42,938 nt of DNA. Source: Acidobacteriaceae bacterium (GTDB lineage: Bacteria; Acidobacteriota; Terriglobia; Terriglobales; Acidobacteriaceae). Positions 1 to 42,938 of this stretch are shown here, in pieces; positions within the stretch are counted from its first letter, which is position 1; every line of letters starts with the position of its first letter. Under the pieces are notes generated by a model, which did not search any database, was not told the DNA's origin, and was given only the letters and a program-made list of their open reading frames with translations. The translations under genes were made by a program, and so were the position numbers. Location of the stretch: NCBI GenBank assembly GCA_003166855.1, contig PMUM01000098.1, positions 829 through 43,766 of the forward strand, in the 5' to 3' direction.

Positions 1-199
1 GGCTGAGCCTGTCGGGATCCTCGAAGCAATAGGGAAAGACCTTGACTCGATCGCCGAAAGGATTCTCCCGGTTAGGATGGTACGTCAGGGTGCGTACCCG
101 ATATCCGCGGTCGAGCAAAAGTTGGGTCGCGTACTTACCGGTGTAGCTGAATGCTCCGGTTATCGCGACTGTGCCGATCGGATCTCCATCATTCAGCAT
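1..199 (-). CDS. NmrA-like NAD(P)-binding reductase/epimerase, N-terminal part (runs off window)
   Basis: Only the first 66 codons are inside the window. The reading frame starts at ATG 199 behind a good AAAGGAG ribosome site and stays open to base 1. It begins with a short leader, then the strand-turn-helix VAITGAFSYTGKYATQLL, a Rossmann dinucleotide-binding motif of the TGxxGxxG type typical of atypical short-chain dehydrogenases (NmrA/NAD-epimerase group). The next strand carries RVRTLTYHP, the usual NADP-selective region after beta-2. It is the last visible gene of the minus-strand operon and starts 19 bases after the TetR stop. Its substrate cannot be told from this fragment; redox sensing or reduction of a small organic compound is a guess from family and context. 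Confidence 0.75.
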   Translation of the reverse strand, partial: MLNDGDPIGTVAITGAFSYTGKYATQLLLDRGYRVRTLTYHPNRENPFGDRVKVFPYCFEDPDRLS

Positions 200-217
200 G
201 CTGCTGCTCCTTTCGAC

Positions 218-916
218 TTAGGCTCCCTCGTTTTCCACCAGATCCAGGACCGCCTTCCGCAGGGGCTTCATCAGCGGCAGGGACGAGATGCGCAGCAGAT
301 TCACGAGCAATCCCAAGCTCTTCTCCATCAGCCGTTGCGTCTTCCCCTGGTTGGGAGAACGGTCGTAGAGCCAGAACATGATGAGTGCCATCTGATAGAG
401 CCAGAGCAGGTAGGGCAGGCGCGGCTGCAGGTCCGGCGGCACTTTGGCGTCGCTGCCTTCGACGGCAATGCGCATGTGCTCGATCGCTCCTTCGCGGATG
501 GGGCGCGTCTCGTCGCTGAAAGGGGAGAGCGGGTCGGCGCTGTCCGGTGCATGGCGGAACAGCGCCGCGCAGAACTTGCGGTTCGGTGCCAGCAACTCGA
601 ACCGCTTTTCGAGAATGCAGCGAATCCGCTCCTTGAGCTTCTTGTGACCGGCGAGGGCTTCGAGTACGGGAGCGTTGCTGCTAGCCTGCATCTCGCTGTA
701 GAAGGCGAGTACGATGGCGTCTTTAGAGGAGAAGTAATAGTAAGCGCCGCCGAGCGCCACACCGGCTTTAGCCGCGATGTCGCGCATGGTGGTCGGTTCG
801 AATCCCTTTTCGCGGAACAGTTCCATCGCGGCTTCGTAGATCTTGCGGCGCGTACCTTCCGCGCGCGCCGTGGTCCTGGGTTTCAGAGACAAGGCCTTTA
901 GCGTCGTGGTCGTCAT
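218..916 (-). CDS. TetR/AcrR-family transcriptional regulator
   Basis: A 232-residue regulator. The start at 916 is preferred over an in-frame start 54 bases upstream because it gives the ATGA overlap with the preceding DCC gene, a sign of translational coupling. The N-terminal HTH lies at about residues 22-70 (RKIYEAAMELFREKGFEPTT, then MRDIAAKAGVALGGAYYYFS), which is the canonical TetR recognition helix ending in YYYF. The helical C-terminal part (about 80-230) would be the ligand and dimer domain; its effector is unknown. The gene sits third in an operon whose promoter carries two TTGAAC-N2-GTTCAA palindromes. The simplest reading is that this protein binds them and represses its own operon until a ligand appears. 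That link is inference; the family assignment is secure. Confidence 0.9.
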   Translation of the reverse strand: MTTTTLKALSLKPRTTARAEGTRRKIYEAAMELFREKGFEPTTMRDIAAKAGVALGGAYYYFSSKDAIVLAFYSEMQASSNAPVLEALAGHKKLKERIRCILEKRFELLAPNRKFCAALFRHAPDSADPLSPFSDETRPIREGAIEHMRIAVEGSDAKVPPDLQPRLPYLLWLYQMALIMFWLYDRSPNQGKTQRLMEKSLGLLVNLLRISSLPLMKPLRKAVLDLVENEGA

Positions 917-1377
917 TGCAGGAACTCCCGCACGGTCGACACCGGCGCGTTCCCGGCGGGCATGGCGCAAGGCTCAAGTTCGACTTGGCGCAATTCGTCG
1001 GCAATCGCTTCCGGATCTTCCGTACTCAACCAGCTGGAAAGACGATGGCGGTTCTTGGACAGGGCCGCGAATGCCTGCCGAGCCAGCGGCGCCAACAGCG
1101 GATGTGTCAGCCGGGCCGCCCAGTCGCGGTACTCGACCATCGCGTAGAGCACCATGATCCAGGCGTGATTGTTGAGGTACACCGCCCCTTCATCGCTGAT
1201 CACGGCCAGATCGTCCTGGGTGGCAATCTGCTCGAGCTCGGGAAACAGCCGCCGGGCTTTCTTGGAGCCGGCTTCCAGCACGGCGATGCCGATCCACGAG
1301 CGCTGCACCAGGATCCAGTCTTTCAAGCGCCGGCATATCTCGCACTTCGGATCGTAGAGCACGTAGAGCTTCTGCAT
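913..1377 (-). CDS. DCC-family (DUF393) thiol-disulfide oxidoreductase-like protein
   Basis: A 154-residue protein. The start at 1377 is fixed by a strong AGGAGGT ribosome site; a longer in-frame extension to 1470 has no such site. Near the N-terminus is YDPKCEICRRLKDW with Cys12 and Cys15, matching the D-x-x-C-x-x-C signature that names the DCC family and resembles a thioredoxin-fold active site. The rest is helical with no signal peptide, so the protein is probably cytoplasmic. DCC proteins are presumed redox-active, but their substrates are mostly unknown. It overlaps the TetR gene by four bases and follows a membrane protein, so it belongs to the operon read from 1882 downwards. A thiol role linked to whatever the TetR senses is inference. 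Confidence 0.82.
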   Translation of the reverse strand: MQKLYVLYDPKCEICRRLKDWILVQRSWIGIAVLEAGSKKARRLFPELEQIATQDDLAVISDEGAVYLNNHAWIMVLYAMVEYRDWAARLTHPLLAPLARQAFAALSKNRHRLSSWLSTEDPEAIADELRQVELEPCAMPAGNAPVSTVREFLQ

Positions 1378-1453
1378 ATGCGTACCTCCTATTGCGTGGC
1401 CCGGGCGCCTCCGCCCGCGACTGCTCTCAGCACAACTCTCCAAGGCTCTCCAA

Positions 1454-1882
1454 TTACCGCGGTATGGCAACCTTCAGCACAGCATCTGGCGCGACGGGGG
1501 GCGTCGGCACCAGCGGCCCACGGTTATTCCGCGCGCTGCGTCGGACGCTCGAGAAGACGTACAGGTTGAAGAAGTGCATGACGCCGAGGATTAGCAGTAC
1601 CATGCCCATCTTGTCGCTGAGCAGTTCAATGGCGGCGCGCGAGGTGTTGATGATGTCGGCCGTCTTCAGCGCGAGCGATACGAAGCCGATGTTGATGAGA
1701 TAGAAGCCCACCACAAGAAGGTGGTTGACCGAGTCGGCGAGTTCCGCGTTGCCGTGAAACGCGTCAACCAGGAAAATGGCACCTCGCTTGTACAAGGTGC
1801 GAGCGACCCAGATGGTCAGAGAGACGCTGATCAGGACATAAACCAAGTAAGTGGCGACGATGATGTTGTTGGCGGTATTCAT
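1454..1882 (-). CDS. Small integral membrane protein, first gene of the TetR operon
   Basis: A 142-residue protein that I do not recognise as a named family. The start at 1882 follows GGGAGGAG at good spacing. Three hydrophobic segments are visible: about residues 5-28 (NNIIVATYLVYVLISVSLTI), 46-70 and 85-108. The short C-terminal tail is rich in Arg and Pro. It is the promoter-proximal gene of the operon and so probably the main regulated product; DCC, TetR and NmrA-like genes follow. It could be a transporter subunit, a sensor or a membrane partner of the DCC protein; nothing in the sequence decides between these. Confidence 0.75.
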   Translation of the reverse strand: MNTANNIIVATYLVYVLISVSLTIWVARTLYKRGAIFLVDAFHGNAELADSVNHLLVVGFYLINIGFVSLALKTADIINTSRAAIELLSDKMGMVLLILGVMHFFNLYVFSSVRRSARNNRGPLVPTPPVAPDAVLKVAIPR

Positions 1883-1906
1883 GTGACTTTCTCCTCCCTT
1901 GGAATG

Positions 1907-1920
1907 TTGAACGTGTTCAA
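1907..1920. promoter_or_regulatory. Operator copy 1, TTGAACGTGTTCAA
   Basis: A 14-base inverted repeat, TTGAAC-GT-GTTCAA, lying just downstream of the -10 box at 1925-1930, over or near the expected transcription start. An exact reverse-complement copy lies at 1962-1975. The size and symmetry fit a TetR-family dimer site, and the operon encodes a TetR protein. Confidence 0.75.
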
Positions 1921-1924
1921 AATC

Positions 1925-1953
1925 AATATAGCGCCGGCTCCCATGCGCGTCAA
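1925..1953 (-). promoter_or_regulatory. Sigma-70 promoter of the TetR/DCC operon
   Basis: On the minus strand the -35 box TTGACG (1948-1953) and the -10 box TATATT (1925-1930) are separated by exactly 17 bases. This is close to consensus for a housekeeping promoter. It reads toward the membrane-protein start at 1882. The two operator palindromes bracket it, one upstream of -35 and one at the start site, an arrangement expected to shut transcription off firmly. Confidence 0.75.
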
Positions 1954-1961
1954 GGGAAAAG

Positions 1962-1975
1962 TTGAACACGTTCAA
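1962..1975. promoter_or_regulatory. Operator copy 2, TTGAACACGTTCAA
   Basis: The second perfect 14-base inverted repeat, upstream of the -35 box. Its centre is 55 bases from that of copy 1, roughly five helical turns, so two bound dimers would lie on about the same face of the DNA. Confidence 0.75.
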
Positions 1976-2016
1976 TTGCAATAGCGTCAACGATTTAGCG
2001 ACGGGAACGCAGGACC

Positions 2017-2056
2017 GGGTGGCCCATCCTTTCGCGCCTTTTGCGAAAGGGTGGGG
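2017..2056. repeat. Palindromic intergenic repeat, CCCAcCCT family (degenerate copy)
   Basis: The arms CCCATCCTTTCGC and GCGAAAGGGTGGG form a stem-loop. The layout matches the elements at 16051-16090, 24496-24531 and 24550-24590: a CCCA-rich outer arm, then a pyrimidine-CGC inner arm. I treat it as a member of the same REP-like family. Confidence 0.6.
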
Positions 2057-2169
2057 AGCGATGCCGCCCGGAGCATCGGTTTTGAGTCGGCAATGCTCAT
2101 GCTAGGGACAGCCGCCCCCGGCCGTCGAGCCGAGCGAAACTCGGCCCTCTATCCACATCTCCAACCCAT

Positions 2170-2210
2170 TGTCATTCCGACGCGCGAGCGCAGCGAGACA
2201 GGAGGAATCC
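2170..2210. repeat. TGTCATTCCGA-type intergenic repeat
   Basis: TGTCATTCCGA is followed by GCGAGCGCAGCGAGAC and then GGAGGAATCC. An inverted relative with the same blocks lies at 9741-9800, reading GATTCCTCC ... TCGGAATGACA. The two copies show that this is a dispersed element and not chance. Confidence 0.55.
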
Positions 2211-2394
2211 GCTTCCCGAGGGAACCACCACGGTGCGCCGATAATACCGTGGAAGAGCGGCCCTTCAAGGACCGCGTCACGTGCCCGCCAATTAGACCAG
2301 GCCTTCAGGCCCCGTGTATCGTTTGGGATTCCCTAGCGGGCGGGATGCCCGGGCGGGTGCCCAGTTCTTGATTTCGCTGGGCGCCAACAACACA

Positions 2395-2468
2395 GAGGGT
2401 GCCCCATCTTTCGTGTGTTTTCGCGAAGGAGCCTGCCCTGAGGGGAGTCGAACGGCTGGGGCACCCTC
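2395..2468. repeat. 74-bp element with perfect 12-bp terminal inverted repeats
   Basis: The left arm GAGGGTGCCCCA (2395-2406) and right arm TGGGGCACCCTC (2457-2468) are perfect reverse complements. The inner part contains CTTTCG ... CGCGAAG. The GGGGCACCC edge is shared with the repeats at 16051 and 24550. It is a non-coding, MITE- or REP-like element. Confidence 0.65.
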
Positions 2469-2596
2469 AGATGGAATGGTGCACCCGAAAAAGATCACTC
2501 CAAGGGTGGACCACCCACCGCTTCCTTTAAGACTCCCGCTCCTGGTCTAAGATTCTCATTGATGATTCATTCTGTTCTCAGTCACAACGGTCGAGA

Positions 2597-2634
2597 CTGT
2601 CCGCTCCTGGACAGCCCTCATGCATATCCGGACA
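2597..2634 (+). promoter_or_regulatory. Upstream activator-type palindrome TGTCCGCTCCTGGACA plus CCGGACA half-site
   Basis: TGTCC-N6-GGACA at 2598-2613 (extended by one more pair, C/G), then a second half-site CCGGACA at 2628-2634. A near-identical arrangement (15 of 16 bases of the palindrome, with the half-site starting 29 instead of 30 bases on) lies before the second ADOP permease at 19476-19512. Its place about 100 bases upstream of a sigma-54-type promoter fits an enhancer-binding-protein site. The bound regulator is not encoded in the window. Confidence 0.65.
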
Positions 2635-2696
2635 CCATTTGCGCTTGTCATCTATGCGAAAAATCGTTTTCTCCATACTTTGCAATGAAACTCTAG

Positions 2697-2712
2697 TGGC
2701 AAAGAAATTGCT
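2697..2712 (+). promoter_or_regulatory. Sigma-54-type promoter TGGCAAAGAAATTGCT
   Basis: The sequence shows the invariant GG (2698-2699) and GC (2710-2711) with exactly ten bases between, within TGGCA ... TTGCT. This matches the -24/-12 consensus TGGCAC-N5-TTGCT well. It points toward the ADOP start at 2799, leaving a leader of roughly 75 bases. Confidence 0.65.
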
Positions 2713-2798
2713 GAAGAGCGTCTTCAGACAGCGGCTGCCAAACCTAATTCGGCTTTCTAACTCGTCCCGGCCAAGATACGTCAGAAATGGAGATGACC

Positions 2799-5246
2799 AT
2801 GACTGGCATCCTTCAAGATGTTCGATATGCGTGGCGGCAGTGGCGGAAGAACCCGGGATTCGCCGTGAGCGCGATCGCCGTGCTGGCGCTAGGCATCGGC
2901 GCAACTACTGGCATGCTTGCGATTGTGCAATCGGTGCTGCTTCGCCCACTCGGCTATCGGCAGCCAGAGCGATTATTGCTGGTGGGCACGTCCGAGACTG
3001 ATGACGAAAGCTATTCCGTAGTCTCGATTGCAGATTTTAAGGAAATGCAACGTAGCCTTCACCAGTTTGAGCAACTATCTGCCTTCAACAGTCTGCCAGT
3101 TCCGGTAGAGACGGATGACGGTGCAGAGATGCTGCTGGCACCCGAGGTGAGTACAAACTTCTTTGATACTCTTGGCGTCTTCCCGGTCATGGGCCGCCCC
3201 TTCCGGAACGGCGACGACGCGCCCGGTGCGGGTGCGGCCATTGTCAGCCACGAGTTCTGGCAGAACACGATGCATTCCAGCCGGGCGGTGCTCGACAGCA
3301 AGCTGAAGGTGAATGGCCAAGTTTATACGATAGTCGGAGTCATGCCGCCGCAGTTTCAGTTTCCCGTAACGAATGGGAAGACAGTATGGACAGCACTGCA
3401 GCTCACTCCAGACCAAAAGACCAAACAAGGCTTCGACTCCTTCAAAGTGTTGGGACGGCTGAAAGTGGGCTCCACGGCGGAACAGGCACGCGCAGAAGGA
3501 GAGGCATATCTACTAAACAGGAGTGCTAAACCGAGTTCGACTCCTCCAAGTCACTTTTGGGTATACCCCTATCAACAGATTGTGACCGGAAACTCGAAGC
3601 CCGGTTTGCTTGCGCTATCCGGCGCCTGTTTGCTGCTGTTATTGATTGCGATCGTAAACACAGCCAATTTGCAGATCGCAAGAGCCACGGCACGTCAAAG
3701 CGAGATTGCGATTCGGGCTGCGTTGGGCGCCACACGAGCACGTATCGTCCGCCAGACAGTGATAGAGAGCTTGATCCTTGCATTTGCGGGGGCAGCGCTT
3801 AGCTGGATGCTCGCCAATGGATTTGTAGCGGCAGCACGTCATTTGTTTGCTCGCCAGCCGAGATTCGATGCGCTTCAGTTTGCTTCTTGGATACTGCCTG
3901 CATGTTTAGTTATCACAGTCCTGTGCGGGCTGACGGCAGCGATCGCGCCTTCTTGGTATTTAATGAGAAATGACCAGCGCTCGTTGGTTCTGCGCGGAGG
4001 AAGCGGAGGACGAGTTAGCCATCAGCATCGTCTCAGCGCCTGGCTGGTTGCTGCGGAGGTGGGGCTGAGTACAGTTCTTCTGATTGCTGCGAGCCTGTTC
4101 TTCCGGACTCTTCGTTCGATGGAAAACGTTCCTCTGGGCTTCAATCCGGAAAGAGTCACGACATTTTTATTGTGGCCCCAAGGCGGGAATAGCATGCCCA
4201 TGCCCGTCAAGCTCTCTGTTTATCAACGGGTTCTAGACCGGCTGGAACATTTGCCCAACATGGACTCAGCAGGTCTCGTCACGTCGCTTCCAATCTCCAA
4301 TTTTCAGATGACGATTGTCTCAGGGTTCGAGATCCCCGGTGTTCTGTCTCCCGACCAAAAGCCTTCCCCGTCACTCCGCATCACAGCGATGAGTCCTGAC
4401 TACTTCCGGGCGATGAACATTCCAATGCTTGCGGGACGCAGCCTATCAATCACTGACAGTGCGTCCGCTCAACTCGTCGGCATAGTGAATCAGGCCTTGG
4501 TCGATGCATACCTGCATGGCGGGAATCCAATCGGCCAGCAGATCATTCTCGATAAACCGTCTGGGATTTTGCAACCCGTCACCATCGTTGGTGTTTCGGG
4601 AAACGTCATCCAGGAGAATTCCATTGGTGAGCCCGTCGCACCTGAACTTGCGGTTTCATTCCTGCAGCTACCTTTGTCAGCCCAGTTTTCTCAGTACATG
4701 ATTGGTTTCTCGGACGCATTCGCGGTCCGTAGCCGATCCGGGACAAAAGGCATTGCGGGGGATATTCGCGCCATTGTGAAAAGCGAAGCTCCCAATTTTG
4801 CGATCGATGATCTGGTACCGCTTGAACAAGCTGTACACGATGAGTTGAAGACGCAACGTCTAGGGCTGGAGATTACTTCGTTATTCGCTTGGATCGCGGC
4901 GCTGCTGTCTGCGACTGGTCTCTATGCAGTATTAGCCTACGTCGTCGGGCAGAGAGTTCACGAGATGGGAATAAGGCTTGCGCTTGGAGCTACCCGTGGA
5001 AGCGTGTTTGGTTTTGTCGTACGCCAGGGGTTTTGGATGGTCGGCGCTGGCCTGATCTGCGGATGGGCAGTTGCCTTCTTCGCGTGCCGCTGGATACGCA
5101 GCTTCCTTTACGGCTTCACGCCTGGCGACCCGCTCACTTATGCGGTCGTCGGGATCTTGGTAGTGCTTGCTAGCACTGCAGCCATTGCAGTTCCTGCATA
5201 TCGCTCAGCAAGGGTAGATCCAATGGTGGCGCTGCGGTACGAGTAA
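2799..5246 (+). CDS. ADOP-type ABC transporter permease (MacB/FtsX fold)
   Basis: An 815-residue membrane protein. I chose ATG 2799 because GGAG lies six bases upstream; the earlier ATGs at 2787 and 2793 lack such a site. The N-terminus (ILQDVRYAWRQWRKNPGF, then a first membrane helix with LALGIGATTG) is diagnostic of the ADOP family. The order is: helix at about 20-45, periplasmic MacB-type core domain (about 60-240), FtsX triple helix (about 265-380), second periplasmic domain (about 430-660) and second FtsX segment (about 680-815, ending DPMVALRYE). These are orphan permeases; no ATPase gene is adjacent. The substrate is unknown; related MacB systems export peptides or lipids. By eye it is more A/T-rich than its neighbours, which may hint at transfer. 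Expression is probably sigma-54 dependent. Confidence 0.9.
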   Translation: MTGILQDVRYAWRQWRKNPGFAVSAIAVLALGIGATTGMLAIVQSVLLRPLGYRQPERLLLVGTSETDDESYSVVSIADFKEMQRSLHQFEQLSAFNSLPVPVETDDGAEMLLAPEVSTNFFDTLGVFPVMGRPFRNGDDAPGAGAAIVSHEFWQNTMHSSRAVLDSKLKVNGQVYTIVGVMPPQFQFPVTNGKTVWTALQLTPDQKTKQGFDSFKVLGRLKVGSTAEQARAEGEAYLLNRSAKPSSTPPSHFWVYPYQQIVTGNSKPGLLALSGACLLLLLIAIVNTANLQIARATARQSEIAIRAALGATRARIVRQTVIESLILAFAGAALSWMLANGFVAAARHLFARQPRFDALQFASWILPACLVITVLCGLTAAIAPSWYLMRNDQRSLVLRGGSGGRVSHQHRLSAWLVAAEVGLSTVLLIAASLFFRTLRSMENVPLGFNPERVTTFLLWPQGGNSMPMPVKLSVYQRVLDRLEHLPNMDSAGLVTSLPISNFQMTIVSGFEIPGVLSPDQKPSPSLRITAMSPDYFRAMNIPMLAGRSLSITDSASAQLVGIVNQALVDAYLHGGNPIGQQIILDKPSGILQPVTIVGVSGNVIQENSIGEPVAPELAVSFLQLPLSAQFSQYMIGFSDAFAVRSRSGTKGIAGDIRAIVKSEAPNFAIDDLVPLEQAVHDELKTQRLGLEITSLFAWIAALLSATGLYAVLAYVVGQRVHEMGIRLALGATRGSVFGFVVRQGFWMVGAGLICGWAVAFFACRWIRSFLYGFTPGDPLTYAVVGILVVLASTAAIAVPAYRSARVDPMVALRYE

Positions 5247-5400
5247 ACCAGACCATTTGCACCACAACTCCTAACGGGTGGGATTCGCGGGACTCGTCCG
5301 CAGTTTTCCACAACCCGATGTGACATCTGACCTTGACCCCAAAATTCAAAGAGCAGATCATCGCCAAGGCGGAGGCGGTGCAGGCAGAAATCGCGAGCGA

Positions 5401-5460
5401 GGCTTTAACTCCTTTGTTCTCAAGATTTTGACCTCTAAACCCTTAGGACTCAAGATTTTG
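5401..5460 (+). repeat. 30-bp imperfect tandem repeat ending CTCAAGATTTTG
   Basis: Two adjacent 30-base units each end with the identical 12-mer CTCAAGATTTTG (5419-5430 and 5449-5460). The upstream halves are related (TTTAACTCCTTTG and TCTAAACCCTTAG). I see no function in it. Confidence 0.6.
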
Positions 5461-5502
5461 CAGAGCATTTTTGCAAACCCCGCGCCAGTCGCGGCTTTCA
5501 GA

Positions 5503-5525
5503 GGGGTGGGGGAGGGGGGGACCCC
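5503..5525 (+). other. G-tract run with quadruplex or hairpin potential
   Basis: The run is GGGG-T-GGGGG-A-GGGGGGG, followed by ACCCCC. Three to four G runs with one-base loops could form a G-quadruplex on the coding strand; alternatively the last G run pairs with the C run. It lies about 120 bases before mqnC. Confidence 0.45.
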
Positions 5526-5639
5526 CGAAACCTGCTATTTTCCCGAAATGGACTCGCCGAAAAAGCGCTCATCGGTGCCGCTGTCAGAAATTTTTTTCCG
5601 CAGGTTTCGTTACAATTAAAAAAGGTTCTGTGATCTCCT

Positions 5640-6686
5640 ATGTCCCTGACCAAGCAGCAAGCCCTGGAGATGTTTGAATCCGATGACCTGATCGGCATTG
5701 GGATGGAAGCCGACGCAGTGCGCCGCAAGCTGCATCCCGAGGGCGTGGTTACTTACATCATCGACCGCAACATAAACTACACCAACTTCTGCACCGAGTA
5801 CTGCACCTTCTGCGCGTTTTACCGGCCGTTGAAAGGGCCCGCGGCGAAGGAAGGATACATTCTCGACTTCGACACGATCTACGAGAAGATCCGCGAGACC
5901 GTCGAACTCGGCGGAACCGGTGTGCTGATGCAGGGAGGACTTCATCCCGACCTGAAGATCGACTGGCACGAGAAGATGCTGCGCGGGATCAAGGAGCGCT
6001 TTCCGAAGATTCATCTGCACTGCTATTCGGCGTCGGAGATTATTGCGATTGCCGAGTACAGCTCGCTCTCGATTCGCGACACGATTCTGCGGCTGCGCGA
6101 CGCGGGGCTCGATTCGATTCCCGGCGGCGGCGCGGAAGTGTTGGACGATGAAGTCCGCTACAAGATTGCGCGGCTGAAGTGTCTGACCGACGACTGGCTC
6201 AACGTGCACCGGACAGCACATCAGATCGGGATGCGCACCACCGCGACCATGATGTTTGGCGTGGGCGAGAACTACGAAAACCTGGTGAACCACTTCCAGC
6301 GGCTTTATGAATTGCAGGAAGAGACTGGCGGGTTCACGGCGTTTATCCCGTGGAGTTTTCAGCCGCAGAACACTGCGCTGGGCGGACGACACTGGGATGA
6401 GGCCACCGCAGTCGACTATTTGAAAGTGCTGGCGATCTCGCGGCAGTATCTTTCGAACTTCCTCAACGTGCAATCGAGCTGGGTGACGCAGGGGTTGAAG
6501 GTCTGCCAGATGGGGCTGCGCTTTGGCGGGAACGATGTGGGATCGGTGATGCTGGAGGAGAACGTGGTGCGCGCGGCGGGCGTGACCAACTGCACCACCG
6601 AAGAAGAGCTGCGGCGGATTATTCGCGACGCGGGGTTCCGTCCGGCGCAGAGAGACACGTTGTATCGGCAGTACTTCCTGAACTAG
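5640..6686 (+). CDS. mqnC: Cyclic dehypoxanthinyl futalosine synthase MqnC (radical SAM)
   Basis: A 348-residue protein, full length for the family. It catalyses the radical SAM cyclisation of dehypoxanthinyl futalosine in the futalosine route to menaquinone. The cluster-binding motif CTEYCTFCAF places Cys51, Cys55 and Cys58 in the C-x3-C-x2-C pattern. Other family marks are NINYTNFC just before it, GGTGVLMQGGLHPDL, GLDSIPGGGAEVL, TATMMFGVGEN and the segment FIPWSFQPQNTAL. The C-terminal part (about 270-348) is the MqnC/MqnE-type tail with FGGNDVGSVMLEENVVRAAG. No other mqn gene is nearby. It implies menaquinone-based respiration by the non-classical pathway, as in many Acidobacteriota. Confidence 0.95.
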   Translation: MSLTKQQALEMFESDDLIGIGMEADAVRRKLHPEGVVTYIIDRNINYTNFCTEYCTFCAFYRPLKGPAAKEGYILDFDTIYEKIRETVELGGTGVLMQGGLHPDLKIDWHEKMLRGIKERFPKIHLHCYSASEIIAIAEYSSLSIRDTILRLRDAGLDSIPGGGAEVLDDEVRYKIARLKCLTDDWLNVHRTAHQIGMRTTATMMFGVGENYENLVNHFQRLYELQEETGGFTAFIPWSFQPQNTALGGRHWDEATAVDYLKVLAISRQYLSNFLNVQSSWVTQGLKVCQMGLRFGGNDVGSVMLEENVVRAAGVTNCTTEEELRRIIRDAGFRPAQRDTLYRQYFLN

Positions 6687-6726
6687 CACTCAGAGGCTAA
6701 AGCCCTGCCGAAAAAGAAACGTTGAT

Positions 6727-6746
6727 CGCAGCGCTAAAGCGCTGCG
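6727..6746. repeat. CGCAGCGCT-AA-AGCGCTGCG stem-loop
   Basis: Nine-base perfect arms with an AA loop, 40 bases after the mqnC stop. A smaller relative, AGGCTAAAGCCCT, lies just upstream near 6694. It is probably an intergenic repeat; there is no T tract, so it is not a classical terminator. Confidence 0.5.
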
Positions 6747-6780
6747 CCACCAAAAACCAGTCTCGGCCGAAAGCGACCAA

Positions 6781-6834
6781 CAGCCGATAAACCACAAGCA
6801 ACCGATAAACCACGAACAGCCGATAAGGCGCAAT
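6781..6834 (+). repeat. Three 18-bp imperfect tandem repeats (CAGCCGATAAACCACAAG)
   Basis: The units begin at 6781, 6799 and 6817. The first two differ at three positions and the third keeps CAGCCGATAA before drifting. They end immediately before the start of the next gene, so copy-number change would alter its leader. Confidence 0.7.
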
Positions 6835-6838
6835 TGTC

Positions 6839-7636
6839 ATGTCCTCTTCTTCCTCATCTTCATCGATCGGAAAGCACGCGGGACCTGGGCCGAGCGATCA
6901 GCCGGCGGTTCCGGAGCCGTCGTTCGCTGAGCGGGTGCGAACGCTCGTGTATCTCGGGAGGCTCGGAAGCCTTTCGACACTTTCGCGCAAGCAGCCGGGG
7001 TTTCCGTTTGGATCGGTGATGCCTTACGGGCTGGATGAGCAAGGGCGTCCGATCTTCCTCATCAGCACGATGGCGATGCATACGCAGAATTTGAAGGCGG
7101 ACCCACGCGCCAGTCTGCTGGTGACGCAGGATGGCGGCGATGGGGACCCTTTGGGATCGTCGAGAGTGACGCTGGTTGGGAATGTCGTGCCGGTGCCGGA
7201 GGCGGATGTGGCCGCCGCGCGCGAGGCCTATCTGTCACGCCATGCCAACAGCAAGTATTGGGTGGATTTTGAGGACTTTTCTTTCTACCGACTCGACATC
7301 GTGGATATTTATTTCGTAGGCGGCTTCGGGGTAATGGGCTGGGTCACCGCCGCGGAATATGGGAGCAGTCAACCTGATCCTCTCGCGGATACGATGGGCG
7401 ACATCCTTCAGCACATGAATGCCGATCACAAGGATGCGCTGGTTCTGCTGGCGCGGAAATTTGCTCACATCGATGCGTTGGAAGCGACGATGACGGCGGT
7501 CGATCGCCTCGGGTTTCACGTGCGATTGAAAACGCAAGAAGGTATGAAAGGCGCCCGTATCGCATTTCTGCGCGAGGCGCGGAACTCCGCAGAGACACGG
7601 AACGTGCTAGTTGAGATGGTGCGACAGTCGCGGTAA
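6839..7636 (+). CDS. HugZ-like FMN-binding split-barrel protein with DUF2470 domain
   Basis: A 265-residue protein. An unusual run of Ser at residues 2-9 opens a disordered N-terminus. It is followed by a pyridoxamine 5'-phosphate oxidase-like split barrel (about 28-170, with GRLGSLSTLSRKQPGFPFGSV, which is typical of the family) and a C-terminal DUF2470 domain (about 180-262) carrying HMNADHKDALVLLAR. In HugZ-type heme oxygenases this second domain supplies the heme-side histidine region. Such proteins are heme-degrading or FMN/heme-binding; which applies here is open. The ATG at 6839 has little ribosome site, so a start further in is possible. It stands alone behind the 18-bp tandem repeats. 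Confidence 0.82.
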   Translation: MSSSSSSSSIGKHAGPGPSDQPAVPEPSFAERVRTLVYLGRLGSLSTLSRKQPGFPFGSVMPYGLDEQGRPIFLISTMAMHTQNLKADPRASLLVTQDGGDGDPLGSSRVTLVGNVVPVPEADVAAAREAYLSRHANSKYWVDFEDFSFYRLDIVDIYFVGGFGVMGWVTAAEYGSSQPDPLADTMGDILQHMNADHKDALVLLARKFAHIDALEATMTAVDRLGFHVRLKTQEGMKGARIAFLREARNSAETRNVLVEMVRQSR

Positions 7637-7653
7637 GCGAATTCCTCCCCCCT

Positions 7654-7830
7654 TCACGGTCCCAGCGGCTGCGACCGTCCATCCTCAGGGATGTGATACA
7701 GCAAGATTGTCTTACCCACGCGACTGACAGGTTGATAGGCCTGCAACCAGTCGAACGCGCCCACCGGATACTGCGTGTGAAATGAATTTCCGAACCTCAG
7801 TGCGCGCACGCTGATAGCGAACCATCCGCG
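7654..7830 (-). other. Out-of-frame true C-terminus of the glycosyltransferase gene
   Basis: The reading frame one base off from the main glycosyltransferase frame encodes WFAISVRALRFGNSF, then FDWLQAYQPVSRVGKTILLY and a stop at 7654. This has the character of the usual tail of such ArnT-like proteins (an xAYQPVxRVGxxILLYHI ending). The main frame from about 7830 to 7712 instead reads basic, non-hydrophobic sequence. The two frames join naturally near 7825-7840, where one extra base seems to be present. Confidence 0.6.
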
Positions 7831-9391
7831 TGACTGGACGGTACGCTTGCGGCACGTCAAAGCTCGGTAGATCGGTTCGACTCGGGTCGGCGCTGGTCCA
7901 CATCGCGATGGTGGCATGCGAGATGTGCCGGGCCTGAAGTTCGCGAGACAACAGCGAGAGATCCTGGCCGCAGTCCAGATCGCATCCGGCCACCATGACT
8001 TTGCTGGGGTCACTTCCCGCCAGTTCATTGAAGTAAGCCAGAAAGTCACTTTGTGCCCGCATCGTGGAGACTGCTTGCCAGGAGAGCAACACGATCAAAC
8101 CGATGCGCGCGGGCAGGCGCCGACCTTCCTGCTGATGCCAGAGAAAGGAACATCCACTGCCGGCGACGATTGCGAGCAAGGGAAAGACGACCATCACATG
8201 ACGAACGCCTGCGTTGTACTTCACCGGCATGGTGACCAGCAGAACCGCCAGCGCTGCCAACGGCGGAGCCATCGCGCGCCACCGTCGCTGAGGGTCAAAT
8301 GTTTTCAAACTTATGATGCCCACGCCCGCGAGAACCAGGAACGGGAGCGGTGACTTCACGGCCACGCCGACCAGGAAGAAGTACCACCATCCGCCTTCTT
8401 TGATGTGTCCCAGCAGATAAGCAGCGGGCTTCTCTTTGTTCAGAACCCACGCGTCTGCAACTCCCTTGATCAAAGCAGGAACGGGGATGAGCGGATCGCT
8501 CGCGACGAGCCAGCGTCCGGCCCGCGCTACCGGTGCCGGAAATTGGCGAAAGGACGGGATGGAGTCCGCAGACAGGTTCATCCCTTCTCTGACATGCCCC
8601 ACCGAGAATCCGTAGGTTGCCCACAGCGTGAGGATGGCGAGAGCCGCTGCGATCGCGACGTGTCGCACGATCTGTCTGGGCGCGACATTTTCGCCAACGA
8701 GTGTGCGCGTGCAAATCCATTTGCCGAGCACGATGGCTAGTGCTGCTGCAGGAAAAAAAATCACGGTCGTGGCTTTCGATGCCAGCGCCAGTCCCGCCGT
8801 GAAACCCAACCATAGAGCGGAACGTTTCGTGGCCTGGTCGAGCCACTGAACGAAGGCGAAAAACAATCCGACCTGCGTCGCTGCGGCCACGATGTCGGTA
8901 TAGGCGATGCTCGAAAACGCCAGGACGTTGGGCAGGGTCGTAAACAACGCGGCGGCCATCACAGCAGCCAAGTTCCCATACTCACGGCGTGCCCATAGAA
9001 AGACGATGGCGGTGGCGAGAAGGAAAAAGGGCAGCACGCCTAACCGCGCCAACGCCAGATTGCGGGCGTAGTGCCCCGAGCCGGAGAGAACCGCGTTGCC
9101 TACATCGTGATAGGTGATCTCTTGATCGGGCAGAGACAGTTTGGGATAGCGTTCTCCCGCGAGGTAGAGCGGCAGGCCAATGGCAATCCGGGCCAGCGGC
9201 GGGTGGACCGGATCGAGTTTATAGGTATGTCGGGCGAGCAGTTCGATGGCCGCTGCTATGTGACAAGGTTCATCGAAGGCTTGTGAGGTCAGCGAGTAGC
9301 TGGAAATAATCCGCCCAACGGCGGCCAGGGCCAGCAGCGCGCACAAAACTACAGGCCAGCGTGCATTGTGGGTCTCATCGGAAAGTGACAT
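7712..9391 (-). CDS. ArnT/PMT-like membrane glycosyltransferase (frameshifted near 3' end)
   Basis: 559 residues in the uninterrupted frame. It is a multi-spanning GT-C-fold protein: an N-terminal helix (about 15-33), then the first periplasmic loop with the acidic pair FDEPCHIAAA (Asp40, Glu41) that is the catalytic hallmark of dolichyl-phosphate/undecaprenyl-phosphate sugar transferases. HPPLARI follows, and then about ten more hydrophobic segments up to about residue 440. Members move a sugar from a polyprenyl-phosphate donor onto lipid or protein at the outer face of the inner membrane; acceptor unknown. The last 40 or so residues are out of character, and the proper ending lies in the adjacent frame (7654-7830). 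So there is either a one-base sequencing error or a real mutation. It is a single minus-strand gene between plus-strand genes. Confidence 0.8.
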   Translation of the reverse strand: MSLSDETHNARWPVVLCALLALAAVGRIISSYSLTSQAFDEPCHIAAAIELLARHTYKLDPVHPPLARIAIGLPLYLAGERYPKLSLPDQEITYHDVGNAVLSGSGHYARNLALARLGVLPFFLLATAIVFLWARREYGNLAAVMAAALFTTLPNVLAFSSIAYTDIVAAATQVGLFFAFVQWLDQATKRSALWLGFTAGLALASKATTVIFFPAAALAIVLGKWICTRTLVGENVAPRQIVRHVAIAAALAILTLWATYGFSVGHVREGMNLSADSIPSFRQFPAPVARAGRWLVASDPLIPVPALIKGVADAWVLNKEKPAAYLLGHIKEGGWWYFFLVGVAVKSPLPFLVLAGVGIISLKTFDPQRRWRAMAPPLAALAVLLVTMPVKYNAGVRHVMVVFPLLAIVAGSGCSFLWHQQEGRRLPARIGLIVLLSWQAVSTMRAQSDFLAYFNELAGSDPSKVMVAGCDLDCGQDLSLLSRELQARHISHATIAMWTSADPSRTDLPSFDVPQAYRPVTRMVRYQRARTEVRKFISHAVSGGRVRLVAGLSTCQSRG

Positions 9392-9507
9392 TGCGGAGTG
9401 AGTCGAACGATTGGTAGGTGAGTATACAACACGGCCGGCGGGACTCTCGGGCGACTGGTGTGGATCGCAAGAATTTTTGTGCGCGGATTGTTATCATAGT
9501 GAGCGCG

Positions 9508-9729
9508 ATGGCATTTCCTATCAAAGTCTGCGCCGTCTGCTCGGAGGAGTTTGAGCTGAAGCCGGGTAAGCCCGGTTTTGCCAACCGTTGTCCGGCCTGC
9601 AGCGAGCCCGAATCGGCGGACCCTGTGACGAAGCGCGGGATGGACGCCGATGAGCGCAAGTCCCTGGCCGAAGCGAACGAAGCTCGGCGGCAGGCGATGC
9701 GCAATCTGCTGTACCGCAAGGATAGCTAG
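9508..9729 (+). CDS. Small zinc-ribbon protein
   Basis: 73 residues from ATG 9508; longer in-frame starts upstream lie in the region divergent from the glycosyltransferase and look non-coding. Two Cys pairs, CAVC (residues 8-11) and CPAC about 17 residues later, form a typical rubredoxin-like zinc knuckle. The C-terminal half is charged and helical (MDADERKSLAEANEARRQAM). There is no signal peptide, so it is probably cytoplasmic and nucleic-acid or protein binding. It does not belong to a family I can name. Confidence 0.65.
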   Translation: MAFPIKVCAVCSEEFELKPGKPGFANRCPACSEPESADPVTKRGMDADERKSLAEANEARRQAMRNLLYRKDS

Positions 9730-9740
9730 GGCTTCCCACA

Positions 9741-9800
9741 CTGTCTCGGGCGAAAGCAGATTCCTCCGCTGCTCGCTTTCGCTCGCGGGTCGGAATGACA
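9741..9800. repeat. TGTCATTCCGA-type repeat, inverted copy
   Basis: It contains GATTCCTCCGC, GCTCGCTTTCGCTCGCG and TCGGAATGACA, the reverse-complement blocks of the element at 2170-2210. It lies just after the zinc-ribbon gene stop. Confidence 0.55.
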
Positions 9801-9833
9801 AGGAACACTTGTCCACGCTGCGTTGCGCGCGGC

Positions 9834-9855
9834 GGACAGCCGATGGCGGCTGTCC
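9834..9855. repeat. GGACAGCC-N6-GGCTGTCC palindrome (copy 1)
   Basis: Perfect eight-base arms with a six-base loop, flanked on the left by GCGCGCGGC. The same arms and loop length occur at 10399-10420 and 18524-18545. Confidence 0.75.
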
Positions 9856-9932
9856 CCTCATGCTCGTCTCTTTGCCAAAGTCAAAGGCAAGTCTCGACAG
9901 GGATGTCCGGCCTACACCGTTCGCATCGGCCT

Positions 9933-10334
9933 TCAGCAACTTGCCAGGTCGAAGAGGTAGAAGAGCAGCAGGAAAAGGACGGCCGTTCCGAAGATCCATG
10001 CTTGCAGGACCGGCTTTGGATCGTATTGTCCTCGTGACGCGGCTTGGTGTCGAGAGGGCTTCTCAGCTCGAAGAATCCTCTGGGTTCGACCGCAGCTGGC
10101 ACAAGTGGCAATCTTTCCGGCGGCCAGGATGGCGGCACCACAGAAACAACAGGAAAAACGGTACTCCACGGCGACGGGGGATTGTCCGCGCCTGCGGAGC
10201 CGGCGAACCGCAAGCGTTTGACCGCAATTGGTGCAGGTCGACGACCTTGCGGTGGTGACTAGAGCAGTGCCGCAGGAGCAGCGGAGGTGGAAAATCCGCT
10301 CAACATCGCGCTCAACTACAAGTTCGGAGGTCAT
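9933..10334 (-). CDS. Double zinc-ribbon protein with C-terminal membrane anchor
   Basis: 133 residues; ATG 10334 has GAGGGG upstream at good distance. Four knuckles are visible: CSCG, CTNCG, CCFCG and CASCG. They make two consecutive zinc ribbons in the first 85 residues. A single hydrophobic helix near the C-terminus (AWIFGTAVLFLLLFYLFDLA, about 110-130) would anchor it in the inner membrane with the ribbons in the cytoplasm. The function is unknown. It is flanked on both sides by copies of the GGACAGCC palindrome and lies downstream of the secreted hydrolase gene on the same strand, with 98 bases between. Confidence 0.7.
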   Translation of the reverse strand: MTSELVVERDVERIFHLRCSCGTALVTTARSSTCTNCGQTLAVRRLRRRGQSPVAVEYRFSCCFCGAAILAAGKIATCASCGRTQRILRAEKPSRHQAASRGQYDPKPVLQAWIFGTAVLFLLLFYLFDLASC

Positions 10335-10398
10335 GATGACCCCTCGGTCAGGCTGCCATAGTACCACCAATTCGTCGCTTTCGCGCGCTGCGCGCGGC

Positions 10399-10420
10399 GG
10401 ACAGCCTAGGGCGGCTGTCC
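10399..10420. repeat. GGACAGCC-N6-GGCTGTCC palindrome (copy 2)
   Basis: The same eight-base arms and six-base loop as at 9834, again preceded by GCGCGCGGC and followed by CCCA. It lies between the hydrolase stop (10433) and the zinc-ribbon start, so it is intercistronic on the minus strand. Confidence 0.75.
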
Positions 10421-10432
10421 CCACATCAACTC

Positions 10433-12127
10433 CTACTGCTTCAGGATCCAGGTTGCCATTTTGTCCAGCGCGACTGGGGATATCGTTTCTTCGATCTGCG
10501 CATATTCCGCGGGGGAGCCGGTTTTGGCGGTCTGGAATAGGTGGTTCAGGCCGGGGAGTTCGTCGACCTCGACGTGCTGGTTGTCGGATTCCGCTAGCGC
10601 TTTGCGGATGGCGGGCAGGTTCTGGCTGGGCAGCACCTGCTTGTCGAGCGATCCGTTGATCGCCAGGACCGGGCAGGTGACTTTGCGCAGCGCGCTTGCG
10701 GGATCATAGGTAAGGAAGTAGCGGAACCACACCGAGGTGATCTGGCTGATCTGCAAGCCGATTTGCGCTTCTGGAACCTCGCCTGCCATTTTTTCCTTCA
10801 GCTCTTTTTGCAGGGCTGCGTCGTCCTTTTCGGTTTCGACGAGGGTGAGCATTTCTTTTTCGTTGGCGGCATTTTTGGCGGCCTCTTCGGGACTCTTCCC
10901 CATCGCAACCTCGATCGCTTCGCCTTGCGCGGGAATGACCTGATCTCCCGGGACGCCGGTGCCGGCCATCATGACGATGAAGGCGACGTCTTTGTTGCGG
11001 GCTGCGACCATGGGCGCGATCACTCCACCTTCGCTATGGCCGACGAGGCCGATCTTGTGGGGATCGATTTCAGAGCGCGTCTTCAGATAGGCGATTCCGG
11101 CTTCGGCATCGGTGGCGAAGTCGGCGGTCGTGCCTTTCGCGAAGACTCCGGTTGATTTGCCGACGCCGCGGTCGTCGGCGCGAAGCACGGCAATTCCGTG
11201 GCGCGTGAGATAGTCCGAGAGAACCAGGAACGGCTTGTGGCCGAGGAGGCTCTCGTCGCGGTCCTGCGGGCCGGAGCCGGTGATCAGCACTACTCCCGGA
11301 AATGGTCCCTTGCCCTGTGGAATGGTGAGGGTTGCGGCGAGCGTCACGTTCTGCACTTTGTTCTCGTAAGAAACATCTTCGTCGTGGTACGGATACGGCT
11401 TCACGGGATTCTGCGGGCGCTTCAGTTCCAGTTCGGCCTTGTCCTTTACCGGCTTCAGGAGCAGTGGAAGCGTGCCTCCACCCTGCGACCATTTGCCGTC
11501 GATGGAGGATAGGTCGGCGGAGATTTTGCCTTCGAAGTTTCCGTGGACGACTGGTACTTCGATTTTCAGCGATGAGCCATCGCGCGTGACGGAGGTCCCC
11601 ATGCCCATGCTGCCCTGGTCGAGACTGTCGAGTGTTGCGGTCAATCCATTTTCGGTGTTGACGATGTGGAAGACGACGCGCAGCTTGACGGCTCCGGTGT
11701 CGAGCGACCCCATCCAGGCACCGTCGATGTCGGAGGGCTTGGCGGGATTGTGTTCGGTTTTGACAGGCGCGGCGGCGCGCTTGAATTCGAGGGGTAAGGC
11801 TGCGCCCTGGGTCCATGTGCCGGTGATTGTTTTCGCGTCAGCCGAGACTTCTCCTTCGTAGCTGCCGTGAACCATCTCCACTCCCAGGTCGAGCTTGGAA
11901 TCTTTGAGGGCAATGGAACTGACGGGGATGCCGTTGGCTCCGGGCTGGTCGATGCTATCGAGCGTGGCGTTGAGGCTGTTGTCGGGCGCCTTGGTGATGT
12001 GCAGGACGAGGCGGAGTTCCTGACCGCCTGCGCTGAGGGTGCCTTGCCAGTCGCCGGCGATGTCTTGCGCTTGCGAGATGGTCACTGCCAAGAATATGAG
12101 TGCTGGGACAACCATGAAGCTCTTCAT
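10433..12127 (-). CDS. Secreted alpha/beta hydrolase with two N-terminal beta-rich repeats
   Basis: 564 residues from ATG 12127, five bases after GGAGG (the GTG just before is less likely). It has a signal peptide (about 1-20, ending SQAQ). Two copies of a domain of about 110 residues follow, at about 21-118 (DIAGDWQGTL, LRLVLHITK) and about 132-226 (DIDGAWMGSL, LRVVFHIVN). The hydrolase domain starts near 260. It contains the oxyanion region LITGSGPQDRDES, the nucleophile GHSEGG (Ser365), a later Asp in INGSLDKQVLP and His in LPGLNHLF. This is the layout of the S33/'alpha/beta hydrolase fold' esterase-peptidase group exported to the periplasm. The substrate is unknown. The next gene upstream encodes only the repeat part, which points to a duplication. 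Confidence 0.85.
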   Translation of the reverse strand: MKSFMVVPALIFLAVTISQAQDIAGDWQGTLSAGGQELRLVLHITKAPDNSLNATLDSIDQPGANGIPVSSIALKDSKLDLGVEMVHGSYEGEVSADAKTITGTWTQGAALPLEFKRAAAPVKTEHNPAKPSDIDGAWMGSLDTGAVKLRVVFHIVNTENGLTATLDSLDQGSMGMGTSVTRDGSSLKIEVPVVHGNFEGKISADLSSIDGKWSQGGGTLPLLLKPVKDKAELELKRPQNPVKPYPYHDEDVSYENKVQNVTLAATLTIPQGKGPFPGVVLITGSGPQDRDESLLGHKPFLVLSDYLTRHGIAVLRADDRGVGKSTGVFAKGTTADFATDAEAGIAYLKTRSEIDPHKIGLVGHSEGGVIAPMVAARNKDVAFIVMMAGTGVPGDQVIPAQGEAIEVAMGKSPEEAAKNAANEKEMLTLVETEKDDAALQKELKEKMAGEVPEAQIGLQISQITSVWFRYFLTYDPASALRKVTCPVLAINGSLDKQVLPSQNLPAIRKALAESDNQHVEVDELPGLNHLFQTAKTGSPAEYAQIEETISPVALDKMATWILKQ

Positions 12128-12181
12128 CACTTCCTCCGTAACTTTGCGTACTTCGTTTCCGACTCGGTGTTCGCTGCCGTT

Positions 12182-12889
12182 CTAATGCGTGGCGTTGCTG
12201 GGTTCTTGCTTGGCGCGTTTCAGTTGCAAAGGAATACCCGTGGGGCCCTGGTTCCAGTCGCCAGACATGGTTTCAAGACTCTTGTCGATCTTGCCCTGGA
12301 AATAGCCACTGATCTGTTTCATCTCGATCTTGATCGATAAACCTTTTCGGGAGACCGAAGTTGCCGGCCATCCCATCATCTTTTGGTCGGGGCTGTCCAT
12401 GGTGGCCATGAGACCGTCTTCGGTGTTGGTCAGATGGAAGATAATGCGCAGCTTGCTTTGGCCAGTATCGAGGGCGCCTTCCCATTTGCCGTCAATGTCG
12501 GAGGGAGGCGCGGGTTTGTGCACGGTCTTGACGGGGTTTGTCGTCTTCTTGAAATCGAGAGGGAGTTTCTGTCCCTGGAACCAGCTGCCGTTGATTGAGT
12601 CGGAGCTCTTGAGAATGCCTTCGTAGGAGGCCTTCAGCGGAGCGGAAGCAAATTTCAGCTTGTTTCCTTCGAGCGTGATCGAGTCGATGGCCACACCGGC
12701 GGCGTTTTGGTCGGGACTGTCGACCGTAGCCTTGAGAGTTCCGTCGGCATTCTTCGTGACATGCAGGACGAGGCGCAGTTCGCCCATGCCGGTCTTGATG
12801 GTGCCCTGCCAGTCGCCGGCGATGTCCTGCGCGCGGGCGACAGTTGCTGCGAGAAATGTTAGGGCTGCGATCGCCAGGAATCTCTTCAT
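12182..12889 (-). CDS. Secreted two-repeat protein, paralogue of the hydrolase N-terminus
   Basis: 235 residues from ATG 12889 (GGAG nine bases upstream). It has a signal peptide of about 20 residues ending ARAQ. It then has two repeats, DIAGDWQGTIKTGMGELRLV and DIDGKWEGALDTGQSKLRII, that align closely with those of the downstream hydrolase, including the PVKT-PxxPSDIDG linker. It stops after the second repeat, with no hydrolase domain. The 54-base gap to the hydrolase suggests co-transcription. It could be a binding partner or regulator of the hydrolase, or a free substrate-binding module; neither is shown by the sequence. Confidence 0.8.
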   Translation of the reverse strand: MKRFLAIAALTFLAATVARAQDIAGDWQGTIKTGMGELRLVLHVTKNADGTLKATVDSPDQNAAGVAIDSITLEGNKLKFASAPLKASYEGILKSSDSINGSWFQGQKLPLDFKKTTNPVKTVHKPAPPSDIDGKWEGALDTGQSKLRIIFHLTNTEDGLMATMDSPDQKMMGWPATSVSRKGLSIKIEMKQISGYFQGKIDKSLETMSGDWNQGPTGIPLQLKRAKQEPSNATH

Positions 12890-12931
12890 TGTTGTTCTCT
12901 CCATGACTTTGATTCTGTGTCGAAACGTTCA

Positions 12932-13015
12932 GGCGTCCCTACAGGGCGCGATCCGGTCTCACGCTATTCCCGGCGCTTGAAGCGCCGGGCTATTTTCAGA
13001 CGCCCCTCCGGGGCG
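12932..13015. repeat. Cluster of three short stem-loops (REP-like)
   Basis: GCGTCCCTACAGGGCGC (from 12933), CCCGGCGCTT-GA-AGCGCCGGG (12969-12989) and CGCCCC-TCC-GGGGCG (13001-13015) follow one another, with GGCTATTTTCAGACG between the last two. It sits between sdpI and the upstream end of the repeat-protein gene. Confidence 0.6.
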
Positions 13016-13032
13016 GCAAATTCTATTTCCCG

Positions 13033-13716
13033 TTAGTTCAATTCGCCGCGGCGCTCCAGTTGTTTGTAGAACATGAGTGAATAGATCACCGGGACCAGCG
13101 TCGCGACCAAGATGGCTGTCACGGGTAACCAGAACGGCGCGTGCAGAATTACGGCGATCAGGCCCAGCAGGCCTCCGGCAAAGAAAGTTTTGGCGGCCAA
13201 GCGGTGGGTGGCATTCCAGACTTGTTCGTTGGCGATGGTCCAGGGCGTGCGGATGCCGACAAAGAAATTTCGCCGCACCTTGCCCATCACGTTTCCCAGT
13301 AACGCAATCAGCAGGCACACGCCGCCTTCGACCGCGCGGCTTACGTCGAGCACGACGTGCGACAGGGATGCCAGCGAGGACATCAAGATCAGCAAGTGGC
13401 AGTAGGCCAGCATGGCGACGACGATGATCATGATGTAGAGATAGGTGGCGCGGAAGGAGTCCACTTCAAACTTCTTGGGAGACAGCCACGGGATCGCGGC
13501 AAACATCAGGACGATGAACAGCATCATGCCTGGGCCATAGAGGAAAAGGGACCACTTGGGGCCCCAGCCGTTTACGTTTCCATGCGCGTCCCAATGAATG
13601 GGGACAATGCTGGGAAGATACGGGTATGCCACCATGGTTCCGGCGAGGGCGGCGAGAATGACTGCGACCGCGCCAAGGTAGTACCTCTGGTTGAGCGTCA
13701 TCTGGTTGATCGTCAT
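13033..13716 (-). CDS. sdpI: SdpI-like membrane protein (DUF1648 plus SdpI domains)
   Basis: 227 residues. ATG 13716 overlaps the repressor stop by four bases (ATGA). Six or more membrane helices are visible. After the first lies the DUF1648 signature IVPIHWDAHGNVNGWGPKW (about residues 37-56). The C-terminal SdpI domain has GNVMGKVRRNFFVGIRTPWT, then a last pair of helices. In Bacillus subtilis SdpI gives immunity to the SdpC toxin and relays its presence to the repressor SdpR. Many other bacteria carry the pair without the toxin, as here. It is likely an inner-membrane sensor/immunity protein; the ligand is unknown. Confidence 0.85.
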   Translation of the reverse strand: MTINQMTLNQRYYLGAVAVILAALAGTMVAYPYLPSIVPIHWDAHGNVNGWGPKWSLFLYGPGMMLFIVLMFAAIPWLSPKKFEVDSFRATYLYIMIIVVAMLAYCHLLILMSSLASLSHVVLDVSRAVEGGVCLLIALLGNVMGKVRRNFFVGIRTPWTIANEQVWNATHRLAAKTFFAGGLLGLIAVILHAPFWLPVTAILVATLVPVIYSLMFYKQLERRGELN

Positions 13717-14045
13717 TTTGAATCTTCTTTCCGCGATGTCTTGGCTCCGGGCTCGTCGTCTCTGGGCGAGCCATCGTTGCTCCCGATCAGGTCCATGGCC
13801 CAAGCCATCAAGTCTTGGACCACGGTTGTGTTCAAGCCGTACCAGATCTGCTGGCCGTCGCGGCGACTGGTCAGCAGATCCGCCTCTTTCAGGACGGAGA
13901 AATGGTGCGACATGGTGGGCTTGGTCATGTCGAAGCGCTCGGCGAGGTCGCCGGCAGTCATCTCCCCACGACGCAGGAGGCGGAGGATCTCGCGGCGGGT
14001 GGGATCGGCGATTGCTTTGAACGCTTCGTTGGAGGACGGCGCCAT
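13713..14045 (-). CDS. sdpR: ArsR-family autorepressor, SdpR type
   Basis: 110 residues. A winged-helix ArsR domain covers about residues 5-90: AFKAIADPTRREILRLLRRG, then MTAGDLAERFDMTKPTMSHH as the recognition helix and SVLKEADLLTSRRDGQQIWY as the wing. There are no metal-binding Cys, so it is not a metal sensor. The charged tail (about 95-110) is disordered. It overlaps sdpI and is driven by a near-consensus promoter directly upstream. By analogy with SdpR it should repress its own operon and be relieved when SdpI captures it at the membrane. That mechanism is taken from the family, not seen here. Confidence 0.88.
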   Translation of the reverse strand: MAPSSNEAFKAIADPTRREILRLLRRGEMTAGDLAERFDMTKPTMSHHFSVLKEADLLTSRRDGQQIWYGLNTTVVQDLMAWAMDLIGSNDGSPRDDEPGAKTSRKEDSK

Positions 14046-14075
14046 AGTTAGATCGTCGTGTAATTAGATGACTAT
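14044..14075. promoter_or_regulatory. Possible SdpR operator over the start site
   Basis: A 32-base stretch bounded by ATAGT and ACTAT contains two TTAGAT direct repeats (14048-14053 and 14064-14069) 16 bases apart. It lies between the -10 box and the sdpR start codon, where an autorepressor site is expected. The symmetry is imperfect. Confidence 0.4.
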
Positions 14076-14078
14076 CGA

Positions 14079-14107
14079 AATATAAGAGTAAGCGGTCCCG
14101 TTGTCAA
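14079..14107 (-). promoter_or_regulatory. Sigma-70 promoter of sdpRI
   Basis: -35 TTGACA (14102-14107), a 17-base spacer and -10 TATATT (14079-14084) on the minus strand. Only one base differs from consensus. The expected transcript starts near 14072, giving a leader of about 27 bases with no clear ribosome site. Confidence 0.75.
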
Positions 14108-14144
14108 GGCTTTTTCTTTTCTAATGGGCCGGGAAAATCACCGA

Positions 14145-14172
14145 CCACAAAGGGCACGAAGGTACACGAAGG
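14145..14172 (+). repeat. Short tandem CACGAAGG repeats
   Basis: CACAAAGGG, CACGAAGGT and CACGAAGGG follow one another with a ten-base period. They lie upstream of the 14191 promoter in the divergent region. Confidence 0.5.
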
Positions 14173-14190
14173 GAAGCGGAAATACGGTGC

Positions 14191-14219
14191 TTGGGGTAGT
14201 GCCTTTTCCGGGATAAAAT
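14191..14219 (+). promoter_or_regulatory. Probable sigma-70 promoter of the 14286 gene
   Basis: TTGGGG (14191-14196), a 17-base spacer and TAAAAT (14214-14219), reading toward ATG 14286. The -10 is good and the -35 is half matched. Confidence 0.5.
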
Positions 14220-14285
14220 GAATATTGGCCGATCCTCACGGCCTCGTTTTGGAAGCAAGTTTCTAGTGTTCCCTGACTGAAAATC

Positions 14286-15992
14286 ATGAAGCCGCATTCC
14301 GCATGTTTGCTGATCGCCTTGATCGGGGTTTGTGCTCTGGCACAAGTGTCCGGGAATACTGTGGGCAAACCTGGGGGGCGCGCCGCGATCGAGGGTGTGG
14401 TCACGAAGGAACCGGGGAGCGAGCCGGTGAAGAAGGCGGTGATCGAACTCATCGCCGAGAACCAGGCGGAGGGCGGAGACTACACAGCGGTCAGCGGTCC
14501 AGATGGAGGGTTTCGGATCGAAGGGATTGTGCCTGGGCGCTACCATCTCTTCGCCGAACGCACGGGAATGCTCGAAGTCGACAAACATCGAGCGCGCGCG
14601 GATGGGCGGGTTCTGACTATGGGTGCGGGGCAGGAACTGAAAGATCTGCGAATTCGGTTGCAGGCGGCCGCCGTGGTCCGGGGACGCGTGACCGACGAAG
14701 ATGGGGATCCTCTGCCCAACGCGCAGGTGACGGTGCTGCGGCAGACGTATGTTTCCGGGCGCAGCCGTTGGGAGCAGGCTGGGGCGGAGAGGACGAACGA
14801 TTTGGGGGAATACCGCGTGGCGGGGCTGCCGGCGGGGAGTTACTACCTATCGGTGAGTCCGCCGCCTGACTTCAAGAGTCTGATTGAGGCGGCGGGCGTG
14901 GCTGCGGCGGATGCGCGCAACACGGGCGCGCCGGACAAGCCTGCTACTTCGTACCAGACGACGTACTATCCGGGGACGGCGGATCGCAGCCAGGCCTCGC
15001 CGGTCGAGTTACATGCGGGCGATGAGTTTCCGCTGAACTTTTCGTTGACGCCGAGTCCGAGTTTGAGCATTCGCGGATCGGTGGTGAATCTGCCGCCGCG
15101 GTCGTCGGCGGCGATCATGCTGCAGTCACGCGATTTCAGCCTGGTGCTGAATGGCGCGGAGATCCATCAGGATGGCAGCTTTGTGATTCGCGATGTGGCG
15201 CCGGGCGCGTACACGATTCTGGCTACGGTAGAGAATGCTCCGGTGCCGATGATGGCGCGGCAGGCGCTGCAGATCGTATCGAACAGCGTGGAAGACCTGC
15301 GCCTGGCGCCGCAACCGGGGGGGTGGATTCACGGGCGACTGCGCATCGAAAACAAAAGTGGCGGGCGATTCGACGGGAGCCAGATTTTCTTGCAGTTGCG
15401 TTCGGCGGACGGCGACGATGAAGCCCTGAGCGGGTTCAGCATGGGTGACGGATTCTCGCATCTGGCTCACGTCGCGGCGGACGGGAGCTTTGAGTGGAAG
15501 AGCGTTCCGCCGGGAACCTATTATGTGCAACTCGCGGGCGATGGCGGCGCGAATGCGGACTTATTCCTGAAATCGGCGACCGCCGGGAGTCGTGATGCGG
15601 GCGACGCGGGGATCAGCGTGAGCGGTGGTGCAGTGGTGCTTGATCTGGTGGCGAGCGCGAACGGCGGCGCGGTCGAGGGAGTTGCTGTCGACTCGAAGGG
15701 CGATCCCGTGGCGAATGCGGTGATTGTTGCGGTGCCGGAGTCGCGACTGCGCGGGCGGGTGGAGCGTTACCGCAAGACGGTCAGCGATCAGAGTGGACGG
15801 TTTGCGCTGCATGGTGTCGTTCCGGGGGACTACACGGTGCTTGCGTGGGAGAGCGTGGATGGGGAAGCATATTACAATCCGGAGTTTCTTAAGACCTATG
15901 ACGAGCAAGGAAGCGCGCTACGAGTGGGTGAGGGGGACCGGAAGAGTCTGCGTCTCGAAGTGATTCCGGAGAAAGATGAGCAGCCGCAGTAG
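14286..15992 (+). CDS. Secreted carboxypeptidase-regulatory-like repeat protein
   Basis: 568 residues with a signal peptide (about 1-20, MKPHSACLLIALIGVCALAQ). It holds several Ig-like carboxypeptidase-regulatory (CarboxypepD_reg / Cna-B-like) repeats. Each has the pattern of a first strand with G-x-V, then 'DG.F.i.gv.pG.Y.l': about residues 33-90 (PDGGFRIEGIVPGRYHLFAE), 125-195 (LGEYRVAGLPAGSYYLSV), 255-315 (DGSFVIRDVAPGAYTILA), 330-410 (DGSFEWKSVPPGTYYVQL) and 460-530 (SGRFALHGVVPGDYTVLAWE). No enzyme or membrane anchor is attached. Such secreted beta-sandwich arrays are common and numerous in Acidobacteriota and are taken to bind or scaffold at the cell surface. The ribosome site is weak. 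Confidence 0.82.
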   Translation: MKPHSACLLIALIGVCALAQVSGNTVGKPGGRAAIEGVVTKEPGSEPVKKAVIELIAENQAEGGDYTAVSGPDGGFRIEGIVPGRYHLFAERTGMLEVDKHRARADGRVLTMGAGQELKDLRIRLQAAAVVRGRVTDEDGDPLPNAQVTVLRQTYVSGRSRWEQAGAERTNDLGEYRVAGLPAGSYYLSVSPPPDFKSLIEAAGVAAADARNTGAPDKPATSYQTTYYPGTADRSQASPVELHAGDEFPLNFSLTPSPSLSIRGSVVNLPPRSSAAIMLQSRDFSLVLNGAEIHQDGSFVIRDVAPGAYTILATVENAPVPMMARQALQIVSNSVEDLRLAPQPGGWIHGRLRIENKSGGRFDGSQIFLQLRSADGDDEALSGFSMGDGFSHLAHVAADGSFEWKSVPPGTYYVQLAGDGGANADLFLKSATAGSRDAGDAGISVSGGAVVLDLVASANGGAVEGVAVDSKGDPVANAVIVAVPESRLRGRVERYRKTVSDQSGRFALHGVVPGDYTVLAWESVDGEAYYNPEFLKTYDEQGSALRVGEGDRKSLRLEVIPEKDEQPQ

Positions 15993-16050
15993 AGCCGTCG
16001 TTCGAGAGTCTGAAGTCAAAATCCAAAGGTCAAAATAAAAAACCTAAAAT

Positions 16051-16090
16051 CCCCACCCTGTCGCACAGAACGCGACAAGGATGGGGCACC
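16051..16090. repeat. Palindromic repeat CCCCACCCTGTCGC / GCGACAAGGATGGGG
   Basis: Arms of 14-15 bases with one mismatch around the loop ACAGAAC, followed by CACCC. It differs from the copy at 24550-24590 at only two places. It lies in the 120-base gap between convergent genes. Confidence 0.75.
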
Positions 16091-16113
16091 CGGCTCTTTC
16101 TTGTCTTGCTCTT

Positions 16114-16602
16114 TTACCAGTGGTGAGTCTCCACCACTGGCGAATTGCTGTCGGCGGCCTTGCTTTCGTCGGCATGGATCTTGCCGTCGTTCTCAGCGTA
16201 GAAAGAGCGGTGCTGGGCGTCGAGATTTTTCGGCGTCATGGTGAGCACGAAGTTGTCTTTCTTCGACTTGAAGCCGACGGTGTAGTCGCCGCGTTCGGGG
16301 TTGACCATCCGCTGCGTGAACGTCCCGGTATGAACTAGCTGCGAGAGAGAGATTGCGTAGTGACCGTAGTGCTTGTTAAAGAGCATCTGAGCGCGCATGA
16401 CGACGCGCATGTAAGCGAGGGCAGCGGCCTCGGAATCGGAGTGGGCGGGATCGCCGTGGAATTTTGGCTGGTAGGCGGGCGCATTCTGCTCCGCGGGAAG
16501 CGGCGCCGGCGGGGCGTCTTGTGCGCTCAACGTGCACACGCCCAGCAAACCTGCGGTGATGATGGCGAATAGTTTGGTCGGTGTTTTCATGAGATCGATC
16601 AT
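16114..16602 (-). CDS. Secreted pilin-like globular protein
   Basis: 162 residues from ATG 16602 (GGAG about 12 bases upstream); ATG 16590 is an alternative. A signal peptide ends near LSAQ. A Pro/Ala linker leads to a soluble domain resembling the periplasmic part of type IV pilins in this phylum: EAAALAYMRVVMRAQMLF as the C-terminal half of the pilin helix, YGHYAISLSQL, and the late FYAENDGKIHADESKAA that parallels the 'ffsd.tGvIr.e' ending of such pilins. There is no prepilin peptidase site, so it is probably periplasmic and not assembled into a fibre. It is divergent from the response regulator gene. Confidence 0.6.
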   Translation of the reverse strand: MIDLMKTPTKLFAIITAGLLGVCTLSAQDAPPAPLPAEQNAPAYQPKFHGDPAHSDSEAAALAYMRVVMRAQMLFNKHYGHYAISLSQLVHTGTFTQRMVNPERGDYTVGFKSKKDNFVLTMTPKNLDAQHRSFYAENDGKIHADESKAADSNSPVVETHHW

Positions 16603-16808
16603 CGAGCAGTTTTCTCCGGTGGTGAGGTTACCTGCGGTTACGCTTTGTGGACGGGTGGCCGTTGCGTCCTGAACTTCGACTGCCAATGATGACTTTAGCC
16701 CTATTTTTCCATGTTACTCCCGTAATTTCCCTTCGGTCACCTTCTCTTTGCATCGTGATGAATTACCACTATGCTGGATACAAGAAATCAAACCCTACAG
16801 GGAAAACT

Positions 16809-17465
16809 ATGAAAGCAGCAGTAGCTAGAAAACCAGTAATCAAAATCGCGGTGGTGGAAAGCGATCCATTGCGCTTTGTTGGGTTCCGCGCATTGTTCGA
16901 CTCTGAGCCCGAGTTCGAACTTGTCTCCGCGGCACTGCCCGAGATCAGCACGCTGCAAGGTATTGATCTCATCCTGCTCGGCAACCGTTCCGGACAAAAC
17001 TTGTTTGACGTGATGGCCAGCCTCAAGGCCACGCGGCCGGATTTACGCATCATCGTGACCGGGTCTGGAATTGACGAAGAAACCATTTTGAAAGCGATCG
17101 CGTCTGGGGCCAAGGGGTACGTCGACGAGGCGGCTTCGCCGGGGGAGTTTGCGCAGGCGATTCGCATCGTGAACCAGGGATCGGTCTGGGCTCCGCGCAA
17201 AGTGCTTTCGATGTTCATTGAGCGAGTATCGTCGGCGCCGGGCCGGATTTTTCCGGCGGGCCGGGTGACGTTTACCGACCGCGAGAAAGAAGTGCTCGAG
17301 ATGCTGGTGGCCGGCCGCTCCAATAAAGAGATTGGCGGTCAGTTAGGGATCGAGGAGCGCACGGTGAAGGCGCACGTCGCGAAGTTAATGCGCAAGGTGG
17401 GCGTGCAGAACCGGATTGCTTTGTCGGTGCATGCCATTACGCATTCGCTAGTGACGACGAAGTAG
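16809..17465 (+). CDS. LuxR/NarL-type regulator with a degenerate receiver domain
   Basis: 218 residues from ATG 16809. Residues 10-130 have the receiver fold (IKIAVVESDPLRFVGFRALF to GYVDEAASPGEFAQAIRIV). The key residues are altered: the acidic pair reads Glu-Ser, the phospho-acceptor Asp position reads LLGN (Gly near residue 58), and the conserved Lys after GY is replaced by an acidic residue. It should not be phosphorylated in the normal way. The output domain (about 154-212) is a standard LuxR HTH: FTDREKEVLEMLVAGRSNKE, then ERTVKAHVAKLMRKVGVQNR. There is no adjacent histidine kinase. It probably binds DNA constitutively or under another signal. Its targets are unknown; the divergent pilin-like gene is a candidate. 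Confidence 0.85.
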   Translation: MKAAVARKPVIKIAVVESDPLRFVGFRALFDSEPEFELVSAALPEISTLQGIDLILLGNRSGQNLFDVMASLKATRPDLRIIVTGSGIDEETILKAIASGAKGYVDEAASPGEFAQAIRIVNQGSVWAPRKVLSMFIERVSSAPGRIFPAGRVTFTDREKEVLEMLVAGRSNKEIGGQLGIEERTVKAHVAKLMRKVGVQNRIALSVHAITHSLVTTK

Positions 17466-17476
17466 AGCAGGTTCCG

Positions 17477-17521
17477 CGGGCGAGACGCCCACGGGACAGC
17501 CGGCAGGATGCCGGCGCTACG
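17477..17521. repeat. GGGCGAGACGCCC ... GCCGGC-GCCGGC double stem-loop repeat (copy 1)
   Basis: The GGGCG-AGA-CGCCC hairpin is followed by GGGACAGCCGGCAGGATGCCGGCGCTACG. The copy at 25678-25722 has the same two stem-loops with small changes. It lies just after the stop codon of the regulator gene. Confidence 0.75.
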
Positions 17522-17609
17522 CGTAACTTCGGAGCACTTACCTTCGTAATCTTGTCGAGATTTAGAGGTGGACGCATACTCGGTTCACCTACCACAGAAC
17601 CTGGGAGAC

Positions 17610-17659
17610 GGGGTTGAGAGTGGCGATTAGGGTCACTGCTTTCAGCCCCGCATTTTTTT
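17610..17659 (+). terminator. Rho-independent terminator, 150 bp after the regulator stop
   Basis: GGGGTTGAGA (17610-17619) pairs with TTTCAGCCCC through ten pairs including two G-U pairs. The stem extends inward, and a run of seven T follows at 17653-17659. Its distance from the stop at 17465 leaves a long 3' untranslated region or a separate small transcript. Confidence 0.6.
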
Positions 17660-17800
17660 GTCCGCTCTCCCTCCTTTCCTAGCCACAACGTCCTAGACAA
17701 GCTTTCGAAATTGACAGAGCAATCCGGTCCGTCCTTGTCACCGCCGACTTCATTTACAATCCTAGTACTGAATCCCAATCGACTTTTGTGGTGAGGAACG

Positions 17801-18493
17801 ATGAAAAGACTTGTTTTGCTGACCCTATTTGTGAGTCTCTGCGGCTTCGCCTTTGCCGCGGATGAACCGACGAAAGAATCGAAGTCTTCCGACCGCGTGC
17901 AGGCCGCCGCGGACGTGCTGAACCAAATCCAGTCCGCGCCCGACTCGGGCATTCCCCAGGAGATTTTGAGTAAAGCGGATTGTGTGGCGGTGGTTCCGTC
18001 GATGTTGAAGGGCGGGTTTATTGTGGGCGGGAAGTACGGTCGCGGGCTGGCCAGTTGCCGCAATCCCAAGGGCTGGAGTGCTCCGGCATTTTTCACCGTG
18101 ACCGGCGGCAGCGTCGGATTTCAGATCGGCGGGCAGGCGGTCGACCTGGTGATGTTGATCATGAACAACGATGGGATGCAGCATTTGCTGTCGAGCAAGT
18201 TCGCTCTGGGAGCCGATGCTTCGGTGGCGGCAGGCCCGGTGGGTCGCCACGCCGAAGGCAATACGGATTGGAAGATGCGCGCCCAGGTGCTGACCTATTC
18301 GCGCGCCCGCGGAGTGTTTGCCGGAGTGAGCCTGAACGGTGCGGTGATGAAGCAGGACAAGGACAGCACGCGCGAGTTCTACGGGCATATGGTGACTTTC
18401 AAAGCTCTACTGACGGGCGAAGTTGAACCTCCTGCGGCGGCGAATTCCTTTTTGACCACGCTGGCCAAGTGGGCGCAGGAAGCCGCGAAGTAG
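17801..18493 (+). CDS. SYLF-domain (Ysc84-like) lipid-binding protein, secreted
   Basis: 230 residues, start fixed by GTGAGGAACG before ATG 17801. A signal peptide covers about 1-20 (ending FAFA). The SYLF domain covers about 28-205: ADVLNQIQSAPDSGIPQEIL, the core KADCVAVVPSMLKGGFIVGG, then RGLASCR, GGSVGFQIGGQAVDLVMLIM, and the closing SRARGVFAGVSLNGAVMKQD. The family binds phosphoinositides in eukaryotes; in bacteria it occurs as secreted or periplasmic proteins of unknown role, and is very frequent in Acidobacteriota. It is monocistronic, or co-transcribed with the acyltransferase gene 60 bases downstream. Confidence 0.9.
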   Translation: MKRLVLLTLFVSLCGFAFAADEPTKESKSSDRVQAAADVLNQIQSAPDSGIPQEILSKADCVAVVPSMLKGGFIVGGKYGRGLASCRNPKGWSAPAFFTVTGGSVGFQIGGQAVDLVMLIMNNDGMQHLLSSKFALGADASVAAGPVGRHAEGNTDWKMRAQVLTYSRARGVFAGVSLNGAVMKQDKDSTREFYGHMVTFKALLTGEVEPPAAANSFLTTLAKWAQEAAK

Positions 18494-18523
18494 TGGAGCT
18501 GGGGTTGTCGATCTTCGCTCGCC

Positions 18524-18545
18524 GGACAGCCGAGGGCGGCTGTCC
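18524..18545. repeat. GGACAGCC-N6-GGCTGTCC palindrome (copy 3)
   Basis: The same arms and loop length as the copies at 9834 and 10399, followed by CCCACA. It ends nine bases before the ATG of the acyltransferase gene and so takes the place of a ribosome site there. Confidence 0.75.
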
Positions 18546-18554
18546 CCACACCTG

Positions 18555-19454
18555 ATGCGGCGGAAACTCGAATACGCGGCGGCCTGGCCGTTCATCAAGA
18601 TCCTGGGCACTCTGCCGCGCCCCCTTTCGCGCGCCTTCGCCATCGGACTCGCCCAGGCCGTTTATCTGCTCCACTTCCGTTTGCGTCAGGTGGGAATGCG
18701 CAACCTCGCGATGGTGTTTCCGGAAAAAAGTGTGGCGGAACGGAAGCGCATTTTGCGCGGAGTGTTTACGTCGCTGGGGCGGCAACTCGCCGAGTTGTGC
18801 CAGTTCCCCCGATATACGCCGGACAACATCGACGAGGTCGTGGTGTATGACGGGCTGGAGAATTACGAGCGGGCTTACGCGCGCGGCAAGGGAGTGCTGT
18901 TTCTGACGGGGCACTTCGGCGGGTGGGAACTATCCGCATTTGCCCATTCGCTGCACGGTCACTGGCTGCATGTCGTGATGCGGCCCATGGACAATCCGTA
19001 TCTCGACCGGTTGCTGCAGCAATACCGCACGATGTACGGGAACAAAACAGTGGCGAAGGACGATTTCGTGCGCGGGTTGCTGGCCGCAATGAAGGCTGGC
19101 GAAACGGTCGGAATCTTGATGGATACGAACATGACGCCGCCGCAGGGAATCTTCGTTAATTTCTTCGGCATTCCCGCCTGCACGGCGAGTGGACTGGCGC
19201 GCATCGCTTTGCGGACGGACGCCGCGGTCGTGCCGGGGTTCACGATTTGGGATCCCGCGCTGCAGAAATACCGGTTGCGGTTTGATCCCGCTCTCGAATT
19301 GGTTCGCACCGGCAATCTGGAGGCGGACATCGCCGCGAACACGCAGATGTTTACCAAGGTGATCGAAGATTATGTGAGGAAGTATCCCGACCAGTGGTTG
19401 TGGGTGCACCGGCGGTGGAAGACGCGGCCCGAGGGGCAACCGGGGCTGTACTGA
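18555..19454 (+). CDS. LpxL/HtrB-like lysophospholipid acyltransferase
   Basis: 299 residues, close to the family's usual length of about 300. An N-terminal hydrophobic segment is followed by the membrane-associated acyltransferase fold. The catalytic H-x4-E motif is HFGGWE (His120, Glu125) in VLFLTGHFGGWELSAFAHSL. Further marks are RPMDNPYLDRLL, GILMDTNMTPPQGIFVNFFG (acyl-binding region) and a C-terminal WLWVHRRWKTRP box that is typical of LpxL/LpxM proteins. It would add a secondary acyl chain to lipid A or a related lipid at the inner face of the inner membrane, using acyl-ACP or acyl-CoA. No other lipid A gene is adjacent. The start has no clear ribosome site. Confidence 0.88.
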   Translation: MRRKLEYAAAWPFIKILGTLPRPLSRAFAIGLAQAVYLLHFRLRQVGMRNLAMVFPEKSVAERKRILRGVFTSLGRQLAELCQFPRYTPDNIDEVVVYDGLENYERAYARGKGVLFLTGHFGGWELSAFAHSLHGHWLHVVMRPMDNPYLDRLLQQYRTMYGNKTVAKDDFVRGLLAAMKAGETVGILMDTNMTPPQGIFVNFFGIPACTASGLARIALRTDAAVVPGFTIWDPALQKYRLRFDPALELVRTGNLEADIAANTQMFTKVIEDYVRKYPDQWLWVHRRWKTRPEGQPGLY

Positions 19455-19475
19455 AACTGGCAAACAGAGATGTGA

Positions 19476-19512
19476 GTGTCCGCTCGTGGACACGATGCGG
19501 CAAAACCGGACA
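19476..19512 (+). promoter_or_regulatory. Upstream activator-type palindrome TGTCCGCTCGTGGACA plus CCGGACA half-site
   Basis: The palindrome at 19477-19492 and half-site at 19506-19512 match the site before the first ADOP gene (2597-2634) at 15 of 16 palindrome bases, with the half-site displaced by one base. The flanking bases also pair (G/C), giving arms GTGTCC and GGACAC. It starts 22 bases after the acyltransferase stop. Confidence 0.65.
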
Positions 19513-19542
19513 CAACAAACTCTTCGGCACAATCTGTTTCCA

Positions 19543-19558
19543 TGGCAAATTAAACGCC
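19543..19558 (+). promoter_or_regulatory. Sigma-54-type promoter TGGCAAATTAAACGCC
   Basis: GG (19544-19545) and GC (19556-19557) are separated by exactly ten bases in TGGCAAATTAAACGCC. The -24 half matches well; the -12 half is weaker (ACGC in place of TTGC). It points to ATG 19625. Confidence 0.5.
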
Positions 19559-19624
19559 TTATCCACCTTCGAGGTTGGTGACCGACGTGCGGTTGTTCCG
19601 TCCATCCGTCTGAGGGACACGTCC

Positions 19625-22063
19625 ATGCAGACCTTGCTTCAGGACTTCCGCTTCAGCCTTCGTCAACTGTTCAAGAGTCCCGGATTCAGCCTGACGGCCG
19701 TGCTCTCGCTGGCTCTGGGTATCGGCGCGACCACCGCGGTTTTCAGCGTGGTGTACGCAATCCTGATGAATCCCTATCCGTACGCCGCCTCGGACCGCAT
19801 GATCCACATGCGGCTGCTCGACGATTCGCAGCACGAGCGCGGGTTCGGGCTGACCGGCGCGCAGTGGCAGCAGATTCGGAAATCTCCCGTGGTGGAAGAC
19901 GCATTCATGGAGGACGATTGGAGCCTCACCGTCACCGGGAAAGATCTGCCAGAAGACGTGCAAGGCGTCTACTTCAGCTCCAATGGTTTCACTTTCATGG
20001 GTGTTCCACCTGCCCTGGGTCGGGGATTGATTCCTTCCGATGCGATCGATGGTCAGGAGCCGCAGCCTGTTGTCGTGCTGGGCTACAAATTCTGGCAACG
20101 TCATTTCAACGGAGATCCCTCTGTGCTGGGCCAGAACTTGCAACTGGTGCGCAAGAACTACACAATCGTGGGCGTCGCCGGCCCGCGCTTTACTTGGGGT
20201 GATGGCGACGTCTACCTCCCGCAGAAAGTTACGCAGGACCCGGTTAAGGCCTTTTACGTCGGCGTTCGGTTGAGGCCAGGCGTGACCCACCAGGCGGCAA
20301 ATGCGGCCTTGCAACCGATGATCGAGCAGTTCGCCAAGGAAACGCCCAAACATTTTCTCTCAGATCATCTCCGCTTGCACGTAGTAGGGCTGAATGAACA
20401 GTTTGTTAAAGACTTAGGTGGGACGTTGTATCTGCTATTCAGCGCGGTGGCGCTGCTGCTGGCCATCGGATGCGGGAACGTGTCGATCCTGCTGCTGGCG
20501 CGGGGTACGGCGCGTCAGCATGAATTTGCGGTGCGTACGGCGATTGGCGCCAGCCGGGGCCGCATCATCCGGCAACTGCTGACGGAGGCGTTGCTGCTTT
20601 CTTTGACCGGGGCTGCGTTGGGCGTGCTGCTGGCGTACCGGGCGCTCGCGCTCATTGTGGAGTTGCTCCCGAAATATTCCTTCCCGCATGAGGCGTCGAT
20701 CCAGATCAATTTGCCGGTGCTGGCCTTCAGCGTGGGGGTAGCTGTGTTCACCGGGATTCTGTTTGGCCTGTGGCCAGCACTTCAACTTTCACGGCCCGAA
20801 GTCAGCCAGGTCATGCAGTCCAACACGCGCAAGATCGCAGGCGCGGTGCGCGGACGCACCACGCACGGCGTTCTGACCGCCGTCCAGGTCTCGCTGACGC
20901 TGGTGATGTTGGCCGGAGCGGGCGCGGCGATGGAGGGATTCCTGCGCCTCATCCACACGCCTCTCGGCTATGACCCACACAACGTGATGTCGGTGGGAAT
21001 TCCGGTGCATGATGGCGCGTACCCGACGTGGGAGGCGCGTAAGGCTTACTTCGAGCAGTTGCGGAATAAGGCGGCCACGGTTCCGGGCGTGACCATGGCC
21101 GCGATCTCGAGCAACGCGACGCCTCCGTCCAACGGATGGCAGACGGGCGTCGAGATTCTAGGCAAACCGCAACGCGATGGTCAGAAGATTCGCGTCAACT
21201 TTGTAAGTCCAGGATATTTCCCGATACTGCGAATTCCACTGGCGACGGGAAGGATTTGGGATGAAGCGGAAAATCACAATGCCGCGCACCTGGCCGTCAT
21301 CAACGAGACGATGGCGAAGCTCTACTTCCCAAATGGCGATGCTTTAGAGCACTCGCTAAGAGTTCCGGAGATAAAGGACGAGCTGCCGTACGTCACGACC
21401 GCGTCCGGCGGGGACACCTGGCTGCAGATTGTGGGCATCGTTGCGGACAAGCGCGATGACGGGTTGAGAAATCCGATTCTGCCGGAAGCCTTCGTACCGT
21501 ACACGCTGTCGATGCGGGTATGGACGCAGATCCTGGTACGATCGGAAGTGCCGCCGTTGTCGCTGTTGCATGCCGTGGGGCTGCAAGTGAACTCGGTCGA
21601 TCCGGACCAGCAAATTAACGGCCAGGTCCAGGATCTGGACCACTGGATCACGGGCCAGCAGGAATACGAGCAGGAACAACTGGTGGCGTGGTTATTCGGC
21701 GCATTTGCCGTGCTGGCGCTGGCTCTGGCGGCTGTGGGTCTCTATAGCGTCGTCTCGTATTCGGTCGCGCAGCGGACGAACGAGTTTGGCATTCGCATGG
21801 CGCTGGGCGCGCAGCGGATGCATGTGCTGCGGATTGTGTTTGCGTCCACGGTGGCGAGCGTGGGGAGCGGCATCGTGGTGGGAATTGCCCTGACGCTGGC
21901 ACTGAACAAAGTGTTGGCGCGGTGGGCGGAGGGAAGCTCCCGTGATCCGCTTGTGCTGCTGGCGGTGACTGTGTTGTTGAGCGTGGTCGCGGCGATTGCC
22001 TGCTCGGCGCCCGCGCGCAGGGCGGTCAAAGTGGATCCGATGACCGCGTTGCGCTACGAGTAA
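19625..22063 (+). CDS. ADOP-type ABC transporter permease (second copy)
   Basis: 812 residues from ATG 19625, where the family's standard opening MQTLLQDFRFSLRQLFKSPG begins; the frame is open further upstream but that part overlaps the acyltransferase gene and the regulatory sites. The order is the same as in the gene at 2799: first helix (LALGIGATTAVFS), periplasmic core domain (about 50-240), FtsX block (about 265-380), second periplasmic domain (about 430-670) and last FtsX block (NEFGIRMALGAQRMHVLRIV, ending DPMTALRYE). It has no adjacent ATPase. It differs enough in the periplasmic parts to be a separate paralogue and not a recent copy. It shares the activator palindrome and sigma-54-type promoter with the first. 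Confidence 0.9.
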   Translation: MQTLLQDFRFSLRQLFKSPGFSLTAVLSLALGIGATTAVFSVVYAILMNPYPYAASDRMIHMRLLDDSQHERGFGLTGAQWQQIRKSPVVEDAFMEDDWSLTVTGKDLPEDVQGVYFSSNGFTFMGVPPALGRGLIPSDAIDGQEPQPVVVLGYKFWQRHFNGDPSVLGQNLQLVRKNYTIVGVAGPRFTWGDGDVYLPQKVTQDPVKAFYVGVRLRPGVTHQAANAALQPMIEQFAKETPKHFLSDHLRLHVVGLNEQFVKDLGGTLYLLFSAVALLLAIGCGNVSILLLARGTARQHEFAVRTAIGASRGRIIRQLLTEALLLSLTGAALGVLLAYRALALIVELLPKYSFPHEASIQINLPVLAFSVGVAVFTGILFGLWPALQLSRPEVSQVMQSNTRKIAGAVRGRTTHGVLTAVQVSLTLVMLAGAGAAMEGFLRLIHTPLGYDPHNVMSVGIPVHDGAYPTWEARKAYFEQLRNKAATVPGVTMAAISSNATPPSNGWQTGVEILGKPQRDGQKIRVNFVSPGYFPILRIPLATGRIWDEAENHNAAHLAVINETMAKLYFPNGDALEHSLRVPEIKDELPYVTTASGGDTWLQIVGIVADKRDDGLRNPILPEAFVPYTLSMRVWTQILVRSEVPPLSLLHAVGLQVNSVDPDQQINGQVQDLDHWITGQQEYEQEQLVAWLFGAFAVLALALAAVGLYSVVSYSVAQRTNEFGIRMALGAQRMHVLRIVFASTVASVGSGIVVGIALTLALNKVLARWAEGSSRDPLVLLAVTVLLSVVAAIACSAPARRAVKVDPMTALRYE

Positions 22064-22091
22064 ACGCGATTGATGATGCGCAGGGTTCGCT

Positions 22092-23042
22092 TCAGGAATT
22101 CATCTGGATCAGCCAGCCCGTCATCAGCAAGGCAATGTCGGCGATGATTCCGAGCAAAAGCCCTAAGACGAACCGCATCCCAGGTTGCTGGCTGGTTGAT
22201 GGCACGTGGGCCCGCTTACAAACGATAGTGTCTGCCCACTCGTCGCCATGACGCTTTTGCTCGGGATCTTCGCGCATGGCAAAGTAGCCGATCACACCAA
22301 AGAACATCGCGTCCACGAAGTAGCCGAGTTCCCGGATGATCGCCGACTTCGGGCGGCAGGGAGAGCCGTCATCCTGTATCACTTGCATCGAAAGCAGCAA
22401 TTTGCCGAGCGTGCTTCCATGGACGCTAGTACAGATTACGTTGTAGGCGAATAGTCCGAGGATTCCCGCAAGGAAGCCGGCGAGGCCGGTTTGCGAGAGG
22501 CGGTGCAGGACCCAAGCCGGAGGCCGGCCTCCGGCAGCAGCGGTCAAAAGCAGGATAAAGAGGAATCCCGCTACGAATGAGACGAGGTAATGAACCAGGA
22601 AGTCGATGACGCGAGCGAGGACCCGCGGCCAGAATGGCACACCTTGAAAACCGCTGGGCGGCGTTGCATACCCGCCAAAAGATGGGATGTCGAGGGGGCT
22701 GGAGAAGGGCGAACTCGTGCTGAAGGTAGTCCTTGAAGTGAAACTCATTGGCGCGCCGAAATCGTCGAACTTCACGCGATAGTAATTCGCGTCGGGATCG
22801 CCGCCCTTGCCTTTGCCCCAGCCGGGACGCAGGCGATAAAACGCTTCCACCTGCTCTTTCCAGTCCGCCCAATCGGAGAGGCTGATAACCGTAACGGGCG
22901 CCCGGGAAGCAAAGCCGAGCACGTTGTCGAGCGCGGAGCCGAGTTCGGGCTGCTCCGAGTCCTTTGCGAATCCGACGACCAAGCCGCTACGCTCCGAAGC
23001 TACTTGTGCAGCAACTTTCCAAAATTCATCTGACGTCGGCAT
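22092..23042 (-). CDS. RDD-family membrane protein with extra N-terminal domain
   Basis: 316 residues. The first 130 or so residues are soluble, with VASERSGLVVGFAKDSEQPE and later a Ser/Pro-rich stretch. The RDD domain follows (about 140-285): PFWPRVLARVIDFLVHYLVS holds the conserved Arg and Asp, and a later helix has TLGKLLLSMQVIQDDGSPCR with the KRHGDEWADTIVC ending typical of the family. A last hydrophobic helix closes the protein (about 290-314). RDD proteins are inner-membrane; some are linked to ion exchange, but most have no known role. It converges on the end of the ADOP gene with a 28-base gap. Confidence 0.8.
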   Translation of the reverse strand: MPTSDEFWKVAAQVASERSGLVVGFAKDSEQPELGSALDNVLGFASRAPVTVISLSDWADWKEQVEAFYRLRPGWGKGKGGDPDANYYRVKFDDFGAPMSFTSRTTFSTSSPFSSPLDIPSFGGYATPPSGFQGVPFWPRVLARVIDFLVHYLVSFVAGFLFILLLTAAAGGRPPAWVLHRLSQTGLAGFLAGILGLFAYNVICTSVHGSTLGKLLLSMQVIQDDGSPCRPKSAIIRELGYFVDAMFFGVIGYFAMREDPEQKRHGDEWADTIVCKRAHVPSTSQQPGMRFVLGLLLGIIADIALLMTGWLIQMNS

Positions 23043-23283
23043 ATCGTCTGGCTTCGCGTTCTTTCACTCGAGATTGTTCTATGCGCTGGCGACAAACCGC
23101 TCGACCGCGTGAGTAACGCAAGCGGGTGCCGTCCGGTAGCATCCGCGGTGGGCAAACATCGTAAGGGCGCTCTGCCTACCTGTCAATCAGGAATGGATTC
23201 TCGGGTTTGCGTCGAGAACGCCCTGGTTGCGGAGCTTTGATTTCAGCAGCGACCCGCACCTTCCGGTAAAATTGAAGCTTCCT

Positions 23284-24492
23284 ATGGATACCTTCGAACA
23301 AATCGCTGAACGTGAGCGGCAATATTTGCTGCAGACTTATAACCGCTATCCGGTCGTGCTTACCCGCGGCAAGGGAGTGTTTCTTTACGACATCGACGAG
23401 AAGCGCTACCTGGATTTTGTTTCCGGGCTGGGAGTGAACGCGCTCGGGCACGCGCATCCGCGGATTGTGAAAGCGATTCGCGAGCAGGCAGCCAAGCTGA
23501 TACATGTTTCCAATCTCTACTACCACGAGTACCAGGGGCCACTGGCGGAGAAGTTGTGCGCGCTCTCGGGATTGAACCGGGCGTTCTTCTCCAATAGCGG
23601 CACCGAGGCGATCGAGGGATCGATCAAGCTGGCGCGGCTGGCGGGACATCGCGCGGGCGGCGAAGCGAAGAGCCGACTGGTGGCGCTGGAGGGGTCGTAT
23701 CACGGGCGTACGTTTGGGGCGCTATCGCTGACCGGGCAGGACAAGCATCGCAAGGGATTTGAGCCGCTGCTCGAAGATGTGACGTTTGTGAAGCAGAACG
23801 ATCTGGAAGGACTGCGCGCGGCGGTGAATGACAATACTTGCGCGATCGTGCTGGAGCCGATTTTCGGCGAAGGCGGAATCTACGAGTGTTCGGTGGAGTT
23901 CCTGCAGGAGTGCCGCGCACTGTCAGATCGTCACAAGGTGGCGCTGATCTTTGACGAGATTCAGTGCGGACTGGGGCGCACGGGCACGATTTTTGCGTTT
24001 CAGAGTTTCGGCGTGACACCGGACATTGTGGCGATTGCCAAGCCGATCGCGGCGGGGCTTCCTCTGGGCGCATTCATCGCGAAGGAAGAATTTGCGACGG
24101 CGATTTCTCCGGGGCAGCATGGGACTACGTTCGGTGGTGGTCCGCTGGCTTGCCGCGTCGCGCTGGAGTTTTTGGCGATTGTGGAAGAAGAGAAGCTGCT
24201 GGAGAACGTCAACAAAGTCGGAGCCTACTTGCAGCAGGAGTTGAAGGAAGTGGTCGAGAAGAAGGCGGCAGCGATTGGAGTGCGCGGGCGAGGCTTCATT
24301 CAGGGAATCCAGCTGGAGATTCCGGCGCGTCCGATCGTCGATGCGGCGCTGGCGGAGGGAGTGCTGTTCAACAGCACGCAGGATACGGTGGTGCGATTCC
24401 TGCCACCCTTCTTGATGGAAGAGAAACATATCGACAAGGGGATTCGAGTGCTGAAGAAGCTGTTGGGGAAGAAGAGGAAGGCGGCGGCGTAA
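23284..24492 (+). CDS. argD: Acetylornithine/succinyldiaminopimelate aminotransferase ArgD-like
   Basis: 402 residues from ATG 23284, typical of class III PLP aminotransferases. Marks in order: YPVVLTRGKGVFLYDIDEKR (substrate entry), FFSNSGTEAIEGSIKLAR (phosphate cup), SYHGRTFGALSLTGQ, EPIFGEGG, the cofactor Asp in LIFDEIQCGLGRTG, and the Schiff-base Lys253 in IVAIAKPIAAGLPLGAF. The best fit is ArgD, which makes acetylornithine from the semialdehyde in arginine synthesis and can serve lysine synthesis too. No arginine genes are adjacent, so a related omega-aminotransferase cannot be excluded. Ribosome site weak. Confidence 0.82.
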   Translation: MDTFEQIAERERQYLLQTYNRYPVVLTRGKGVFLYDIDEKRYLDFVSGLGVNALGHAHPRIVKAIREQAAKLIHVSNLYYHEYQGPLAEKLCALSGLNRAFFSNSGTEAIEGSIKLARLAGHRAGGEAKSRLVALEGSYHGRTFGALSLTGQDKHRKGFEPLLEDVTFVKQNDLEGLRAAVNDNTCAIVLEPIFGEGGIYECSVEFLQECRALSDRHKVALIFDEIQCGLGRTGTIFAFQSFGVTPDIVAIAKPIAAGLPLGAFIAKEEFATAISPGQHGTTFGGGPLACRVALEFLAIVEEEKLLENVNKVGAYLQQELKEVVEKKAAAIGVRGRGFIQGIQLEIPARPIVDAALAEGVLFNSTQDTVVRFLPPFLMEEKHIDKGIRVLKKLLGKKRKAAA

Positions 24493-24495
24493 ATT

Positions 24496-24531
24496 CCCCA
24501 CTTCTCGCAAAAGCGCGAGAAATGGGCACCC
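24496..24531. repeat. Palindromic repeat CCCCAcTTCTCGC / GCGAGAAaTGGG
   Basis: A stem-loop of the same family as 16051 and 24550, with a different inner arm (TTCTCGC). It starts just after the argD stop. Confidence 0.65.
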
Positions 24532-24549
24532 GCTTTACCGAGTCAAAAT

Positions 24550-24590
24550 CCCCACCCTGTCGCAAAGAACGCGACAAGGGTGGGGCACCC
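24550..24590. repeat. Palindromic repeat CCCCACCCTGTCGC / GCGACAAGGGTGGGG
   Basis: A perfect 15-base-arm hairpin with a short loop, followed by CACCC. Nearly the same sequence occurs at 16051-16090, including the preceding AAAAT. Together with 24496-24531 it forms a tandem pair after argD. Confidence 0.8.
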
Positions 24591-24656
24591 ACTCGATGGC
24601 GCATGCCACGATGATCCGGAAGGCGGAAGCCGAGAGCCGGAAGCCGAACAAAAAAC

Positions 24657-24674
24657 GGGGAGCCGAAGCTCCCC
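24657..24674 (-). terminator. Hairpin GGGGAGC-TTCG-GCTCCCC with T tract on the minus strand
   Basis: Read on the minus strand the stem has a stable TTCG loop and is followed by GTTTTTTG, a textbook terminator. No minus-strand gene ends here, so it may stop antisense transcription, or act on the plus strand only as a hairpin. Confidence 0.45.
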
Positions 24675-24752
24675 AAGTGAAGCGACAGAGGCGTTCTCTT
24701 AACTAGAGTCGTAAGCGCAGGAAACGGTTGTCCGAGTCAGAAGATTCTTGTG

Positions 24753-25646
24753 ATGAATGAAACTCAGGAAATAGCGTCCGGCTCTGCTTCAGCCTCGAGC
24801 GAGGGCATGGAAGAGTGCTGGATGGATTTTGATGGCGCCCGCATGCGCTATCTGCGCGCGGGGTCCGGGCCAGCGCTGGTCCTGCTGCACGGACTGCTGG
24901 GGTATTCCTTTTCCTGGCGATACACGATGCCCGCGCTGGCCTCGTATGCCACCGTGTACGCGCCCGACCTGTTGGGGGCCGGGTTTTCGGACCGGCCGCG
25001 GGGCATCGATCACTCGATGCACGCGACCGCTCTGCGCGTGCTGAGGTTTGTCGATAAGTTGGGACTGGCGTCATTTGATCTGCTGGGCACATCGCGGGGC
25101 GGCGCGGTGGCGATGGCCGCTGCCGCGGAGTGCGTCAGCGCGGGTGTCTCGCGGCGGGGGCTCCGGCGGTTGGTGCTGGTTTGCCCGGTGAATCCGTACT
25201 CTTCGCATGGGAGGCGGCTGGCGCCATTCGTCGGTACCAATCTCGGCGCGGCGCTGTTTCGTTTTGGCGCGGAACGCATGCCGTTCCTGTTTCGTTACTG
25301 GCACGGGCGGCTGTATGCCGATCGCAGCACGATTCCCCCCGGAAGCCTGGAGGGCTACAAGGCGCCGCTGGCGATTCCGGGATTGTTAGACCATGCCTTG
25401 GGCATTGTCCGTACGTGGACGGCGGATCTGCGGGAACTGGAAGCGTTGCTGCCAAAGCTTGCCCCGATTCCCACGCTGCTGATGTGGGGAAGCAAAGATC
25501 CGGCGGTGTATGCTTCGTCGATAGAGCCGCTGGCGCGGTTTTTTTCGAATGTGCAGACAGTGGTGTTTCCGGGAATCGGACATTTGCCTTATGAGGAGTG
25601 CCCGGAGAAGTTTAACCAGGCGCTGATCGAATTCTTGGAACGATAA
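24753..25646 (+). CDS. Alpha/beta hydrolase
   Basis: 297 residues from ATG 24753 (a GTG directly before is possible). Standard alpha/beta hydrolase fold: oxyanion region LVLLHGLLGYSFSWRY, YAPDLLGAGFSDRP, the nucleophile elbow as GTSRGG in place of the usual GxSxGG (Ser near residue 117), the later acid in LLMWGSKDPA and the base His in FPGIGHLPYEECPEKFN. There is no signal peptide, so it is cytoplasmic. It resembles the haloalkane dehalogenase/esterase-like members with an added cap (about 150-215), but the substrate is not readable. It stands before a DedA gene with a repeat between. Confidence 0.85.
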   Translation: MNETQEIASGSASASSEGMEECWMDFDGARMRYLRAGSGPALVLLHGLLGYSFSWRYTMPALASYATVYAPDLLGAGFSDRPRGIDHSMHATALRVLRFVDKLGLASFDLLGTSRGGAVAMAAAAECVSAGVSRRGLRRLVLVCPVNPYSSHGRRLAPFVGTNLGAALFRFGAERMPFLFRYWHGRLYADRSTIPPGSLEGYKAPLAIPGLLDHALGIVRTWTADLRELEALLPKLAPIPTLLMWGSKDPAVYASSIEPLARFFSNVQTVVFPGIGHLPYEECPEKFNQALIEFLER

Positions 25647-25677
25647 GACTCTGAGGCAGACTGCTCGGAACGCGTGC

Positions 25678-25722
25678 GAGGGCGAGACGCCCTCGCGACA
25701 GCCGGCGGGACGCCGGCGCTAC
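25678..25722. repeat. GAGGGCGAGACGCCCTC ... GCCGGC-GCCGGC double stem-loop repeat (copy 2)
   Basis: The same two stem-loops as 17477-17521: GAGGGCG-AGA-CGCCCTC, then GCGACAGCCGGCGGGACGCCGGCGCTACG. It fills the gap between the hydrolase stop and the DedA start. Confidence 0.75.
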
Positions 25723-25748
25723 GGAACTTCAAATTCAACTCTGAAATC

Positions 25749-26351
25749 ATGACCCACTCCATTCTCGACTTCCTGCGGAATGCGGTGGTGCATTACGGAT
25801 ACTGGGCCGTGGGCGCGGCTTTGTTGATCGAGAATGCCGGCATTCCGGTCCCGGGGGAAACGATTCTGTTGCTGGCGAGTTTCCTGGCATATTCCCAGCA
25901 CGAACTGCAACTTCCCTGGATCATTGTGGTGGGGACCATTGCCGCCACGCTGGGCGACAACATTGGGTTTGCGCTCGGCTACTACGGTGGACGTCCTGTG
26001 CTGGAGCGCTACCGGACTGCTTTTAGAATTCAAGACGCAGCGCTGGCGCGAGGAGAAGAACTGTTTGCCCGTTACGGAGCGGTCACTATTTTTTTTGCGC
26101 GCTTTGTCTTCGGCATGCGAATCATCGCAGGGCCCATGGCGGGTGTGCTGCGGATGCCGTGGCGGAAATTCACGGTGTTCAACTTTCTTGGGGCGGCAGT
26201 TTGGGTCACGGCGATTTCCGGCGCGGGCTATCTGTTTGGCCAGCATCTGGGCCGGCTGGAGCGGGATATCAGGCGGTTCGACGTGGTGGCCGCGATTCTG
26301 GTGTTGGTGGGTCTAGGGCTTCTGTGGTGGCGCAACCGTCGCGAGCGCTAA
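25749..26351 (+). CDS. DedA-family membrane protein
   Basis: 200 residues from ATG 25749. DedA/SNARE-associated fold: a short N-terminal amphipathic part, IENAGIPVPGETILLLASFL with the conserved E and PxPGE motif, GTIAATLGDNIGFALGYYGG (the GxxxGxxxGYxxG motif), the re-entrant helix with FFARFVFGMRIIAGPMAGVL holding the functionally required Arg residues, then two more membrane helices and a basic tail. DedA proteins are implicated in moving undecaprenyl phosphate or phospholipids across the inner membrane and in envelope homeostasis. It appears monocistronic, without a ribosome site of note. Confidence 0.9.
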   Translation: MTHSILDFLRNAVVHYGYWAVGAALLIENAGIPVPGETILLLASFLAYSQHELQLPWIIVVGTIAATLGDNIGFALGYYGGRPVLERYRTAFRIQDAALARGEELFARYGAVTIFFARFVFGMRIIAGPMAGVLRMPWRKFTVFNFLGAAVWVTAISGAGYLFGQHLGRLERDIRRFDVVAAILVLVGLGLLWWRNRRER

Positions 26352-26417
26352 GCAGGCATCTGCAGAGTAACCTTTTGCGGCGCCGCGGATTTTATGTTAG
26401 CGGCTATACTGTGCGGG

Positions 26418-26459
26418 TGTCACGGACTGTTCGGGGCGGCCGGGGCTACGTCCGTGACA
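26418..26459 (+). promoter_or_regulatory. Long-armed hairpin TGTCACGGAC / GTCCGTGACA in a leader
   Basis: Perfect ten-base arms (26418-26427 and 26450-26459) around a 22-base GC-rich loop. A -10-like TATACT lies just upstream at 26405-26410, without a recognisable -35. The hairpin would begin almost at the 5' end of the transcript of the next gene. Confidence 0.5.
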
Positions 26460-26512
26460 GAAATGACTCACACCGGTTGCGTCCGAGCCGAAATTCGGAC
26501 GAGGAGGAACTC

Positions 26513-26821
26513 GTGAAAAAGATCGGTTTCTTGACGCTGCTCATTATGGCAACTCTTGTGTTTACGCTCGCTTTTCCCGCGGCGGCAGCCGGACCAAAAG
26601 CGCCGGTGGCGCCAGTTCCCGCTGTGGCACCCACTGCTCCGGCAGCGGTTGCTCCGGTGCCCGAACGGCATCCGCACATCGACGAAGCGCTTGAGTCAAT
26701 GCGTGCCGCCAAGCATCAACTGGAAAGCGCCGAGCATGACTTCGACGGCCACCGTGCCAAGTCGATCGAACATCTGAACCAGGCGATCCACGAAGCCGAG
26801 ATCTGCATGGGGATGAAGTAA
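26513..26821 (+). CDS. Small secreted helical protein
   Basis: 102 residues starting at GTG 26513, which has an excellent GAGGAGGAA ribosome site. The later ATG at 26546 lies inside the signal peptide and has none. A signal peptide (about 1-30, VKKIGFLTLLIMATLVFTLA) leads to a Pro/Ala/Val-rich linker (about 31-55) and a helical domain ALESMRAAKHQLESAEHDFD, then HRAKSIEHLNQAIHEAEICM. The pattern of evenly spaced His and Leu resembles short periplasmic helical-hairpin proteins that are widespread but uncharacterised. Single gene with its own leader hairpin and terminator. Confidence 0.75.
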   Translation: MKKIGFLTLLIMATLVFTLAFPAAAAGPKAPVAPVPAVAPTAPAAVAPVPERHPHIDEALESMRAAKHQLESAEHDFDGHRAKSIEHLNQAIHEAEICMGMK

Positions 26822-26845
26822 ACCAGGCTGCAGTCAGAGACGAAA

Positions 26846-26873
26846 GGCAGCGTCCGGGGCCGCTGCCTTTTTT
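26846..26873 (+). terminator. Rho-independent terminator GGCAGCG / CGCTGCC + T6
   Basis: A seven-base perfect stem (26846-26852 with 26861-26867), then TTTTTTC. On the minus strand the same stem is followed by TTTCGTC, so it may also end the convergent barrel gene at 26913. Confidence 0.85.
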
Positions 26874-26912
26874 CTTTCCCTCTGCGGAGTCGACGCCGCT
26901 AGCGCCGGATTG

Positions 26913-27533
26913 TTAGTCGGTGTGGAAGGTGTAGCCGACGGAAGCACCGAGGCGTAGAACACTATTGGAGTGGAAGTCGTTGGTGTTATTGATGATGTAG
27001 TAATAGTGCGCTTCGGGCCGGACAAAGAAATTTCGCCACACCCGGTAGTTGAATCCGCCGCTCACGTGAAGCAGAAAGTGATTGCTGTTCAGATGGGTGG
27101 AGCAGCCGCTCTGGTAGATGCAATTGCCGTATGGGTTGTAGTAAAGCACGGTCTGGCCGCCCACGCCAGCCGTGAAGATGGTGCTGGTTCGCTTTGAGAT
27201 GCGGGCTGGGAACGGGTTGAAACGGGGAGCCAATACGGCGTTGAAGTCATACAGGACGGGACGGTACTTCTGATAGTCGTTGTAGAACGCCTGCTTGTAT
27301 CGAAAGGTAAACTCTCCACTGTAGCCGAATCCGTTCTTATAGATGCGGTCGAAGCCGGCGCTGGGGTAGACGCCGCCTCTCTCCGGAGGGGGGAGATAGC
27401 GCAGAGAAGCGGTATCGTTGCTGGTGGAGAACAGAGTGTTGCCGCCAGCGAACAGGTCCACTTGCTGAGCAGAAGCGAGAGTGGCAAACAGAAGAAGCGC
27501 ACACACGGACGTGATTCGCGCGAACTTTCTCAA
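26913..27533 (-). CDS. Outer-membrane beta-barrel protein, paralogue A (TTG start)
   Basis: 206 residues from TTG 27533, preceded by AAGGGGG at normal spacing; the following LRKFARITSVCALLLFATLA is a signal peptide ending SAQQ. The mature part has alternating beta strands with aromatic girdles (GFGYSGEFTFRYKQAFYNDY, FFVRPEAHYYYIINNTNDFH) and ends VGYTFHTD, close to the C-terminal signature of outer-membrane barrels. A Cys pair (GNCIYQSGC) lies in a loop. It fits an eight-stranded OmpA/OmpX-like or 'outer membrane beta-barrel domain' protein. It is a tandem paralogue of the gene at 27681: same start, signal peptide and C-terminal third. Function unknown. Confidence 0.75.
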   Translation of the reverse strand: MRKFARITSVCALLLFATLASAQQVDLFAGGNTLFSTSNDTASLRYLPPPERGGVYPSAGFDRIYKNGFGYSGEFTFRYKQAFYNDYQKYRPVLYDFNAVLAPRFNPFPARISKRTSTIFTAGVGGQTVLYYNPYGNCIYQSGCSTHLNSNHFLLHVSGGFNYRVWRNFFVRPEAHYYYIINNTNDFHSNSVLRLGASVGYTFHTD

Positions 27534-27629
27534 ATACAGCCCCCTTTGTGTTTCGGTCCCGATCTTGAAGTGTATACGCAGAACGGATGGAGTGCCCGGC
27601 GGAAGCATCCGCGGATGGATGCTCTAGCA

Positions 27630-27667
27630 CAAGAAACTGGCGGCCGCAGCACACGCTCGCGGCCGCC
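27630..27667 (-). terminator. Terminator between the two barrel genes
   Basis: GGCGGCCGC and GCGGCCGCC form a perfect nine-base stem (27639-27647 with 27659-27667). On the minus strand this is followed by CAGTTTCTTG. It lies 14 bases after the stop of the upstream barrel gene. The T tract is broken, so it may be partial. Confidence 0.55.
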
Positions 27668-27680
27668 GCTCAGTTAAGGC

Positions 27681-28298
27681 CTAGTCTGGACCAATGGTGT
27701 AGCCGATCGAGGCTCCCACGTGGACGATGTTGCCGGAGGTGTAGTAGTCCGTGTTATTGAGGACTTTGTAGTAGCGCACCTCGGGCCGGACGAAAACATG
27801 TCCCCACACGTAGTAGCGGATCCCGGCTCCCACGTTGATTTGGAAGTGGTTGGAACTGAGGTAATTATTGCAAGTGAAACCGTTGGTGCAATAGGGAAGA
27901 TAGAAGCGAGTGGTCTGCCAGCCAATGCCCCCCATCAGATCCAGTCCAGCCTTCTTGCTCAAGCGCGGCTGGTAAATACCATCGATGGAGAAAAGCATGG
28001 GGCGGTAGGGCTGACCAATGCCTGCAAAGTTCCCCTGACTGGTCCTCCAGTCCGCATCAAACGCAAAGCCGATGCGCTTGTGAAAGATCACGTCGCCTCC
28101 GATATTGGTGTAAAGGCCACCCTTTTCCGGGCAAACTATCGGGACAATGCCGTTAGAAGACGGCGAGACGGCGCAGGGCGACGCCCCGGGCGACATGAGG
28201 GTCCCGAAGCCGATACTGGCGTCGCCCTGCTGGGCGGAAGCGACGTTGGCCAGGGCAAAAACAGCGATGACGGCCGCGAGGAAGGCAAGCTTTCTCAA
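27681..28298 (-). CDS. Outer-membrane beta-barrel protein, paralogue B (TTG start)
   Basis: 205 residues from TTG 28298, with AGGAGG six bases upstream, which decides the start against ATGs further out. The signal peptide LRKLAFLAAVIAVFALANVA ends SAQQ. Strand patterns such as KRIGFAFDADWRTSQGNFAG, FQINVGAGIRYYVWGHVFVR and the ending VGASIGYTIGPD match a small outer-membrane barrel. Compared with paralogue A it keeps the SNHF...FVRPE.RYY...NNT motif and a Cys pair (YCTNGFTCNNY). It is first of the two, and a hairpin separates them, so they may be expressed at different levels. Confidence 0.75.
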   Translation of the reverse strand: MRKLAFLAAVIAVFALANVASAQQGDASIGFGTLMSPGASPCAVSPSSNGIVPIVCPEKGGLYTNIGGDVIFHKRIGFAFDADWRTSQGNFAGIGQPYRPMLFSIDGIYQPRLSKKAGLDLMGGIGWQTTRFYLPYCTNGFTCNNYLSSNHFQINVGAGIRYYVWGHVFVRPEVRYYKVLNNTDYYTSGNIVHVGASIGYTIGPD

Positions 28299-28529
28299 GA
28301 GAAACCTCCTATAAAGATCGTTATTGACGGTAAGATGCAACCGCCAAACCATTTGGATGCAATCGCATGGACAATGCATTCATCTTAGTTTCAACAGCGC
28401 CGGAATTCAATGGGCGGTGCTCCCTGGCATCGCGAAGGCCAATATCCCGCCAGACGGCAGCCGCCGAAGAATCCAACCCAATGAAGCGCAATAAGTTGCG
28501 CTTGAAGTGCGGCCACGGCTCCCGGAACC

Positions 28530-28958
28530 CTACCGTTTGGAACCACCGCTGCCACCTCCGCGGAGGACGTGGTCGAGAGCGATGGGACCGGCGCCAAAGA
28601 AGATCAGGGCGAAGGCCACGCTGACGGCCGCCAGGGGGAACTCGTATCCCGGTCGGTCGGGCGATCCCGTGAGCCCGTTGTGCAAGTGAACTTTCCAGAG
28701 GGCCACCACAAGGTCAACGCATACGGCGAGCGCGGCAATGCGGGTGAAGAATCCCGCGAGAAGCAATAGCCCGCCAACCAGCTCCGTGAAAGACGAGACA
28801 TAACCCAGCCAGCGCGGCACGCCGAGGCCGGCGATCCACTGCGCGTGGTGCTGCAGGCCTCCAAACACATTGTGATAGCCGTGCACGACCATGATGGCGC
28901 CCAGAGCCAGGCGCATGACGAGAAGGGCAAGGGGTTGCAAGCGATCGAGATAGCGCAA
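28530..28958 (-). CDS. DoxX-family membrane protein (TTG start)
   Basis: 142 residues from TTG 28958, with GGAGG six bases upstream. Four membrane helices: about 10-30 (LALLVMRLALGAIMVVHGYH), 50-72 (SSFTELVGGLLLLAGFFTRI), 75-92 and 110-128. The HGYHNVFGG motif in helix 1, the GLGVP loop and the Glu in the second helix are typical of DoxX/DoxD-like proteins. Family members are linked to thiosulfate:quinone oxidoreduction in Archaea and to redox stress in mycobacteria, but most are unassigned. The C-terminal Gly/Ser tail is short. It faces away from the Tyr-rich gene at 29237. Confidence 0.85.
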   Translation of the reverse strand: MRYLDRLQPLALLVMRLALGAIMVVHGYHNVFGGLQHHAQWIAGLGVPRWLGYVSSFTELVGGLLLLAGFFTRIAALAVCVDLVVALWKVHLHNGLTGSPDRPGYEFPLAAVSVAFALIFFGAGPIALDHVLRGGGSGGSKR

Positions 28959-29087
28959 AATGTTCCTCCGGACCGACGAGATAGATTACAGCAGCGAGCG
29001 GTCCCAAGGAAGGCGAGGAAATCCCAGAAAACAATTGCGCCTCACGCCGGGTTTTGGTAACGTTGGCTCCGCCGCGGGATACCAGTT

Positions 29088-29104
29088 GGCACATCCGATG
29101 TGCC
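29088..29104. promoter_or_regulatory. Perfect palindrome GGCACATCCGATGTGCC in a divergent promoter region
   Basis: Eight-base perfect arms around a single central C, placed between doxX (start 28958, minus) and the Tyr/Gly-rich gene (start 29237, plus). The size suits a dimeric repressor site controlling one or both genes. No cognate regulator is adjacent. Confidence 0.5.
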
Positions 29105-29236
29105 GCGCTTGCCTCCTGCCGGTCTTCTCCACTAGGGCCCAGAAAACTGATCGGAACGTAATTCGTCCGCGGATTGAGCTGTATCTTTGTGCGTTCGCGG
29201 CGGGATGAAAAACTTTTTTCAGTCGAGGAGTTCGCA

Positions 29237-30922
29237 ATGAAGTTCATAGTGAATGGAAGTGCTCTGCGAAAGTCGATTCTTTTCTTGCTCGTGATGACGG
29301 TTCCGGCGCTTGCCTGGGGCCAGAAAAAAACACCGAGCGCCCCCTCGAAGCCGAGCGCACCCGCACCGCATGCCAGCGCACCCGCACCGCATGGCAGCGC
29401 ACCCGCGCATACCTCGGCGCCCAGCCACAACGCGAGTAGCTCCGGCCGGCCCGCGCAAGGATCAACCAGCCGCCCGGGCACGACATCGTCGGGACGACCT
29501 GGAAGTGGCAGCAACACGAGCCGTCCAGGGACGACAACGAACGGGCGCCCGAGCACAACGACGAACGGTCGTCCAAGCACCACAACGAATGGCCGACCGA
29601 ATACCACGAATGGCAGGCCGAATACGACGAACGGTCGCCCTGGGACCGCGAATGCAGCAGGCAAGCCGGGCGCTGCGACGAACGGGCGCCCCGGCGGCGC
29701 AACTACAAACAAAGCGTCAATGAACCGTCCGGCTCCGGGTCGGCAGGTTTCTTTGAAGGGCGGTGGTTCGGCGAACATTCGTCCGAATGGGCAGATTCGC
29801 TCGGTCAACCGAAATGGGATGCAGATTTCGCACGGGATGCACGGCGGGCGTACGGTCGTGAGCACGCACAACGGGGCGCGAGTGGTGACCAACGGACGGC
29901 GTGGCGGGTACGTGCAGCGCGCGTACGTGACGCGCGGTGGCCATTCGTACTATTCACGCACGTACTACTATCATGGGGGTTACCGCAGCGGCGTCTATCG
30001 TGGCTACTACTACGGCGGACGTCCCTACTATGGCTATTACCCAGCCTACTATTACCGGCCAGGGTATTACGGATGGGCTTACAATCCGTGGCCGGCTCCG
30101 GCTCCGTATGCGTGGGGATGGGGCGGAGCGCCGTGGTATGGCTACTACGGTCCCGCCTACTACCAGCCGTATCCGGTATATCCTTCGGCGGCTTTCTGGC
30201 TGACTGATTTCATGATTGCTGCTTCTTTGCAGGCGGCGTATGAAGCACAGAATAATGCCTGGCTCCGGCCCGACGCAGGAGACGGGATGCTGTGGGCCAG
30301 TCTCGCTCCTATGGCCGCTCCGGCGGACACGGCGAAGCTCTCGCCCGAGGTCAAGGAGCAGATCGCCGAGGAAGTGAAGGTGACGCTGGCTGCGGAACAG
30401 GCTGAGGCCGCGAAGCCGAAGAGTAGTTCTTCTGGGGCAGCACCGGCGAATTCCAACGAAGCACCGCCGGCTCTGGATCCAAAGTTCAAGGTGTTCGTGG
30501 TTTCGTCTGACATGAGCCTGGTGGCGGATGGAGACGAGTGTCCGCTTTCGCAAGGAGACGTGATCTCGCGAACCACAGAAACTCCGGATGGCGACGGCAA
30601 CGTGAATGTGAAAGTCGTCGCCAGCACGAAGCAGGATTGCGCCGTGGGCAAGGAAGGGCCAGTCTCCACGGACGATCTGCAGGAGATGTACAACCAATTC
30701 CGCGAGCAACTCAAGGACGGAATGGGAGAGCTGGCCAAGAAGCAGGGCACGGGTGGGTTACCGAAGGCGCCGGATACCTCCACGGTGGATGGAGATATTC
30801 CCGCACCTCCGCCCGACAAGAATGTGGAGAAGACTCTGCAAGACCAGCAAGCGGCTGCCGACCAGACCGAGACGGAGGTCAAGCAAGAGGCTGCTTCTTC
30901 TGGCGGTGGCGGCGCGCAGTGA
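29237..30922 (+). CDS. Secreted protein with TTNGRP repeats and a Tyr/Gly-rich region
   Basis: 561 residues from ATG 29237 (GAGGAG six bases upstream). In order: signal peptide (about 1-29, ending AWG); Pro/Ala/His linker with APHASAPAPHGSAP; low-complexity Arg/Gly/Thr/Asn part (about 70-165) with five successive T-T-N-G-R-P repeats; a basic beta-type region (about 170-235, ISHGMHGGRTVVSTHNGARV); a Tyr/Gly/Trp/Pro-rich stretch (about 236-320, YYGYYPAYYYRPGYYGW); a hydrophobic patch FWLTDFMIAASLQAAYEAQN; an Ala/Glu helix; and a globular C-terminal domain (about 415-500, FKVFVVSSDMSLVADGDECP). I know no named family. It looks like a surface or outer-membrane-associated structural protein. The gene at 31039, 116 bases downstream, may be co-transcribed. 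Confidence 0.75.
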   Translation: MKFIVNGSALRKSILFLLVMTVPALAWGQKKTPSAPSKPSAPAPHASAPAPHGSAPAHTSAPSHNASSSGRPAQGSTSRPGTTSSGRPGSGSNTSRPGTTTNGRPSTTTNGRPSTTTNGRPNTTNGRPNTTNGRPGTANAAGKPGAATNGRPGGATTNKASMNRPAPGRQVSLKGGGSANIRPNGQIRSVNRNGMQISHGMHGGRTVVSTHNGARVVTNGRRGGYVQRAYVTRGGHSYYSRTYYYHGGYRSGVYRGYYYGGRPYYGYYPAYYYRPGYYGWAYNPWPAPAPYAWGWGGAPWYGYYGPAYYQPYPVYPSAAFWLTDFMIAASLQAAYEAQNNAWLRPDAGDGMLWASLAPMAAPADTAKLSPEVKEQIAEEVKVTLAAEQAEAAKPKSSSSGAAPANSNEAPPALDPKFKVFVVSSDMSLVADGDECPLSQGDVISRTTETPDGDGNVNVKVVASTKQDCAVGKEGPVSTDDLQEMYNQFREQLKDGMGELAKKQGTGGLPKAPDTSTVDGDIPAPPPDKNVEKTLQDQQAAADQTETEVKQEAASSGGGGAQ

Positions 30923-30943
30923 ACCAGCACGAGTGCCGAGAAA

Positions 30944-30974
30944 GGGAGCGTCCGCGGTTCCGCGATGCTCCCTT
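30944..30974 (+). terminator. GGGAGC / GCTCCC hairpin after the Tyr/Gly-rich gene
   Basis: A six-base stem with an inner CCGCGGTTCCGCG stem, followed only by TTCG. A partial terminator or an mRNA 3'-end stabiliser; read-through into the next gene is likely. Confidence 0.4.
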
Positions 30975-31038
30975 CGTAAAGACTCTCGCAATACTTATGC
31001 ATTTGAATTTCAGAGAGAACTGGCAGGAGGGTTTCGCG

Positions 31039-31854
31039 ATGTCGACGAGGTTCCAGGTTCTGCTTCCGGCTTTGGCGTTGGTTCTGACGAGCGCAGTGCA
31101 GGCTCATGCCCAGGCGCCCACGCTGCAAGAGCAGCTCACCGCGCAATACAAACTGGTGAAGATGGGATCGGACACGAGCGGGTATGCCGTGGTTGATACA
31201 GGAACACTGCTGGAGATCAAGAAGGGCGGAATTCTCGGCGTGCCCTATTCCGACTCGAACATCCTTTCCACGAAATATGAGGGAGGAACGGTGCATTCTC
31301 CCAACACTCTTCTGACCAAGGGAATCGGCTTCGGCATGAAGAAATTTGGGAAGGATCAGACCACACACCTGTTCGCGGCGGGCGACAAAGTGTATCCGTC
31401 GAAAATCGAAGTCGACGTGAACAAAGACGACGTAGCGTTGACGATCGTGGCGTGCGATACGTGCAACAAAACGGATCCTCCGACGTATAACAAGGCGAAG
31501 GTGGTTTTCCAGTTTCCCAAGGGATCGCTGGCGAAAGCCAGCGCAGGCGACGTCGAAGATACGATCGGACAACTGCTCTCCATCAGCGAAGACACGCAGC
31601 AGCAGGATCAGGGCGCGCAGCAGCAGGGAGATCAAGGTGGGCAAGGTGGTCAGCAGCAGGCCGCACAACAACAGGCGCCGCCGCCGCAACCACAGGCTGA
31701 ACCACAGACCATCGAGAAGGGACAGACCACGGACCAAGTGCAGTCTGCGCTCGGCAAGCCCGACAAGGTCGTGAATCTCGGTTCAAAGCAGATCTATGTG
31801 TACAAGGATCTGAAGGTGACGTTTGTGAACGGCAAAGTGTCGGACGTTCAGTAG
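31039..31854 (+). CDS. Secreted protein with Gln-rich linker and SmpA/BamE-like tail
   Basis: 271 residues from ATG 31039 (AGGAGG eight bases upstream). A signal peptide ends near AHAQ. Residues 28-180 form an unrecognised globular domain (LQEQLTAQYKLVKMGSDTSG; a Cys pair ACDTC in the middle; FQFPKGSLAKAS at its end). A Gln-rich low-complexity linker (about 185-225) follows. The last 45 residues, IEKGQTTDQVQSALGKPDKV to LKVTFVNGKVSDVQ, match the short SmpA/OmlA (BamE-like) fold 'G.t..qV...lG.P...y.....vtF.nGkV'. That fold in BamE assists outer-membrane assembly; here it is fused to something else. Probably periplasmic, and likely a partner of the preceding secreted protein. Confidence 0.75.
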   Translation: MSTRFQVLLPALALVLTSAVQAHAQAPTLQEQLTAQYKLVKMGSDTSGYAVVDTGTLLEIKKGGILGVPYSDSNILSTKYEGGTVHSPNTLLTKGIGFGMKKFGKDQTTHLFAAGDKVYPSKIEVDVNKDDVALTIVACDTCNKTDPPTYNKAKVVFQFPKGSLAKASAGDVEDTIGQLLSISEDTQQQDQGAQQQGDQGGQGGQQQAAQQQAPPPQPQAEPQTIEKGQTTDQVQSALGKPDKVVNLGSKQIYVYKDLKVTFVNGKVSDVQ

Positions 31855-32178
31855 AGTTCATCCGGTAGAGTTCGTCGCGGGCGTTCAGCCGCTAAATGCC
31901 TCGCGATTGCACGATGGATGATGCAGATCAATGCGGCAGTTAACTGGAATTGTGCTGCGCGGTAACTTTACCTCCTCTCGATTAAGGCCCTGTGAATACA
32001 GCACTTTGAGCGAGCGACATAGTACCTCCGTACCGTGCCTAGTACTTCAGTTACCGGTCTGCAAGTGACCGGGCACCCCCTGCACGCGAACCACTTCTAA
32101 TAGTATTTTGTAAGCCTGTAACCACAACCTGTAGCCCCCCCTCCAGGCTCCCTCTCCCCGAATTCCAAGAAACAGGCA
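31855..32178. other. Gene-free stretch upstream of the pilus-operon leader
   Basis: No credible gene. I see a C-rich run near 32134 and several short inverted repeats (TTACCGGTC ... GTGACCGG near 32052), but no promoter I would defend. Confidence 0.5.
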
Positions 32179-32277
32179 AAAAACCCAAAGAAACGCGGAG
32201 ATTCGCTCCGAGCCGGGGTTTTTCAGGGTTGAGATATGCTCGGAACACCGAAAGCCCTCGGAGCCGATATTGAGGGC
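32179..32277 (+). promoter_or_regulatory. Structured leader with alternative hairpins before the HTH-pilM genes
   Basis: AAAAACCC (32179-32186) pairs with GGGTTTTT (32216-32223), enclosing CGGAG/CTCCG (32196-32200 with 32206-32210), a terminator-like fold ending in T5. The segment TCCGAGC (32207-32213) can instead pair with GCTCGGA (32238-32244), or CTCCGAG (32206-32212) with CTCGGAG (32257-32263). A further hairpin GCCCTC/GAGGGC (32254-32259 with 32272-32277) competes with the last. Mutually exclusive folds with a T tract are the mark of an attenuator. No ligand or protein partner is evident. Confidence 0.45.
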
Positions 32278-32326
32278 AAGGCGTTGTTCGGAAGTAAAGC
32301 CCGCAGGCCGGGGAGCCGGAGCGGGA

Positions 32327-32593
32327 ATGGACGTGGCGGAAAAGGCAAAGGGAACCATGGCTGACTCGCGAGAAGTGATGAACATCCGGCAGGCGTCGCA
32401 ATACCTGGGCGTGAGTCCGGACACGCTTTACAAGTACGTAGGCGAGCAAAAGATTCCCGCGTTCAAGTTGGGCAACCGCTGGCGCTTCAAGAAATCACGT
32501 TTGGACCAGTGGATGGAAGAGAAGTCGAGCGAGATGGAACCGCAGGCGAAACGCAAACCACGGGCGGCAGGAAAAGCTGCCGGACAGGTTTAG
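32327..32593 (+). CDS. Excisionase-family (MerR-like) helix-turn-helix protein
   Basis: 88 residues from ATG 32327 (GGAG five bases upstream); ATG 32357 is an alternative. The core, MNIRQASQYLGVSPDTLYKY followed by VGEQKIPAFKLGNRWRFKKS and LDQWMEEKS, is the classic 'excisionase family DNA-binding domain' (HTH_17): a winged helix in which a dimer reads DNA. The C-terminal tail is basic (KRKPRAAGKA). No phage or integrase gene is nearby; it lies 63 bases before pilM, so it is probably a regulator transcribed with the pilus genes, not a true excisionase. Confidence 0.85.
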   Translation: MDVAEKAKGTMADSREVMNIRQASQYLGVSPDTLYKYVGEQKIPAFKLGNRWRFKKSRLDQWMEEKSSEMEPQAKRKPRAAGKAAGQV

Positions 32594-32617
32594 GGAAGCA
32601 AGTTAGACCAAAAACGT

Positions 32618-32637
32618 CGCGGGCAACGGTGCCCGCG
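32618..32637 (+). other. Hairpin CGCGGGCA-ACGG-TGCCCGCG before pilM
   Basis: Perfect eight-base arms with a four-base loop, ending 19 bases before the pilM start. The pilM ribosome site AAAGGTG lies just after it. A related CGCGGGCC/GGCCCGCG hairpin precedes pilQ. It could be an mRNA processing or stability element, or an intergenic repeat remnant. Confidence 0.5.
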
Positions 32638-32656
32638 CCACACAAAAGGTGGGCAC

Positions 32657-33712
32657 ATGTTTGGATTGGGATCGAAGTCCATTGTTGGCCTGGATGTAGG
32701 CTCTTCAAGCATCAAGGCAGTCGAGCTGAAGAAAAAGGGTGGGCAGATTGAAGTGGCGCACCTCGGACTGGAGCCGCTGTCTTCCGACATCGTGGTCGAT
32801 TCGATGATCGTGGACTCGGGCACTGTATCGAGCGCGATTTCGAAGCTGTTCCTCGACAACGAGATCAAGACCAAGGCCGTGGCCACCGCGGTGAGCGGGC
32901 ACTCGGTGATTGTGAAAAAGATCTCGTTGCCCTCGATGAGCGACCAGGAACTGGCCGAGACCATCGAGAAGGAAGCGGCGCAGCACATACCCTTCGATCT
33001 GGCCGATGTCAGCCTGGACTACCAGATTCTCTCCGACGAAGTGGGCAGTCCGCAGATGGACGTCCTGCTGGTCGCGGTGAAGAAGGACAAGATTCTGAAC
33101 TACACCAACGTACTCTCGATGTCAGGGCGCACCCCGGCTATCGTCGACATTGACGCGCTGGCGCTGCAGAACTGCTACGAGTACAACTACCAGCCGGCGC
33201 CGGGCCAGGTGGTCGCGCTTCTGAACCTGGGCGCGAGCGTGATGAACATCAACATCGTGAAGGGTACGACGCCGTTGTTCCCGCGCGATGTCAGCGTGGG
33301 CGGGCATCAGTACACCGACTCGCTGCAGAAGGAACTGGATCTGAGCTTTGAAGACGCCGAGTCGCTCAAACTGGGCAACAAGGTGGGCACGGTGAGCGAG
33401 GACGCGAAGCAGCCGATCCTGCAGCAGGTCACCGAGATCATCGTGCTGGAAATTCAGAAGACGTTCGATTTCTTCCGGGCCAGCGCGGCCGGCGAGCACA
33501 TCGAAAAGATCTACCTGGCGGGCGGTTCGTCGAAGGTTCCGGGCCTGGTGGAAGCGTTGCGGCAGGAGTTCTCGATGCCGGTGGAATTGCTGAATCCGTT
33601 CCAGCGGGTAACGCCTCCGGTCGAAGGACATGGAGCGGAGCTGGTGGAGCAGAATCCTGGGCAGATGGCAGTGGCAGTGGGCTTGGCCCTGAGGAGCTTT
33701 GAATCCCTATGA
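32657..33712 (+). CDS. pilM: Type IV pilus assembly protein PilM
   Basis: 351 residues, the normal size. Actin-like (FtsA-type) ATPase fold: phosphate-1 motif IVGLDVGSSSIKAVELKKKG at the N-terminus, VSGHSVIVKKISLPSMSDQE, the second phosphate motif near VALLNLGASVMNINIVKGTT, and the adenosine motif IYLAGGSSKVPGLVEAL near residue 290. PilM is cytoplasmic and binds the N-terminus of PilN to build the inner-membrane alignment complex. Its stop overlaps the pilN start (ATGA). First gene of the pilMNOPQ block, 63 bases after the HTH gene. Confidence 0.95.
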   Translation: MFGLGSKSIVGLDVGSSSIKAVELKKKGGQIEVAHLGLEPLSSDIVVDSMIVDSGTVSSAISKLFLDNEIKTKAVATAVSGHSVIVKKISLPSMSDQELAETIEKEAAQHIPFDLADVSLDYQILSDEVGSPQMDVLLVAVKKDKILNYTNVLSMSGRTPAIVDIDALALQNCYEYNYQPAPGQVVALLNLGASVMNINIVKGTTPLFPRDVSVGGHQYTDSLQKELDLSFEDAESLKLGNKVGTVSEDAKQPILQQVTEIIVLEIQKTFDFFRASAAGEHIEKIYLAGGSSKVPGLVEALRQEFSMPVELLNPFQRVTPPVEGHGAELVEQNPGQMAVAVGLALRSFESL

Positions 33713-34302
33713 TCAAAATCAACCTGCTCGAAAATTCCAAGGGGAAGAGCAAGCGCGGTGGCGGCGGACCGTCGATGCCCACGATGGAAATGGGCGACAT
33801 GGGCTCGCCCAAACTGAAGATCCTGGCGGTGTTGGTGGTGGCCGGGTTGTTCAACCTGGGCTACTGGTCCCATCTTGACCGTCAGGCGAAGGCGATCCAA
33901 GCACACATGAAGGTTGCCGAGCAGAAGAACCGCGAACTGGCCGACGTGAAGGCGCGCTTTTTGGAGCGCCAGACGCAAGCCAACAACTACAAGCGGCGGG
34001 TGGATGTGATCGACGGGCTGCGGGCGGCACAGAACGGTGGTCCGGTCAACCTGATGGCCATGCTGGGCGAGACGGTCAACAACACCGAAGCCGTATGGCT
34101 CAGCAAGATGGACGACTCGGGACCGAGTGTGAACCTTGAGGGAACGGCTCTCAGCACGGATGCAGTTGCCAATCTGATCGCGAACCTGCAAAAGACTGGC
34201 TTCTTCAGAACCGTCGAGATCAAGGAAACCTATCAGGACGACACGATCAAGGACATGCAGGCATTCCAGTTCACGCTGACTTGCGAGAAGGGAAAGTCGT
34301 AA
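33709..34302 (+). CDS. pilN: Type IV pilus assembly protein PilN
   Basis: 197 residues. The N-terminus MIKINLLENSKGK carries the I-N-L-L motif that binds PilM. The membrane helix is at about 29-50 (LKILAVLVVAGLFNLGYWSH), then a coiled-coil (about 52-95) and the periplasmic ferredoxin-like fold (about 100-195). It is longer at the start than many PilN, with a Gly/Ser/Arg insert before the helix. Overlaps pilM by four bases. Confidence 0.93.
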   Translation: MIKINLLENSKGKSKRGGGGPSMPTMEMGDMGSPKLKILAVLVVAGLFNLGYWSHLDRQAKAIQAHMKVAEQKNRELADVKARFLERQTQANNYKRRVDVIDGLRAAQNGGPVNLMAMLGETVNNTEAVWLSKMDDSGPSVNLEGTALSTDAVANLIANLQKTGFFRTVEIKETYQDDTIKDMQAFQFTLTCEKGKS

Positions 34303-34312
34303 AGGCGGACCT

Positions 34313-34954
34313 ATGGCGAATTTTAGCGAAATGTCGGGCATCAAGCAGTGGGCAACAGTGGTGATTGGGGGCGCTGTGGTCACGGCAGCGTTGTACTTCA
34401 CGCTGTTCAAGGCTCAGAACGACCACAACGCAGCCGCGCAACATGCCCTCGAAGACAAGATTCGGGAAAACAACGAACTCGAGTCCTACCGGCCGAAGCT
34501 GAAGCAGATTGAGCAGCAGTTGGCCGAGCTCAAACAGCAGCTGGAAATCGAGCAGCGCATCGTTCCCGATGACAAGCAGGTCGATGGTTTCATCACCATG
34601 CTCGACGCGGAGGCCCAGAAGTCGGGAGTGGAGCTGCGCCGCTACATGGCGAAGGACACCAGGGCGCAACAGTACTACACGGAAGTGCCCTTCGACATCG
34701 AACTGGACGGTCCGTACTATTCGACGCTGAATTTTTTTGACCGGGTCAGCAAGCTGGAGCGGATTGTCAACATCAGCGGATTGCTGGTGGCGACGACGAA
34801 GAATCCGAGCGGGGCGAAAGCCAAGCATACGTACCAGTACGCTCCCAACGAAAGCATCATCGCGACTTTCACCGCGACCACATACTTCAGTCACGATCTA
34901 CAACCTTCAGCGGCAGGCGCCGGGACGAAACCGGGAACGCCGGCGGCGAAGTAG
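34313..34954 (+). CDS. pilO: Type IV pilus assembly protein PilO
   Basis: 213 residues. The cytoplasmic N-terminus is short, followed by a membrane helix at about 13-35 (WATVVIGGAVVTAALYFTLF), a coiled-coil (about 45-90, KLKQIEQQLAELKQQLEIEQ), then a periplasmic ferredoxin-like domain containing DKQVDGFITMLDAEAQKSGV and VPFDIELDGPYYSTLNFFDR. The disordered Gly/Pro/Ala tail is short. It pairs with PilN to link PilM to PilP. Ten bases after pilN. Confidence 0.93.
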   Translation: MANFSEMSGIKQWATVVIGGAVVTAALYFTLFKAQNDHNAAAQHALEDKIRENNELESYRPKLKQIEQQLAELKQQLEIEQRIVPDDKQVDGFITMLDAEAQKSGVELRRYMAKDTRAQQYYTEVPFDIELDGPYYSTLNFFDRVSKLERIVNISGLLVATTKNPSGAKAKHTYQYAPNESIIATFTATTYFSHDLQPSAAGAGTKPGTPAAK

Positions 34955-34962
34955 GGATGGCT

Positions 34963-36183
34963 ATGAAGCTGACGACAGGCATTTTGGCAATGGCAATGAT
35001 GGCGGGCGCGGCTTGGGCTCAGAGCCCTGACGCCATCGACAACGCGCGCAGCACGGCAAAATCGCTGCAGCAGACGCAGGCCAACCCGGCTCCCAGAGCC
35101 GCCGTAGTTCCGGCGGCAGCCAAGCCGGTACCGGGCGCTCCGGCTCCCGCGGTGAAACCCGCGACGATTCCGGGGTCTAAACCGATCGCGGCGTCGAAGC
35201 CGGCAACGGCCTCCTCGTCCCACAACCAGCTGCAGCGGGTGAATGTGGTTCCCGCGGCGGATGGCGTCCAGATCGAAATCAGTTCCACCCAGGCGGTAAC
35301 GCCCCGGGTGACCAAACTGACTTCGCCGGACCGACTACTCGTGGAACTGCCACAGACCGTGGTGGTCACCGCTCAGAACAAGATTCCCGTGGGCAGCGCC
35401 GGAGTGAAGGGCGTACGCATCGGCATGGACGGCAAGACTCCTCCGACGACCAGCGTCGTGGTTGATCTCGCGCAGCCCTTGGCCTATGAGTTGACTCCGG
35501 GTCCCGCCGGGAAAGTAATCCTGACTCTGCATTCGCAGGGAGGAGCCCCGGTCGTCGCGAAGAATACTCCGGCGCCGGCAGTTAAGGCTGCTCCTGTGAA
35601 GACTGCTCCAGCCAAGGCAACGGCACCAGCGGCCCAGCCGACGGCTGCGGCGAAAGCGGCCCCAGCAGCGACGAAAGTTGCTGCGGTGAAGGAGTCCGCC
35701 GCGAAGCCAGTGGCACAGGCCTCGAAGCCGGAACCGAAACAGCAATCCAAGGCAGCGCCGGTGGTGGCGAAGTCCGCGGCTCCGGCCGTGAGCGCGCCTG
35801 CTGCGGCTGCGCCTGCGCCTGCGACCAAGACCGATTCCAAGCCCAAGCCGGAAGAAAAGAAGTGGGCGATGAACGGGAAACGCGATCCGTTCTTCAGCCC
35901 CGTGGTGCAGACCAACGGCTCGGGTTGTTCGACCGGAAAGAAGTGCCTGGAGATTAACGCGATCAATCTTCGGGGCGTGGTGAAGTCCGACACGGGCTTC
36001 ATCGCGGTGGTCACCAACAACCTGAACAAGGCTTATTTTCTGCGGGAGAACGATCCCGTGTTTAACGGTTACGTGGTGAAGATCACGGGTGATTCGGTGG
36101 TGTTCCAGGAAACGATTCAAGACAAACTGGGCAAGCCGTTCACACGCGAAGTCGTGAAGAGAATCTTTACGCCGGCGGTTTAG
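34963..36183 (+). CDS. pilP: PilP-like pilus protein with N-terminal AMIN domain
   Basis: 406 residues from ATG 34963 (AGGG six bases upstream), twice the usual PilP length. Order: signal peptide (about 1-20, ending AWAQ) with no lipobox Cys, unlike classical lipoprotein PilP; Ala/Pro linker; an AMIN domain at about 90-185 (LQRVNVVPAADGVQIEISS to AYELTPGPAGKVILTLHSQG); a long Ala/Pro/Lys-rich stretch (about 190-300); and the PilP core (about 303-406, WAMNGKRDPFFSPVV, INLRGVVKSDTGFIAVVT, YFLRENDPVFNGYVVKITGD). The core opens with a C-x6-C pair (GCSTGKKC). AMIN domains bind peptidoglycan. The AMIN part closely matches that of PilQ, so it arose by duplication. It would bridge PilNO to the secretin. 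Confidence 0.88.
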   Translation: MKLTTGILAMAMMAGAAWAQSPDAIDNARSTAKSLQQTQANPAPRAAVVPAAAKPVPGAPAPAVKPATIPGSKPIAASKPATASSSHNQLQRVNVVPAADGVQIEISSTQAVTPRVTKLTSPDRLLVELPQTVVVTAQNKIPVGSAGVKGVRIGMDGKTPPTTSVVVDLAQPLAYELTPGPAGKVILTLHSQGGAPVVAKNTPAPAVKAAPVKTAPAKATAPAAQPTAAAKAAPAATKVAAVKESAAKPVAQASKPEPKQQSKAAPVVAKSAAPAVSAPAAAAPAPATKTDSKPKPEEKKWAMNGKRDPFFSPVVQTNGSGCSTGKKCLEINAINLRGVVKSDTGFIAVVTNNLNKAYFLRENDPVFNGYVVKITGDSVVFQETIQDKLGKPFTREVVKRIFTPAV

Positions 36184-36238
36184 TGCAGGGCGGCGCAACC
36201 GGAAACCGGGAACGCCGAAATCAAGTTGCAGAAGGACA

Positions 36239-36255
36239 CGCGGGCCAGGCCCGCG
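36239..36255 (+). other. Hairpin CGCGGGCC-A-GGCCCGCG before pilQ
   Basis: Eight-base palindrome arms just upstream of the pilQ ribosome site GGAGAGG. It could lower translation of pilQ or mark an mRNA processing point; the hairpin before pilM is similar. Confidence 0.5.
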
Positions 36256-36271
36256 GGTGGGGAGAGGCGAA

Positions 36272-38299
36272 ATGCGAAAGCAACAATTGACAATGTTCGT
36301 ATCGGTGCTGGCGATGGCGGTGGCTGCGGTGGCGCAGACCCCGAACCAGCTCGATCGAGTCAACGTAGTCCGGAGCACGGACGACATCCGGGTCGAGATG
36401 AGCTCCCACGGCACACTCACGCCGAAGCTCAGCACTCTGGACTCGCCCGCTCGCGTGGTAGTGGACCTGCCGGAGACCGTAATGGCGACCGGACAGACCC
36501 GCATCGCGGTGGGCGCGGCTGGGGTCAAGGACGTGCGCATTGGCATGGACGGCCAGGCACATCCGACCACACGCATCGTCGTCGACCTCGACAAGGCTTG
36601 CGCCTACGAGTTGACGCCGGGCCCGGCAGGGAAGCTGGTGCTGACCCTGCACGCCAACGCGGTGGCCAAGGCCGCCCCTGAGGCACAGATAAAGACGGTT
36701 GCTGCGAGCTCGCCGGTTCCGGCCAGCCCGGCAGCAGTGGCTGAGGCTCCGAAGGCTACGGCCACGGATTCGAAGCCCACGGACTTTGTATTTGTCGAGC
36801 CTTCGTACCAGGCCAAGAACCAGGTTGCCGGCGACGTGAAGAAAGACGACGCCGAACCCACGGTTCGCGCCCAGGAAGCGGCGGAGAGGTTCTCGGACAA
36901 GACTGCCGCGGAACTGCTGCCCGTCAGCGCCCACGCAGCTCAGCAGAGCCAAACGACGATTACCCCTGCGGTGAACCTGGCGGCGGAGCAGAAAGCTCAA
37001 GCCGGACAGCAACCCGCCTCGACCGGTCCGAAGTACACCGGCGAGCCGATCTCGGTCAACCTGAAAGATGTCGACCTGAAAGACTTCTTCCGCCTCGTTC
37101 ACGAAATCAGCGGTCTGAACGTCGTGCTCGATCCTAATGTGCACGGCACGCTGACCGTGGTGCTCGATGACGTGCCGTGGGATCAGGCGCTCGACATCGT
37201 GCTCAAGAACAACGACCTGGCGCGTGAACTGGAAGGCAACGTGTTGCGCATCGCTACGGTGGAAACCCTGAAGCATGAAGCAGACGCCCGCCGAGCCCAG
37301 ATCGAATCCGAATCGCTGGCCGTGGAAAAAGTTTCGGTCACGCGCTTCCTGAGCTATGCTAAGGCGAAAGACGTCATTGTCACAGTAAAGAAATTCCTCT
37401 CGCAGCGCGGCGATGTGGTGGCGGATGATCGCACCAACGCCGTCATCATCAACGACATTCCGAAGACGATTCCGACCATCGACCGCCTGCTGACGCAGCT
37501 GGATCGCAAGACGCAGGAAGTTGAAATCGAAGCCCGTGTAGTGGCGGCGACGCGGCAGTTTGCCCGCGACATCGGCACGCAGCTTGGCTTCGGCTGGGGC
37601 AACGGCACGACCGCAATCGGCGGAAACGCCGCTGCGGGCAGCTCTCCGACCACGGCGGGCGGACTCACTCCTGGCTACATTACCGTGCCGGGAACTGGCA
37701 GCAGTACCACGGGATCTTCGATTCCATTGTTCTCGAACCTGGGGTCCACGTCGCCTTCGAGCGGCCTGACTTTCTTCAACGGCAGCAACACGGTGCGGAT
37801 TGACGCTGTCCTCTCGATGGCCGAGTCGCGCGGCTTGCTGAAAGTGCTCTCTCGTCCGCGGGTCGTAACCCAGAACAACATTCAAGCACTGGTGAAGCAG
37901 GGCGTGCGCGTGCCGATCGTGACGCAGGCGCAGTTGGGTGGTCCTCCGACCGTCACCTACGTCGACGCGTTCCTGCGGTTGACGGTGACTCCGCAGATCA
38001 CGTCGGAGAACACTATCTTCCTGAACGTGGACGTGGAAAACACCACTCCGAACTTCGGTCAGGAAGTACAGGGCAATCCGGAACTGATCACGCAGCAGGC
38101 CACTACGCAGGTGCTGGTGACCGATGGCGGCACGGTGGTGATCGGCGGCGTCATTCAGACGCAGAACTCGATCAACATCTCGCAAGTTCCGCTGCTCGGC
38201 AACCTGCCCTACCTGGGCAACCTGTTCAAGCACACGCAGGTCAACACCTCAAACCAGGAGCTGATTTTCTTCATCACGCCGCGAATCATCCAGACATAA
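36272..38299 (+). CDS. pilQ: Type IV pilus secretin PilQ
   Basis: 675 residues from ATG 36272 (GAGG seven bases upstream; a GTG at 36257 is less likely). Order: signal peptide (about 1-22, ending AVAQ); AMIN domain (about 27-125); variable linker; N0/STN-like domain (about 255-330, EPISVNLKDVDLKDFFRLVH to VPWDQALDIVLKNNDLAREL); N1/KH-like domain (about 355-415, FLSYAKAKDVIVTVKKFLSQ, RTNAVIINDIPKTIPTIDRL); and the secretin barrel domain (about 416-675, EVEIEARVVAATRQFARDIG, the gate with VPIVTQAQLGGPPTVTYVDA, and the closing VPLLGNLPYLGNLFKHTQVN then ELIFFITPRII). It forms the outer-membrane gated pore through which the pilus passes. Only one AMIN domain is present in PilQ, with a second, similar one in PilP. 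Confidence 0.95.
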   Translation: MRKQQLTMFVSVLAMAVAAVAQTPNQLDRVNVVRSTDDIRVEMSSHGTLTPKLSTLDSPARVVVDLPETVMATGQTRIAVGAAGVKDVRIGMDGQAHPTTRIVVDLDKACAYELTPGPAGKLVLTLHANAVAKAAPEAQIKTVAASSPVPASPAAVAEAPKATATDSKPTDFVFVEPSYQAKNQVAGDVKKDDAEPTVRAQEAAERFSDKTAAELLPVSAHAAQQSQTTITPAVNLAAEQKAQAGQQPASTGPKYTGEPISVNLKDVDLKDFFRLVHEISGLNVVLDPNVHGTLTVVLDDVPWDQALDIVLKNNDLARELEGNVLRIATVETLKHEADARRAQIESESLAVEKVSVTRFLSYAKAKDVIVTVKKFLSQRGDVVADDRTNAVIINDIPKTIPTIDRLLTQLDRKTQEVEIEARVVAATRQFARDIGTQLGFGWGNGTTAIGGNAAAGSSPTTAGGLTPGYITVPGTGSSTTGSSIPLFSNLGSTSPSSGLTFFNGSNTVRIDAVLSMAESRGLLKVLSRPRVVTQNNIQALVKQGVRVPIVTQAQLGGPPTVTYVDAFLRLTVTPQITSENTIFLNVDVENTTPNFGQEVQGNPELITQQATTQVLVTDGGTVVIGGVIQTQNSINISQVPLLGNLPYLGNLFKHTQVNTSNQELIFFITPRIIQT

Positions 38300-38336
38300 C
38301 AGCGTCAGACCTACCAGCGTAGTTCGAAGATTGAAG

Positions 38337-38385
38337 CCGCCGGTTTCCGCGACGAACCTGTCCCGGAACCGGCGGTTTTGCTTTT
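38337..38385 (+). terminator. Rho-independent terminator of the pilus operon
   Basis: CCGCCGGTTTCCG (38337-38349) pairs with CGGAACCGGCGG (38364-38375) with one bulged T, followed by TTTTGCTTTT. It lies 38 bases after the pilQ stop. Confidence 0.85.
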
Positions 38386-38430
38386 GGGGAGAACTCAGAA
38401 CTTCCTCCCGTTGCTGATAAACTTTCCGCA

Positions 38431-39519
38431 ATGAACTTTCCCGCGCGCCAGGCCAAGCTTCGCGAGCATCTCGCCACCACCCGGTTCGATGCCCTCCTCA
38501 TCAGCCATCTTCCAAACATTCGATATCTTTGCGGGTTTACCGGCAGCGCCGGACTGCTGCTCGTGGAGGAAGCAGGCAGCGTCTTTTTTACCGACGTCCG
38601 CTATGACACGCAAGCGCATGAAGAGGTGAAGGGCGCGAAGGTAGTGATTGCGAAGAAAGCAGTGCTGACTGCTCTGGGCGAGTTTCTCGAGGCGCGGCGC
38701 AAGCGGGCCCGGGGATGGACGATTGGGCTCGAGGCGGAGCATTTCACGATCGCTGAAAAGAAGCGCCTGACGCAGGTAACGCCTGCGGGAGTCCGGTTGA
38801 AGGACGCACCCTCCGTCGTCGAACGAGCGCGCATGATTAAGGATGGCGATGAGTTGAATCGGATCCGCGCTGCCGTGGTGTTGGGAGCGAAGTTGTTCGA
38901 CCGGGCAGAGGATGTGATACGTCCGGGCGTGAAGGAAACCGAAGTGGCGGCGGAGATGGAGTTGGCGGCGCGCCGGGGTGGGGCCGAGGAGATGTCGTTC
39001 CCAACGATCATTGCTTCGGGAGCGAGGTCGGCGCTGCCGCACGGACGAGCTTCGGACCAGGCAATCGCCCGCGGTGGGTTCGTGGTCTGCGACTTCGGTG
39101 TTATACTTTCAGGTTATTGTTCCGATCAGACGCGCACTGTGTGGGTAGGGCCTGTTCCAAAGGATGCCCGCCAGGCCTACGAGGCGGTGCGGGAGGCGCA
39201 GCAGGCTGGGATCGATGCCGTTCGGCCTGGTGTCGCGGTAGGCGAGGTCGACGCGGCAGCCCGTAAGGTATTGCGCAAGGCCGGGTTAGGGCGCTATTTT
39301 ACCCATTCCACCGGGCACGGTGTCGGGCTTGAAATCCACGAGTCCCCGCGAGTCGCGGACGGGCAGCGCGAGATTCTGCAGCCTGGTATGGTCATCACGA
39401 TCGAGCCGGGAGTATACTTCCCCGGCAAATGGGGCGTGAGGATCGAGGACATGGTGGCGGTTACCGCGAGCGGTTGTGAAGTGATGACGCCGACGAGCAA
39501 GGATTTTCTGGCAGTTTAG
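38431..39519 (+). CDS. Xaa-Pro aminopeptidase (M24B family)
   Basis: 362 residues. The N-terminal creatinase-like domain (about 1-135) has FDALLISHLPNIRYLCGFTG. The pita-bread catalytic domain (about 136-362) has all five metal ligands: Asp in VVCDFGVILSGY, Asp in YCSDQTRTVWVG, His in THSTGHGVGLEIHE, Glu in ITIEPGVYFPG and Glu in GVRIEDMVAVT. This is a two-metal (Mn/Zn) cytoplasmic peptidase cleaving the bond before Pro, closest to short PepQ/YpdF-type enzymes by length. It follows the pilus terminator, so it has its own promoter, and precedes accB. Confidence 0.92.
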   Translation: MNFPARQAKLREHLATTRFDALLISHLPNIRYLCGFTGSAGLLLVEEAGSVFFTDVRYDTQAHEEVKGAKVVIAKKAVLTALGEFLEARRKRARGWTIGLEAEHFTIAEKKRLTQVTPAGVRLKDAPSVVERARMIKDGDELNRIRAAVVLGAKLFDRAEDVIRPGVKETEVAAEMELAARRGGAEEMSFPTIIASGARSALPHGRASDQAIARGGFVVCDFGVILSGYCSDQTRTVWVGPVPKDARQAYEAVREAQQAGIDAVRPGVAVGEVDAAARKVLRKAGLGRYFTHSTGHGVGLEIHESPRVADGQREILQPGMVITIEPGVYFPGKWGVRIEDMVAVTASGCEVMTPTSKDFLAV

Positions 39520-39535
39520 TCTTCTTGAACTTTCA

Positions 39536-39563
39536 GCCGGGCAGGATTGAGGCCCGGCTTCTT
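39536..39563 (+). terminator. Hairpin GCCGGGC / GCCCGGC after the peptidase gene
   Basis: A seven-base stem (39536-39542 with 39552-39558) followed by TTCTTC. The T tract is imperfect, so termination may be partial before accB. Confidence 0.6.
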
Positions 39564-39631
39564 CGCGTGAGCCATGATCGGCTTGCAGGTCTGGCGCGCG
39601 AGATGTTGGCGAAGGGTCCCACCCTACACGA

Positions 39632-40132
39632 ATGAATCAAAAAGAGCTGAAAGAACTCATCGAGTTCCTCATCGAAAAGGACATTGCCGAGTTCGAATTG
39701 GAGCGTGGCGATGTCAAGGTCCGGATCAAGCGCGCCGGGGAGCATACGTTCGTCCACTCTCAGGCGGAGCCGCGCTTTTATGCGGTGCCTGCGGCCCCTG
39801 CGCTCGCGCCGGAATTGGGTGGCGTACCCGTAGTGGCCGCGCCGGTCGCCGCCGCCGCTCCGCCAGCCGCACCCGCTCCCGAAGAGGGGCTTCACATGGT
39901 GAAGTCTCCGATCGTTGGGACGTTCTACGAAGCTCCTTCGCCGGGCGCGCCTCCGTTCGTGAAGCCAGGAGACATGGTGGAACTGGGGCAAGTGCTCTGC
40001 ATCGTCGAGGCCATGAAACTGCTCAACGAGATTGAGTCGGACTATGCCGGGGAGATCGTCAAGAAGCTGGCGGTCAACGGCCAGCCGATCGAATACGGCC
40101 AGGACTTGTTTGTGATCCGGCCGAAGAAGTGA
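39632..40132 (+). CDS. accB: Biotin carboxyl carrier protein of acetyl-CoA carboxylase
   Basis: 166 residues, the usual size. The N-terminal helical part (about 1-40, KELKELIEFLIEKDIAEFEL) is typical of AccB; an Ala/Pro hinge follows (about 52-85), then the biotinyl domain (about 88-165) with the biotin-attachment motif EAMKL (Lys129) and the 'thumb'-containing APSPGAPPFVKPGD. It carries biotin between AccC and the carboxyltransferase AccAD in fatty-acid synthesis. It is followed by accC after 117 bases with a terminator between. Confidence 0.95.
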   Translation: MNQKELKELIEFLIEKDIAEFELERGDVKVRIKRAGEHTFVHSQAEPRFYAVPAAPALAPELGGVPVVAAPVAAAAPPAAPAPEEGLHMVKSPIVGTFYEAPSPGAPPFVKPGDMVELGQVLCIVEAMKLLNEIESDYAGEIVKKLAVNGQPIEYGQDLFVIRPKK

Positions 40133-40148
40133 ATCTAGGATAAATCTG

Positions 40149-40172
40149 GGCGCGCTCTGGGCGCGCCTTTTT
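40149..40172 (+). terminator. Rho-independent terminator GGCGCGC / GCGCGCC + T5 between accB and accC
   Basis: A seven-base stem (40149-40155 with 40161-40167) followed by TTTTT. It lies only 17 bases after the accB stop, so accC would depend on read-through or its own promoter. Confidence 0.8.
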
Positions 40173-40181
40173 GTGTCTGTT

Positions 40182-40220
40182 AGCTACGAGCCGCGAGCTG
40201 TGAGCCTTGATCTCGTAGCT
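40182..40220 (+). repeat. Inverted repeat AGCTACGAG / CTCGTAGCT before accC
   Basis: Perfect nine-base arms (40182-40190 and 40212-40220) with inner GAGCTGTGAGC. Type of dispersed 'agctacgagc' repeat. It ends 30 bases before the accC start. Confidence 0.55.
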
Positions 40221-40249
40221 CAAAGCTCATAGCATGTGGCTTTTTCCTC

Positions 40250-41605
40250 ATGTTCAAGAAGATCCTGATTGCCAACCGTGGAGAGATTGCACTGCGTGTG
40301 ATCTGCGCATGCAAGGAACTGGGCATCCGCACGGTCGCCATTTACAGCGAGGCGGACCGCAACTCGCTGCACGTCCGCTTTGCCGATGAGGCTATCTGCA
40401 TTGGACCGCCGCAGCTCGCGCTGAGCTATTTGAATATTCCTGCCGTCATCAGTGCGGCCGAGATCGCCAACGTCGAGGCGGTGCATCCCGGCTACGGACT
40501 GCTGGCGGAAAACGCCAACTTTGCCGAAGTGTGCGAGACCAGCGGGATCAAGTTCATTGGTCCGCGGCCCGAAGTGACCCGCCTGATGGGCGAGAAGGAA
40601 AAAGCTCGCGCTGCGATGAAGCGCGCAGGCGTGCCGATTCTGCCCGGCTCGGATGGAATCATTGCTTCCGACGGCGAGGCGGTGGAGTGGGCTCGGCAAG
40701 TCGGCTTCCCGGTGATCGTGAAAGCGTCTGCGGGAGGCGGAGGACGCGGCATGCGCGTCGTCCGCAACGAAGAAGAATTGCCGGGGCTATTCAAGGCTGC
40801 GCAGGCGGAAGCGGCGGGCGCGTTCGGCAACGGCGATCTCTACATGGAGAAGTACGTCGAGCATCCACGACACATAGAGTTTCAAGTGCTGGCCGACGAG
40901 CACGGCAACGTGGTCAGCCTGGGCGAGCGCGAGTGTTCCATCCAGCGCCGCCATCAGAAGTTGCTGGAGGAATCACCTTCCACGCAGGTTACGCCCCAAC
41001 TGCGCGATGAGATTGGCGCCGTCCTGTGCAAGTCACTGGCGGAGATCGGGTACAGCAATGCCGGTACCATTGAATTCCTGATGGATCAGGACCGCAGGCT
41101 GCATTTCATCGAGATGAACACCCGCATTCAGGTGGAGCACCCGGTCACGGAAATGGTTACGGACGTCGACCTGGTGAAGAGCCAGATCATGATCGCTGCC
41201 GGAGCGCACATGCGGGACGTTCTGCAGGGGCCGATTGTTCATCGCGGACACGCGATCGAGTGCCGCATCAACGCGGAGCATCCCGAGAAGTTCACGCCGT
41301 CGGCAGGGAAGATTACCGCGTTCCATCCTCCGGGCGGAACCGGAGTGCGCGTCGACACGGCGGCTTATGCGGAAGGTGTGATCCCACCATATTACGACTC
41401 ACTGATTGCCAAGCTGATCGTACGCGGAAAAGACCGCAGCGAGGCCGTGTCCCGCATGGCGCGGGCGCTCGAGATGTTCATTGTCGAGGGCATATACACG
41501 ACCATTCCGCTGCACCGCAAGATTCTGGCGGATGAAGACTTCCGGGCAGGGAAGATCGATACCGGATTCATTGAGCGTTTTCTGAAGAAGAACGGGCACA
41601 CGTAG
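40250..41605 (+). CDS. accC: Biotin carboxylase subunit of acetyl-CoA carboxylase
   Basis: 451 residues, full length. N-terminal PreATP-grasp domain ([39 protein letters not shown]), ATP-grasp domain (about 115-320: the Gly-rich loop [69 protein letters not shown] with the catalytic Glu/Asn/Arg set) and C-terminal domain (about 335-445, [20 protein letters not shown]). It carboxylates biotin on AccB using ATP and bicarbonate. accA and accD are not in the window, as is common. Confidence 0.96.
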
Positions 41606-41716
41606 GCGGACGCATTCGTCCGCCCCGCGGAGCCAGGTGGCGTTAACAATGCAGGAAGTGGTCTCGTCGTCAGCGTTTCTCGGATTGGCCCCTCGGACGA
41701 ATGCGTCCGGGGCTAC
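41605..41716. repeat. Inverted pair of GGACGCATTCGTCC hairpins
   Basis: GGCGGACG-CATT-CGTCCGCC (41605-41624, directly on the accC stop) and CGGACG-AATG-CGTCCG (41694-41709) are reverse complements of each other in their cores and bracket about 70 bases. Each also folds alone. They end in CCCC and GGGGC edges, like a small MITE. The first hairpin could aid termination after accC, although it lacks a T tract. Confidence 0.6.
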
Positions 41717-41741
41717 GTGATTCAGGCACCTTCAGCATGCC

Positions 41742-42356
41742 ATGATTTCCCTTCCGCGCCTCTACGCCATTATCGATTCATCCGCTGGTATGTCGACTCA
41801 GGACTTGCTTGCGTACGCGGATGAACTGGCCGCCGCCGGGTGCCCGCTGCTGCAGTACCGCAATAAGAGCGGGAATGCCCGCGTCATGCTTGAGCAGGCG
41901 CGGGCCGTGAAGAAGCATCTTGGCGACTCCGTGCGGTTGATCATGAATGACCGGTCGGACTTGTGCCTGGCTGCCAAGTTCGATGGCGTGCACGTCGGGC
42001 AGGAGGATTTGTCTCCAGAGTCTGTGTGCAAGATCATTGGGCCGGAGCGCTGGCTGGGAGTCTCGACGCACAATCCAGAGCAACTGAACGAGGCGGATCG
42101 GACGCCCGCCGACTACCTAGCCATCGGGCCGGTGTTTGCCACGTCCAGCAAAGAAAGGCCCGATCCCGTGGTTGGCCTAGAAGGGGTGAGCCGGGCCCGG
42201 CAGTTAACTCGCAAGCCATTGGTGGCGATTGGGGGAATTACGCGAGCGAACGCTGCCTCCGTCATAGAGGCCGGGGCAGACTCGGTCGCTGTGATATCCG
42301 ATCTGTTACGGGAGCCGCGGAAATCAGCAGAGGAATTTTTCCGCATTCTGAGGTAA
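41742..42356 (+). CDS. thiE: Thiamine-phosphate synthase ThiE
   Basis: 204 residues, typical length. TIM-barrel markers: LYAIID at the start, CPLLQYRNKSGNARVMLEQA, the diphosphate-binding RLIMNDRSDLCLAAKFDGVHVGQEDL split over two strands, LGVSTHNPEQ, DYLAIGPVFATSSKERPDPV and LVAIGGI. It joins the thiazole phosphate and HMP pyrophosphate units to make thiamine phosphate. No other thi gene or THI-box riboswitch is adjacent; I looked upstream and saw only the repeat pair. The ribosome site is weak. Confidence 0.9.
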   Translation: MISLPRLYAIIDSSAGMSTQDLLAYADELAAAGCPLLQYRNKSGNARVMLEQARAVKKHLGDSVRLIMNDRSDLCLAAKFDGVHVGQEDLSPESVCKIIGPERWLGVSTHNPEQLNEADRTPADYLAIGPVFATSSKERPDPVVGLEGVSRARQLTRKPLVAIGGITRANAASVIEAGADSVAVISDLLREPRKSAEEFFRILR

Positions 42357-42390
42357 AGTTCTGAGGCATCGCGACGGCTCGCTTTTCGAT

Positions 42391-42513
42391 TGTCATCCTG
42401 AGCGGAGCGAAGAGCCCGCCCTGAGCCTGTCGAAGGGACCTATGCATCCTGCCGCGCACCGGCCAGTTGCATAGGTCCTTCGTCGGGCAAACGGCGCCCT
42501 CCTCAGGATGACA
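42391..42513. repeat. 123-bp MITE-like element with 12-bp terminal inverted repeats
   Basis: Ends TGTCATCCTGAG (42391-42402) and CTCAGGATGACA (42502-42513) are perfect reverse complements. A nested inverted repeat, AAGGGACCTATGCA against TGCATAGGTCCTT, sits inside. No coding potential. It lies between thiE and the permease gene. Confidence 0.75.
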
Positions 42514-42559
42514 AACAAGTGGCTGATTGGCGACCAATGACGTACGTTTCGGAGGCTTC

Positions 42560-42938
42560 CTGAGTACACCGACAACGCGGCCACCCGCAGGCAGCGACTG
42601 GGACATTCACAGTCATCAGGATCAGGAACTGGTCCAGGGTCTCGGCCTGACCAGCGCCACCATGCTGGTCATCGGCTCGATGATCGGCTCCGGCATCTTT
42701 ATTGTGTCGGCGGAAATTTCTCGGGAAGTCGACTCGCCCGCGCTGCTGATTGGCGCCTGGGCAATTGCCGGATTCATGACTATCGTGGCTGCGCTCAGCT
42801 ATGGCGAGTTGGCCGCCATGATGCCGCGGGCCGGTGGACAGTATGTTTATCTGCGCGAGTCACTCGGGCCGCTGTGGGGATTTCTCTACGGCTGGACATT
42901 GTTCCTGGTCATTCAAACCGGGACCATCGCCGCGGTCG
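42560..42938 (+). CDS. APC-family amino acid permease, N-terminal part (runs off window)
   Basis: The frame is open from about 42529 to the end, and the protein is cut by the window edge at 126 codons. There is no ATG at the right place; CTG 42560 (then AGT ACA CCG) lies four bases after GGAGG and is the best start. An in-frame TTG at 42529 has no ribosome site, and the first in-frame ATG falls inside helix 1. After a hydrophilic tail comes ELVQGLGLTSATMLVIGSMI with GSGIFIV, the unwound first helix of APC transporters that holds substrate in the G-S-G-I-F motif. Helix 2 (SPALLIGAWAIAGFMTIVAA), then SYGELAAMMPRAGGQYVYLR and the start of helix 3 (LGPLWGFLYGWTLFLVIQTG) follow. It is an inner-membrane amino-acid transporter; the substrate is unknown. 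Confidence 0.85.
   Translation, partial: MSTPTTRPPAGSDWDIHSHQDQELVQGLGLTSATMLVIGSMIGSGIFIVSAEISREVDSPALLIGAWAIAGFMTIVAALSYGELAAMMPRAGGQYVYLRESLGPLWGFLYGWTLFLVIQTGTIAAV

Follow-up and report, generated by a model that had tools for sequence, protein, structure and literature searches.

Introduction

NtrC-class enhancer-binding proteins (EBPs), among them NtrC, ZraR, AtoC and the PEP-CTERM response regulator, comprise receiver, Sigma54_activat and HTH_8 domains, and are associated with palindromic tandem sites about 100 bp upstream of a GG/GC promoter and with an adjacent kinase gene. The reference sigma-54 -24/-12 consensus is TGGC...TTGCA, and the loop motif of sigma-54 activators is GAFTGA. 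MacAB-TolC and the darobactin exporter DarBC offer the closest described transport machinery, bringing together MacB_PCD and FtsX domains, an HlyD-like adaptor, an ABC_tran ATPase and an OEP channel. Sigma-54 has been presented as a controller of the bacterial exterior (PMC3162934); in the available part of that text, the terms Acidobacteria, Solibacter, permease and efflux are absent.

Permeases of the ADOP family (TIGR03434), orphans by name, are encoded in tens of copies per genome with no assigned partner. In the part of PMC10564751 considered, 102 acidobacterial orphan permeases, 80 of them transcriptionally active, are described in a single MAG and a role in transport, perhaps extending to carbohydrate metabolism, is proposed, while the available portion of PMC11573002 names the family once.

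The DNA considered here, termed the window, is a stretch of 42,938 nucleotides from an Acidobacteriaceae bacterium (assembly GCA_003166855.1, contig PMUM01000098.1, positions 829 to 43,766). The original prediction made from its sequence held that an enhancer-type palindrome and a sigma-54 promoter precede an ADOP gene, and that this layout would explain how such orphan permeases are controlled.

Predicted Sigma-54 Promoters in the Window

The palindrome, CCGGACA half-site and promoter core that had been described as lying about 100 bases apart are all present, with a spacing of 99, the palindrome starting at 2598 and not, as first given, at 2597. The same layout, again with the promoter at 99, precedes a second ADOP gene of the window. 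These features are listed below, together with their state in a near relative (G004), in which the ADOP 1 orthologue (92%) is likewise preceded by a palindrome, a half-site and a promoter core of its own.

2598..2613, + strand: enhancer palindrome TGTCCGCTCCTGGACA (TGTCC-N6-GGACA), proposed EBP site; kept in G004 with one spacer change
2619..2634, + strand: degenerate second enhancer site CATGCATATCCGGACA, 21 bp downstream of the first; 15 of 16 bases kept in G004
2628-2634, + strand: CCGGACA half; unchanged in G004
2697..2712, + strand: predicted sigma-54 -24/-12 promoter TGGCAAAGAAATTGCT; GG and TTGC kept in G004
2787..5246, + strand: ADOP permease 1, 819 aa; TIGR03434 at 720.8 bits (cut-off 622.3)
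19477..19492, + strand: enhancer palindrome TGTCCGCTCGTGGACA before ADOP 2; 16 of 16 bases identical in G004
19497..19512, + strand: degenerate second enhancer site with CCGGACA, 20 bp downstream of TGTCCGCTCGTGGACA; CCGGACA unchanged and 14 of 16 bases kept in G004
19576..19591, + strand: predicted sigma-54 promoter TGGTGACCGACGTGCG, spacing 99, predicted +1 at about 19602
19625..22063, + strand: ADOP permease 2, 812 aa; TIGR03434 at 776.6 bits (cut-off 622.3)

Both ADOPs thus match TIGR03434 over the whole profile and above its curated cut-off, permease 1 containing two stretches each of MacB_PCD and FtsX. The start of TGGCAAAGAAATTGCT, with a predicted +1 at about 2723, lies 99 bp from that of TGTCCGCTCCTGGACA, within the 97-99 spacing cluster of relatives described below. 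The half-site CCGGACA belongs to a second, degenerate palindrome, 20-21 bp from the first, of which it is the better conserved half. Upstream of ADOP 1, these elements are kept in G004 while neighboring bases change. Before ADOP 2, TGGCAAATTAAACGCC at 19543 (66-bp spacing) was also considered as promoter and was rejected; since G004 keeps TGGTGACCGACGTGCG, at 99 bp, unchanged and loses TGGCAAATTAAACGCC, TGGTGACCGACGTGCG is the likely ADOP 2 promoter.

Within the window alone, the palindrome with at most one mismatch occurs three times against 1.24 expected, a count reached in 12 of 100 shuffles, and the -24/-12-like pattern occurs 19 times against 22 expected. As neither motif is clearly above shuffles, it is how the two are combined and distributed that carries the argument. 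Such counts speak for a chance pairing of two short motifs, yet that explanation is already contradicted by the second copy before the other ADOP, by the footprint in G004 and by the order-wide enrichment reported in the next section, and is scarcely credible.

Distribution of the Motif Pair

When the 6.94-Mb draft genome of which the window is part (contig C412; 93.38% complete, 6.27% contamination) was searched, TGTCC-N6-GGACA was found at 11 places, as compared to three for the reversed pattern, and TGTCCRN4YGGACA, whose R and Y positions were refined after inspection of the sites in this same genome, at seven, as compared to one. Five of the seven refined sites lie before ADOP transcription units, four of them directly before ADOPs (in contigs C73 and C443 and twice in the window) and one at the head of an operon in contig C240 that contains ADOPs. 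From the reading of translations, the sixth precedes a response regulator with a PP2C-type output, and a small secreted-type protein is encoded about 390 bp downstream of the seventh. At the genome rate, 0.008 sites would be expected in 17 ADOP units of 450 bp each, such that P(>=5) is approximately 2e-13, an optimistic value given that the motif was refined on the same sites. A site at C358:12890 had been considered as preceding an EBP gene; this assignment was dropped, the translation reading as a response regulator with a PP2C-type output. The genome contains one match to Sigma54_DBD (rpoN), at 204 bits.

Across 298 genomes of the window's order, the combined pattern (palindrome, 75-105 bp, TGGN9YGC) yielded 194 matches in 120 genomes, some of them sharing a palindrome, versus eight for the reversed pattern. 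With the gap displaced to 106-136, there were 34 matches in 31 of the 298 genomes versus 21 reversed. As such, the enrichment of the motif pair before ADOP genes on which the original prediction was to be judged was obtained both in the genome itself and in the order. In 111 distinct site-gene pairs, eight of which come from the window's own genome, the first gene downstream encodes an ADOP in 48 cases, an HlyD adaptor in 34, a response regulator-PP2C protein in five, a winged-helix regulator in four, an ABC protein in one and none of these in 19. For the relatives alone, represented by 99 regions taken among the matches listed (some near-identical or contig-end places were skipped), the 103 pairs comprise 44 ADOP, 33 HlyD, four response regulator-PP2C and four winged-helix genes, and 18 with none. 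The recurrent response regulator with a PP2C-type output (5/111; for example, L109:13030-14214) suggests a second signaling branch in the regulon.

A profile was built from the 85 relatives' sites with a recognized first gene. In 71 of these, the distance from palindrome to TGG is 97-99 or 107-111, that is, eight of the 31 values allowed, and the two clusters are one helical turn apart. A T precedes the -12 GC in approximately 96% of the sites, though the pattern allowed T or C, and the unconstrained promoter bases follow the sigma-54 consensus (TGGC, TTGCA); a second degenerate palindrome is visible 20 bp downstream of the first. With a profile trained on other genomes, the window promoters scored 14.3 and 12.1 bits. 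The assignment of the GG-N10-GC element as a sigma-54 core is thereby upheld, while the motif-pair distribution, the spacing clusters and the presence of rpoN support the predicted enhancer-and-promoter layout of an EBP target.

Symmetric 16-bp palindromes are typical of repressors as well, and PadR-like ORFs, from the reading of translations, lie upstream of two ADOPs that carry no site. The palindrome could accordingly be a repressor operator, for instance of the TetR or PadR type, with transcription relying on sigma-70 and GG-N10-GC being coincidental. Against this stand the distance of about 100 bp, the helical phasing, the TGGC...TTGCA consensus and the outcome of the displaced-gap control, and the repressor reading is very improbable. 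A search of 2450-2830 gave no sigma-70-like promoter, which counts for little against this reading, as 0.3 matches were expected by chance.

In the 5.6-Mb draft G019, a single 16-mer, TGTCCGCTCGCGGACA, accounts for 19 of the 21 places listed; it was set aside as what appears to be a dispersed repeat element with no link to the regulon.

In the rest of the phylum, 29 of 396 genomes match, 13 of 44 in the own genus/family and 16 of 352 among the others. Of the 16 loci outside the genus/family, L303 and L304, both from family f29, have a strong HlyD and ABC target and L302, from the same family, an OEP target; L299 matches HlyD and ABC less strongly, a weak match to ADOP lies farther downstream in L284, L305 and L290 match ABC, and the remaining loci have no target match. 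In the f29 genome G590, another site lies ahead of HlyD, ABC and a weak match to ADOP. The architecture is rare outside the order, with an HlyD/OEP target in three f29 genomes and a weaker one in one more.

An HlyD-Headed Operon and Its Encoded Candidate Regulator

The remaining ADOP-associated site of the window's own genome is situated as follows.

Contig C240, operon head: palindrome at 5600, promoter 110 bp further on

The genes downstream encode, in order, an HlyD-like adaptor, an ABC ATPase, nine ADOPs, a second ABC ATPase, an OEP/TolC-like channel, an EBP with Response_reg, Sigma54_activat and HTH_8 domains, and a histidine kinase. The gene for the candidate regulator, the EBP, thus appears to lie in an operon with the enhancer at its head. 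When the C240 EBP was compared with NCBIfam, it fell below the cut-off in the best 25 of 82 families, the highest-scoring being PEP_resp_reg (388 versus 502.6 bits).

HlyD-headed operons hold from zero to about ten ADOPs. In the approximately 3 kb downstream seen at 33 relatives' HlyD loci, the order was HlyD-ABC-ADOP in 17, HlyD-ABC-ABC in 12, HlyD-ABC only in three and HlyD-ABC-OEP in one. Orthologues of window ADOP 1 in G001 (75%) and G022 (71%) lie inside HlyD-ABC-ADOP-ABC-OEP operons with the site at their head; that of G022 continues with EBP and kinase genes, and in G001 the contig breaks off inside the OEP gene. The C240, G022 and G001 operons thus each bring together genes for permease, ATPase, adaptor and outer-membrane channel. 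In G155 and G202, the operon encodes the adaptor, two ATPases, the channel, the EBP and the kinase, with no permease recognized using the reference proteins of this analysis, and the site is present before ADOPs elsewhere in the genome.

At HlyD loci such as L071:5739 and L181:3168, the first in-frame HlyD start codon follows the T of TGG by 28-31 nt, as seen in 26 of 35 rows. With the start at about +3 to +6 from the predicted transcription start, the operon mRNA would be nearly leaderless.

At 27 of the 34 HlyD-type sites, an EBP orthologue shares contig and strand with the site and lies 4-30 kb downstream of it; for six of the remaining ones it is on another contig, 33 of the 34 rows being listed. 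The exact site and promoter occur in 109 of 183 genomes with an EBP orthologue and in 11 of 115 without. Here, genomes were scored EBP-positive at E below about 1e-130, the 115 negatives being 29 genomes that matched more weakly and 86 that gave no match at 1e-100 (66 outside the matches listed). Both EBP and ADOP are present in 181 of the 298 genomes and neither in 94, with ADOP alone in 21 and EBP alone in two; ADOP-positive genomes exceed the curated cut-off, whereas the negatives comprise 13 with weaker matches and 83 without a match (63 outside the matches listed). As three ADOP candidates were scored per genome, this survey gives presence rather than numbers. In the window's genus (25 genomes), 17 genomes have both, seven have neither and one has ADOP only. 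That both are missing together from part of a single genus speaks against shared ancestry as the sole cause. Because the genomes are related and the events non-independent, P values overstate significance.

The link between EBP and site is not strict: 74 of the 183 EBP-bearing genomes contain no exact match, and 11 genomes match without an EBP orthologue. The sites could then be real sigma-54 enhancers bound by a different EBP, the operon-encoded protein controlling something else. Apart from those 11 genomes, the 29 Sigma54_activat matches of the window's own genome, a few of them weak, mean that another EBP could bind, and one paralogue is nearly identical in its receiver and AAA domains. 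Nonetheless, the 27 HlyD cases noted above place the site in front of the operon that encodes the EBP itself, presence of the EBP tracks both the site and ADOP presence, and the C-terminal sequence GNxSQAAExLGLSRGALYRRMEKYG is common to 15 of 16 EBPs, the exception being that paralogue. Binding by a different EBP is, on these grounds, improbable, and the operon-encoded EBP is retained as the candidate regulator. The presumed sigma-54 contact loop of this protein (L072:12658-14070 and orthologues) reads GAFTDA in 14 of the 16 EBPs, two being unmatched by the search expression.

The paralogue, encoded in contig C296 of the same genome (L170:15083-16570), shares 80% identity with the C240 EBP across 479 aligned residues and differs from it at the C-terminal end, which looks like a swap of the DNA-binding part. 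From the reading of translations, its gene adjoins ORFs for an outer-membrane efflux protein and a kinase.

The Share of ADOP Genes Carrying the Site

Between nine and at least 46 ADOPs per genome were found among the eight genomes scored. Upstream regions of 53 ADOPs from four genomes were scored with a profile trained on other genomes, the threshold being the maximum of 97 background pieces of the window (three of 100 were dropped as each held a site start). Fourteen of the 53 scored above all background pieces, namely, five of 14 in the window's own genome (the 14 being those outside the window and C240), four of 11 in G099, one of eight in G202 and four of 20 in G155; the regions from the latter three genomes belong to top-listed ADOPs, a part of all, some being inner members of tandem sets. 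Two of the five in the own genome are the exact C73 and C443 sites, while each of the other three departs from the fixed bases at one position, and one of the three has GGGCACGGTGATTGCA as its promoter. None of 18 upstream regions of single FtsX-type permeases of the same genome scored, ADOPs and single permeases having been assigned by open-frame length, with a C317 gene (560 aa) excluded from both sets. In the reverse-strand controls, for which alone a single G126 region was used, two of 40 regions also scored.

As most sampled ADOPs have no recognizable site, the site covers a subset of the family, and the explanation of orphan permease control first offered would apply to that subset. PadR-like ORFs, again from the reading of translations, were seen directly upstream of two site-less ADOPs of the own genome, in contigs C436 (L096) and C191 (L098). 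More than one class of control seems to operate among ADOPs.

Discussion

On the basis of what was computed, namely the sites and promoters, the phase of their spacing, the gene content, co-occurrence, the orthology between ADOP 1 and operonic ADOPs, and the presence of rpoN, the reading that we favor, and hold to be likely as a whole, is of a sigma-54 promoter with a tandem enhancer, at which an operon-encoded NtrC-class EBP drives its own operon together with detached ADOPs. The genes for the NtrC-class response regulator and its kinase stand at the end of an operon of the type HlyD-ABC-(ADOP)n-ABC-TolC-like, in the present genome that of C240. Once activated by the kinase, the EBP would bind TGTCCRN4YGGACA and the degenerate copy about two turns downstream, loop the DNA and contact RNA polymerase-sigma-54 some 100-110 bp away, such that the core operon and the detached ADOPs, including both in the window, would be switched on together. 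Further targets would be the response regulator with a PP2C-type output and the winged-helix regulator gene. Detached ADOPs would serve as permease subunits for the adaptor, ATPases and outer-membrane channel that the operon encodes, and the MacB_PCD, HlyD and OEP partners point to a machine that would export rather than import.

Given the shared sites, the operon membership of ADOP 1 orthologues and the co-occurrence of EBP and ADOP, those "orphan" permeases that carry the site are probably trans members of one sigma-54 exporter regulon. Whether the regulon ADOPs are, beyond this, no orphans at all, being instead interchangeable, scattered permease subunits of a single sigma-54 tripartite exporter whose core operon is seemingly permease-less in some species, is a proposal that we consider evenly balanced. 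With scattered permeases under the EBP and kinase of one core operon, one kinase would deploy the whole permease set on demand.

The ADOP family has many copies and no assigned partner. In place of the role suggested in PMC10564751, its common sigma-54 control and the operons in which it occurs with HlyD, ABC ATPase and TolC-like genes favor a MacAB-like exporter. A regulator, a kinase and partners can thus be named as candidates, which provides a testable answer to how ADOPs are partnered, and the predicted enhancer sequence can be scanned for in other genomes. Among the titles and abstract openings listed in searches of an open-access library, none addressed sigma-54 control of ADOPs or the palindrome with these targets; the sigma-54 regulon proposed here would be new.

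In its regulatory part, the system resembles those of the NtrC class, with the same three domains found in the C240 EBP, similarly placed tandem palindromes and GG/GC promoter, and a kinase gene next to that of the regulator. The ADOP family, by name orphan, here includes a subset that is co-controlled with, and sometimes encoded inside, an ATPase/adaptor/channel operon. The machinery shares its domains and partners with MacAB-TolC and DarBC, while similarity to DarB and DarC themselves is weak and far under the cut-off. Unlike in those exporters, the permease is duplicated in one chain and the ATPase is found on a separate chain, many permeases correspond to one adaptor set, and control is by sigma-54. 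That the targets are envelope transport genes is in keeping with the theme of sigma-54 acting on the cell exterior, as set out in the available part of PMC3162934.
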